From Thermoanaerobaculia bacterium (GTDB taxonomy: Bacteria > Acidobacteriota > Thermoanaerobaculia > Gp7-AA8): a DNA stretch of 39,852 bases. Positions 1-39,852 of the stretch are shown piece after piece. Location of the stretch: the NCBI GenBank assembly GCA_017883235.1, contig JADGNY010000057.1, positions 1-39,852 on the forward strand. Reading direction: 5' to 3'. Each line of letters starts with the position of its first letter. Within the stretch, counting starts at the first letter, position 1. The translations under genes were made by a program, and so were the position numbers. The notes under the pieces are model-generated. The model was not told where the DNA came from, searched no databases, and saw only the letters and a list, made by a program, of their open reading frames with translations.

Positions 1-69
1 GTCGATGAAGAGAACGACTTCCAGCTCACGGGAATCGTGATCGGACGTCAGGGCAGTGTCGCGCCGTGA
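1..69 (+). CDS. C-terminal end of an unidentified upstream gene (partial)
   Basis: The first frame is open from the window edge to a TGA at 67-69 and encodes only 22 residues, ending GRQGSVAP. The stop shares a GTGA overlap with a possible GTG start at 66 in the tldD frame. Too little is present to identify a family. It may be the tail of a real upstream gene or chance. Confidence 0.3.
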   Translation, partial: VDEENDFQLTGIVIGRQGSVAP

Positions 70-98
70 ACGCAGCGGCGGGACGCCAGCGCTCCACA

Positions 99-104
99 TA
101 TAAT
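99..104 (+). promoter_or_regulatory. TATAAT -10 hexamer just before tldD
   Basis: A consensus TATAAT lies 9 nt before the GTG at 114. No -35 match is visible at the usual distance. Transcription would begin at about 111, almost at the GTG, which supports 114 over the upstream GTG at 66 and suggests a leaderless or near-leaderless mRNA. The bases just before it (83-95, GACGCCAGCGCTCC) match the terminal arm of the repeat at 4052-4178. Confidence 0.5.
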
Positions 105-113
105 CCGTCCCTC

Positions 114-1556
114 GTGAAACCCACCCGCGCGCAACTGGAGGACGTGCTCGCCTCCCTGAAAGATCCTGCTCTGCGCTACGCCGACGTCCGCTGGACGGCG
201 ACGCATCAGCAGCATGTGCGCGTGCGCAACGGGGAGGTGGAGACCTTGTCCTCCACCATCGACCGCGCCATCGGCGTCCGCGTGCTGGTCGGGGACGGGT
301 GGGGGTTCGCGGCGAACAGCGATACCTCCGAGGAGTCGTTAAGGAAGACGGCGCGGCGGGCGGTGGAGGTGGCGGCGGCCAGCAACATCGCCTCAACGCA
401 GCGCGTCGTGCTCAGCGACGTCGAGCCGCACGTGGCCACCTGGTCGTCGACGTATGAGATCGATCCGTGGTCGATTCCCATCGAACAAAAGATCGAGCAT
501 CTGCTGGCCTCGACCGAACCGATGCGCGGCGATGCCCGCATCCACCAGGTCCTCGGCGACATCTCCTGCTACCGGCAGGAAAAGATCTTCGCCTCCACCG
601 TCGGCAGCTACATCGCGCAGACGACGACAGAGATGGGCGGCGGCGTCGAAGCGGCGGCGATCGAAGGGAGCGAGTATCAGCGGCGCACCTATCCCAATCC
701 CTTCGGCGGCGACTTTCAGGCCGCGGGATGGGAGTTCATCGAGCGGCTCAATCTTCCCAGCAAGGCCCTCGACGTCCGCGATGAAGCGCTGGCACTGCTG
801 GCGGCGCCGAAAGCGCCGGCGGGACGCTTCGATCTCATCATCGGATCGGCGCAGCTGGCCATGCAGGTCCATGAATCGTGCGGCCATCCAACGGAGCTCG
901 ACCGGGCCCTGGGGCTGGAGATCTCGCTGGCCGGCGGGTCATTCCTAAAAACATCGATGCTCGGTAACTTCCGCTACGGCTCCGAGCACGTCAACATCGT
1001 CGCCGACGCCACCATCCCCGGCTCTATCGGCTCGTTCGGTTTCGATGACGACGGCGTTCCGGCGCAGCGTTTTCATCTCATCGAGAAGGGGATGTTCACC
1101 GGCTACCTGACCGGCCGCGACACCGCCCCCGCCATCGGCCGCACCTCGAACGGCACCGTCCGCGCCGAGACCGCGGCCCGCATCCCCATCATCCGCATGA
1201 CCAATATCAACCTCGAGCCGGGAACCGCTCCCCTATCTGACATCATCGCGGATACGAAGCACGGCATCTTCGTGGAGACGAACAAATCGTGGTCGATCGA
1301 CGACCTTCGCCTCAACTTCCAGTTCGGCTGCGAGGTGGCCTACGAGATCGAGAACGGCCGCCTCGGCCGCCTCCTCCGCAATCCCCTCTACACCGGCAAC
1401 ACCCCCGATTTCTGGCGCTCCTGCGACGCCGTCGCCGACCGCGCAAGCTGGCAGATCTGGGGCCTCCCCAACTGCGGCAAAGGTGATCCCATGCAGACGA
1501 TGCGCGTCGCACACGGAGCGCCCGCGGCACGGTTTCGCGGCGTGGAGATGTCATGA
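114..1556 (+). CDS. tldD: TldD-type zinc metalloprotease
   Basis: Large catalytic subunit of the TldD/TldE protease, a soluble cytoplasmic heterodimer that trims unfolded or modified peptides (known for CcdA and for leader removal from microcin B17). With the GTG at 114 the protein has 480 residues, normal for the family. The HExxxH zinc motif is visible as HESCGHPTELD, with H253, E254 and H258. The C-terminal half carries the expected glycine-rich segments (GTAPLSDI, then NKSWSIDD). A longer reading from the GTG at 66 adds 16 residues that are partly repeat-derived, so I prefer 114, 9 nt after a TATAAT. The partner tldE follows after an 85-bp palindrome. The family is clear; the natural substrate is not. 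Confidence 0.93.
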   Translation: MKPTRAQLEDVLASLKDPALRYADVRWTATHQQHVRVRNGEVETLSSTIDRAIGVRVLVGDGWGFAANSDTSEESLRKTARRAVEVAAASNIASTQRVVLSDVEPHVATWSSTYEIDPWSIPIEQKIEHLLASTEPMRGDARIHQVLGDISCYRQEKIFASTVGSYIAQTTTEMGGGVEAAAIEGSEYQRRTYPNPFGGDFQAAGWEFIERLNLPSKALDVRDEALALLAAPKAPAGRFDLIIGSAQLAMQVHESCGHPTELDRALGLEISLAGGSFLKTSMLGNFRYGSEHVNIVADATIPGSIGSFGFDDDGVPAQRFHLIEKGMFTGYLTGRDTAPAIGRTSNGTVRAETAARIPIIRMTNINLEPGTAPLSDIIADTKHGIFVETNKSWSIDDLRLNFQFGCEVAYEIENGRLGRLLRNPLYTGNTPDFWRSCDAVADRASWQIWGLPNCGKGDPMQTMRVAHGAPAARFRGVEMS

Positions 1557-1641
1557 AAGGCAGAAGGCAGAAAGCAGAAGGCAGAAGGAAAAACCTGCGA
1601 TGAGACACTTCTGCCTTCTGCCTTCTGCTTTCTGCCTTTAA
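1557..1641. repeat. Purine-rich palindrome, AGAAGGCAG family (tldD-tldE gap)
   Basis: The whole gap between the two genes is an inverted repeat. The left arm is built from GGCAGAAGGCAGAAAGCAG-type units on the plus strand and the right arm from the complementary CTTCTGCCTTCTGC units, around a short GATGAGACA-like loop. The same family fills 2987-3094 and 30477-30555. Each arm is nearly pure purine or pyrimidine. It could act as a strong mRNA hairpin between cotranscribed genes. Confidence 0.85.
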
Positions 1642-1644
1642 ACC

Positions 1645-2988
1645 ATGCGCACCCAAGAACACTCCTTCGCCATCCTCCACGCCGCGCTCGATGCCGCGCG
1701 TGCCGCGGGTGCCGCCGAGGCGGATGCGGTATTCGAATCGACCGACCAGAACATCAGCCGCTTCGCCAACTCCAACCTGCACCAGAACATGTCGGAGATC
1801 AGCGCGGAGCTGACGCTTCGCGTAATCGTCGACGACGCCATGGGCGTGGCATCGACCACCGTGTTCGACGCGGACGAGATCGCGCAGACCGCCGCTCTTG
1901 CGCGCGAGGCGGCCCGGCACTCCGATCCGCTGCAGAACTTCAGCGGGCTCTATCGCCTTCACGAGCCGCTGCCCGATGTGCACACCTTCGATGAGGCCAC
2001 GGCCGCCATCGCCCCCGCCGACAAGGCCCGCGCGCTCCGGGCCATGTTCGATAGGGGTCATCAATCCCATGTTGAATTCGCGGGGGCGTACGGAACGGGC
2101 GCGTCGTCGATCGCCGTCGCCAATACCCACGGTGTACGCCGCTACTGCACGCTGACCTCGTCGGACGCCACCGTGATCGCTATCGGCCCGAACGGTTCCG
2201 GCTACGCCACGGACGTCGACCGCAGAAACCTCGACATCGTCGCACTCGGCGAGGAGGCGACGTTCAAGGCCACGCTCTGCGCCGGCACCAACGAAGACAT
2301 CGAGCCCGGCCCCTACGACGTCATCCTGGAGCCGCCGGCGACCGCCGAGGTGGCCGACTGGATGAATCTCATCACGCTCAGCGGATCGGCGTATGACGAC
2401 GGCTCATCGTTCTTTGTCGACAACGTCGGCAAGCAGGTACTCGGCACAAACTTCACGCTGGCCGACGACGCCCTCGACCCGGCCTTCCTCCCCTTTCCGT
2501 TCGACATGGAAGGGCTGCCGAAACGGCGCGTGGCGCTCATCGAGCGCGGCGTCATCCGCACTCCCGCGATCGATAAGAGCTATGCCGACCGCCTCGGCTT
2601 CGCCCCAACCGCCACCTGCTGGACTCTCGGCGGGACCGAGCACGGCTCGGCATTTCATCTCGCCATCGACGGCGGCGACACCACGCGCGAGGAGCTGATC
2701 CGTTCCACCAAACGCGGCATCTGGGTCACGCGCTTCAACTACGTCAACGGCCTTCTCGAGCCGAAGACCGCCCTCATGACCGGCACCACCCGCGACGGCA
2801 CCTTCCTCATCCGCGACGGCGAAGTCGTGGCCCGCCTGCCGAACCTCCGCTGGACGCAGTCGATCGTCGAAGCCTTCTCCCGGATCGAAGGACTCACCCG
2901 CGAACGGCGACGCGTCGCCACCTGGTACAACCACGTCGGCGGTACCATCGCGCCAGTGATGAAGATCGGAGGGTGGAACTTCGGATGA
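1645..2988 (+). CDS. tldE: TldE/PmbA-type protease subunit
   Basis: Second subunit of the TldD/TldE peptidase, homologous to TldD but without a zinc motif; in characterised pairs it completes the substrate channel. The 447 residues match the usual PmbA/TldE length. The N-terminal segment (FESTDQNISRFANSNLHQN) is the typical PmbA opening that recognises the peptide, and the C-terminal part has the conserved GTTRDGTFLIRDGE-like turn. No HExxxH is present, as expected. The start at 1645 lies directly after the palindromic gap, with no clear Shine-Dalgarno. It is probably cotranscribed with tldD. Confidence 0.9.
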   Translation: MRTQEHSFAILHAALDAARAAGAAEADAVFESTDQNISRFANSNLHQNMSEISAELTLRVIVDDAMGVASTTVFDADEIAQTAALAREAARHSDPLQNFSGLYRLHEPLPDVHTFDEATAAIAPADKARALRAMFDRGHQSHVEFAGAYGTGASSIAVANTHGVRRYCTLTSSDATVIAIGPNGSGYATDVDRRNLDIVALGEEATFKATLCAGTNEDIEPGPYDVILEPPATAEVADWMNLITLSGSAYDDGSSFFVDNVGKQVLGTNFTLADDALDPAFLPFPFDMEGLPKRRVALIERGVIRTPAIDKSYADRLGFAPTATCWTLGGTEHGSAFHLAIDGGDTTREELIRSTKRGIWVTRFNYVNGLLEPKTALMTGTTRDGTFLIRDGEVVARLPNLRWTQSIVEAFSRIEGLTRERRRVATWYNHVGGTIAPVMKIGGWNFG

Positions 2989-3094
2989 AGGCAGAAAGCA
3001 GAAGGCAGAAGGCAGAAGGATGAAAGCAGAAGGATGAATGGTCCGCCGGTCGTCCCCTTCATCCTTCTGCTTTCTGCCTTCTGCCTTCTGATTT
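2987..3094. repeat. Purine-rich palindrome, AGAAGGCAG family (tldE-permease gap)
   Basis: A second member of the family seen at 1557-1641. Plus-strand AGAAGGCAGAAGG units (2990-3035) face complementary CTTCTGCTTTCTGCC units (3060-3092) around a loop containing GTCCGCCGGTCGTCC. It starts at the tldE stop and ends at the permease start, so it fills the whole gap. Confidence 0.85.
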
Positions 3095-4018
3095 ATGACT
3101 CAGTACATCCTTCGCCGCTTCCTCCAGATGATCCCGATCACCTTCGGGATACTGACGCTCGTCTTCTCGCTGATCCACATGATCCCGGGCGATCCGGCGG
3201 TGCAGATCGCGGGCGAGGGGGCGCGGGCGGAAGACGTCATCGCCGTGCGCAAGGCGCTCGGGCTCGATCAGCCGCTCTGGACGCAGTACGTCCACTACGT
3301 CACCCACGTTCTTCGCGGCGACCTCGGCACGTCGTTCCAGACCAACACCAGCGTCTCGGAGCAGATCAGGCAGCGCTATCCGGCCACGATCGAGCTGGCC
3401 ATGGGCTCGATGCTGGTGGCCCTGCTGGTGGCCTTTCCGCTCGGCGTGATCTCCGCCATCTATCGAAACTCCTGGATCGACAACGTGGCGCGCTTCTTCG
3501 CCCTCATCGGCGTCTCCATGCCCAGCTTCCTCTTCGGACCGCTGCTCATCATCATCTTCGCCATCGACCGTCACTGGTTCCCGGTGTCGGGACGCGACGA
3601 CGGTCTGCGGTCGCTGGTCCTCCCGTCGCTCACGATGGGGCTGGCCCTTTCGGCGATCCTGACGCGCATGATCCGCATCTCGCTCGCCGACGAGCTGACG
3701 CAGCTCTACGTCACCACGGCGGTGGCCAAAGGCGTCACGCGAGGCCGGGCCATCTTCCGCCATGCCCTCAAGAACGCGCTGATCCCCGTGATCACCGTGC
3801 TGGCGTTGCAGTTCGGATCCCTTCTCACCGGCGCCATCATCACCGAACAGATCTTCTCCTGGCCCGGCCTCGGCCGCCTGCTCCTGACCTCGATCTCCAC
3901 CCGCGACTACCCGCAGGTGCAGGCCTCGATTCTCGTCATCGCCTTGACCTACATCCTCCTGAACTTCGCGAGCGACCTGCTTTACGGGGTTGTCGACCCG
4001 AGGATCAAGCTGGAATGA
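3095..4018 (+). CDS. ABC transporter permease, DppB/OppB family
   Basis: Inner-membrane permease of a peptide/nickel-type ABC importer. The 307 residues begin with the family's diagnostic N-terminus (TQYILRRFLQMIPITFGILT, first membrane span), followed by the periplasmic segment with HMIPGDPA and five further spans. The cytoplasmic EAA loop that contacts the ATPase is near residues 209-240 (TAVAKGVTRGRAIFRHALKN). It would pair with the DppC-type permease at 4209. No ATPase or substrate-binding gene is in the window; they may lie elsewhere. Substrate cannot be read from sequence, although the neighbouring tldDE pair makes peptides a reasonable guess. Confidence 0.92.
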   Translation: MTQYILRRFLQMIPITFGILTLVFSLIHMIPGDPAVQIAGEGARAEDVIAVRKALGLDQPLWTQYVHYVTHVLRGDLGTSFQTNTSVSEQIRQRYPATIELAMGSMLVALLVAFPLGVISAIYRNSWIDNVARFFALIGVSMPSFLFGPLLIIIFAIDRHWFPVSGRDDGLRSLVLPSLTMGLALSAILTRMIRISLADELTQLYVTTAVAKGVTRGRAIFRHALKNALIPVITVLALQFGSLLTGAIITEQIFSWPGLGRLLLTSISTRDYPQVQASILVIALTYILLNFASDLLYGVVDPRIKLE

Positions 4019-4051
4019 GGCTGGCGTCCGTCGAACACTCGTTAGCGCGAA

Positions 4052-4178
4052 GGAGCGCTGGCGTCTCGCCGGCTGGCCCGGGGGCGTCTCGCCCCCGGTC
4101 TTGCAAGACTCGATACATTTGCCTGGTTACCTCAGCGGCGAGACGCCGCCGAGCCAGCCGGCGAGACGCCAGCGCTCC
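4052..4178. repeat. 127-bp palindromic element, GGCGTCTCGCC family A (dppB-dppC gap)
   Basis: Perfect 25-bp terminal inverted repeats, 4052-4076 and 4154-4178 (ending CCAGCGCTCC), enclose about 77 bp holding two smaller palindromes around GGCGTCTCGCC and GGCGAGACGCC and a middle stretch with CGATACATTTGCCTGG. A copy with the same arms and a similar middle lies at 13333-13457. No open reading frame for a transposase is inside, so it resembles a MITE or REP-type element. It interrupts two genes that should be cotranscribed. Confidence 0.9.
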
Positions 4179-4208
4179 GGCCGCAACCGACAACCCAGAC
4201 TCAAACAG

Positions 4209-5033
4209 ATGACCCGCCTCCTCAAAAACTTCGCCTTCACCACCGGCCTCCTGCTGACCGTCGCGTTGGTCATCGTCGCCATCGCCGCGCCTCTCCTCTC
4301 CCCTTTCGATCCCGATGCGCAGGACACCGCGCGCCGGCTGGAGGCACCATCGCATGGCCACCTGCTCGGTCTCGACGACCTCGGGCGCGACGTTCTCTCC
4401 CGCATCATCTGGGGCGCGCGCGTATCGCTGCGCGTCGGCTTCAGCGTGGTCATCCTGGCCTCGATCATCGGCATCACGCTCGGATCGATGGCCGGCTACT
4501 TCGGTGGATGGATGGACACGGTGATCATGCGCATTACCGACATCCTCCTGGCCTTCCCCGGCATCCTGCTGGCCATCGCCATGGTGGCCGTGCTCGGCCC
4601 GAGCCTCAACAACGTCGTCCTGGCGCTGGTGGTGATCGGCTGGGTCGGCTATGCCCGTCTCGTGCGCGGCCAGGTGCTGAAAGTGCGCGAGATGGAGTAC
4701 GTCATCGCCGCCAAGGCCATGGGCGCCCGTTCGCCGCGGGTCATCCTGCGGCACGTGCTGCCGAACGTGATGAACCCGATGATCGTGATGGCCACGCTCG
4801 GCCTGGCCGGGACGATTCTCTCCGAGGCCGCGCTGTCGTTTCTGGGATTGGGAGTCCAGCCGCCGACGCCGTCATGGGGCGCCATGCTCACCTCCGGCCG
4901 CCGCTACCTCGGCATTGCCAACCATCTCTCCATCTGGCCCGGCATCGCCATCATGCTCGCCGTCATGGGCCTCAACTTCCTCGGCGACGGGCTTATCGAC
5001 GCGCTCGATCCAAAGTACCGGAAGGATTTCTAG
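4209..5033 (+). CDS. ABC transporter permease, DppC/OppC family
   Basis: Second inner-membrane permease of the peptide-type importer, 274 residues from the ATG at 4209. The frame is open further upstream to 3990, but that part is family A repeat sequence, and the family N-terminus (short basic start, one span, then LLSPFDPDAQD) fits 4209. The LGLDDLGRDVLSRIIWGARVS segment that precedes the core spans and the EAA loop (VIAAKAMGARSPRVILRHVLPN) are both present, followed by LSFLGLGVQPPTPSWGAML, typical of DppC. Together with the upstream DppB it forms the channel. Confidence 0.92.
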   Translation: MTRLLKNFAFTTGLLLTVALVIVAIAAPLLSPFDPDAQDTARRLEAPSHGHLLGLDDLGRDVLSRIIWGARVSLRVGFSVVILASIIGITLGSMAGYFGGWMDTVIMRITDILLAFPGILLAIAMVAVLGPSLNNVVLALVVIGWVGYARLVRGQVLKVREMEYVIAAKAMGARSPRVILRHVLPNVMNPMIVMATLGLAGTILSEAALSFLGLGVQPPTPSWGAMLTSGRRYLGIANHLSIWPGIAIMLAVMGLNFLGDGLIDALDPKYRKDF

Positions 5034-5037
5034 GAGC

Positions 5038-5208
5038 GGAGAGCGGGCGTCTCGCCTGCTCCCGCCGCGGCGTCTCGCCCGGCGGTGGGTCCGAGGGAAC
5101 AGCAAGGTTGAACCTGGAAACGCCGTCTTTGCCAAACATTTACGTTTGCGTTCGTCCCCCACCGTCGGGCGAGACGCCCGCCGGGAGCAGGCAGGATGCC
5201 CGCTCTCC
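5038..5208. repeat. 171-bp palindromic element, GGCGTCTCGCC family A, long variant
   Basis: It begins GGAGAGCGGGCGTCTCGCCT and ends with the near-complementary GCAGGATGCCCGCTCTCC. Internal arms CGGCGTCTCGCCCGGCGGTG and CACCGTCGGGCGAGACGCC flank a centre with AACATTTACGTTTGCGTTCG. The same internal blocks recur at 18945-19154 and 39519-39852. It fills the gap between the permease stop and the convergent GT22 gene. Confidence 0.85.
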
Positions 5209-5210
5209 GC

Positions 5211-6590
5211 TCAGTGCCGCATGAACACAACCACCGCCCGCGCGGAGCCGTCGCGAAACGTTCGCACGGGCTCATACCCATTCGAGCGCAGGGCAGAGAG
5301 CCGCGAGGGCACATCGAGATCGGTCTCGTATAACGCCACGGCATCGGCGCGCACTTCTTCGAGGTGCTCTGGCGGCGTGCCGACGTCCGACATCGCCATC
5401 CGGTCGCCGAGGTAGAGCTTGTCACCGAAGGCCCAGAGCTGGGAGGCGGCCACCGAGTGGATCGATGGATTCGACGCCATCCACTGCGCCGCCATCACCG
5501 CCGGCTGCGATTTGCGCACGAAGTAGCGGAGCCCGTACACATCCCACAGCATCGACGCCGCCACCAGCGCCACGGCGATCCGGCGGTTGCGCATCGATGC
5601 AAACCCGATCGCCGCGGCGACACAGAGGAACGGAATCATCACCTGCAGATAGCGCAGCTCTTTGTGCTTGATCGCGGAGAAGGCAACGACCGGGATGACG
5701 ACGAACCAGATGGCCCGGCTGCGGCGGCCGAACCAGAGCAGCGGAAGCAATGCCGGCGAACACCACCGCACCAGGTTCGCGACGTACCACCACGGCGCCT
5801 GATACTTCACGCGCGACGCAAAATCAGGGGCGACCAGCGTCAGGTGAGCGAACTTGATGATGCTGGAGAAGGGGGTCCCCCAGGTCAGCCAGTCGTAGAT
5901 GCCGACGGTGAGGAGGATGGAAACGGCGGTGCCGAGGAGGACCTTCCCCGCGGGCACAGACAAGAGTGTCTGTGCCACATTGTTCCTGCTCGTTTGTCCG
6001 GTCCGTGCATCGTGCCGGGGATCAATGTGGCACAGACACTCTTGTCTGTGCCAAAGGGCGATCAGCACCGGTGCCAGAAACACCACCTCGCTGAACCGAT
6101 CCGCGAACGCCACCCCCACCAACGCCCCCGCCACAAACGGCCACCTTTCGACGATCAACGCCGCGGCGACCACGCACACCGCCGCCACCGTCCGCGGATA
6201 GACCGTGCTCCCGAATCCGAGCGGAATCCAATGCGTGGCGAAGAGCAGCGCGGCGACGAAAGCAGCGCTAGCATCGCCACACCAACGCATCGCCAGCCGA
6301 TACACCAGCCAGATCGTCAACCCCGACAACGCGATGAACGGCAGCGACGTCAGGAAGATCGCCATCCGCGTCGACGCCCCGCGCGCCAACCAGACGACCG
6401 GCGCGACGACGGCATCCGGCACGAAGAGATTGCGGACGTCCCACGGCACATACGACAGCCCCCGCGCCCGCCGGAACGCCTCGGACAGCACCTCGACGTC
6501 GTCTCCCGTCAGGAATCCGAGGTAGCGATACGCAAGCCATAGCTGCGCCGCGGCGACGGCGGCGATGAGAGCGGCGAGGGCCTTATTCAT
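5211..6590 (-). CDS. ALG9/PIG-B-like (GT22) membrane mannosyltransferase-type protein with an in-frame repeat insertion
   Basis: Polytopic membrane protein of 459 residues resembling dolichol/polyprenyl-phosphate-sugar-dependent GT22 enzymes. Evidence: a first lumenal loop with acidic residues after span one (GDDVEVLSEAFRRARGL, residues 29-45), alternating hydrophobic spans, and HKELRY at 309-314, matching the HKExRF hallmark of ALG9/PIG-B proteins. In bacteria such enzymes decorate cell-surface glycans; donor and acceptor are unknown. Residues about 181-215 (starting HRQECLCHI, ending AQTLLSVPAGK) are encoded by a 100-bp palindrome inserted in a loop between spans without breaking the frame. 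The start at 6590 follows a second repeat. It is convergent with the permease genes. Confidence 0.75.
   Translation of the reverse strand: MNKALAALIAAVAAAQLWLAYRYLGFLTGDDVEVLSEAFRRARGLSYVPWDVRNLFVPDAVVAPVVWLARGASTRMAIFLTSLPFIALSGLTIWLVYRLAMRWCGDASAAFVAALLFATHWIPLGFGSTVYPRTVAAVCVVAAALIVERWPFVAGALVGVAFADRFSEVVFLAPVLIALWHRQECLCHIDPRHDARTGQTSRNNVAQTLLSVPAGKVLLGTAVSILLTVGIYDWLTWGTPFSSIIKFAHLTLVAPDFASRVKYQAPWWYVANLVRWCSPALLPLLWFGRRSRAIWFVVIPVVAFSAIKHKELRYLQVMIPFLCVAAAIGFASMRNRRIAVALVAASMLWDVYGLRYFVRKSQPAVMAAQWMASNPSIHSVAASQLWAFGDKLYLGDRMAMSDVGTPPEHLEEVRADAVALYETDLDVPSRLSALRSNGYEPVRTFRDGSARAVVVFMRH
5953..6052. repeat. 100-bp palindromic element (GGCACAGACAAGAGTG family C) inside the GT22 gene
   Basis: Perfect 29-bp inverted repeats, 5953-5981 and 6024-6052, built on GGCACAGACAAGAGTGTC and its complement, with a 42-bp centre. 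Each arm is itself a partial palindrome. It lies wholly within the coding region and is read through as about 33 residues. A single arm recurs at 11802-11825 between genes, so the sequence is mobile or recurrent rather than part of the enzyme family. Confidence 0.9.
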
Positions 6591-6601
6591 TGGTTCCCCA
6601 C

Positions 6602-6685
6602 CCTGGGACCGCGGGCGTCCCGCCCGCGCTTGATTCTCGGCATCCTGCTGCTCGTAAGCGCGGGCGAGACGCCCGCGCTCCCAGG
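6602..6685. repeat. 84-bp palindromic element, family B
   Basis: Arms 6602-6630 (CCTGGGACCGCGGGCG, then TCCCGCCCGCGCT) and 6657-6685 (AGCGCGGGCGAGACGCCCGC, then GCTCCCAGG) form a near-perfect 29-bp inverted repeat with a 26-bp loop. A copy with perfect arms is at 37937-38016 and a half copy at 15160-15190. Confidence 0.88.
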
Positions 6686-6692
6686 AAAGTCC

Positions 6693-6766
6693 TTACCCAT
6701 CCCCGATCGTCGCCAGGAACTCGTCCTCCGTCAGGATCGACCTTGAGCAACCGGGCCTTCTCGCTC
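6693..6766 (-). pseudogene. Duplicated relic of the ligA 3' end
   Basis: On the minus strand this stretch can be read as [14 protein letters not shown] and a TAA stop, against [14 protein letters not shown] and TGA at the true ligA end (6999-7050). About 35 bases (6705-6739) match with only two differences; further upstream the copy drifts and has an indel (6740-6766 versus 7043-7070). It has no coding context of its own. The 184-bp palindrome at 6781-6964 lies between copy and original. Confidence 0.85.
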
Positions 6767-6780
6767 GCCACTCTCTTTAT

Positions 6781-6964
6781 CGAGAGCCCTTCTCCCTCCG
6801 CGGTTTTTTGCGGGGGGAGAAGGTGCCGAAGGCGGATGAGGGGGGCGTTAAGCAGCATGTTTTATTACTCCTCGTGAACTAACGACGCATCCTGCCAAAC
6901 GCCCCCTCATCCGCCTTCGGCACCTTCTCCCCCGCTGAAAAACGCGGGGGAGAAGGACTCTCGA
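6781..6964. repeat. Large palindromic element, family D, downstream of ligA
   Basis: Left arm begins CGAGAGCCCTTCTCC and runs to GGCGGATGAGGGGGGCGTT (6781-6849). Right arm runs from AACGCCCCCTCATCCGCC to GGAGAAGGACTCTCG (6898-6963). The pairing is imperfect, each arm holding a small nested hairpin around CCGC...GCGGGGGG. A one-arm copy lies at 9069-9114. Confidence 0.85.
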
Positions 6965-6998
6965 TGTAGGGGGCTGCCGATGATTTCACGAGAGAGTT

Positions 6999-9002
<2,004 letters not shown>

Positions 9003-9068
9003 CGATGCGCGCGCGGGTCCCTGTACTACTCGCCAGCGGTTTCTGCGCGCGACAGGAAGACTTAACCT

Positions 9069-9114
9069 CGAGAGCCCTTCTCCCCCAGCGCTTTTCAGCA
9101 CCGCCCCCTCATCC
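9069..9114. repeat. Single arm of family D element
   Basis: CGAGAGCCCTTCTCC at 9069 and GCCCCCTCATCCGGCTTCG near 9101 repeat blocks of the palindrome at 6781-6964, here without the second arm. It is followed by GCCGGCCGTGCCGGC (about 9131-9144), a short hairpin at the bfr stop codon; a very similar GCCGGCCGTGCCGGC precedes 29174. Confidence 0.7.
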
Positions 9115-9143
9115 GGCTTCGCCACCTTCGCCGGCCGTGCCGG

Positions 9144-9620
9144 CTACTCGTGTTCGTGAATCTGCTGGGCCAGATAGTTCGGCGCGCCCACCTGTTCGAT
9201 CAGCGCGAGCTGGGCTTCGATCCAATCGATATGCTCCTCCTCGTCTTCGAGGATCTCTTCGAGCAGGTGCCGGCTGTTGTTGTCGTCAGCCGTGCGACAG
9301 CTCTCGATACCGGCGTTCAGGCGCGTGACGGCATCCAGCTCGAGAGCCAGATCGATCTTGAGCTGCTCCGGGACGGTCTCGCCGATGGTGATCTTGAAGA
9401 GGCGCTGCACATTCGGGACACCTTCCAGAAAAAGAACACGCTCGATCAGGCTCTCGGCGTGCTTCATCTCCCCGATCGAATGCTTGCGAATGCGGTCGTG
9501 GAGATGCTGGTAGCCCCAGTTGTCGCACATCTCCGCGTGCACGAAATACTGGTTGATGGCCGTGAGCTCGGAGGTCAGCACATCGTTGAGGATCTCGATG
9601 ATCTTCTTGTCGCCCTTCAT
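9144..9620 (-). CDS. bfr: Bacterioferritin
   Basis: Haem-containing 24-mer ferritin that oxidises Fe(II) and stores it as a mineral core. All six diiron ligands are in place: E18, E51, H54, E94, E127 and H130, and the haem-ligating methionine is M52 in GEMKHAE. The length of 158 is exact for the family and the sequence aligns from MKGDKKII to the C-terminus. A good Shine-Dalgarno (GGAAGGA) precedes the ATG. It follows bfd by 27 nt on the same strand, so the two form a storage and release operon, likely controlled by the palindrome upstream of bfd. Confidence 0.97.
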   Translation of the reverse strand: MKGDKKIIEILNDVLTSELTAINQYFVHAEMCDNWGYQHLHDRIRKHSIGEMKHAESLIERVLFLEGVPNVQRLFKITIGETVPEQLKIDLALELDAVTRLNAGIESCRTADDNNSRHLLEEILEDEEEHIDWIEAQLALIEQVGAPNYLAQQIHEHE

Positions 9621-9647
9621 TTCAGAGTCCTTCCTGTCGGCAGGCGA

Positions 9648-9869
9648 TCACGCCACCGTTTCCGCGCACGATACGGCCGATGGCATCGGCACGAAAGGTG
9701 CCGCTGACGCGCTCCTGTTCGCGGCCAGCATACTGCGGAGCATGCCGTGGCAGCCGCCGCAATCAGTGCCGATTCCGCACTCCTGCAAATCGCTGACCGT
9801 CTCCGCTCCCGCTTCGATGGCTCGCAGGACGTCCCGTTCGTTTTTTGCGCGGCAGAGGCAGACGATCAT
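9648..9869 (-). CDS. bfd: Bacterioferritin-associated ferredoxin
   Basis: Small [2Fe-2S] protein that docks on bacterioferritin and passes electrons to the haem so that stored iron can be released. The four cluster cysteines are C4-x-C6 near the N-terminus and C37-x2-C40 in GTDCGGCHG; an extra cysteine is at 31. The first 50 residues are the BFD domain; the last 23 are a low-complexity Ala/Ser/Pro tail. First gene of the bfd-bfr operon. A 19-bp palindrome sits 18-36 nt upstream of the ATG. Confidence 0.93.
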   Translation of the reverse strand: MIVCLCRAKNERDVLRAIEAGAETVSDLQECGIGTDCGGCHGMLRSMLAANRSASAAPFVPMPSAVSCAETVA

Positions 9870-9886
9870 TTCGATTCACCCAAGTG

Positions 9887-9905
9887 ATTGAGATTATGTC
9901 TCAAT
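9887..9905. promoter_or_regulatory. 19-bp palindrome resembling a Fur box upstream of bfd
   Basis: ATTGAGATTATGTCTCAAT has perfect 7-bp arms around a 5-bp centre, and is unusually AT-rich for this region. It lies 18-36 nt before the bfd ATG, where a repressor would block transcription. The TGAGA...TCTCA arms and 19-bp size resemble Fur operators, and bfd is a classic Fur target in other bacteria. Assignment to Fur is inferred; no fur gene is in the window. Confidence 0.6.
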
Positions 9906-9972
9906 AAGCACTTCGCTACGATCGTCTATTCCGCCTGGCGGCAATGTGTCCGCCATCACGTGCTCGCGTGAC

Positions 9973-10473
9973 TCACTCCGGTCTTGTGAGATACCGCGAG
10001 CGCTCGACGCTCTTCTCCACGAATCCCATCCCCCGCAGCCTTCCATCAACCTCGGCCAGAAAGTTCCGCCGCCCTTTGATCAGGTTGAGGTTCATGGCCA
10101 CGAAGCGCATGCCGCGCGCGGTGTCGTAGTAGACGATCATCCGGTCGCCGCCGGTCATCTGCTCGGTACCGCGGATCTCCGTCCAGCGCAGCGTGCGCGA
10201 GCGGAACTGATGGAGCGGGCGAAGTGTCAGCGTCTCGTTGTTCATCTCCGCGACGGCGCGCCGCGCGCCGAGCCAGACCTTGAGGCCGCCGATCCAGAGC
10301 GTGCCGATGTAGACCCAGATGGCCCGCTCACCGATCCAGCCGTAGCGGACGGCTGGGTTTGCGACGAGTGCAATGGCGATGGCGGCGGTTACACCCGCTG
10401 CAACGAGCACGATCGACGCGCCGGCGCGCCGCACCCACGGGCGGAACGCGTAACTCTCAGTAACGTCCGGCAT
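9973..10473 (-). CDS. Small two-span membrane protein, PH-domain-like (unknown function)
   Basis: 166 residues. Two membrane segments are visible, about 16-38 (rich in Val/Ala/Ile) and 50-68 (IWVYIGTLWIGGLKVWLG). They are followed by a soluble part of about 95 residues that looks beta-rich (TLTLRPLHQFRSRTLRWTEIRGTEQ, then MIVYYDTARGMRFVAMNLN). That topology is typical of bacterial PH-domain membrane proteins, but no diagnostic motif is present, so this is a resemblance only. Convergent neighbours are absent; the divergent receiver gene starts 55 bp away. Confidence 0.65.
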   Translation of the reverse strand: MPDVTESYAFRPWVRRAGASIVLVAAGVTAAIAIALVANPAVRYGWIGERAIWVYIGTLWIGGLKVWLGARRAVAEMNNETLTLRPLHQFRSRTLRWTEIRGTEQMTGGDRMIVYYDTARGMRFVAMNLNLIKGRRNFLAEVDGRLRGMGFVEKSVERSRYLTRPE

Positions 10474-10512
10474 TGCCTGTCACCGCCCGATGCCGTAGTC
10501 TCTTGCGGCAGC

Positions 10513-10518
10513 TAAACT
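10513..10518 (+). promoter_or_regulatory. TAAACT -10-like hexamer before the receiver gene
   Basis: TAAACT ends 10 nt before the ATG at 10529. It supports that ATG over the later ATG at 10574. Confidence 0.4.
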
Positions 10519-10528
10519 TGAGGCCGGT

Positions 10529-11005
10529 ATGCCTTTCGCAATGGCTATCCGCGGAGAGACGAACGTAGTGACGATGTCCGAGAAGATTGACGGGACCGGC
10601 CGCAGGATTCTGGTCATCGACGACGACCTTGCCATTCGCGTCCTTTTGCAGGCGGTGCTCAAGCGGATGAAGTTCGACGTCGAGCTGGCGGAAGACGGCG
10701 CGGTCGGATTGGAAAAGCTGCGGCATGACGGTACGTACGACCTGATTCTCCTCGATCTGATGATGCCGCGCGTCAACGGCTACGAGTTCATCGAGCAGAT
10801 CGGCCGCGACTATCCCGACCAGCGGCCGCATATCATCGTCTTCACCGCCGCCGGCAAGCGCGGCGTCGAGAAGATCCCACCCGACTCTGTCTGCAACTCC
10901 ATCCTCAAGCCGTTCGATCTCGAGAAATTCATCGAGATGATCGCCGAGTGCCTGCGCGGACCGCACGAGGGGCCCGGCAGTCAACGCGTCCCGCCGCCGG
11001 TCTGA
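10529..11005 (+). CDS. CheY-like single-domain response regulator
   Basis: Receiver domain without an output domain, 158 residues. The acidic pocket is D31/D32/D33 (VIDDDLAIR), the phosphoacceptor D76 (LILLDLMMPRVNGYEF), the switch threonine T106 (VFTAAG) and the conserved lysine K127 (ILKPF). Such proteins usually signal by protein-protein contact, for instance with a histidine kinase or a motility or stress partner; no kinase is nearby. The first 25 residues precede the domain; an alternative ATG at 10574 would trim 15 of them, but the TAAACT hexamer favours 10529. The 3' end overlaps the convergent trmJ-like gene by 25 nt. Confidence 0.92.
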   Translation: MPFAMAIRGETNVVTMSEKIDGTGRRILVIDDDLAIRVLLQAVLKRMKFDVELAEDGAVGLEKLRHDGTYDLILLDLMMPRVNGYEFIEQIGRDYPDQRPHIIVFTAAGKRGVEKIPPDSVCNSILKPFDLEKFIEMIAECLRGPHEGPGSQRVPPPV

Positions 11006-11694
11006 GCGAGCTTCCATTCGATCTGCCTGAGGATGCCGAGGAGGATGGTCGCCTCGCGGCCGTCGAGATTGGCGCGCGCGGAGATAGTGCGCAGGTCGTC
11101 GTAGACGCGGTAGGGATTGTCGCCGTGCAGGAACCCGATCTCGACCAGCAGCGCCTGCACGCGCTCGTGAAGCCGCTCGATCCGCGCCGCCGGCGCCAGT
11201 TCCCGCGCCGCCGGCGCACGCGAGGTGGTCGACACCTCGTAACAGAAGACGCCGACCGACTGCGCCAGATTCATCGTCGGAAAGGCCGGATCGGTCGGGA
11301 TGACCGCCGTGCGCTGGCACTGAATCACCTCTTCCCATGTCAGCCCGCTATCCTCGCGGCCAAAGACGAGGGCCAGCGTCTGCGAGTCATCGAGCGAGGC
11401 GGAGAGTTGCGCCACCTCGACCGGATTCAGGTCGACCGGCGTCGTCCGCTCGCGTGCCGACGTCGTGGCCACGGTCACGTGCGCATCGGCCAGCGCATGA
11501 TGCAGCGCTGGCGCGAAGTGCGCCCTCTCGACCACATCCTCCGCCCCACTGGCCCACCACCCCGCCAGCGGATGCAGCTTCGGATGATCGCCGACGATCC
11601 AGAGATCGCCGAACCCGAAGTTCTTCATCACCCGCGCCGCCGCCCCGACGTTGCCGGCTTCCTTCGGTTCCACGAGAACGATGCGGAGTGGCAT
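10981..11694 (-). CDS. trmJ: RNA 2'-O-methyltransferase, TrmJ-like (SpoU/TrmH superfamily)
   Basis: SAM-dependent ribose methyltransferase, most like TrmJ, which methylates tRNA position 32. The knotted SPOUT fold is visible: motif 1 (PKEAGNVGAAARVMKNFG, residues 10-27), motif 2 (LVFGREDSGLTWEE), motif 3 (IPTDPAFPTMNLAQSVGVFCYEV). The length of 237 is right for TrmJ. The C-terminal helical part (IERLHERVQALLVEIGFL ... LRTISARANLDGREATILLGIL) also matches TrmJ proteins. The 3' end overlaps the receiver gene by 25 nt in convergent orientation. Substrate position is inferred from the family. Confidence 0.88.
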   Translation of the reverse strand: MPLRIVLVEPKEAGNVGAAARVMKNFGFGDLWIVGDHPKLHPLAGWWASGAEDVVERAHFAPALHHALADAHVTVATTSARERTTPVDLNPVEVAQLSASLDDSQTLALVFGREDSGLTWEEVIQCQRTAVIPTDPAFPTMNLAQSVGVFCYEVSTTSRAPAARELAPAARIERLHERVQALLVEIGFLHGDNPYRVYDDLRTISARANLDGREATILLGILRQIEWKLAQTGGGTR

Positions 11695-11700
11695 GCCCCG

Positions 11701-11706
11701 AGTTTA
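11701..11706 (-). promoter_or_regulatory. TAAACT -10-like hexamer before trmJ
   Basis: On the minus strand TAAACT ends only 6 nt before the ATG at 11694, which would put the transcription start on the start codon itself. Confidence 0.4.
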
Positions 11707-11801
11707 TCCTGCCCGTAGAGGCAGGATCTCCGGTCATCCCGCGCGACTTGGGCCGCAAGCATGGGACCGATGGCACACACTCTTCAGTCATGGCGAGAGC
11801 C

Positions 11802-11825
11802 GGCACAGACAAGAGTGTCTGTGCC
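11802..11825. repeat. Single arm of family C palindrome
   Basis: The 24-bp palindrome GGCACAGACAAGAGTG + TCTGTGCC matches the arms found inside the GT22 gene at 5953-6052. It sits in the 217-bp gap between trmJ and the decarboxylase. The same gap also has two direct copies of CGCGTCAGGATGA (near 11883 and 11909) and a GATCTCCGGTCATCCCG block; no gene is seen there. Confidence 0.85.
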
Positions 11826-11911
11826 GGGACTTGGCAGATCCTTACCAAGTGCCACCGGAGATCCTGACATCTCGCTGCGCTCGCGTCAGGATGAACTCCT
11901 CAGAGCTCGCG

Positions 11912-13315
11912 TCAGGATGACCTCCTCAACGCCGCCATCATCCGATCCACATCTCCCCGCTCCGTCCTCGGATTGATCATCGTTACCCGCAGCACGCGCT
12001 GGCCCTTGAGCACCGTCGATGTGATCCAGGCCTGGCCGGAGCGGATCAGTTTCTCGCGCATCGCGGCGTTCGTCTCATCGTCGCTGCGGTGGCGGAAGCA
12101 GAAGATGTTGAACGACGGCACGTGCATCGCCTCGAAGTCGTCCGAGGCCGTCACCTGCTCGTACAGATAGCGCGCCATATCGGTCACATGCTCCATCGCC
12201 TCGACGAACGGACGCGTGCCGGACGTCTGCAGCGTCAGCCACAGTTTGACGGCATCGTTGCGTTTGGAGCACTGGATGGTCATCTCGCCGATGTTGTCGC
12301 CGGCGCGCTCGGCGTTGAAGAGATACGGCGCATCGGCCTCGAACGCGCGTCGCAGCCAGCGCTCCTCGCGCACCAGGATCACGCCGAGGGAGAGCGACAT
12401 CCAGAGCATCTTGTGTGGATCCCAGGCCAGAGAGTCGGCCAGATCGAGACCGTCGACCAGCGGCCGCAGCCGGTCGCTGAGAACGACCGATGCGCCATGC
12501 GCGGCATCGACGTGGAGCCAGGTGTCGTACTTGTCGCGCAGCGCCGCGATGGTCCGGAGATCGTCGAACGCCCCCGTGGCCGTCGATCCCGAAGTCGCCA
12601 CGATGGCCATGACCTCGCCGCCATCGCGAAGCGCGGTTTCGAGCGCTCTCACATCGATCCGGTGCTCAGCATCCGTCGGAATCTTGATCACATCGTCCGA
12701 GGCGATGCCCATGATCGACGCCGCGCGGGCAATGGAGTAGTGGGCATCCGCGGAGCACAGGATCGTTGCGCGTGCGGGAGTCGGGGGTCGGGAGTCGGGG
12801 GTCGGAGAAGGGGGATTCTGCTCCGACTCCCGACCCCCGACCCCCGACTCCCTCTTCTCCATCCACCGCGCCCTCGCCGCCAGCAGCGCCGTCAGATTCG
12901 CCGCCGAGCCGCCGGAGACCGCGGTGCCGAGGGATGTCGATGGATACCCGACGCGATCGGCCAGCCAGCGCACCACCTCCTGCTCGATCACCGTCCCGAT
13001 CGGACTCATCTCGAACACCGCCGTCGACTGATTCAGCGTCGAGATCACCAGATCGCCGATCACCGCGCTCGGAAACGGCGGGCAGACCTGATGCCCCATG
13101 TATGCCGGATGGTGAAGCTGGATGGCGTTCTCCATCAGCAGCCGGATGAGCGCCATCGCCTCCGCGCCGCCGCGGTCATCGATCCGAACCTTCGCCCGCA
13201 GATCGTCCGAGGTCTGCCAATCCACCACCCGCCGCCCCGCGACGTTCTCGACATGATCGAAGAGCGCATCGACAGTGGCGTGCGCCAGCGCGCGCATCTT
13301 GGGGTCGAAAAGCAT
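11912..13315 (-). CDS. Group II PLP-dependent decarboxylase with an in-frame repeat insertion
   Basis: Pyridoxal-phosphate enzyme of the aromatic amino acid/glutamate/tyrosine decarboxylase family, 467 residues. The Schiff-base lysine is K302 in WDPHKML; HVDAAHG at 268-274 holds the aspartate that pairs with the PLP nitrogen; SGGSAANLTAL (about 134-144) binds the phosphate; AYMGHQ near 71 is the substrate-side motif. The substrate cannot be assigned; the family acts on Trp, Tyr, DOPA, Glu and others. Residues about 155-181 (KRESGVGGRESEQ ... SRPPTP) are encoded by a 77-bp palindrome and are foreign to the family. The start is supported by TAGAAT 9 nt upstream; the gene is followed by repeats. 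Confidence 0.9.
   Translation of the reverse strand: MLFDPKMRALAHATVDALFDHVENVAGRRVVDWQTSDDLRAKVRIDDRGGAEAMALIRLLMENAIQLHHPAYMGHQVCPPFPSAVIGDLVISTLNQSTAVFEMSPIGTVIEQEVVRWLADRVGYPSTSLGTAVSGGSAANLTALLAARARWMEKRESGVGGRESEQNPPSPTPDSRPPTPARATILCSADAHYSIARAASIMGIASDDVIKIPTDAEHRIDVRALETALRDGGEVMAIVATSGSTATGAFDDLRTIAALRDKYDTWLHVDAAHGASVVLSDRLRPLVDGLDLADSLAWDPHKMLWMSLSLGVILVREERWLRRAFEADAPYLFNAERAGDNIGEMTIQCSKRNDAVKLWLTLQTSGTRPFVEAMEHVTDMARYLYEQVTASDDFEAMHVPSFNIFCFRHRSDDETNAAMREKLIRSGQAWITSTVLKGQRVLRVTMINPRTERGDVDRMMAALRRSS
12776..12852. repeat. 77-bp palindromic element (GGGAGTCGGGGGTCGG family F) inside the decarboxylase gene
   Basis: The left arm (12776-12808) is built of GAGTCGGGGGTCGG units and the right arm (12821-12852) of the complementary CCGACTCCCGACCCCC units, around GAAGGGGGATTCTG. 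The element is read through in frame. One strand is G-rich with several GGG runs, so the left arm might also form a G-quadruplex. Confidence 0.88.
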
Positions 13316-13324
13316 GGCGCGCTG

Positions 13325-13330
13325 ATTCTA
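13325..13330 (-). promoter_or_regulatory. TAGAAT -10-like hexamer before the decarboxylase
   Basis: On the minus strand TAGAAT ends 9 nt before the ATG at 13315, with no Shine-Dalgarno between. It abuts the family A repeat at 13333. Confidence 0.4.
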
Positions 13331-13332
13331 AC

Positions 13333-13457
13333 GGAGCGCTGGCGTCTCGCCGGCTGGACCAGAGGCGTCTCGCCTCTGCGTATGTCATACCGATACATTC
13401 GCTTGTATCCGCAGCGGCGAGACGCCGCCGCGCCAGCCGGCGAGACGCCAGCGCTCC
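13333..13457. repeat. 125-bp palindromic element, family A (second copy)
   Basis: The arms 13333-13357 and 13433-13457 are identical to those at 4052-4178 (perfect 25-bp inverted repeats). The centre is also related: AGAGGCGTCTCGCCTCT replaces a GGGGGCG...CCCCC version, and CGATACATTCGCTTG replaces CGATACATTTGCCTGG. One extra arm fragment, TGAGACGCCAGCGCTCC, follows at 13461-13477. Confidence 0.92.
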
Positions 13458-13483
13458 TCATGAGACGCCAGCGCTCCTTTTTC

Positions 13484-13646
13484 TACAATGTCCCCATGCG
13501 AGTCACACTCGCCCTCCTTCGCAAGCTGCGCTGTCAATCGCTTGACTCCCGGAATCTACCGAGGGACACTCTCATTCAGAAACTCAAGGATTGGGGATTC
13601 CCGGTCGACAAGGGGCCTCGGCGGATGCGCCGGGGCCTTTTGTTTT
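13484..13646 (+). ncRNA. Possible small transcript: TACAAT hexamer to strong terminator
   Basis: TACAAT (13484-13489) could be a -10 box, and a strong intrinsic terminator ends at 13646, which would give a transcript of about 150 nt. It also contains an open frame from ATG 13496 to a stop at 13681 (61 codons, start MRVTLALLRKLRC), but that frame runs through the terminator stem, so coding is doubtful. It may be a small RNA or a leader ahead of zwf. Low confidence. Confidence 0.3.
13614..13646 (+). terminator. Intrinsic terminator upstream of zwf
   Basis: GGCCTCGGCG (13614-13623) pairs with CGCCGGGGCC (13628-13637) over 10 bp with one G-U, a GATG loop, then TTTTGTTTT. This is a textbook plus-strand Rho-independent terminator. 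No convincing gene ends just before it, so it must close a small RNA, a leader or an attenuated zwf transcript. Confidence 0.75.
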
Positions 13647-13717
13647 ATGGAAACACTTTGAGCCCCCAGCCTTCTTTCTAAGAGGACCTGCGCCCTCGGC
13701 GGCGGACCAGTTTCCGC

Positions 13718-13723
13718 TATCCT
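13718..13723 (+). promoter_or_regulatory. TATCCT -10-like hexamer before zwf
   Basis: TATCCT ends 9 nt before the GTG start at 13733, with no Shine-Dalgarno in between; this supports the GTG. Confidence 0.35.
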
Positions 13724-13732
13724 TCGTTAATC

Positions 13733-15148
13733 GTGCAGACACCCCCGCCCCACTCCGACGCCCTCGTCTTCTTCGGCGCAACCGGCGACCTCGCCTACAA
13801 GATGATCTTTCCTGCCCTGCAGGCGCTGATCAAGCGGGGGCATCTCGACGTTCCCGTCATCGGTGTGGCCAAGGCCGGCTGGTCGCTCGATCAGTTGCGC
13901 GCGCGGGCCCGCGCCAGCCTGACCGAACATGGCGGCGGCGTCGATGAAGCCGCCTTCACCAAGCTCCTCTCGCTGCTGCAGTACATCGACGGCGACTACA
14001 ACGACAACGATACCTTCGACCGCCTGCGCAAGGCCCTCGGCGCCGCCGAGCATCCGCTGCACTATCTGGCCATCCCCTCGAGCATGTTTGCAGTCGTTGC
14101 CGGCCAGCTTGGCCGCTCCGGCTGCGCCAAGGGCGCCCGCGTCGTCATCGAGAAGCCGTTCGGACGCGACCTGGCCTCGGCGCTCGCTCTCAATGCCGCG
14201 CTTCTGGCGGTCTTCGACGAGACGGCCATCTTCCGCGTCGACCACTACCTCGGCAAGGAGCCGGTGCAGAACCTCCTCTACTTCCGCTTCGCCAACTCCT
14301 TCCTCGAGCCGCTCTGGAACCGCAACTTCGTCCGCAGCGTGCAGATCACCATGGCCGAGAACTTCGGCGTGCAGGGACGCGGCGCCATGTACGAGGAGAC
14401 CGGCGCCATCCGCGACGTCGTGCAGAACCACATGCTCCAGGTCGTGGCCAGCCTGGCCATGGAAGCGCCGCAGAGCGGCACGCCCGAACAGATCCGCGAC
14501 GCCCGCGCCCGCGTTCTCGAGGCCATCGAGCCAATCGTCCCGGCCAACGTGGTGCTCGGACAGTTCCGCGGATACCACGCGGAAAAAGGGGTCGCTGCCG
14601 ATTCGAAGACCGAGACTTTCGCCGCGCTATGCCTTCACGTCGCCAGTTGGCGATGGGCCGGCGTACCGTTCTACATCCGCGCCGGCAAATCGCTCCCGGT
14701 AACGTGCACCGAGGTGCTGGTCGAGCTCGATCCACCGCCGCTGGCCATTTTTCATGCCGACCACCTCACCCGCGACAACGCCAACTACGTCCGCTTCCGC
14801 CTCGGCCCCGACGTCGCCATCGCCATGGGCGTGCGCTCCAAGGTTCCGGGCGAAGGAATGATCGGCCAGAACGTCGAGCTCCTCGCCGTCAGCAAGGTCG
14901 TCGGACAGATGGGCCCCTACGAGCGCCTCCTCGGCGACGCCATGAAAGGCGACGCCACCCTCTTCGCCCGCGAAGACATGGTCGAAGCCGAATGGCGCGT
15001 CGTCGACCCGATCGTCAACCACGATATCCCCGTCCACGAGTACGAGCCCGGCACCTGGGGCCCCGCCGAAGCAGAGGGCGTGATCGCGGATGGAACCTGG
15101 CACGACCCATCGCCAAACGGCGAGAAAGAACCGGGCGCACCGGCGTAA
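13733..15148 (+). CDS. zwf: Glucose-6-phosphate 1-dehydrogenase
   Basis: Oxidises glucose 6-phosphate to 6-phosphogluconolactone with NADP+ (or NAD+), the first step of the oxidative pentose phosphate and Entner-Doudoroff routes. The nucleotide-binding motif is FGATGDLA (14-21, GxxGDL type), EKPFG is at 140-144 and the active-site signature RVDHYLGKE at 168-176 with its catalytic histidine. At 471 residues it is slightly short compared with the common 480-510. The start is GTG at 13733. No pgl or gnd lies beside it. The C-terminus ends in a Pro/Gly-rich tail just before repeat sequence. Confidence 0.96.
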
Positions 15149-15159
15149 TGAATACCCCT

Positions 15160-15190
15160 CCTGGGACCGCGGGCGTCTCGCCCGCGCGTG
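15160..15190. repeat. Half copy of family B element
   Basis: CCTGGGACCGCGGGCGTCTC and the following GCCCGCGC repeat one arm of the element at 37937-38016; the second arm is missing. The rest of the 15149-15315 gap contains a GGCAGGCAACTCCCC-like stretch and no gene. Confidence 0.75.
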
Positions 15191-15275
15191 CTTGGACCGC
15201 CGAAACGCCTCGCCGCCGCTTCGAAGCACAGACACTTTGTCTTTGCCGCCGAACGGTGGCAGGCAACTCCCCTTT

Positions 15276-15294
15276 CTTCGCGTGAATCATCCGG
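15276..15294 (+). repeat. 19-bp direct repeat left of the AbiE locus
   Basis: CTTCGCGTGAATCATCCGG here and CTCCGCGTGAACCATCCGG at 16502-16520 match at 17 of 19 positions in the same orientation and enclose the whole abiEi-abiEii locus. They could be remnants of an insertion or recombination site, or simply a recurrent promoter-type sequence. Confidence 0.5.
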
Positions 15295-15315
15295 CACATC
15301 CTGTCGGAGCCGGAG

Positions 15316-15847
15316 TCAGCCCCATGGCCCTCCCGGCAGCCACGTTCCGTCCTTTGGTACGCCGCTCCGCAGGTCGTCGAGAACCGGCACGAGAAAGGGT
15401 CGGATCACCGCCAGAATCTCCTTGCCGTTTTCCGTTCCAGCCTCCATGCCCGAGCGCCGCGCAAACGCGCGCACCTGGGATGGCCTCATGGGGTTCTGCC
15501 AGTAGATGTCCGTCAGCCCGATTGGATCGTCGGGCGGTATTGGAGTACTCCGATGCGAGAACGTCGATCGAATGGCCTCGACAAGAATCCGCCTGTCGAA
15601 CGAAAAGTTCTGTGCGAAGTAGCGGAGGTCGAAGAAGTCTTTGATTCGGCTGTTGCGGTCGCCGAGAACGAGCATCGCCTCCAGTTTCTCCGCGATCGCA
15701 GTCTCCGGGGCATACGCAAATACCTCAGGCTCGGTCATGCCGAGGAGAGGTAAGAAGCGTCTGGTATTCATCGCCGGTCTTTTTCGAGAGAACGAGGAGA
15801 CGGCCGAGAACCGACGCCGGGATATTGCTTTTCGTCTTCCGAGTCAT
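15316..15847 (-). pseudogene. AbiEii-type nucleotidyltransferase toxin, internally deleted
   Basis: The intact toxin is a nucleotidyltransferase of about 250-300 residues. On the minus strand a normal N-terminus is present from the ATG at 15847 (MTRKTKSNIPASVLGRLLVL, then EKDRR and TGA), continuing in the +1 frame as DEYQTLLT. Then the reading jumps to the C-terminal half (open from 15771 as MNTRRFLPLLG): PETAIAEKLEAMLVLGDRNS, then RIKDFFDLRYFAQ, a highly typical AbiEii block. The roughly 100 or more residues between, which contain the catalytic GSxxxxxD motif, are gone, and a frameshift separates the parts. The ATG overlaps the abiEi stop (TAATG), the original operon arrangement. A short protein from 15771 could still be made but should be inactive. 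Confidence 0.85.
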
Positions 15848-16446
15848 TAGATCGCATCCAGATACGGCTGCATAACACGGCTGACGCGACAGATTCTCGC
15901 GAAGCGCGCCAGATCATTTGCACCACCGCGATGGAATCGCGTGAAGTCCTTCAGCGCTTCGACGGCGACATCGATCCCGATCTTGTTGCGGAACTTGAAG
16001 CAGTCGGCAACCGTTTTCGCGGCGCTGTAGACATGAATTCGAACCCCTGCGACGTCGTGTTCTTCAACCCCCTCGTGAAAACTAGCGCCCGAGAGGTGAA
16101 CGATCCTCAGTTTCAGCCCCTTTTGCGTCGGCCGCCATGCCTTCGCGTCGATCGCCATCCAGACTTCGAACGGGTTCTGTGTGGTCAGACCATGAAATCG
16201 GAGCGCCGTCAGAAGACAGATCACCCCGCCCGGAACGAGCCGGGTGGCTTCCGCAAGACTGTGATGCTCGGTCAGAACCGCGCCAGGAAGGCCGTAGATC
16301 CCTCGCCCAACGCGCTCGATGAGTCCCCGCTCGTGGAGCCGTTGAAGCTCGCTACGGGAGATGCCTTTGCTCTCGAGATCCCCCGACCGAACGAGACCCT
16401 TCCGGCGGAGAAGCGATTCGATGCGTTGTGAGTTCGTTCGGGCCAT
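15847..16446 (-). CDS. AbiEi-family antitoxin/transcriptional repressor
   Basis: Antitoxin of the type IV abortive-infection module AbiE; it counteracts the AbiEii toxin without binding it and represses its own promoter. 199 residues: an N-terminal winged helix-turn-helix (about 5-50: LLRRKGLVRSGDLESKGISR ... ERVGRGIYGLPG) followed by the AbiEi antitoxin domain (HHSLAEATRLVPGGVICLLTALRFHGLT; YSAAKTVADCFKFRNKIG). The gene is intact although its toxin partner is not. A 16-bp inverted repeat sits directly before the ATG, as expected for the autoregulatory site. Confidence 0.88.
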   Translation of the reverse strand: MARTNSQRIESLLRRKGLVRSGDLESKGISRSELQRLHERGLIERVGRGIYGLPGAVLTEHHSLAEATRLVPGGVICLLTALRFHGLTTQNPFEVWMAIDAKAWRPTQKGLKLRIVHLSGASFHEGVEEHDVAGVRIHVYSAAKTVADCFKFRNKIGIDVAVEALKDFTRFHRGGANDLARFARICRVSRVMQPYLDAI

Positions 16447-16451
16447 GACCT

Positions 16452-16497
16452 GTTACAAAACCTCGGTACTTTCACACAAACACCGAGGCTTTGCAAC
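16452..16497. promoter_or_regulatory. Inverted repeat, likely AbiEi operator
   Basis: GTTACAAAACCTCGGT (16452-16467) and ACCGAGGCTTTGCAAC (16482-16497) are complementary at 14 of 16 positions with a 14-bp spacer. It begins 6 nt before the abiEi ATG. Characterised AbiEi proteins bind inverted repeats in their own promoter, so this is the natural operator candidate. It also lies within 40 bp of the divergent gene at 16535 and could affect that gene. Confidence 0.7.
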
Positions 16498-16501
16498 ATT
16501 C

Positions 16502-16520
16502 CTCCGCGTGAACCATCCGG
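16502..16520 (+). repeat. 19-bp direct repeat right of the AbiE locus
   Basis: CTCCGCGTGAACCATCCGG; partner of the repeat at 15276-15294 (17 of 19 identical, same orientation). Confidence 0.5.
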
Positions 16521-16522
16521 GG

Positions 16523-16528
16523 TACCAT
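16523..16528 (+). promoter_or_regulatory. TACCAT -10-like hexamer before the repeat protein
   Basis: TACCAT ends 6 nt before the ATG at 16535, consistent with a leaderless mRNA, and favours this start over upstream in-frame codons. Confidence 0.35.
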
Positions 16529-16534
16529 CTAACC

Positions 16535-17776
16535 ATGCGCCGTCTCGCCCTCGCCGCCGCCGCGCTGCTCTTGTCCCATCCGCTGCTCGCCCAGCTCGCG
16601 CAGCAGGGACCGAAACTGACCGGCAGCGGCGCTGTCGGGAACGCGCTTCAGGGACGCTCGGTATCCCTCTCCGCGGACGGCCACACCGCCATCGTCGGAG
16701 GCATCCTCGACAACGGAGGCGTTGGCGCCGCCTGGGTCTGGACAAGAACCGGCGACAGTTGGACGCAGCAAGGGAACAAACTTACCGGCTTCGCCTCCGT
16801 CGGAAACGCCAATCAAGGCAACTCCGTCTCCCTCTCCGGCGACGGCAACACCGCCATCGTCGGAGGGCCGATGGACAACGGCGGCGCCGGTGCCGCCTGG
16901 GTCTGGACGCGGAGCGGCGGCGTGTGGAGTCAGCAGGGCAACAAGCTGGTCGGCTCCGGCTCCGCCGGCAACGCCCAACAAGGCTACGCGGTGGCTCTCT
17001 CCGCGGACGGCAACACCGCCATCGTCGGAGGCCACATGGATGCCAGCTCCGCCGGCGGCGCGGCATGGGTCTGGACGCGGAGCGGCGGCGTATGGACCCA
17101 GCAGGGGAACAAGCTGGTCGGCTCCGGCTCCGCCGGCAGCAGCGGCCGGCAGGGCGATTCCGTCTCCCTCTCCGGCGACGGCAACACCGCCATCATCGGT
17201 GGCTTCGGCGACAACGCCGCCAACGGCGCCGCCTGGATCTGGACGCGGAGCGGCGGCCTCTGGACGCAGCAGGGCAATAAGCTGGTCGGCACCGGCGCCG
17301 TCTCCGGCGTCGGGAACGCCTGGCAGGGGTGGTCGGTGGCCCTCTCCGGCGACGGCAACACCGCCATCATCGGAGCGATCGCCGACAACAACAACACCGG
17401 CGCCATCTGGATCTGGACGAGGAACGGCGCCCTCTGGACCCAGCAGTCCCCCAAGCTCACCGCCTCCGGCAACGTCGGTGCCGCCCTCCTCGGCTATTCC
17501 GTCGCCCTCTCCGCCGACGGCAACATCGCCCTCGCCGGTGGCTCCGGCGGCGATGGCGCCACCTGGGTCTGGACGAGGAACGCAGGAGTCTGGACGCAGT
17601 CCGGCGACAAGCTCACCGGCACCGGCGCCGTCGGAAGCGCCCAACAAGGCACCTCTGTCTCCCTCTCCGCCACCGCCGACACCGCCATCACCGGCGGCCC
17701 CCTCGACAAAGGCTTCGCCGGCGCGATCTGGGTCTTCGACGCCATCCCGCCAAGGCGTCACGCCGTCAGGCGGTGA
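16535..17776 (+). CDS. Secreted repeat protein, probable beta-propeller
   Basis: 413 residues from the ATG at 16535. The N-terminal 20 (MRRLALAAAALLLSHPLLAQ) form a signal peptide. The rest is seven tandem units of about 55 residues, each with a strand pattern such as QGxSVSLSGDGNTAIVGG, then GAAWVWTRSGG and WTQQGNKLVGSG. Seven blade-like units of this size suggest a closed seven-bladed beta-propeller with an outer strand missing from the last unit. The DNA units are also very similar, so the array could expand or contract. Similar repeats are found in secreted proteins of unknown role; no catalytic residues are evident. Further in-frame codons upstream to 16361 overlap the antitoxin gene and are not expected to be used. 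Confidence 0.8.
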   Translation: MRRLALAAAALLLSHPLLAQLAQQGPKLTGSGAVGNALQGRSVSLSADGHTAIVGGILDNGGVGAAWVWTRTGDSWTQQGNKLTGFASVGNANQGNSVSLSGDGNTAIVGGPMDNGGAGAAWVWTRSGGVWSQQGNKLVGSGSAGNAQQGYAVALSADGNTAIVGGHMDASSAGGAAWVWTRSGGVWTQQGNKLVGSGSAGSSGRQGDSVSLSGDGNTAIIGGFGDNAANGAAWIWTRSGGLWTQQGNKLVGTGAVSGVGNAWQGWSVALSGDGNTAIIGAIADNNNTGAIWIWTRNGALWTQQSPKLTASGNVGAALLGYSVALSADGNIALAGGSGGDGATWVWTRNAGVWTQSGDKLTGTGAVGSAQQGTSVSLSATADTAITGGPLDKGFAGAIWVFDAIPPRRHAVRR

Positions 17777-17795
17777 TCGGGAAAGGGATACGAAA

Positions 17796-18014
17796 ATGGT
17801 TGGATCACTCGGCCTGCCCGAGCTTCTCGTCCTGATCGTCGTAGCGGGGGTGCTCGCCTTACCGGCAACGCGTATCTGCGCCAAGGCAGGCTACTCCCCC
17901 TGGCTCGGCCTGTTGGCCATCATCCCGATAGGAAACGTCTTTCTGCTGTGGTTCCTCGCGTTTCCCGAGTGGCCGGCGCGTAGGATCAGTCAATCCGTCG
18001 ATTCAGTCCGATGA
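17796..18014 (+). CDS. Small membrane protein of unknown function
   Basis: 72 residues from ATG 17796, with a Shine-Dalgarno-like AAAGGG about 8 nt upstream and 19 nt after the previous stop, so it may be cotranscribed with the repeat protein. Two hydrophobic spans are visible: about 5-24 (LGLPELLVLIVVAGVLALPA) and 34-54 (SPWLGLLAIIPIGNVFLLWFLA), joined by RICAKAGY. The pattern of a Pro-Glu-Leu start, CAKAGYSPW and a terminal FPEWP occurs in short uncharacterised bacterial membrane proteins. Function unknown. Confidence 0.7.
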   Translation: MVGSLGLPELLVLIVVAGVLALPATRICAKAGYSPWLGLLAIIPIGNVFLLWFLAFPEWPARRISQSVDSVR

Positions 18015-18058
18015 CTTCCCTCGACCCCTCCCAGAGTCGTCGGAGACTTCGAGCTGAG

Positions 18059-18403
18059 TCATGACTTTTCTTCGGGAGGGACGAGACTCTCCAGCGCTCG
18101 CAAGAGACTGGGGACGAGCTCAATCACCGTGTCCCACACCCGAATATCGCTGATGTCACCATAGTCATGCGCGAGGACGCTCCGTTGACCGATGATGTCT
18201 TTCCATGGAATCTCAGGATGTTCCTCGCGGAACGGCTTGCTGATGCGACGGGCGGCCTCTCCGATCAGCTCCAGTGACCGCTCGATGCTTCTTCTCTTCT
18301 CGATATCCGAGAGGTACTGCTCTTCCGTAACGCCGCGCGCAAACTCCAGGACTTCCCGGACGAAACGGAGCATATCGAGGAGATACGCGTCATCACGCGA
18401 CAT
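18059..18403 (-). CDS. hepT: HepT-family RNase toxin
   Basis: Toxin of the MntA-HepT (type VII) toxin-antitoxin system, a HEPN-domain ribonuclease that is silenced when MntA adds AMP groups to a tyrosine. 114 residues from the ATG at 18403 (MSRDDAYLLDML); longer readings from 18517 overlap the antitoxin gene. The HEPN catalytic motif Rx4HxY is R74-SVLA-H79-D-Y81; Y81 is the equivalent of the AMP-accepting residue. Helical throughout, as expected. It overlaps mntA by 11 nt, so the two are translationally coupled. All key residues are intact. Confidence 0.92.
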   Translation of the reverse strand: MSRDDAYLLDMLRFVREVLEFARGVTEEQYLSDIEKRRSIERSLELIGEAARRISKPFREEHPEIPWKDIIGQRSVLAHDYGDISDIRVWDTVIELVPSLLRALESLVPPEEKS

Positions 18404-18719
18404 AAAACGTCCTCTGGTTCTCGAGTATGTGGCGCCTTCGGATGTAGTTGGGGCTGCGCTCGACGGCAACCTTCTCGACGAGATCCACCTCTCGGCCGAC
18501 GATCGTCTTGAGCTCATCCTGCATCCTGAAAAGGTCGAATAGCGTCCATCGCGCCGCGTCTTCGAATGTCACCAGAACATCGACATCGCTGTCTTCACGG
18601 AAGTCGCCGGGGCGCAACACCGACCCGAAAAGACTCAGCTCGGTGATCCGCCACTTGCGGCAGTAGGCCTCGATCGCCTTACGGTCGAGATCGAGTGCGA
18701 TCGGCGCCTCGACGCTCAT
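18393..18719 (-). CDS. mntA: MntA-family nucleotidyltransferase antitoxin
   Basis: Minimal nucleotidyltransferase that AMPylates HepT. 108 residues. The catalytic block is LFGSVLRPGDFREDSDVDV (30-48), with G32-S33 and D45-x-D47. Spacing between GS and DxD is 11 residues rather than the usual 10, so the loop is one residue longer. A third acidic residue is expected in the block VGREVDLVEK. The ATG overlaps the stop of an upstream relic (ATGA at 18716-18719), so it was once the second gene of an operon. No promoter is obvious within the relic. Confidence 0.92.
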   Translation of the reverse strand: MSVEAPIALDLDRKAIEAYCRKWRITELSLFGSVLRPGDFREDSDVDVLVTFEDAARWTLFDLFRMQDELKTIVGREVDLVEKVAVERSPNYIRRRHILENQRTFYVA

Positions 18720-18874
18720 GCCAGCTCCTTCACCACGAGCAGCTCGTTGCCTCGGTCATCGATCACTTTGACGGCAATCTGTTTGCGTTCGTTCATCTGC
18801 TTGTGGCGCTTGTGCCCCTCAGCGTCCAGGCAACATCCTACCGGATCATCCCATGAGTCAGGGATCTCGCCGTC
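18716..18874 (-). pseudogene. C-terminal relic of a lost gene upstream of mntA
   Basis: A 52-codon frame, open from a stop at 18875-18877, reads DGEIPDSWDDPVGCC, then KQMNERKQIAVKVIDDRGNE and LLVVKELA, and stops in an ATGA overlap with mntA. The sequence looks like the end of a real, folded protein and not chance, but there is no start codon except an internal ATG at 18796 and the upstream part is replaced by repeat sequence. The precise overlap shows that it was the operon's first gene. The parent might be a restriction or methylation enzyme, given the neighbourhood; I cannot confirm it. Confidence 0.6.
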
Positions 18875-18944
18875 TCATCGGATCGCTGGGCCGATACGGC
18901 TGAAGCCGTGTTACGAGTTCGATGCAAAGAGCGTCCCCCTGACC

Positions 18945-19154
18945 GGAGAGCAGGCGTCCCGCCTGCTCCCGACGCGGCGTCTCGCCCGGCGGTGGTCCCG
19001 CCGCAAGCAGGGTTGAACCTCAAAAACGCGGATGGATAGGCCGCCGCTCTACCCAACAGTTGCGCTCGACTCCGTCCCCACCGCCGGGCGAGACCCTTCG
19101 ACTCCGCTCAGGGCAGGCTGCCGCGGCGGGAGCAGGCGCGGACGCCCGCTCTCC
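18945..19154. repeat. 210-bp palindromic element, family A long variant, with nested insert
   Basis: Starts GGAGAGCAGGCGTCCCGCCT and ends CGCCCGCTCTCC. Internal blocks CGGCGTCTCGCCCGGCGGTG and CCCACCGCCGGGCGAGAC match 5038-5208. A short CCTTCGACTCCGCTCAGGG palindrome (19095-19115) breaks the right arm. The 18875-19346 gap holds this and a second fragment (19185-19250, CGTCCTCGCCCGACGGTGG); no gene is visible in it. Confidence 0.8.
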
Positions 19155-19346
19155 ACTTGTGACCCGGTCCGTGATGCTCTTCGCCCAGCCTGGCGGCTGC
19201 TCCGGTGGGCGTCCTCGCCCGACGGTGGTTTCGGGATTCCGGACAGACGAAGGTGAGCCACGCGGCATGGAAGGTTGCCAGGCGACAACGTCGCCAGCGC
19301 GTGAGGATGCCGGTCAATCCACACCACCAATTCGGGAGCATTCACC

Positions 19347-19516
19347 GACTCCCAGAGTCCATCAACTGCCTCGCGGAGTGTGTTAACTGCCTCCAGGAGT
19401 GTGTTAACGGACTCCGGGAGTGTATTAACTGACTCCGGGAGTGTATTAACTGACTCCGGGAGTGTGTTAACTGACTCCGGGAGTGTATTAACTGACTCCG
19501 AGACATCCCGTTAACT
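19347..19516. repeat. Tandem array 1, 21-bp period, about 8 units
   Basis: Seven 21-bp units from 19347 plus a last degenerate one (19494-19516). The consensus is GACTCCGGGAGT followed by GTATTAACT. Each unit has the palindrome ACTCCGGGAGT and a GTTAAC or ATTAAC. The first units vary (GACTCCCAGAGT, GCCTCGCGGAGT, GCCTCCAGGAGT). The period is a multiple of three, so stop-free frames appear on both strands, but these look like by-products. Array 3 at 28643 has the same GACTCC[C/G]GGAGT core. Confidence 0.92.
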
Positions 19517-19606
19517 GGCCAAAGCCTCTTCGGTAGATCCATGGCTCTATTCGACAGCCGATTCGACCCTCACGCGCGCCGAAACGCGTCCGAAGAGCCC
19601 CCAAAC

Positions 19607-20323
19607 TCAGTAATTCCACGTCTCCTGCCGGACCGGCAGCCGATTCAGCTTTTCCCGATACGACTGCCACCTCGGCATGTAACGGTCCATCAAGGCCATG
19701 AAGCGGGCGTTGTGGGTTGCCTCGAGTAAGTGCACCAGTTCGTGGACGACGATGTATTCGAGACACTCCGGAGGTTTCTTCGCCAGTTCGGTGTTCAGGC
19801 GAATGGTGCGCGTTTCGTGGTTGCAACTCCCCCATTTGGTCTTCATGCGCTGCACGAAAAAGCGCTCCGCCCTCACGCCGATCAGCATCTCCCATCGTTC
19901 CAGCAGCGGCGGAACGGCGACCTTGATCTGCGCGCGATACCACTCGTCGATCAGCGCTGCCCTCTTCTTCTCCGACGTTCCTGGACGCGCCTTGAGAAGC
20001 ATTCTGCGAGGTTTCAGCGACACCGAAGGCGGCTCATCGGCTTCGCGAACCGTCAGCAGATAGCGCTTGCCCCAGACGTAGTGGCTCTCCCGGTCGATGT
20101 ATTCGCGAGGGGTTTCGCGCTCCTGCTCCCGCAGCTTCCGCTGCTGCTTCTTGATCCATTCGAGCCTGGAGATGGCGTAGACCCTGATCGTATCGATGCT
20201 CATCCGCCTAGGCGCGGAAATGCGGACGCTGCCGGACGGCGGGTAGACGCTGAGATGAACGTTCTTGATGTCCTTGAGGACAACGCTCACCGCGATTCCG
20301 CCGAGGTTGAATCGCGTCTCCAT
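19607..20323 (-). CDS. WSS1/YgjP-like (DUF45) zinc metallopeptidase, R-M operon
   Basis: 238-residue zinc peptidase-like protein. HELVH at 194-198 gives H194, E195 and H198, and the third ligand would be H204 in EATHNARF; KTKWGSC (161-167) is the other family hallmark. Proteins of this YgjP/SprT-like group commonly accompany hsdR genes, but their part in restriction is unclear. The start METRFNL at 20323 overlaps the hsdR stop by one nucleotide (TGATG), so it is translated by coupling; readings that start further upstream overlap hsdR. It is the last gene of the cassette. Array 1 begins about 90 bp after its end. Confidence 0.88.
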   Translation of the reverse strand: METRFNLGGIAVSVVLKDIKNVHLSVYPPSGSVRISAPRRMSIDTIRVYAISRLEWIKKQQRKLREQERETPREYIDRESHYVWGKRYLLTVREADEPPSVSLKPRRMLLKARPGTSEKKRAALIDEWYRAQIKVAVPPLLERWEMLIGVRAERFFVQRMKTKWGSCNHETRTIRLNTELAKKPPECLEYIVVHELVHLLEATHNARFMALMDRYMPRWQSYREKLNRLPVRQETWNY

Positions 20324-23300
20324 CAGTATTCGTTCTGCGCTCTGATGATCAGGAAGATCCGCTCCACGTCCGTGGCATTGCCAAGAATGTCGAACAGAGC
20401 CGATTTGATCACGTTCTCGCGCGCCTGGTTCCCGCGCCACCCGTCCAGGCGGACACGCTTCACCTCGGCATCGATCGCCAGCGCCAGCTCCAGCGGAGTA
20501 TCTTCGGCGTCGCTGTCATCGATCGGCAGATCCGCCACGAGTTGCGACCGCTCGGAGAGAAGCTCATCCCGCTTCAGATTGTTGTAAATGGCACGCAGCC
20601 CGGGACTCTTCTTCAGTTGTTCGGGCGTGTCATCCGCCAGACCCGCCTCAACCTTCCTGGCAATATCGGCGACCTTCTTCAGGTAGTCCTCATATTCGAT
20701 CGCCTTCGCCTTGCGGGCGGCGATGATCTCGTCCAGCAACTTCGACATCGTCTCGTAGAAAGCGGGGTCGGTGAGCTGCTCCTTGATGATCTTGCTGCGG
20801 ACGTTGTTCTCGATCGTTTCCGCGATGGCGTCGCGGTTGCCCTTCAGACCTCCGAGCTGCGAGTTGATGGCGTTGGCGATCCCGGTGTTCACGATCAGAT
20901 CGAGCAGGCCCATCCCGTCGAACGGTGAGATCTTCCTCGGCTCGTCGGCCTCGATGTACGTGTCGATGAGGTGGCGCATGTCGGCCTCGTACGCCTTCAG
21001 GTCGAGGCTCTCACCGCTGGCTTTGCGGATGATCTCGCGGACGTCGAGGTAGTGCTTGAGCTGCGCCTTGATCCGCGCGATGTCCGCCGGTCCGTAGCCG
21101 GCCGGCTCCAGCTCATCGCTGATGTTCGCGTAGGCACGCACGAGCGCCACCGTGGCCTTGTAGAGCGCGGAGCGCTGCGGTTCCCGCTCTTCGAGATCCG
21201 ACTCGATCTCGGTGTTGCCGCAGAAGTAGTGGATGTGCTCCAGCTCCCCTTTCGGCGGCTCGACCGGCTCGCACAGAAGAGCGAGTACTTCGATGGCATC
21301 GTCGAGCCGCTCCCTCCCCTTCGTCCCCCGATCCTGCAGCATCACCTCAGGGTCGGCGCCGCCGGCACTGTGATCGAGTTCCGAGGTATAGACAGCGATG
21401 GCGTTTTCGACCTTCTTGAACAGGTCCTTGTAGTCGACGATGTAGCCGAAGTCTTTGTCCTCACCGTCCAGCCGGTTGGTGCGGCAGATGGCCTGGAAGA
21501 GCCCGTGATCCTGCATCGACTTGTCGATGTAGAGATACGTGCAGGGCGGCGCGTCGAAACCGGTCAGCAGCTTGTCGACCACGACCAGCACCTTCATGTT
21601 CGCCGGTTCGTGCTTGAACAGATCCTTGGCCCGCTCCTCGTACGCCTCGGTCCTGGACATGTTCGGAAGGGGTTCGACGTCCCGCAACAACTCCGTGTAG
21701 GTGTTGTAGATGAACTGCTTGTCCGTCTCCGTGTTCGCCCCGGTCTCCTCCAGCGAGACATGCTTTGCCTGCGGGTCGTACGACGTCACCACCGCGCACT
21801 GTCCCTTGAACCGCGATTTCTGGAAGAGCACGAAGTACTTACAGGCCTCGTAAATGCTCGACGCCACGAGGATGGCGTTGCCACGCTCGCTGGAGAGCCG
21901 CGGCTTCACGGCAAAATCCAGGATGATGTCGTTGACCACCCGGTCCATGCGCGAGCGCGAGCTGAGCACGTGCTGCATCGTGCCCCACTTCGTCTTCAGC
22001 TCGTCCTTCTGCCAGTCGTTGAGCCCCTTGGTCTTGGCCTCGAACCAGGCGTCGATCTTCTCCTGCGAGCCGAGGTGCTGATCGATGTCGCGCGCTTCGT
22101 AGATCAGATCGAGGACGACGCCATCCGCCACTCCCTCGCTGAACTTGTAGGTGTGGATGTAGCCGCCGAACACTTCCAGGCTGGTCTTGGCGTCGTCTTT
22201 GAGCAGCGGAGTGCCGGTGAATCCGATGAAGATGGCGTTCGGCATCCGCGCCTTCATCACCCGGTTCAGCCTGCCGCTCTGGGTACGATGGCATTCATCG
22301 ACGAAGACGAACAACTCCCCGACCGTCTCGCTGGGACTGGCCTCCAGCTCCTTGATGAACTGATCGAACTCCTCGTCTGTCTTCTTTACGCCCTTTGGCC
22401 CGAACTTGTGAACGAGGGAGCAGAGCAGTCGGGGATTGGCCTGACCGAGCTGTCGCATCAGAGTGCGGCCGCTATTGGCGCGACTGATCGAGACATCCGA
22501 CCCCATAAACACACCCTCGATCTGTTTATCGAGCTCGTCGCGGTCGGTGATGATGGCCACCCGGGCGTTCGCGTTGTCCTCCAAAATCCACTTGGCCAGC
22601 ATCACCATGACGATGCTCTTCCCGCTCCCCTGCGTATGCCAGATGATGCCGCCCTTTTTCTCGCGGACGTGCGCCTGCGCGGCCTTGATACCGAGGTACT
22701 GGTGCACCCGAGGCAGCTTCTTGGTACCGCTGTCGAAGAGCACGAAATCGTGGATCAGCTCGAGCAGCCGGTGCTTCTCGCACATCTTCAAGAGGTACTT
22801 GTCCAGCTTGAAACGGCTGTTGTCCGATTCGTCCTCTTTCCACTTGAGGAAGTACTTCTCCTCCGTCCCGATCGAACCGTACTTCAGTCCTTCGGAATCG
22901 TTGCCTGCGAAGATGAGCTGCACCGTACTGAAGAACCACTGGTGAAACAGCGAAGTCTGATTCGACAGACACTGCCGGATGCCGTCGCCGATCGATTTGC
23001 GGCTGCTCTTCAGCTCCAGCATGCCGAGGGCGATGCCGTTGACGTAGAGCACGAGATCCGGCCGCCGGTCGTGTTTGCCCCGGAGCGTCACCTCCTCGGC
23101 GATGGCGAAGTCGTTCTGCAACGGGTTCTCCCAGTCGATGAGCGAAACCGTCTCCGTCGGCTTTCCGGGCTCGGTCTTCACCGGCACGCCGTAACGCAGC
23201 AGGCTGTAGACCGCTTTGTTGTTCTCGTACAGATTGCGGCTGTGATTGTTCGCCTCGGTGAAAAGACGATGAAGAACGACCGCGATCTGCGCGCCGGAGC

Positions 23301-23460
23301 AGCGACGCCTGATGAGCCACTTCGATAGCAGATCCTGCTCAATGTTGCTGTTGGCGGGGCGGTCGGTCCAGTCGCCGAGGTAGCGGTAACCCAGCTCGTC
23401 GCGGAAAAGGGCGATGACGCGGTTCTGCGTGGCGCGCTCCGGTTGGCCGACGGTGTTCAT
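20323..23460 (-). CDS. hsdR: Type I restriction endonuclease subunit R
   Basis: Motor and nuclease subunit of a type I R-M complex (R2M2S); it translocates unmethylated DNA and cuts at random sites. 1045 residues. The N-terminal nuclease is a PD-(D/E)xK fold with D135 and E149-x-K151 (RRPDLVLYVNG ... GMLELK). The helicase part has Walker A GSGKS (278-282), the DECH box (388-391) and motif III GFTGTPLL; motif VI is near LFQAICRTNR. The coiled C-terminal region binds the methylase. All motifs are intact, so it should be active. It follows the orphan antitoxin by 31 nt and is coupled to the peptidase gene. Confidence 0.97.
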   Translation of the reverse strand: MNTVGQPERATQNRVIALFRDELGYRYLGDWTDRPANSNIEQDLLSKWLIRRRCSGAQIAVVLHRLFTEANNHSRNLYENNKAVYSLLRYGVPVKTEPGKPTETVSLIDWENPLQNDFAIAEEVTLRGKHDRRPDLVLYVNGIALGMLELKSSRKSIGDGIRQCLSNQTSLFHQWFFSTVQLIFAGNDSEGLKYGSIGTEEKYFLKWKEDESDNSRFKLDKYLLKMCEKHRLLELIHDFVLFDSGTKKLPRVHQYLGIKAAQAHVREKKGGIIWHTQGSGKSIVMVMLAKWILEDNANARVAIITDRDELDKQIEGVFMGSDVSISRANSGRTLMRQLGQANPRLLCSLVHKFGPKGVKKTDEEFDQFIKELEASPSETVGELFVFVDECHRTQSGRLNRVMKARMPNAIFIGFTGTPLLKDDAKTSLEVFGGYIHTYKFSEGVADGVVLDLIYEARDIDQHLGSQEKIDAWFEAKTKGLNDWQKDELKTKWGTMQHVLSSRSRMDRVVNDIILDFAVKPRLSSERGNAILVASSIYEACKYFVLFQKSRFKGQCAVVTSYDPQAKHVSLEETGANTETDKQFIYNTYTELLRDVEPLPNMSRTEAYEERAKDLFKHEPANMKVLVVVDKLLTGFDAPPCTYLYIDKSMQDHGLFQAICRTNRLDGEDKDFGYIVDYKDLFKKVENAIAVYTSELDHSAGGADPEVMLQDRGTKGRERLDDAIEVLALLCEPVEPPKGELEHIHYFCGNTEIESDLEEREPQRSALYKATVALVRAYANISDELEPAGYGPADIARIKAQLKHYLDVREIIRKASGESLDLKAYEADMRHLIDTYIEADEPRKISPFDGMGLLDLIVNTGIANAINSQLGGLKGNRDAIAETIENNVRSKIIKEQLTDPAFYETMSKLLDEIIAARKAKAIEYEDYLKKVADIARKVEAGLADDTPEQLKKSPGLRAIYNNLKRDELLSERSQLVADLPIDDSDAEDTPLELALAIDAEVKRVRLDGWRGNQARENVIKSALFDILGNATDVERIFLIIRAQNEY

Positions 23461-23491
23461 TCAGCCGCGTCCCGGTGTCGTGGCAACCGCA

Positions 23492-23734
23492 TTATGCCTC
23501 GCACGCGACGATGCTCTTGAGGAGGCGGCGCTCGTCAGCCGCGGACCATGAGCCGATGAAGCGATCAAGAGCGTCACCCACGGACGCGGAAGACTGGTCC
23601 GCCTCATTGAGTCCCGCGCCGCGTCGAAGAAGGAGCAGAGCGGCCTCGTTCAGTGACACGTTCTCACGGCGGGCAAGCTCCCTGAGCCGGCGTTCCAGTT
23701 CTTTGTCGAAGCCTCGCAGCGAAAGATGAGTCAT
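23492..23734 (-). CDS. Ribbon-helix-helix antitoxin-like protein, no toxin partner
   Basis: 80 residues from MTHLSLRGFDKELERRL (start chosen at 23734, where the RHH strand begins; a longer form from 23776 is possible). The first 45 residues form a ribbon-helix-helix DNA-binding motif (LSLRGFDKELERRLRELARR, then NVSLNEAALLLLRRGAGL), and the tail (ALDRFIGSWSAADERRLLKS) resembles VapB or FitA-type antitoxins that wrap a PIN toxin. No PIN gene is next to it: hsdR follows 31 nt later. It may be a relic antitoxin or a regulator of the hsd operon. Confidence 0.78.
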   Translation of the reverse strand: MTHLSLRGFDKELERRLRELARRENVSLNEAALLLLRRGAGLNEADQSSASVGDALDRFIGSWSAADERRLLKSIVACEA

Positions 23735-23815
23735 GGTGAGAACCTCGCGATGTGCGTCATCAACGACGCACGCCACTCATACTACGCACCACCGCAGCCG
23801 AGGGTCAAACCGGGT

Positions 23816-23902
23816 TCACGCGGAGACGCGGAGACGCGGAGGGAGAAGCTCATGCGGCCAGCCAATCCGCGCCTCTCTCCGCGTCTCCGCGCCTCCGCGT
23901 GA
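23816..23902. repeat. Palindromic element, CGCGGAGACGCGGAG family G
   Basis: TCACGCGGAGACGCGGAG on the left (23816-23845) faces CTCCGCGTCTCCGCGCCTCC on the right (up to 23902), around a centre with AGCTCATGCGGCCAGCC. It fills most of the 180-bp gap between hsdS and the antitoxin. A differently sequenced but similar element, built on CGCGAAG and CTTCGCG, lies at 36845-36915. Confidence 0.85.
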
Positions 23903-23913
23903 CCAACGTCCCC

Positions 23914-25149
23914 TCATACCAGCCGGATCCGCCCGGTGAGCAGCTCCTGCATCATCCCCTGCTTGATCGCGCGCGCTTTGGCGAGCTTCGCCTCCAGCGC
24001 TGTGATTTCGGTGTCCATGTCTGCGAGGATGGCGGCGATGGCGGTTTGTTCTCCCCGTGTTGGCACCGGCAACATGATTTTCCCGATATTGGTCTTGCTG
24101 ATTCCCGATACTTTGGTTCCAACAGAAAAGAAACGAAACTGAGACTTCACCGCGCGTGTTTGAAAGCAATACCGACGATACGGATTCACCAGTTCGTTGG
24201 TCTTGCTCTTGGCGACGATGGTGTGCAGACCGGAGATGAAAGGGATTCCCTCCGGGTTGATGACGACGAGGTGCTTACTTGTGCCCTCGTCATCTTCAGA
24301 AGCGTCGACAAAGACGATGTCACCATCGTGCAGCATCGAGACAGACGAAACCCTCTTTAGAGGAACGTTCAGCTTAGGAAGTTCGTGTAACTCGCTCCGA
24401 ACATCCACGTACGACTTCGTCGACAAGTGGATGTCGCCGTAGTGGAGGTAGCAGTGGCCGTCTGACGAGAGTTGATCGCGAGATGCGGTGAAGCCGCCGC
24501 TGAAGTTGAATAGCTCGCCCAGGGATTTCGTCTCCCATTCTCCGTTGAAGCCGGGCAGGCGCTTCTTGCCGGTGAGCAATTCCTGCATGCCGCCTTGTTT
24601 GAGCTGACGCTTCTTGGCGAGGAGTTGCTCCTGGAATTCGATGAGGGCATCCGCATCGCTCAACGCGTCGCTGATTGCCTCTTGTTCTCCTAGTGAAGGT
24701 AACGGAATCTCGAGAGCAGCAAGCGTCGGAATCCGAAGGTTGCTTACCGTCGAACCAATACCCCCTTGAATCCGAATGACGTTTTGAACGGTTGATGACT
24801 GGAGGGCATACAGCAGATATCTCGGTGCAACCTTTTGGCGATTTGGACGCAGCAAAACCATACGCTGCCCTAGACAGCATCGGAGGCTGCGCGGGATCAT
24901 ACAGACCTGACCCATCGGAGCTTCTCGCGTTATCACGACATCCTCGTAAAGGGGCAGTGCACGTTGAATCCGCTGTGAAAAGTTGCGCTCATCGGTGAAG
25001 CTAGGTTCCGAAAGGTCGAGCCGACCATTTCTAATATTCTGGTTCCGAAGAACAAGAACACCCCTATCTGTCCAAGTGGGGGTCGAATGCGAGCAATCGT
25101 GGATCTCCGAGCAGAGTTCTCGGAGAGTCATGACGCCCTCAAAGCGCAT
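23914..25149 (-). CDS. hsdS: Type I restriction-modification specificity subunit S
   Basis: Determines the DNA sequence recognised by the type I complex. 411 residues; two target-recognition domains separated by conserved helices. The first central conserved region is near 180-215 (PLPSLGEQEAISDALSDADA, then LIEFQEQLLAKKRQLKQGGM) and the matching C-terminal block is near 372-405 (VPTRGEQTAIAAILADMDTE, then AKLAKARAIKQGMMQELLTG). ELLTGK and ELLTGR end the two blocks, giving the half-repeat symmetry of HsdS. The start at 25149 overlaps the hsdM stop (TGATG). The recognition sequence cannot be predicted. Confidence 0.95.
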   Translation of the reverse strand: MRFEGVMTLRELCSEIHDCSHSTPTWTDRGVLVLRNQNIRNGRLDLSEPSFTDERNFSQRIQRALPLYEDVVITREAPMGQVCMIPRSLRCCLGQRMVLLRPNRQKVAPRYLLYALQSSTVQNVIRIQGGIGSTVSNLRIPTLAALEIPLPSLGEQEAISDALSDADALIEFQEQLLAKKRQLKQGGMQELLTGKKRLPGFNGEWETKSLGELFNFSGGFTASRDQLSSDGHCYLHYGDIHLSTKSYVDVRSELHELPKLNVPLKRVSSVSMLHDGDIVFVDASEDDEGTSKHLVVINPEGIPFISGLHTIVAKSKTNELVNPYRRYCFQTRAVKSQFRFFSVGTKVSGISKTNIGKIMLPVPTRGEQTAIAAILADMDTEITALEAKLAKARAIKQGMMQELLTGRIRLV

Positions 25150-27563
25150 CACGGACAAGCAAATCCCATCCTCTCCAGATGGCGATTCACTCTCGCTTCG
25201 AGTTCGATCACCCGATCGACCATCCGCGGCAGCGGCACTTGGTACCGCTCGCCCAGTTCTTTCACCCGGTGCGTGATCTCGTGACTGATGCGGTCCATCT
25301 CTCCGTGAATGACAGCGTCGAGCGCGGCCAGCCACTTATCGTCGACGACCATAGCCTTGATCTCGTCTTCATTGAGCTTCGGATACTTCGCATGAGCCTG
25401 CGTGTCGAGCGCAGCGTCGGCATCCTTGATGCGCCTCTTGAGATCGGCCTCTGTGCCGCCCAGCGTCATCCACGAGGTCAGGACCACCGCTTCGTCCTTC
25501 AACTCCTTGTCACCTTTAATCTCCTTCAGCCGGTCGTTGACGCTGACCTTGTTGACCTTATCGAGCGAGGAGAATGCCCCCTCCTCCCCGCCCTGCTCCT
25601 CTTCCAGCTCGGCAAGGCGGGCGGTGACTCCTTCGAGCTCGACAGACAACGCATCGATGGCCCCTTGCTCACTAGCGAAGTATCGCGCGACGATCAACGG
25701 CTTGGGGATGAGGTCGCAGGCCCACCCTCGGTCGATCTCTTTGCCGGGTTTGCCGTCCTTCCCCTTCCGGACCTCGATCACACGATGCGCCTCTGCCTTC
25801 CAGCCGTCGGCGGCGATCAGGTAGATGTCGTCCTGCATCGTCTCGTCCCAGTAGTCCATCAGGTGCTGATAGACGTCGTAGGCATCGATGAGCGGCCTGT
25901 CCGCGTAGTGCCCGAGGAGTCCCTCGGCGAGCGTGGTGATGACCTCTTTCGGATTGCAACCTGCCTTCAGCGCCTTGAGCGACGCGCTCTGCTTCTGCCG
26001 CCAAGCGTCGAAGTGAGCGTTCATACTACCGATGAACGTGGCAAACTCCGGGTGCTCGTAGATCGTCGATTTGATTGCGGCCTTCTCCACCGCCAGATCG
26101 AGATAGCCCGGCCGGCGCTCCTTGAACAGCGCGTGCCGCAGTTGCGGGCAAACGGTCCAATACCGTTCGAGGGCATCGACGTCGGCGACCGGAATGCCGC
26201 CGCGCAGATGGCCATCGATGTCCTGCACATCTTCGGGTGTCTGGCTGTCGATGTAGCGTGGCAGGTTGAGGTTGAACTCGTTCTTCTCGATCTCCTCGAA
26301 CGACACCATCCGCGAATACCGGGCGACCTCGAGCCGGCGGTTGAAGACGTCGACGATCTTGTGGATGTCCATGCTGCGTAGCCGGTTCTTCGGACCGTCC
26401 TTCATGAAGCCGGCCGAGGCGTCGATCATGAAGATGCCGCGGCGGGCCTGCGCGTCTTCCTTGTCGACCACCACGATGCAGGCCGGGATGCCGGTGCCGT
26501 AGAAGAGGTTCGCCGGCAGACCGATGATCCCCTTGATGTATCCCCTGCGCACTAGATTGCGCCGGATGTCCCCCTCGGCGTTGCCGCGGAACAGCACGCC
26601 GTGCGGCAGGATGCACGCCCCTTTGCCGGTGCTCTTGAGCGAACGGATGATGTGCAACAGGTAGGCGTAGTCGCCCTGCTTGCCGGGCGGCGTGCCGAAG
26701 GTCTTGAAGCGTTCCCAGGGATCGTTCTGCGGGTCGACGCCGTTGCTCCAGCGCTTGTCGGAGAAGGGAGGATTGGCGACGACATAGTCGAAGGTCTTGA
26801 GCGTGTCGCCGTCCATGAACTTCGGATCAGAGAGCGTGTTCCCCTGCCGGATGTCCGCCTCAGCCTGGTCGTGCAGGATCATGTTCATGCGCGCCAGGCC
26901 GCTCGTGGCCGAGTCTTTTTCCTGACCGTAGATCGTCACCTTCGACGGCGCCGCATCGGCCACCTTCAGGAGAAGCGAGCCGGAGCCGCACGTCGGATCG
27001 TAGACGGTCGTCGACGGAGTCGTAATCGCCTTCCCGATGCCGATGACCTGGGCCATGATCCGGCTGACCTCGGCCGGCGTGTAGAACTGCCCTTTGCTCT
27101 TGCCGCTCTCGGTGGCGAAATGCCGCATCAGGTATTCGTAGGCATCGCCGAGGATGTCGTCGCCGTCAGCGCGGTTCTTCGAGAAATCGAGGGCCTTGTT
27201 CTCGAAAATGCCGATCAGGTTGCTGAGGCGCTCGACCATTTCCTTCCCGGTACCGAGCTTGTTGGCGTCGTTGAAGTCCGGCATCTCGCCCAGCTTGTTC
27301 GCGGCGATCAGTGGCTGAAGGATCTTTTTGTTGATCTGGTCGCCGATGTCCGATTTGCCCTTGAGGGCGACCATGTCTTTGAATCTCGCCCCCTCGGGGA
27401 CGACGATTGCCGCGTACTGCTGGCCGGCGTACTTGTCGCTGACGTACTTGATGAAAAGGAGTACGAGAACGTAGTCCTTGTACTGGCTGGCATCCATCCC
27501 GCCGCGCAGCTCGTCGCAGCTCTGCCAGAGAGAGCTATACAGCTCGGATTTCTTCAGTGCCAT
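25149..27563 (-). CDS. hsdM: Type I restriction-modification methyltransferase subunit M
   Basis: N6-adenine methyltransferase that modifies the host recognition sites. 804 residues, long for HsdM (about 500 is common). The N-terminal helical domain (residues 1-150), the SAM motif DPTCGSGSLLL (189-199) and the catalytic NPPF (264-267) are typical. The extra 300 or so residues (from about 500) form a helical region rich in charged residues, with a coiled-coil-like stretch (TARLAELEEEQGGEEGA) and a conserved Trp-rich segment (YWDETMQDDIYLI); this larger form is seen in a subset of HsdM proteins. First gene of the operon; a 16-bp inverted repeat lies 78-127 bp before its ATG. Confidence 0.96.
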   Translation of the reverse strand: MALKKSELYSSLWQSCDELRGGMDASQYKDYVLVLLFIKYVSDKYAGQQYAAIVVPEGARFKDMVALKGKSDIGDQINKKILQPLIAANKLGEMPDFNDANKLGTGKEMVERLSNLIGIFENKALDFSKNRADGDDILGDAYEYLMRHFATESGKSKGQFYTPAEVSRIMAQVIGIGKAITTPSTTVYDPTCGSGSLLLKVADAAPSKVTIYGQEKDSATSGLARMNMILHDQAEADIRQGNTLSDPKFMDGDTLKTFDYVVANPPFSDKRWSNGVDPQNDPWERFKTFGTPPGKQGDYAYLLHIIRSLKSTGKGACILPHGVLFRGNAEGDIRRNLVRRGYIKGIIGLPANLFYGTGIPACIVVVDKEDAQARRGIFMIDASAGFMKDGPKNRLRSMDIHKIVDVFNRRLEVARYSRMVSFEEIEKNEFNLNLPRYIDSQTPEDVQDIDGHLRGGIPVADVDALERYWTVCPQLRHALFKERRPGYLDLAVEKAAIKSTIYEHPEFATFIGSMNAHFDAWRQKQSASLKALKAGCNPKEVITTLAEGLLGHYADRPLIDAYDVYQHLMDYWDETMQDDIYLIAADGWKAEAHRVIEVRKGKDGKPGKEIDRGWACDLIPKPLIVARYFASEQGAIDALSVELEGVTARLAELEEEQGGEEGAFSSLDKVNKVSVNDRLKEIKGDKELKDEAVVLTSWMTLGGTEADLKRRIKDADAALDTQAHAKYPKLNEDEIKAMVVDDKWLAALDAVIHGEMDRISHEITHRVKELGERYQVPLPRMVDRVIELEARVNRHLERMGFACP

Positions 27564-27640
27564 GGGGAAAGGGTGAGACCTCCTGTGATTGACCGAGGCT
27601 AAACTACCAGAAAGCGCCCGGCGCGCGATTGCGGGGGACG

Positions 27641-27690
27641 CATCTGCGTCATCTGCCGGCGGAAAACATCATCCGCAGATGACGCAGATG
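27641..27690. repeat. Perfect 16-bp inverted repeat upstream of hsdM
   Basis: CATCTGCGTCATCTGC (27641-27656) and GCAGATGACGCAGATG (27675-27690) are exact complements with an 18-bp loop (CGGCGGAAAACATCATCC). It is a tenth palindrome type in the window and lies between array 2 and hsdM, where a promoter would be expected. Confidence 0.85.
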
Positions 27691-27719
27691 GAACCCAGAT
27701 GCGACTCTCCACGTCGGCG

Positions 27720-28165
27720 GGTGCATCGTTTCGATCCTCGCGTAATTCGTCTTGACCCTCGCGCGCTTCGTTTTGGTCCTCGCGCGCTTCGTTTTGACCC
27801 TCGCGCGCTTCGTTTTGACCCTCGCGTGCTTCGTTTCGACCCTCGCGCGCTTCGTTTTGACCCTCGCGCGTGCTTCGTTTCGACCCTCGCGTGCTTCGTT
27901 TTGACCCTCGCGCGCTTCGTTTTGACCCTTCGCGTGCTTCGTTTTGACCCTCGCGTGCTTCGTTTCGACCCTCGCGCGTGCTTCATTTCGATGCTCGCGC
28001 GCTTCGTTTTGACCCTCGCGCGCTTCGTTTCGACCCTCGCGTGCTTCGTTCTGATGCTCGCGTGCTTCGTTTTGACCCTCGCGAGCTTCATTTCGATGCT
28101 CGGGTGCTTCGTTTTGACCCTCGGGTGCTTCACTTTGATGCTCGCGTGGTCAGTTGTTGACCCTC
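27720..28165. repeat. Tandem array 2, 21-bp period, about 21 units
   Basis: Units of about 21 bp with consensus GCGCTTCGTTTTGACCCTCG plus one C. I count about 21 from 27720, with variants such as GTGCTTCGTTTCGACC and GAGCTTCATTTCGATG. Two units are preceded by an extra GC and one has an extra T, shifting the frame, yet both strands stay stop-free. It runs from about 155 bp upstream of hsdM to near the start of the next gene's 3' end and is the longest of the three arrays. Confidence 0.93.
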
Positions 28166-28185
28166 GGCGGCGCGTTGCGCAGCGG

Positions 28186-28605
28186 CTACGCGTCGATCGC
28201 GTCTTCCTCGCCGCCGAGGACTTCCTCGAGCGGCACCGCGCGGTGGTAGCGGCGGATTAACTCGTCCCAGGCGGCGAGGTAGTGGTCGCGGGGGACGCGG
28301 AAGCAGCGTGGGAGGGGGCCGTGGGGGGAGTCGCCTTCGAGGATGAAGACGTCGGGGCCGCAGGCGATGATGACCATGCGCCAGGCCTCGTCGGCGTCTT
28401 CGTATGGCTCCTCGTCGTCGCCGAGGGGGATATCGTCGTGGGTGAAGTGGCGGAGATCGCGGTCGGCGTGGTCCCAGGCGGGAAAGCCGGCAAGGTGGCC
28501 GCGCGAGCGGCTCATCATCCGGATGTGCAGTCCTCCCTCGCTCTCCTCGGCGAGAGTCAGGGAAAAGTCGGCGATTCGCGGTGCGTCGTCGAGGTTGTAA
28601 TGCAC
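28186..28605 (-). CDS. Conserved-looking protein of unknown function
   Basis: 139 residues from a GTG at 28605, preceded by a purine-rich GGGGGAGG that could be the Shine-Dalgarno. The protein is soluble and acidic (DDIPLGDDEEPYEDADEAWRM, C-terminal EEVLGGEEDAIDA), with a middle part MVIIACGPDVFILEGDSPHG and a later HYLAAWDELIRRYHRAVP. No family recognised. It lies between arrays 2 and 3 and has its 3' end within 20 bp of array 2. Codon use looks like that of a normal gene. Confidence 0.65.
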   Translation of the reverse strand: MHYNLDDAPRIADFSLTLAEESEGGLHIRMMSRSRGHLAGFPAWDHADRDLRHFTHDDIPLGDDEEPYEDADEAWRMVIIACGPDVFILEGDSPHGPLPRCFRVPRDHYLAAWDELIRRYHRAVPLEEVLGGEEDAIDA

Positions 28606-28642
28606 GTGGGCCTCCCCCTGGTGAGCTCGGAGTTTACCAATG

Positions 28643-28889
28643 GACTCGTGGAGTCCACGATTGGACTCCCGGAGTCCACGATCAGACTCCCGGAGTCCAC
28701 GATTGGACTCCCGGAGTCAACGATCAGACTCCCGGAGTCAACGATCAGACTCCCGGAGTCAACGATCAGACTCCCGGAGTCAACGATCAGACTCCCGGGG
28801 TCAACGATCAGACTCCCGGAGTCAACGATCAGACTCCCGGGGTCAACGATCAGACTCCCGGAGTCAACGATCAGACTCCCGGGGTCCGC
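28643..28889. repeat. Tandem array 3, 21-bp period, 12 units
   Basis: Twelve units from 28643, the last partial (from 28874). The consensus is GACTCCCGGAGT followed by CAACGATCA. Variants are GACTCGTGGAGT (unit 1), CACGATTG tails in early units, and GGGGT in units 8, 10 and 12. The GACTCC[C/G]GGAGT core is shared with array 1; the 9-bp tail differs. In one frame it encodes a heptapeptide (PESTIRL), but no gene start supports coding. Confidence 0.93.
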
Positions 28890-28978
28890 CGCGACTTACA
28901 AGTTTTGGCCGTTCCCGTTCGTTCCATGGCCTAAATCCGTCACTCGCGCCGGCGAGCGTGTCGAATCAGCGCATTTTT

Positions 28979-29081
28979 CACACTCTCACTGGAATCGTCG
29001 ACACCCGTTATTCGTCGGGCTCTCGACGGGTAACAGGGTGCCGACGGGTAACAGGGTGCCGACGATTTAAGTGAGACTGTG
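28979..29081. repeat. Imperfect inverted repeat with inner direct repeat
   Basis: CACACTCTCACT (28979-28990) and AGTGAGACTGTG (29070-29081) pair at 11 of 12 positions. Between them GACGGGTAACAGGGTGCC occurs twice in tandem (29025-29042 and 29043-29060). The remaining sequence to 29173 contains no gene; it ends with GCCGGCCGTGCCGGC, seen also near 9131. Confidence 0.6.
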
Positions 29082-29173
29082 AGAACTGCCTCCCCTGGGA
29101 GTCTGCGCCGTAGAAACGTTCTTGCCGCACTGTCGGCGGAGCCTTGGGCAACCAACGCCGCCGGCCGTGCCGG

Positions 29174-30454
29174 CTAGTGCGGCGAGACGATCGTCACCTG
29201 CTGGGATACGTTGTTCGTGAGGCTCAGCATTCCCCAGATCGGAGGAAGGGCAATCGGCGAGAAGTTCGTACCGAAGCCCGAGGGGAAGACCGTGATGCTG
29301 ACCGGAGAGGTCTTGGACTGCAGGAGGAGCGGCGTGAGGTCGAGGGAGCCGAACCACATCGACGTCCCGGGGATGATCGTCGTGTGGAGCGGCAGGGCCG
29401 GGCTCGATCCGATGAGTACGAGGTACTCAGGGAAGTCGCCGAGCGACCACATGCGCAGGCTGGTGCGGAGCCGGCCGTCGGCCTGGACGTCCACGAATCG
29501 GAGCTGCCCTCGGAAGTCGCGCTCGCGCACGATCGGTACCTCGGTGCCTGCGATCGACGACGACTGGCTGGAAATGTCGCGAACGCGTGAGGCAAAATCG
29601 ACCGTGCCGGTCGTGCCGCGCATGGCGTAAAGCACGTGTCCCCACGGATCGCCATTGTTGAGGAGCTGTGCGTCCGCACGCAGCAGCCTCGAGCAACCCG
29701 GGCATGGGAGCGGATCGCGAAAAAAGGCGCGCGTGCTCCCGGCCAGAATGAAGTTTTCGGTCTTCCACTGCGATCCGAATGCGCCAGATCCCTCGAACGA
29801 AAGCGGATAGAGGATCGGCTCGAATACTGCCGGGTCGGCGGACGCTGGATCGTAATAGATCAGCCCCGCCTTCGAAGTCACCGTCCCTGCGGTGGAGGTG
29901 ATGACGACATCCACGGCGCCGGCGGCGTGCGGCGGTGCGGCGGCGGCGAGGAACCCGTCGATCGTGATGAACAGGAGCGCGGACACGTCCCCAATGAGGA
30001 CCGTGGTGGCATTGAGACCGAAGGGATTCTTGATGAGGACCGAGCCGCCGGACACCGGTACGGCGTATGGCTCGATGCTCAGCGGCTCCGGGTCGCGGAC
30101 GATGAGCGGGGTCCGTGTCAGCTCCGACACTCTGTCGCCGTGATCGTCAAGAGCGACGACCGTGTAGGCGCCGGCCGGAAGGACCTCGAGATGAAAGGTC
30201 AGAGTGTATTGCGTCAGCGCCTGGGGGCAGCCCGCCTCGGGCGGAAGTACGGTATTCAGCCGGAGTTGGATCGTCGAACCGGCGATGGTGACGCCCTTTA
30301 CCGAAGGCACACACCCGTCATGCCAGATGCCGCTGACGATCGCGTCGACGGAGTGATGTGCCGTGGCGTTCGGCGGATCGAAGCGGATCGTCTCACCGCG
30401 GGCGATGGTGGTGACGAGAAGAAGCATTGCGGCGGATACGAGCAGACGTTTCAT
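29174..30454 (-). CDS. Secreted IPT/TIG-like domain protein, paralogue 1
   Basis: 426 residues from the ATG at 30454. A signal peptide (MKRLLVSAAMLLLVTTIARG) precedes ETIRFDPPNATAHHSVDAIV. Residues 126-202 look like an IPT/TIG beta-sandwich (SIEPYAVPVSGGSVLIKNPF ... AAGAVDVVIT). The remaining part is beta-rich, with CPGCSR (a disulphide candidate) and a conserved end, WGMLSLTNN ... VTIVSPH. Upstream in-frame sequence belongs to the neighbour's antisense reading and is rejected as a start. Probably exported to the periplasm or surface; role unknown. It follows its paralogue in the same orientation. Confidence 0.85.
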   Translation of the reverse strand: MKRLLVSAAMLLLVTTIARGETIRFDPPNATAHHSVDAIVSGIWHDGCVPSVKGVTIAGSTIQLRLNTVLPPEAGCPQALTQYTLTFHLEVLPAGAYTVVALDDHGDRVSELTRTPLIVRDPEPLSIEPYAVPVSGGSVLIKNPFGLNATTVLIGDVSALLFITIDGFLAAAAPPHAAGAVDVVITSTAGTVTSKAGLIYYDPASADPAVFEPILYPLSFEGSGAFGSQWKTENFILAGSTRAFFRDPLPCPGCSRLLRADAQLLNNGDPWGHVLYAMRGTTGTVDFASRVRDISSQSSSIAGTEVPIVRERDFRGQLRFVDVQADGRLRTSLRMWSLGDFPEYLVLIGSSPALPLHTTIIPGTSMWFGSLDLTPLLLQSKTSPVSITVFPSGFGTNFSPIALPPIWGMLSLTNNVSQQVTIVSPH

Positions 30455-30476
30455 AGGGACATTCTGCGGCATGATC

Positions 30477-30555
30477 AAGGCAGAAAGCAGAAGGCAGAAA
30501 GCAGAAGTGCTTCGCTCAACATCACTTCTGCTTTCTGCTTTCTGCTTTCTGACCT
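30477..30555. repeat. Purine-rich palindrome, AGAAGGCAG family (paralogue gap)
   Basis: Third member of the family at 1557 and 2987. AAGGCAGAAAGCAGAAGGCA on the left pairs with CTTCTGCTTTCTGC units on the right around a TGCTTCGCTCAACATCA loop. It separates the paralogous genes. Confidence 0.85.
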
Positions 30556-31839
30556 TTAATGCGGCGAGATGATCGTCACCTGCTGCGTGTCGTTGTTGGT
30601 GAGGCTCAGCATTCCCCAGATCGGCGGCGCTACCAGAGGCGATGCGAGCGGAGTCACCATCAGGGTGGTTGGATTCCCGCTCGCCACCGTCAACAGGGTC
30701 GTCACATCGATCGATCCGAACCACATCGTCGTTCCGGGGATTTTCGCCAGAGGTATGCCTAGCTCCTGGGCTGGTATCGAATCGACGAGAACTGACACAG
30801 GAGAATTGCCCAAGGACCACAACCGGAGCGTGACCCGATACCGGCTATCGACCGGGACGTTGAGGAATTGAAGCTGCGTGCGGAAGTCCCGCCCGTAGAT
30901 GACCGGCACCTCGGTGCCGGCCGTCTGCGATTGCCGCGAGGTATCGTGAATGCGCGAGGCCAGGTCGAGCGAACCGGTCGTGCCGCGCATCGCGTAGAGC
31001 ACGTGTCCCCATGGATTGGAATCGTTCGTCAACTGCCTGGTAGCGAGCTGAATCGAGCTCGAACAGGCATTGCAGGGGAGAGGGTCGCGAAAAAGCGCCG
31101 CCGGAGTGCTCGCATGCATGAAGCTCTCGGTGGTCCACTGCGATCCGAACGCGCCCGGGCCCTGGAACGACAGCGGAAAGAGGATCGGCTCGAAGACGGC
31201 CGGGTCGGCGGCGGTAGGATCGTAGTAGATCAGCCCAGCGGCCGCGGTCACATCCTGGAAGCAGGGAACCAGACAAGGTTGCAAAATGACGGCAACATTG
31301 ACCGCGCCTGGGGCGTGCGGCGGCGCATTGGCAATCAGCAGTCCGTCGACGTCGGAGCTCGCGGGCACCGTCACCCCTCCGATCGCAAGCGTGACGGCCA
31401 GCGGGAAAAAGGGATTGCCGACGATGATCTGCCCGCCGGATGACGGCACGGCATTGGGCTGAATGCTCAACGACTCAACGTCGCGCACGGCGAACGTCGT
31501 CCGCGTCAGCTCCGTTGTGTTGCTCCCCTGATCGGCGACGGCGATGACGGTGTAGCTCCCCGCGGGAAGCACATCGAGGTGAAAGGTCAAGGCGTATGGC
31601 CTCACCAACAGCGAGCAGAAGACACCGAACGGAGGAGTGGCGTCCAGATGGAGGACGATCGTCGAGCCATTCACCACGACGTTTTTCACCGAGGGGACGC
31701 AGCCGTTCGGCCATTCACCGCTGACGATGGCGTCGACAGCGCGATGCGCGGTGACGCCCGGCGGATCGAAGCGGATGGTCTCGGCGAACAGCAGCGGGGC
31801 GAGAGCGAGCAACAGGAGGGCGAGGGCTGTGCGCTTCAT
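30556..31839 (-). CDS. Secreted IPT/TIG-like domain protein, paralogue 2
   Basis: 427 residues from the ATG at 31839; same layout as the protein at 29174. Signal peptide MKRTALALLLLALAPLLFA, then ETIRFDPPGVTAHRAVDAIV; a TIG-like part (SIQPNAVPSSGGQIIVGNPF ... APGAVNVAVI); CNACSS in the position of the neighbour's CPGCSR; and an identical end pattern, WGMLSLTNND ... VTIISPH. The pair arose by tandem duplication and has diverged well, most clearly in the middle. Function unknown. The guaB gene follows upstream after a short hairpin. Confidence 0.85.
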   Translation of the reverse strand: MKRTALALLLLALAPLLFAETIRFDPPGVTAHRAVDAIVSGEWPNGCVPSVKNVVVNGSTIVLHLDATPPFGVFCSLLVRPYALTFHLDVLPAGSYTVIAVADQGSNTTELTRTTFAVRDVESLSIQPNAVPSSGGQIIVGNPFFPLAVTLAIGGVTVPASSDVDGLLIANAPPHAPGAVNVAVILQPCLVPCFQDVTAAAGLIYYDPTAADPAVFEPILFPLSFQGPGAFGSQWTTESFMHASTPAALFRDPLPCNACSSSIQLATRQLTNDSNPWGHVLYAMRGTTGSLDLASRIHDTSRQSQTAGTEVPVIYGRDFRTQLQFLNVPVDSRYRVTLRLWSLGNSPVSVLVDSIPAQELGIPLAKIPGTTMWFGSIDVTTLLTVASGNPTTLMVTPLASPLVAPPIWGMLSLTNNDTQQVTIISPH

Positions 31840-31863
31840 GGCGGAACTATTCAACCACACGCG

Positions 31864-31892
31864 CGGAGAGCAGGCAGGATGCCTGCTCTCCG
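31864..31892. repeat. 13-bp perfect hairpin between guaB and paralogue 2
   Basis: CGGAGAGCAGGCA (31864-31876) and TGCCTGCTCTCCG (31880-31892) pair perfectly around GGA. This is the outer-arm sequence of the family A long variant (compare 5038 and 39519) on its own. It follows the guaB stop on the minus strand and could act as a transcription or stability barrier. Confidence 0.8.
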
Positions 31893-31904
31893 AGGGGCGG
31901 CCAA

Positions 31905-34255
<2,351 letters not shown>

Positions 34256-35767
34256 CTAACCCCGCGTGATGATCTCTTTCAGCATCGTGTCCTGAAGCTG
34301 GTACACGGCGTAGACGCCGACGTGGTAGCGGTTGAAGATGAAGGAAAAGGCGTAGATCCGGCCGCTGCCGCCGCGAACGTAGCCGGACAGGCCCACCACG
34401 CCGACGATGTAGCCGGTCTTCGCGTAGACCTGCCGGGCGTACGGCGCCGTGCGCAGGCGATGGCCGAATTTCGAATCGGGATCGCCGGAGTACGGGAGCG
34501 AGCTGACGAAATCTTCGCGGTACGGGCTCTTCCACATGTAGCGCAGCAGGTGGACGAATGCATTGGCGGAGGCGCGGTTGTCGCGCGACATCCCCGAGCC
34601 GTCGGCCTGGTGATACTCGTCGGACGGCACGCCGAGCTTTCCGGTCAGCCACTCGGTCACCTCGCCGGTCCCGGCCCCCCACGTCCCCTCTTTCTTCGTC
34701 TCCGCGCCGATGATCTTCACGAGCTCCTCGGCGTAGTGATTCTGGCTCTTCTTGTTGATGACATCGACGACGGTGGTGAGCGGCGTGGTGTGCTGCGAGA
34801 CCGCCTTCCAGTCCGGCCGGTCGTCGCGCGGCGTGACGATGATCTGCCCCTGCACGGTGATTCCGTTGCGGACGAAGGTCTCGTGCGTCACGGTGGCGAA
34901 ATACTGCACCGGGTTCTCGATGGTGACGAAGACCTCGGTGATGCCGGCGCGCGACGGCGTGCCGCCGTGGACGATGATCGTGTTCGAGTTGCGGTTGCGG
35001 GTGATGAACGGCAGGCCGCGACCGGTGATACAGGATTCGTCGAGCTGCATGTAGGACGTGGGCGGCTCGAACTGGACCAGGCACGCTTTCCCCGGACGCG
35101 TCGGCGCCACGCGCACCTGCACGCAGTTCTCCTGCAGCGAGAACGCCGACACCGGCGCCTCGTACCAGTTGATGAGCTGATTGACCGGCCAGGAGGGGTG
35201 GATGTACTCGATGTCCATGTAGCCGTACTCGAAGATGAGATTCCCGTGGATGGTCTTCACACCGGCGCGCTTGAGATCGGTGGCCCATTCGTCGATGACG
35301 GCCGTGGCATGACCGTCGTGAAATCGTCCGCCGATGGTGGGATCGCCGCGGCCGACCACTTTCACGTCGCCGTTCAACGTGCCGCTGGGATCAGCGGCTC
35401 CGCGCATGAAGACGGTGGTGGTGACCTGGAAATCCGGATGGAGCAGATCGATGGCCGAGGCGGTGGTGAAGAGCTTCATGTTGGAGGCCGGGGCCAGCGG
35501 CATGTTGGGATTGCGCTCGGCGACAACGGCGCCGGTTTCGATATCGACGACCTGAAGGGTGACGTCCGAGCTGCGGGCTACGGAGCCGTTCATGAGCGAG
35601 CTGATGCGCTCGGAGAGGGTCGTGCCGGTTGCGGCATCGGCAGGCCCTGCCGGGGCGGCCCTCCGCGAGCGCGATTTCCCGCGGCGACGCTTCGCGGCAT
35701 CGGCGATGGGAGTGAGAAGAACCAGGATGAGCGCTATCGCCACGAACCGCGTACGGGGAACCGTCAT
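34256..35767 (-). CDS. dacB: D-alanyl-D-alanine carboxypeptidase/endopeptidase, PBP4 type (peptidase S13)
   Basis: Periplasmic class C penicillin-binding protein that trims or cleaves peptidoglycan crosslinks. 503 residues. Signal peptide at 1-24 (VAIALILVLLTPIADA). The serine nucleophile is S95 in S95-N-M-K98, the SxN region is DGSGMSRDN (about 389-397), and the KTG triad is 450-452 (YAKTGYIVG). A basic linker follows the signal peptide (KRRRGKSRSRR). The start at 35767 is taken from the signal peptide; no Shine-Dalgarno is clear. It is preceded by the palindrome at 35790 and the RNase Z-like gene. Confidence 0.93.
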   Translation of the reverse strand: MTVPRTRFVAIALILVLLTPIADAAKRRRGKSRSRRAAPAGPADAATGTTLSERISSLMNGSVARSSDVTLQVVDIETGAVVAERNPNMPLAPASNMKLFTTASAIDLLHPDFQVTTTVFMRGAADPSGTLNGDVKVVGRGDPTIGGRFHDGHATAVIDEWATDLKRAGVKTIHGNLIFEYGYMDIEYIHPSWPVNQLINWYEAPVSAFSLQENCVQVRVAPTRPGKACLVQFEPPTSYMQLDESCITGRGLPFITRNRNSNTIIVHGGTPSRAGITEVFVTIENPVQYFATVTHETFVRNGITVQGQIIVTPRDDRPDWKAVSQHTTPLTTVVDVINKKSQNHYAEELVKIIGAETKKEGTWGAGTGEVTEWLTGKLGVPSDEYHQADGSGMSRDNRASANAFVHLLRYMWKSPYREDFVSSLPYSGDPDSKFGHRLRTAPYARQVYAKTGYIVGVVGLSGYVRGGSGRIYAFSFIFNRYHVGVYAVYQLQDTMLKEIITRG

Positions 35768-35789
35768 TAATAGTGGGAATCCTTTCCTA

Positions 35790-35950
35790 GCTGCGCTTCG
35801 CGCGTTGTCTGCGGCTTCGCCGCGTTGTCTGCGCTGCGGCGCGTGGGGCCCACACCGAGGGGTGTACGCTCAGACCACGCGCGATAGCGCAGACAACGCG
35901 CGCCAGCGCATACAACGCGGCGGAGCCGCAGACAACGCGCGTAGCGCAGC
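35790..35950. repeat. 161-bp palindromic element, GCGCGTTGTCTGCG family H
   Basis: The left arm GCTGCGCTTCGCGCGTTGTC begins at 35790 and the right arm ends AACGCGCGTAGCGCAGC at 35950. Within the arms GTTGTCTGCG or its complement recurs several times, around a GGGCCCACACCGAGG centre. The right end touches the stop codon of the RNase Z-like gene at 35951. A short relative is near 33519-33555. Confidence 0.85.
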
Positions 35951-36820
35951 TTACAGCCTCTGATACGGCTCCGGCAGCGCGAGGCGGATGCGCTCGCGCA
36001 GTACGGACGGACAACGGCGGCGAATCTCGTCATGAATCTCGGTCCGAGAATAACGCCTGCTGAAGTGAGTCAGCACAATCGTTTCGTTTTCGAAACGTTC
36101 GGCGAAGGCGGCGATGTCGTCGAAGTGGATGTGGCGGTACTTCGCCGCCCGCTCCTCATGCCCGGCGATGATGAACGAGCACTCGATCATCAGCACCTCG
36201 GATTTGAAGAGCTCCCCGTTCTGAGCGTCGCTCTGTTCAAGAATCCCCCGGTCGGTGTCGCCGGTGTAGAAAAGCATCGAGCGCCGCCACTCCTCGGTCA
36301 CAGTCACGCCGGAGAGCCGCAGCTCGCTGATCTCACGCTCCTCGCGGCCGATGAATTCGTCCCGGAGCCGGTGCCGCAGCTCGATGACCTCGTACGCGTT
36401 CGCGGCGACGCGATGGGTGGCCCGATGCGCGCGCACTTCATGCGTCCTGCCAAGCGGCACGACGTCGCCGACAGCGAGACCGATCACCTCCACTTCCTCG
36501 AAAGAAGCTCCGGTGATCCGCTCGTAGATGGTCATGATCTCGCGCATCCCCTCGGCGGCGTCAGCCGGCACGTAGACCCGGCCGCCGGTCATCCGATGCA
36601 ACTGCCGCTGCCCCGCATAGAACGGAATGCCGACCGCGTGATCGAGATGCGCGTGGGTGACGAAGATGTGCGGCGTGGCGATGAGCTGATCCGGACAGCG
36701 CCCGATATCGAACGCCGCATTCAGCTCGCGTACGCGAAACCACGTTTCATGCCCGGCGCGGGATCGCCCCTCGATGTTGAAGTGCGGCGTGGCGATGGTG
36801 ACGAAGTCTTTGTCGGTCAT
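35951..36820 (-). CDS. RNase Z-like metallo-beta-lactamase hydrolase
   Basis: 289 residues from MTDKDFVTIATP at 36820. The zinc-binding motif HxHxDH is H56-A-H58-L-D60-H61 (FVTHAHLDHAVGIPFY), followed by YTGDTDRG (a second-site motif) and VLTHFSRRYS, which matches the C-terminal histidine motif of RNase Z/ElaC proteins. It may therefore process the 3' ends of tRNA precursors, but the family also contains enzymes with other substrates. The start at 36820 is chosen because upstream codons lie in a repeat; TACCGT 6 nt away on the minus strand is a weak -10 match. Confidence 0.82.
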   Translation of the reverse strand: MTDKDFVTIATPHFNIEGRSRAGHETWFRVRELNAAFDIGRCPDQLIATPHIFVTHAHLDHAVGIPFYAGQRQLHRMTGGRVYVPADAAEGMREIMTIYERITGASFEEVEVIGLAVGDVVPLGRTHEVRAHRATHRVAANAYEVIELRHRLRDEFIGREEREISELRLSGVTVTEEWRRSMLFYTGDTDRGILEQSDAQNGELFKSEVLMIECSFIIAGHEERAAKYRHIHFDDIAAFAERFENETIVLTHFSRRYSRTEIHDEIRRRCPSVLRERIRLALPEPYQRL

Positions 36821-36844
36821 GGGAAAACGGTAGGTTAGCGGATT

Positions 36845-36915
36845 GTTCACGCGAAGGCGCGAAGCCGCGAAGTTCTGTGCCTTTTCTTTCTTCGCGTCTT
36901 CGCGTCTTCGCGTGC
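36845..36915. repeat. Palindromic element, CGCGAAG family
   Basis: TTCACGCGAAGGCGCGAAGC (from 36845) faces TTCGCGTCTTCGCGTCTTCG (to 36911) around TTCTGTGCCTTTTC. Same architecture as 23816-23902, with CGCGAAG in place of CGCGGAG. It separates the divergent RNase Z-like and GNAT genes. Confidence 0.8.
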
Positions 36916-36929
36916 CGAACGGTTTTGCG

Positions 36930-36935
36930 TACAAT
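36930..36935 (+). promoter_or_regulatory. TACAAT -10-like hexamer before the GNAT gene
   Basis: TACAAT ends 12 nt before the ATG at 36948; no Shine-Dalgarno is visible between. Confidence 0.4.
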
Positions 36936-36947
36936 CCGCCGCCGCCC

Positions 36948-37910
36948 ATGTCCACCGAAGTGATCACCGATCCTGAAACTCTCATCGCCCTCGAAGCCGA
37001 CTGGCTCGATCTCTGCCGGAGAATACCCGGCGCGACGCCGTTCCAGACGCCGATGTGGCTCCTGCCGTGGTGGCGCGCCTTCGGATCGAACGATCTGGCC
37101 GCGATCGCCGCCCGCGGCGACGGCGGCCTCGATGCGCTGGCCCCGCTCTACATCATCCGGGACGACGATTCCGACGAGTCGCTCGGCGTCTTCCTCGGCA
37201 CCGGCATCAGCGACCACCTCGACGTCCTCGGCGATGCCTCCCTCATCATCGGCGAGATGTCGCGGCTCCCCTGCCAGATGTGGGATCTGCAGCAACTGCC
37301 GGCGTCGTCGTCGATGCTCAATGTCCCCCTGCCGGATGGCTGGTCCGACAATGTTGAAGATCAGGAGGCGTGTCCGGTGCTCGCTCTCCCGGCCGAGTTT
37401 GAGAGCCTCACGTCGAATCACTTTCGAAAAAAGATCCGCTACTACCGCCGCTCGCTGGAGAAGCTCGGCGAGGTGCGCGTCGAGACACCGACGCCTGAGA
37501 CGCTCGACGATCTCCTCACCTCGCTCTTCGACCTCCACGCCGCCCGATGGCGTCGCCGCGGCCTCCCCGGCCTCCTCGCCGACGACGCCAGCCAGCAGTT
37601 CCATCGCGAAGTTGCGCGCGGGATGCTGAACGCCGGGATGCTGCGGATGTACGCCACCCGCTGCAACGGCCGCATCGTGGCTGTCTTCTACGGCTACGCC
37701 TTCCAGGGGACGGTCTACTACTACCTCAGCGGCTACGACCCGGAGCTGGAGAAGCTCTCCATCGGCACGATCATCGTCGCCCACGCCATCGAGCAAGCCA
37801 TCCTCGCCGGCGCCACGACCTTCGACTTCCTCCGCGGCGCCGAGGAGTACAAGTACGCGTGGGGAGCAACGGATCGGATGAACCGGAGACGGCAGTTGTT
37901 CCCGGGGTGA
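36948..37910 (+). CDS. GNAT-type acyltransferase, BioF2/CelD-like
   Basis: 320 residues of the Acetyltransf_6 (BioF2/CelD) group, a double-GNAT fold. Evidence: the N-terminal opening (ETLIALEADWLDLCRR ... PFQTPMWLLPWWRAFGSND) and the C-terminal half with LLTSLFDLHAARWRRRGLPG, YATRCNGRIVAVFYGYAF, YYLSGYDPELEKLSIGTII and FDFLRGAEEYKYAWG, the strongest block of the family. Members transfer acyl groups in polysaccharide or peptidoglycan-linked pathways; the exact substrate is unknown. The start at 36948 is supported by TACAAT; the upstream codons lie in a repeat. Confidence 0.85.
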   Translation: MSTEVITDPETLIALEADWLDLCRRIPGATPFQTPMWLLPWWRAFGSNDLAAIAARGDGGLDALAPLYIIRDDDSDESLGVFLGTGISDHLDVLGDASLIIGEMSRLPCQMWDLQQLPASSSMLNVPLPDGWSDNVEDQEACPVLALPAEFESLTSNHFRKKIRYYRRSLEKLGEVRVETPTPETLDDLLTSLFDLHAARWRRRGLPGLLADDASQQFHREVARGMLNAGMLRMYATRCNGRIVAVFYGYAFQGTVYYYLSGYDPELEKLSIGTIIVAHAIEQAILAGATTFDFLRGAEEYKYAWGATDRMNRRRQLFPG

Positions 37911-37936
37911 GTAACGGCGCCTGACATCGACTCCCT

Positions 37937-38016
37937 CCTGGGACCGCGGGCGTCTCGCCCGCGCTGTCGGGCAGGATGCTGCCAAGAAGCGCGGGCGAGA
38001 CGCCCGCGGTCCCAGG
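37937..38016. repeat. 80-bp palindromic element, family B, perfect arms
   Basis: A perfect 29-bp inverted repeat: CCTGGGACCGCGGGCGTCTC plus GCCCGCGCT (37937-37965) and its complement (37988-38016), around a 22-bp centre with GTCGGGCAGGATGCTGCC. Related copies are at 6602-6685 and 15160-15190. It stands between the GNAT gene and tRNA-Gln. Confidence 0.93.
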
Positions 38017-38086
38017 GGGCGCCAGCGCTCTGTCGGCGCGGAATGACAAATCCGCGAATTCGTTTAGGATTCCGCGTCGTCCGTAC

Positions 38087-38161
<75 letters not shown>

Positions 38162-38256
38162 GCGCCGGCCACGGCGCGCCTCGCAGGTTGGCCCAGCCTC
38201 GGCCAACATCTCTTAACAAATCAAAAACAGCGCGGGCTGTCACAGACGGTGGGATC

Positions 38257-39513
38257 ATGGGGCTCATGACTCACATGACGATCGACACCGGCAACACGGG
38301 CTTCATGCTGTTGTGCTCCAGCCTGGTCATGCTCATGACGCCGGGCCTGGCCTTCTTCTACGGCGGGCTGGTGGGCCGCCGGAACGTGCTGTCGATCATG
38401 ATTCAGAGCTTCGTCTCCATGGGCTGGACGACGGTGCTCTGGTGGGCGTTCGGCTTCTCGATGTGTTTCAGCGGCAATCTGAAAAGCGGAACGGATCTGG
38501 GCGGCATCATCGGCAACTTCCACTGGGCGTTTCTCTCGGGGATCACGCTCGACATGCCCTCCCCGATCAACGCCACGATCCCGATGATCGTCTTCTGCGC
38601 GTACCAGATGATGTTCGCCATCATCACTCCCGCCCTCATCACAGGCGCTTTCGCCAATCGCGTGACGTTCAAGGCCTACATGCTCTTTCTCACGGCCTGG
38701 CTGATCTTCGTCTACTTCCCCTTCGTCCACATGATCTGGGGCGGTGGAATCCTGGCCAGTTGGGGCGTGCTCGATTTCGCGGGCGGAATCGTGGTGCACA
38801 ACATCGCCGGCATCGCCGCCCTCGCCTCCGTTCTGTATGTCGGCAAGCGCAAGATCGAAGACCGCGGGCCTCACTCCATCCCCCTCGTTGCCCTCGGCAC
38901 CGGCCTCCTCTGGTTCGGGTGGTACGGTTTCAATGCCGGAAGCGAGTTCCGCGTCGACTCGGTCACAGCCGTGGCCTTTCTGAACACCGACATCGCCGCC
39001 AGTTTCGCGGCCATCGCCTGGCTCTGTCTCGACTGGAGGAAGTTCCGGAAGCCGCGCTTCCTCGGCCTTCTGACCGGCGCGGTCGCCGGACTGGCGACCA
39101 TCACGCCGGCGGCGGGATACGTCTCACCGGCGACTGCCTGTCTCATCGGACTCATCGCCGGAGGCGTCTGCTTCTACGCCGTGGAGCTGAAGAACAAGCT
39201 GCAGTGGGACGACGCGCTCGACGTCTGGGGCGTTCACGGCGTCGGCGGCTTCCTCGGCATCGTCCTCTGCGGCATCTTCGCCACGACGGTGTTCAATCCC
39301 GGCGGCGTCGATGGCCTTCTGCGCGGGAACTCGCACTTCTTCCTCGTGGAGCTTGGCGCCGTCGCCATCTCCTCGGCATGGGCATTCCTCTTCACCTACG
39401 GAATGCTCTGGCTGATCGACCGGATCACACCGGTAAAGGTGCAGGACTCCGACGAAGTCGACGGCCTCGACCTGTCGCTGCATGGCGAGACGGCGTACCT
39501 CGAGGGGATCTGA
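38257..39513 (+). CDS. amt: Ammonium transporter (Amt/Mep family)
   Basis: Trimeric inner-membrane channel that conducts NH4+/NH3. 418 residues from the ATG at 38257, with eleven membrane spans expected. N-terminal family block FMLLCSSLVMLMTPGLAFFY and GGLVGRRN; the aspartate and first pore histidine lie in DFAGGIVVHNIAGIAALASV; the second pore histidine is in DVWGVHGVGGFLGIV. The tail (VQDSDEVDGLDLSLHGETAY, then LEGI) is the usual short cytoplasmic end. No glnK/glnB regulator gene lies beside it. Two other ATGs (38266, 38275) are close; I chose the first, which follows a GGTGGG. Confidence 0.95.
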   Translation: MGLMTHMTIDTGNTGFMLLCSSLVMLMTPGLAFFYGGLVGRRNVLSIMIQSFVSMGWTTVLWWAFGFSMCFSGNLKSGTDLGGIIGNFHWAFLSGITLDMPSPINATIPMIVFCAYQMMFAIITPALITGAFANRVTFKAYMLFLTAWLIFVYFPFVHMIWGGGILASWGVLDFAGGIVVHNIAGIAALASVLYVGKRKIEDRGPHSIPLVALGTGLLWFGWYGFNAGSEFRVDSVTAVAFLNTDIAASFAAIAWLCLDWRKFRKPRFLGLLTGAVAGLATITPAAGYVSPATACLIGLIAGGVCFYAVELKNKLQWDDALDVWGVHGVGGFLGIVLCGIFATTVFNPGGVDGLLRGNSHFFLVELGAVAISSAWAFLFTYGMLWLIDRITPVKVQDSDEVDGLDLSLHGETAYLEGI

Positions 39514-39518
39514 GGCAC

Positions 39519-39852
39519 GGAGAGCAGGCATCCGCGCCTGCTCCCGGCGGGCGTCTCGCCCGACGGTGGGGACGAAGGCAAACGTAACTGTTGGGCAAGA
39601 ACGCCGGCGCCCCCATTCGCGCTTCGGGTTCAACGGCGCGGAGAGCAGGCATCCTGCCTGCTCCCGGCGTGGCGTCTCGCCCGACGGTGGGGACGAACGC
39701 GAACGTAAATGTCGGGCAAAAACGACGGTGCCCCGATTCGCGTTTTCAAGTTCGACACTGCTGTTGGCGCGCGGTGCAAGAACGCGGATGGGCACAGGCC
39801 GCCGTTGTTGGCCAGACATTTACGTTCTCCTTCGTCCCCCACCGTCGGGCGA
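39519..39852. repeat. Cluster of family A long elements, tandem and inverted
   Basis: After the amt stop two direct copies follow (39519 to about 39635 and 39637 to about 39760), each with GGAGAGCAGGCATCC, TCTCGCCCGACGGTGGGGAC and an AACGTAA(A)T block. A third, inverted copy (from about 39780) has AACGCGGATGGGC, ACATTTACGTTCTCCTTCG and CCCACCGTCGGGCGA, and is cut by the window end. The arms and ACATTTACGTT centre match 5038-5208. No gene is visible in these 339 bp. Confidence 0.85.

Follow-up and report, generated by a model that had tools for sequence, protein, structure and literature searches.

A gene for a GT22-like membrane enzyme of a Thermoanaerobaculia bacterium very probably carries, in frame within one of its loops, a REPIN that belongs to a population numbering about 200 REP units, is tolerated where it sits and leaves the gene functional. 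The insert was recognized in a window of 39,852 nucleotides, i.e., the whole stretch of contig JADGNY010000057.1 that we analysed. In that in-frame intragenic REPs have already been described (as the Rickettsia RPE and by Di Nocera 2013), these elements are of a known kind and form a new REPIN population. Two of their quantitative features are worth following: a bias toward one reading frame, and a single loop that has served as a landing site for three palindrome families.

Results

A REP doublet inside a GT22 gene

Two head-to-head 24-bp near-palindromes make up the inverted repeat at window positions 5953-6052 (Table 1). The 34-bp arms of this repeat are 97% complementary, with 32 bp in between, and each arm holds one of the near-palindromes, such that the element consists of two small hairpins. 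The palindrome given in the preliminary description is confirmed at this position, but its perfect arms measure 30 bp instead of 29 bp; the second copy of one arm, placed between genes at 11802, is indeed there as an exact 24-mer. Within the window the 24-mer occurs three times, as against no occurrence in 100 shuffles.

Table 1. Positions of the REP units and of the gene that contains the doublet (window coordinates)
Feature	Position	Strand	Remarks
GT22-like (Alg9-like mannosyltransferase, PF03901) membrane protein gene	5211..6590	-	REPIN corresponds to residues 181-213
REP unit 1 (GGCACAGACAAGAGTGTCTGTGCC)	5953..5976	+	GTGG foot points toward the spacer
Spacer of the REP doublet	5977..6028	.	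52 bp; begins ACATTG, finishes CAATGT
REP unit 2, inverted	6029..6052	-	forms with unit 1 a 100-bp REPIN with 30-bp perfect arms
Single REP unit, same family	11802..11825	+	between minus-strand ORFs 10457-11338 and 11912-13315; exact 24-mer match

The product of the surrounding ORF is 459 residues long and matches PF03901 (Alg9-like, GT22; E = 1.2e-07). Its frame is open across the element, which reads as HRQECLCHIDPRHDARTGQTSRNNVAQTLLSVP, and hydrophobic segments lie on either side of the insert loop (residues ~160-178 and ~217-235). Thus, the absence of a stop or frameshift and the location in a loop between membrane spans, both proposed earlier, are borne out, and the in-frame reading stands with a slightly shorter extent (residues 181-213 rather than 181-215).

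If this loop were native to the enzyme and the palindrome a coincidence, homologous residues at 181-215 should occur in all orthologues. This is not what we find: orthologues from other genera of the family align to residues 1-180 and 214-458 with only about five residues between, and several relatives have GT22 orthologues without any insert. The one similarity at this position, in the same-genus genome G002, takes the form of similar REP-encoded residues, in that a REP doublet occupies this loop of its orthologue too; the spacer differs and is longer (106 bp, versus 52 bp in the window's genome, G000), with no clear similarity between the two. Given also that the DNA is a dispersed repeat with 207 copies, a native loop is scarcely credible.

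The element is 100 bp long, which is not a multiple of three, and no clean target duplication is visible at the insert. The frame is nevertheless kept, with a net gain of about 31 codons over insert-free orthologues as taken from the protein alignment, a figure which suggests that a few target bases were replaced.

A further possibility is that the insert broke the gene, either because the hairpin ends expression or because the two halves are now separate products or a decaying pseudogene. The RNA hairpin of the insert is very stable (-72.6 kcal/mol) and could slow or stop expression. However, the frame is open throughout, and dN/dS is low on both sides of the insert (0.23 before and 0.18 after, in a comparison of G000 with G002, both of which bear inserts), i.e., both halves are under equal purifying selection. 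The PurH and QueA genes, which carry REPs as well (see below), likewise have similar dN/dS on the two sides of their inserts. Together with the retention of frame at nearly all comparable sites, these values make a broken gene very unlikely; judged by its sequence, the GT22 locus still has the character of a gene. A structure predicted for the window protein from two sequences had a mean pLDDT of 41, too low to interpret.

The REP population and its cognate RAYT

With up to two mismatches allowed, the 24-mer unit is present in 207 copies in the 6.92-Mb genome G000 (reversed control, 0), where about 6e-8 exact copies are expected by chance. The palindrome at 5953-6052 is, in other words, an inserted, dispersed genomic repeat. 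Genomes of the same genus contain 50 (G001) and 79 (G002) copies and other genera of the family from 0 to 114; those genomes of the class that belong to other orders and families yielded none. Most exact matches in named genomes fall in MAGs of Thermoanaerobaculia and other Acidobacteria. Of the REP clusters in G000, 106 were sampled; 66 of them are doublets and only 7 were called intragenic although most of a bacterial genome is coding, i.e., the elements are mainly extragenic; the sampled sites represent most, but not all, copies. Several G000 contigs end close to a REP (e.g., C20:21, C33:76, C57:76, C158:57). This may mean that the assembly breaks at REP palindromes and that the true copy numbers are higher than counted.

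Read from its foot, the REP unit has the sequence (A)TGTGGCACAGACACTCTTGTCTGTGC, in which GTGG is the foot and the hairpin comes next, and it is near invariant in four genomes; across 177 G000 units the foot is kept at 92-100% per base. Canonical REPs have a GT[AG]G foot (PMC6006769), and REPINs are inverted REP doublets (PMC3116915). There are nine Y1_Tnp genes in G000. One intact RAYT, at G000:C71 (L037/L140), has the HuH motif HVHL and the Y---NP motif YVCNNP and is flanked by three REPs of the 24-mer family, which occur on both sides of it. Because a GTGG-footed REP occurs together with an intact RAYT gene flanked by the same REP, we classify the element as a REPIN, and its high copy number, frequent inverted doublets and mainly extragenic location agree with this.

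The preliminary description had viewed the insert as an independent counterpart of the Rickettsia RPE. A dispersed palindrome read in frame, with an RPE-comparable effect, is what we observe; the class must be revised to that of REPINs, given the GT[AG]G foot and the cognate RAYT, and in-frame intragenic REPs were known already.

In-frame REPs in other genes

Over five genome sets, 23 of 255 REP clusters are intragenic by a flank-based hexamer score, the calls being made from this coding score and Pfam on MAG contigs. Pfam domains are present at 21 of the 23 sites (in this tally the G002 orthologue of the window gene was counted via the window protein, without a separate scan). Locus L155 and several long ORFs spanning a REP were dropped, either because another frame scored better on at least one side or because the site was not spanned by a Pfam domain.

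The genes that bear REPs include those for PurH, PFOR, QueA, an HI0933-like flavoprotein, RmlD, a GT2 enzyme, an aromatic amino acid lyase, DNA polymerase III alpha (DnaE), a class C penicillin-binding protein (PBP1C), an Lhr helicase and a P-type ATPase. Relatives of PurH and QueA present the empty site, and the match to the solved structures (3zzm for PurH, 1vky for QueA) is interrupted at the insert point, with few residues between blocks. In the G002 QueA gene (L197) a short in-frame REP remnant (TTGTCTGTGCC) lies where G000 has the full insert, as if an older in-frame REPIN had been mostly deleted with the frame kept.

Retention and bias of the reading frame

If inserts were free of constraint, one third would be expected to keep the frame. 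Among sites whose two flanks are open and code on the same strand, 19 of 20 keep the frame (p about 1e-8, for sites that are not fully independent, some being old and common to the genus). The reading frame within the insert is also biased: the first REP is read as AQTxxSVP at 15 of 22 sites (p = 9e-4, with the G002 orthologue left out), and this holds for single REPs (6/8; p = 0.02) and for the Pfam-supported sites (15/20; p = 1.7e-4). Selection is visible, then, as the retention of in-frame inserts and as the bias to one reading frame.

The bias is not due to stops, since in intergenic copies the three frames are open about equally often (392, 383 and 373 of 464). The two disfavoured frames give peptides that contain cysteine (HRQECLCH and TDKSVCA), whereas the AQTxxSVP peptide is Cys-free, and the bias is most simply explained by selection on what is encoded. 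The transposase could instead prefer target sites in a certain position relative to codons. Yet the bias is the same in singles and doublets and across several genomes, and it is the Cys-containing peptides that are encoded by the disfavoured frames; a target preference is a possible but less likely source of the frame bias.

The REP unit has zero stops in all frames, and the element had been suggested to be under selection for stop-free frames. In whole doublets, 75% of frames are open versus 70% after shuffling of the spacers; because of this small difference and the shared ancestry of the copies, we do not make that claim.

Three palindrome families in one loop

Other elements occupy the same GT22 loop in other genomes, each of them in frame: in G001 a 180-bp palindrome with CTGTCATCCTGAGC ends; in G011, which belongs to another genus, a 254-bp palindrome of the same TGTCATCCTGAGC family; and in G015 a doublet of small GGCGGGCTGAAGCCCGCC-type hairpins. 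These families are dispersed, with 195, 435 and 52 copies in G001, G011 and G015, respectively, and the family locations listed include the GT22 sites (G001 C30:23687 and 23852; G015 C456:1300). Three unrelated palindrome families have entered one GT22 loop.

Such recurrence in several lineages, along with the biased reading frame, might suggest that the insert has been recruited to a role, such as that of an adaptive loop or a regulatory RNA hairpin, rather than merely tolerated. But the insert sequences are unrelated between families, several relatives have no insert, and tolerance combined with the abundance of the elements accounts for the recurrence; we regard recruitment as unlikely.

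Discussion

The best-known coding palindromes are those of Rickettsia, whose life is obligately intracellular and whose genome is reduced. The present data add some 20 in-frame cases in large genomes of apparently free-living soil bacteria, with a REPIN-RAYT system attached. They also form a natural series for measuring the filter that acts on insertions, with in-frame cases at 19 to 1, one preferred frame, and one loop with three element families, and make an old question directly testable: do mobile palindromes feed protein evolution, or are they merely tolerated?

The RAYT at G000:C71, a Y1/HuH transposase with REPs of this family on both sides of its gene, probably mobilises the REPIN and would copy and insert it via single-stranded DNA; the nine Y1 genes in the genome weigh against this step. 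In the GT22 enzyme, one copy would have gone into a short loop that joins two membrane spans. Since the REP is without stops in any frame and the net insertion is in frame, the enzyme would have gained about 31 residues and its gene would have remained functional. Frameshifting insertions appear to be purged by selection, as the in-frame excess indicates, and those into structured parts presumably are as well. What remains would be passengers that keep the frame in tolerant loops and are mostly read as the Cys-free AQTxxSVP, and the GT22 loop seems tolerant enough to have admitted two further palindrome families in related species. That the REP population is itself adapted to genes, with a stop-free sequence, a benign Cys-free linker (AQTxxSVP), steady loop extensions and preferred landing loops such as that of GT22, is a doubtful proposition.

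The REPINs and RAYT of Pseudomonas fluorescens SBW25 (PMC3116915; PMC6006769) resemble ours in several respects: they are hairpins with a GT[AG]G foot, occur in many copies and as inverted doublets some 100 bp long, have variants specific to a species, and come with a RAYT that sits between the same REPs. What differs is that a fraction of the copies here lies in frame within conserved genes, and the host, an uncultured Thermoanaerobaculia-like member of the Acidobacteriota. Intragenic GTAG/CGTC REPs are known in several phyla, their doublets encoding 20-30 residues that were suggested to sit in loops (PMC3733652); the cases in Opitutus terrae and Thauera, like ours, are doublets inside ORFs, replication and repair genes included, and in one instance, Xanthomonas recB, different REPs occupy about the same site. 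Our data differ from these in the bias of the reading frame, in the quantification of the in-frame excess and in the loop that has been hit by three palindrome families.

The Rickettsia RPE (PMC2229807, PMC10969869) are also dispersed palindromes, of ~100-150 bp, read in frame in conserved proteins, and an insert-bearing Gmk was shown to be expressed and active. In-frame reading within conserved protein genes is common to both systems, but our hosts are Thermoanaerobaculia/Acidobacteria MAGs rather than Rickettsia, and our elements are GTGG-footed REPs linked to a RAYT; the two are set apart on these features. Neither a reading-frame bias nor a loop with multiple families was found in the literature on RPEs and intragenic REPs, most subscription papers being outside our reach.

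Other repeats in the window

At least four palindrome families occur in the window. A second dispersed family (GGAGAGC..GGCGTCTCGCC) forms inverted doublets at 4052-4178, 5034-5093, 13333-13457, 18941-19000 and 39515-39745, and one of its copies is immediately downstream of the GT22 gene. Inverted repeats of the GGGACCGCGGGCGTCCCGCCCGCGC and GGAGAAGGTGCCGAAGGCGGATGAGGGGG types are located at 6597-6690 and 6803-6943, adjoining the GT22 gene, and at 37934-38019. Long arrays of 21-bp tandem repeats extend over 27721-28166 (21 copies), 28628-28887 (12 copies) and 19364-19500 (6.5 copies); the array at 19.4 kb is an inverted relative of that at 28.6 kb, and its unit is partly palindromic (GACTCCGGGAGTC). 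Lastly, a 165-bp tandem repeat of about six copies (16657-17689) lies inside ORF 16361-17776.

Follow-up and report, generated by a model that had tools for sequence, protein, structure and literature searches.

Minisatellites in bacteria are usually regarded as noise or as typing markers. Direct repeats that lie about two helical turns apart, with their sites on one side of the DNA, are familiar from the iterons of plasmids. The closest known system to the arrays described here is the BrickBuilt minisatellite-MITE of Porphyromonas gingivalis. According to the parts of its description consulted (PMC4596501), BrickBuilt is a dispersed intergenic MITE present in 19 copies, with an interior of 1 to 22.8 spacer-less tandem repeats of 23 nt that are conserved at only part of their positions. 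This interior is flanked by a 'leader' and a 'tail' with small inverted-repeat ends, and not every copy has both of these flanks. Tandem repeats of prokaryotes have also been surveyed as satellites (Subirana and Messeguer 2019, PMC6749651); the sections of that survey consulted name no class locked to 21 bp, and '21 bp' occurs 0 times in its main text. Among the titles, abstract openings and selected texts searched, we found no description of a 21-bp-locked class of arrays.

Here, we examine a 39,852-bp stretch of a Thermoanaerobaculia genome (the window), which is contig C81 of an assembly of 6.92 Mb in 246 contigs (G000). A first-pass annotation of the window had reported that two tandem arrays, 9 kb apart, share a 12-bp palindromic core, GACTCC[C/G]GGAGT, and had read this as a binding site selected as a core, with a tail that drifts and is homogenised separately in each array.

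Results

Array 3 (28643..28886, forward strand; TRF 28643-28886) consists of 12 units that keep an exact 21-bp register from 28643, with the interior consensus GACTCCCGGAGTCAACGATCA and the dyad CTC-N3-GAG in every unit. Its first three units carry CCACGATTG or CCACGATCA tails, its second half forms a 42-bp higher-order repeat, its last unit is a terminal variant, and GGGGT replaces GGAGT in three units. Array 1 (19347..19500, forward strand; TRF 19364-19500) has 7 units in 21-bp register from 19347, and its interior unit, GACTCCGGGAGTGTATTAACT, has the same dyad as array 3 and a different tail. The tails of the interior units of arrays 1 and 3 are those reported before, GTATTAACT and CAACGATCA; array 1 additionally contains GTGTTAACT/GTGTTAACG tails and GCCTC..GGAGT cores. 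Between the two lies array 2 (27721..28166, forward strand), with about 21 units of 21-23 bp and the consensus GTGCTTCGTTTTGACCCTCGC, which is unrelated to arrays 1 and 3 in sequence and equal to them in period. Array 3 lies in a spacer of about 565 bp (28606..29173, assigned to neither strand), and a 139-codon ORF with no Pfam match (28186..28605, reverse strand) starts about 38 bp from it. In two genomes of the same genus, G001 and G002, this gene lies a few bases after its neighbour, with no array there. The surroundings of array 3 showed no sigma-70-like promoter or terminator, and a tRNA was the only match in an Rfam scan of the window.

Arrays 1 and 2 stand at the borders of a type I restriction-modification island (HsdM, HsdS, HsdR) that also holds a gene for a YgjP-like metallopeptidase (window ~18700-28200); this region, at ~18.7-28.2 kb, is missing from the corresponding place in G002. 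Other repeats in the window include a 121-bp GC-rich unit repeated nearly twice (39514-39742) and arrays of AAGGCAG-type heptamers, which form inverted pairs in gene spacers (1557-1588 with 1608-1638, and 30477-30507 with 30526-30551) and occur at many loci. Heptamer arrays are the other common repeat class of the genome; among arrays of any period with at least 3 copies, they were 20 of the 42 in the first random sample.

The core is far more abundant than expected by chance. Allowing up to 2 mismatches, GACTCC[C/G]GGAGT occurs 40 times in the window, where 10.79 ± 4.23 matches were expected, and 0 of 100 shuffles reached 40. Genome-wide, the exact core occurs 26 times on the forward and 27 times on the reverse strand (the reversed control pattern has 0 on each), and three CTC-N3-GAG motifs at 21-bp spacing, with at most 1 mismatch, have 282 matches against 2 for the reversed control. 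It is confirmed that arrays 1 and 3 share a near-palindromic core and differ in their tails. Elsewhere, the triple pattern was matched in 69 of 100 genomes, mostly at control level; G000 (282 vs 2) and G002 (24 vs 10) stood out, and a few others were slightly above their control. A pattern of two cores (up to 3 mismatches) was found in 3 of 60 genomes, namely G000 and two with single weak matches. Among named genomes, the sole contig match was a repeat of Halorubrum that looks like coding sequence, and it was rejected as an instance of the same element. There, the two-core pattern (L054, 3100-3200) lies in apparent coding sequence for an Asp-Ser-Gly-rich stretch and is probably convergent.

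To compare positions within the unit, units were aligned inside each array with a wrap-around aligner, and columns were classed as arms (the CTC/GAG columns of the dyad CTC-N3-GAG), 3-bp centre, outer core or tail. Because it is made inside arrays, this core-versus-tail test is not circular, unlike a comparison between arrays that were chosen by their core. In the 14 arrays collected first, the arms diverged in 11 of 1032 cells (1.1%), the centre in 80 of 511 (15.7%), the outer core positions in 34 of 685 (5.0%) and the tail in 74 of 1344 (5.5%), with p = 1e-9 for arms against tail. Taken whole, the 13-bp core varied within arrays like the tail (Fisher p = 0.94), and on this ground the 12-bp core was rejected as the conserved unit. 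The reported preservation of the core thus holds for part of it only: CTC and GAG are constrained, whereas the 3 bp between them are the most variable part of the unit. Nor is the tail simply drifting, since one subfamily keeps GTTAAC.

The comparison of core with tail over further arrays, which the first-pass annotation had proposed, was made on 24 arrays in the genome (the first 14 and 10 more), each variant being scored once per array. It gave 16 events over the 144 arm columns, as against 33 for the 96 outer, 47 for the 72 centre and 57 for the 192 tail columns, so that CTC/GAG vary least and the centre most, with the tail between. Since the subfamilies are related, a test at the level of these clusters is the safe one: the arms were quieter than the tail in nine of nine subfamilies, and 0 of 20,000 column permutations over subfamilies were as low as the arm value (centre, p = 1e-4). 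An array of the congener (G002, L149) showed the same order, with 3/72 for arms, 14/96 for tail, 11/48 for outer positions and 9/36 for centre. In six arrays found through GTTAAC, a group chosen for its conserved tail, arms and tail did not differ significantly (7/36 vs 13/48 events, p = 0.49), and in one array (L140) CTT replaces one CTC. CTC-N3-GAG resists change within and between arrays; the centre, the outer core and usually the tail turn over. Two three-letter motifs held fixed in a changing unit suggest a protein-binding site. The earlier reading of a selected binding site is a fair one on this column pattern, with the correction that the conserved part is CTC-N3-GAG and not the core; no binding protein was identified for the arrays.

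These differences could also have arisen neutrally, through slippage or unequal exchange alone, with the core reflecting common ancestry and the contrasts between columns reflecting mutation bias and chance fixation, an explanation that we consider rather unlikely. CpG is common in the centre columns, and 26 of the 47 centre events occurred there, as mutation bias would have it. However, the other 21 were not at CpG, and therefore deamination is not the whole cause; the quiet arms of all nine subfamilies also speak against neutrality.

The gene of 139 codons next to array 3 has a paralogue on contig C245, 91% identical and in a like arrangement. In both cassettes the gene stands between arrays of two families, the same two in each, and the terminal units and flanks are also much alike. 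Between the two loci, flanking DNA shows 89-94% identity, and 6 of the 21 positions of the array unit have changed. These fall in the centre or the tail; the 10 arm and outer positions have 0 changes (p = 0.0085). Since the unit has changed despite matching flanks, separate homogenisation is seen directly, and the proposal that tails are homogenised array by array is borne out, here for tail and centre alike. Such rapid turnover of a paralogous cassette is in keeping with neutral minisatellites, as is the result for the one syntenic block compared, in which no array position was shared by the congeners.

Common sequences mark the ends of the arrays of this family, and we call them end A (outward CGCCGCATCTACCGGAATTGGTGG), end B (sequence CGCCGCGACTTACCAGTTTTGGCCG) and end C (sequence AGTCCGTGAACCAGTCGCCGGA). 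For the stretches of G000 that were fetched, the close matches lie 0-23 bp from an array, with one exception, an end B 156 bp from an array and beside two more repeat units; the few matches with 4 to 6 mismatches elsewhere in these stretches are at the level of the reversed control. Over the whole genome, end A with up to 1 mismatch has 10 sites, 8 of which are next to a CTC/GAG repeat (an array in seven cases and only two units in the eighth, on C110); the two sites without an array are in C244 and C45, the latter of which looks coding. End B, with up to 3 mismatches, was at an array in 3 of 3 cases. In the window, end B lies directly outside array 3 (28887..28911, forward strand, CGCCGCGACTTACAAGTTTTGGCCG), and it is also found at array ends in C245, C24 and, in diverged form, C105. 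The other boundary of array 3 (28633..28642, forward strand, TTTACCAATG) is common to the C245 paralogue and bears only a weak likeness to end A; array 3 is without a clear end A, and a variant of that end (19325..19336, forward strand, CACCAATTCGGG) adjoins array 1. Ends A and B, aligned by eye, are only rough inverted copies of each other. C90, C110 and C244 have an outer flank in common. The assembly is fragmented, and several arrays are at contig ends. Judged by their sequence, the arrays lie in dispersed, MITE-like intergenic elements with conserved ends. In the two-unit case (L187, on C110, 1500-1600), end A and no more than two 21-bp units lie directly ahead of an ORF that resembles ZapA; this is possibly an unexpanded copy of the element.

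Within the elements, edge units are divergent and array interiors homogeneous, a pattern that slippage and unequal exchange would produce by themselves. The ends raise another possibility, that the tandem units are bound by the transposase that moves a non-autonomous element and that the constraint on CTC-N3-GAG serves mobility rather than a cellular role. Conserved ends on dispersed copies, the outer flank shared by three contigs and the position of the element between two genes that nearly abut in congeners are all consistent with transposition. Nevertheless, no transposase was identified in a search that was not by family, no target-site duplication was seen at the single near-empty site (the array 3 locus compared with congeners), and an element can hold up to 28 sites. 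To our knowledge, known transposon ends carry far fewer sites than this. Transposase sites are a live alternative to the binding-protein reading, although we think them improbable.

The palindrome might instead act through structure, each unit forming a small hairpin or cruciform (stem GACTC/GAGTC, with the 3 nt of the loop free), either as RNA or in extruded DNA; transcript stability is one thing that this might affect. The most variable position is then the loop, and array 3 does fold better than column-permuted controls on both strands (z of -4.3 and -3.1), as do 15 of 61 arrays at p <= 0.05. Folding was computed on the first 12 units of each array for 61 of the 68 arrays, 7 with fewer than 3 complete units being left out. 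However, no compensating double changes were found in the three inner pairs of the dyad, and the outer pair (columns 2 and 12) departs from Watson-Crick pairing in 12 of the 24 arrays. Because the inner pairs show no compensation and the outer pairs are often unpaired, it is the sequence that is kept and not the stem; a stem maintained by compensation, as in REP hairpins, was not found. The hairpin signal is missing from about half of the 21-bp arrays, including array 2, and neither strand is favoured. Mean z was equal on both strands, which gives no sign of RNA wobble and removes hairpins of one RNA strand from consideration. A structural role therefore appears quite improbable to us.

A palindrome could not be upheld as a feature of all 21-bp arrays, being detected in 23 of 68 by shuffling (p <= 0.05) and in 27 of 61 by folding on either strand. 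Dyads are enriched overall in representatives of the 23 sequence clusters described below (81 vs 55.6 ± 6.3), and no single half-site stands out as common to all of them. Since palindromes are enriched yet far from universal, it is the period and not the dyad that defines the 21-bp arrays. At one locus of another family (L092, 2382-2640), long near-perfect palindromes of the CTCTTGCCTTGGCAAGAG type are spaced at 21-22 bp; their variants seem changed on both arms, making this a candidate for stem selection.

Several further readings of the arrays were rejected. Codon-phase bias reached p <= 0.05 in 0 of 55 arrays, and units of 20 and 22 bp are mixed in, so the repeats are not protein-coding. 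An origin as 3 x 7 bp from the heptamer satellite is not reflected in identity at lag 7 (z = -0.36 over 58 arrays). Units abut and tails recur within an array, unlike in a CRISPR array. Phased A-tract curvature was likewise rejected, A/T power at the 10.5-bp harmonic being depleted rather than raised (z of -3.8 for 56 arrays and -1.8 for 21 representatives). The depletion, seen in the consensuses of the 21-bp units, is as if intrinsic curvature were avoided.

For the period itself, stretches were fetched regardless of arrays, 40 from G000 (693 kb) and 30 from the congener G002 (564 kb), and arrays of at least 80 bp, at least 3 copies and a period of at least 9 were counted, smaller ones being dropped. 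The period was a multiple of 20.2-22.2 bp in 26 of 30 arrays of G000 and in 17 of 17 of G002 (43 of 47 in total); about 22% would qualify if periods were spread evenly from 9 to 100. About 21 bp is two turns of the B-DNA helix. Array density was about 37 per Mb in G000 and 30 per Mb in G002, close to 1% of the sampled DNA. Over 710 units, from arrays preselected near ~21 bp with others excluded, the mean was 21.14 bp, and mixed periods of 41, 43, 62, 64, 85 and 86 give units of 20 to 22 bp, a mixture that fits coding sequence poorly. A lenient single-linkage rule sorts 66 arrays from G000, G002 and G009 into 23 clusters, and the period is therefore common to unrelated sequences, which a neutral process alone leaves unexplained. 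Among further genomes, G001 (same genus, 215 kb) had 0 of 1 such arrays fitting the period, and, when the limit was relaxed to 60 bp, each of the 4 arrays in G009 (same family, 88 kb) had a period of 21 or 43 and 13 other, lightly sampled genomes had 10 arrays in total, 3 of them with a period of 21 or 42. With genes called by a simple hexamer model of our own making, 54 of 68 arrays were intergenic, and most of the others lay inside low-scoring ORFs created by the repeat itself. The neighbouring genes are tandem for 24 arrays, divergent for 10 and convergent for 10, and the arrays thus follow neither promoters nor terminators.

Discussion

The explanation to which we give about even credence is that these are minisatellite elements homogenised by slippage, in which the dyad is kept by a dimeric DNA-binding protein that would sit on one face of the helix. 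Arrays 1 and 3 would each be one copy of a MITE-like intergenic element that is dispersed and non-coding. Its minisatellite interior may expand and homogenise in each copy through slippage or unequal exchange, while the ends, as the sequences indicate, remain recognisable. A sequence-specific and probably dimeric protein contacting the two CTC half-sites of each unit would be the most likely cause of the constraint on the arms, and spacing by two turns would stack these sites on one face of the helix and could permit cooperative binding, as in plasmid iterons. The recurrence of one period across unrelated families may point to a constraint or generator common to the lineage.

A broader version, which we regard as doubtful, is that all long intergenic tandem arrays of the lineage, of any sequence, owe their origin or their maintenance to a common protein or process that measures two helical turns. 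The site of each family would then recur once per 21 bp on one face, with few bases read, here CTC-N3-GAG. If so, about 1% of the genome would belong to a class of chromosomal arrays that is free in sequence and locked in period. Most long arrays of two genomes have one period, equal to two turns of B-DNA, in unrelated sequences, and this points to either a physical rule, namely helical phasing, or a dedicated factor. The column footprint provides a concrete bait, CTC-N3-GAG at 21 bp, with a built-in control in the contrast of arms with centre and tail.

The arrays share features with several known systems. They resemble plasmid iterons in the helical phasing of direct repeats (the 710 preselected units, mean 21.14 bp) and differ from them in being dispersed over the chromosome and in comprising many sequence families; no replication initiator was found among the 8 window proteins scanned. 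With REP and REPIN sequences, as described in the portions consulted (PMC3116915, PMC3733652), they have in common that they are dispersed, intergenic and palindromic; unlike these, they form long head-to-tail arrays, and the stem is without compensation. They are like prokaryotic satellites, in the sections of that survey consulted (PMC6749651), in being scattered intergenic tandem repeats in families, many of them unique. Periods that are multiples of three are usually explained there as coding repeats, an explanation that fails for the present arrays. To BrickBuilt, as far as the consulted text goes (PMC4596501), the likeness holds on two counts, since the present arrays are intergenic tandem repeats without spacers and their dispersed copies share flanks. 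They differ from it in sequence, in a dyad with a hypervariable centre and in terminal inverted repeats that are only rough; and whereas BrickBuilt has one repeat family, here many unrelated families share one period of about 21 bp.
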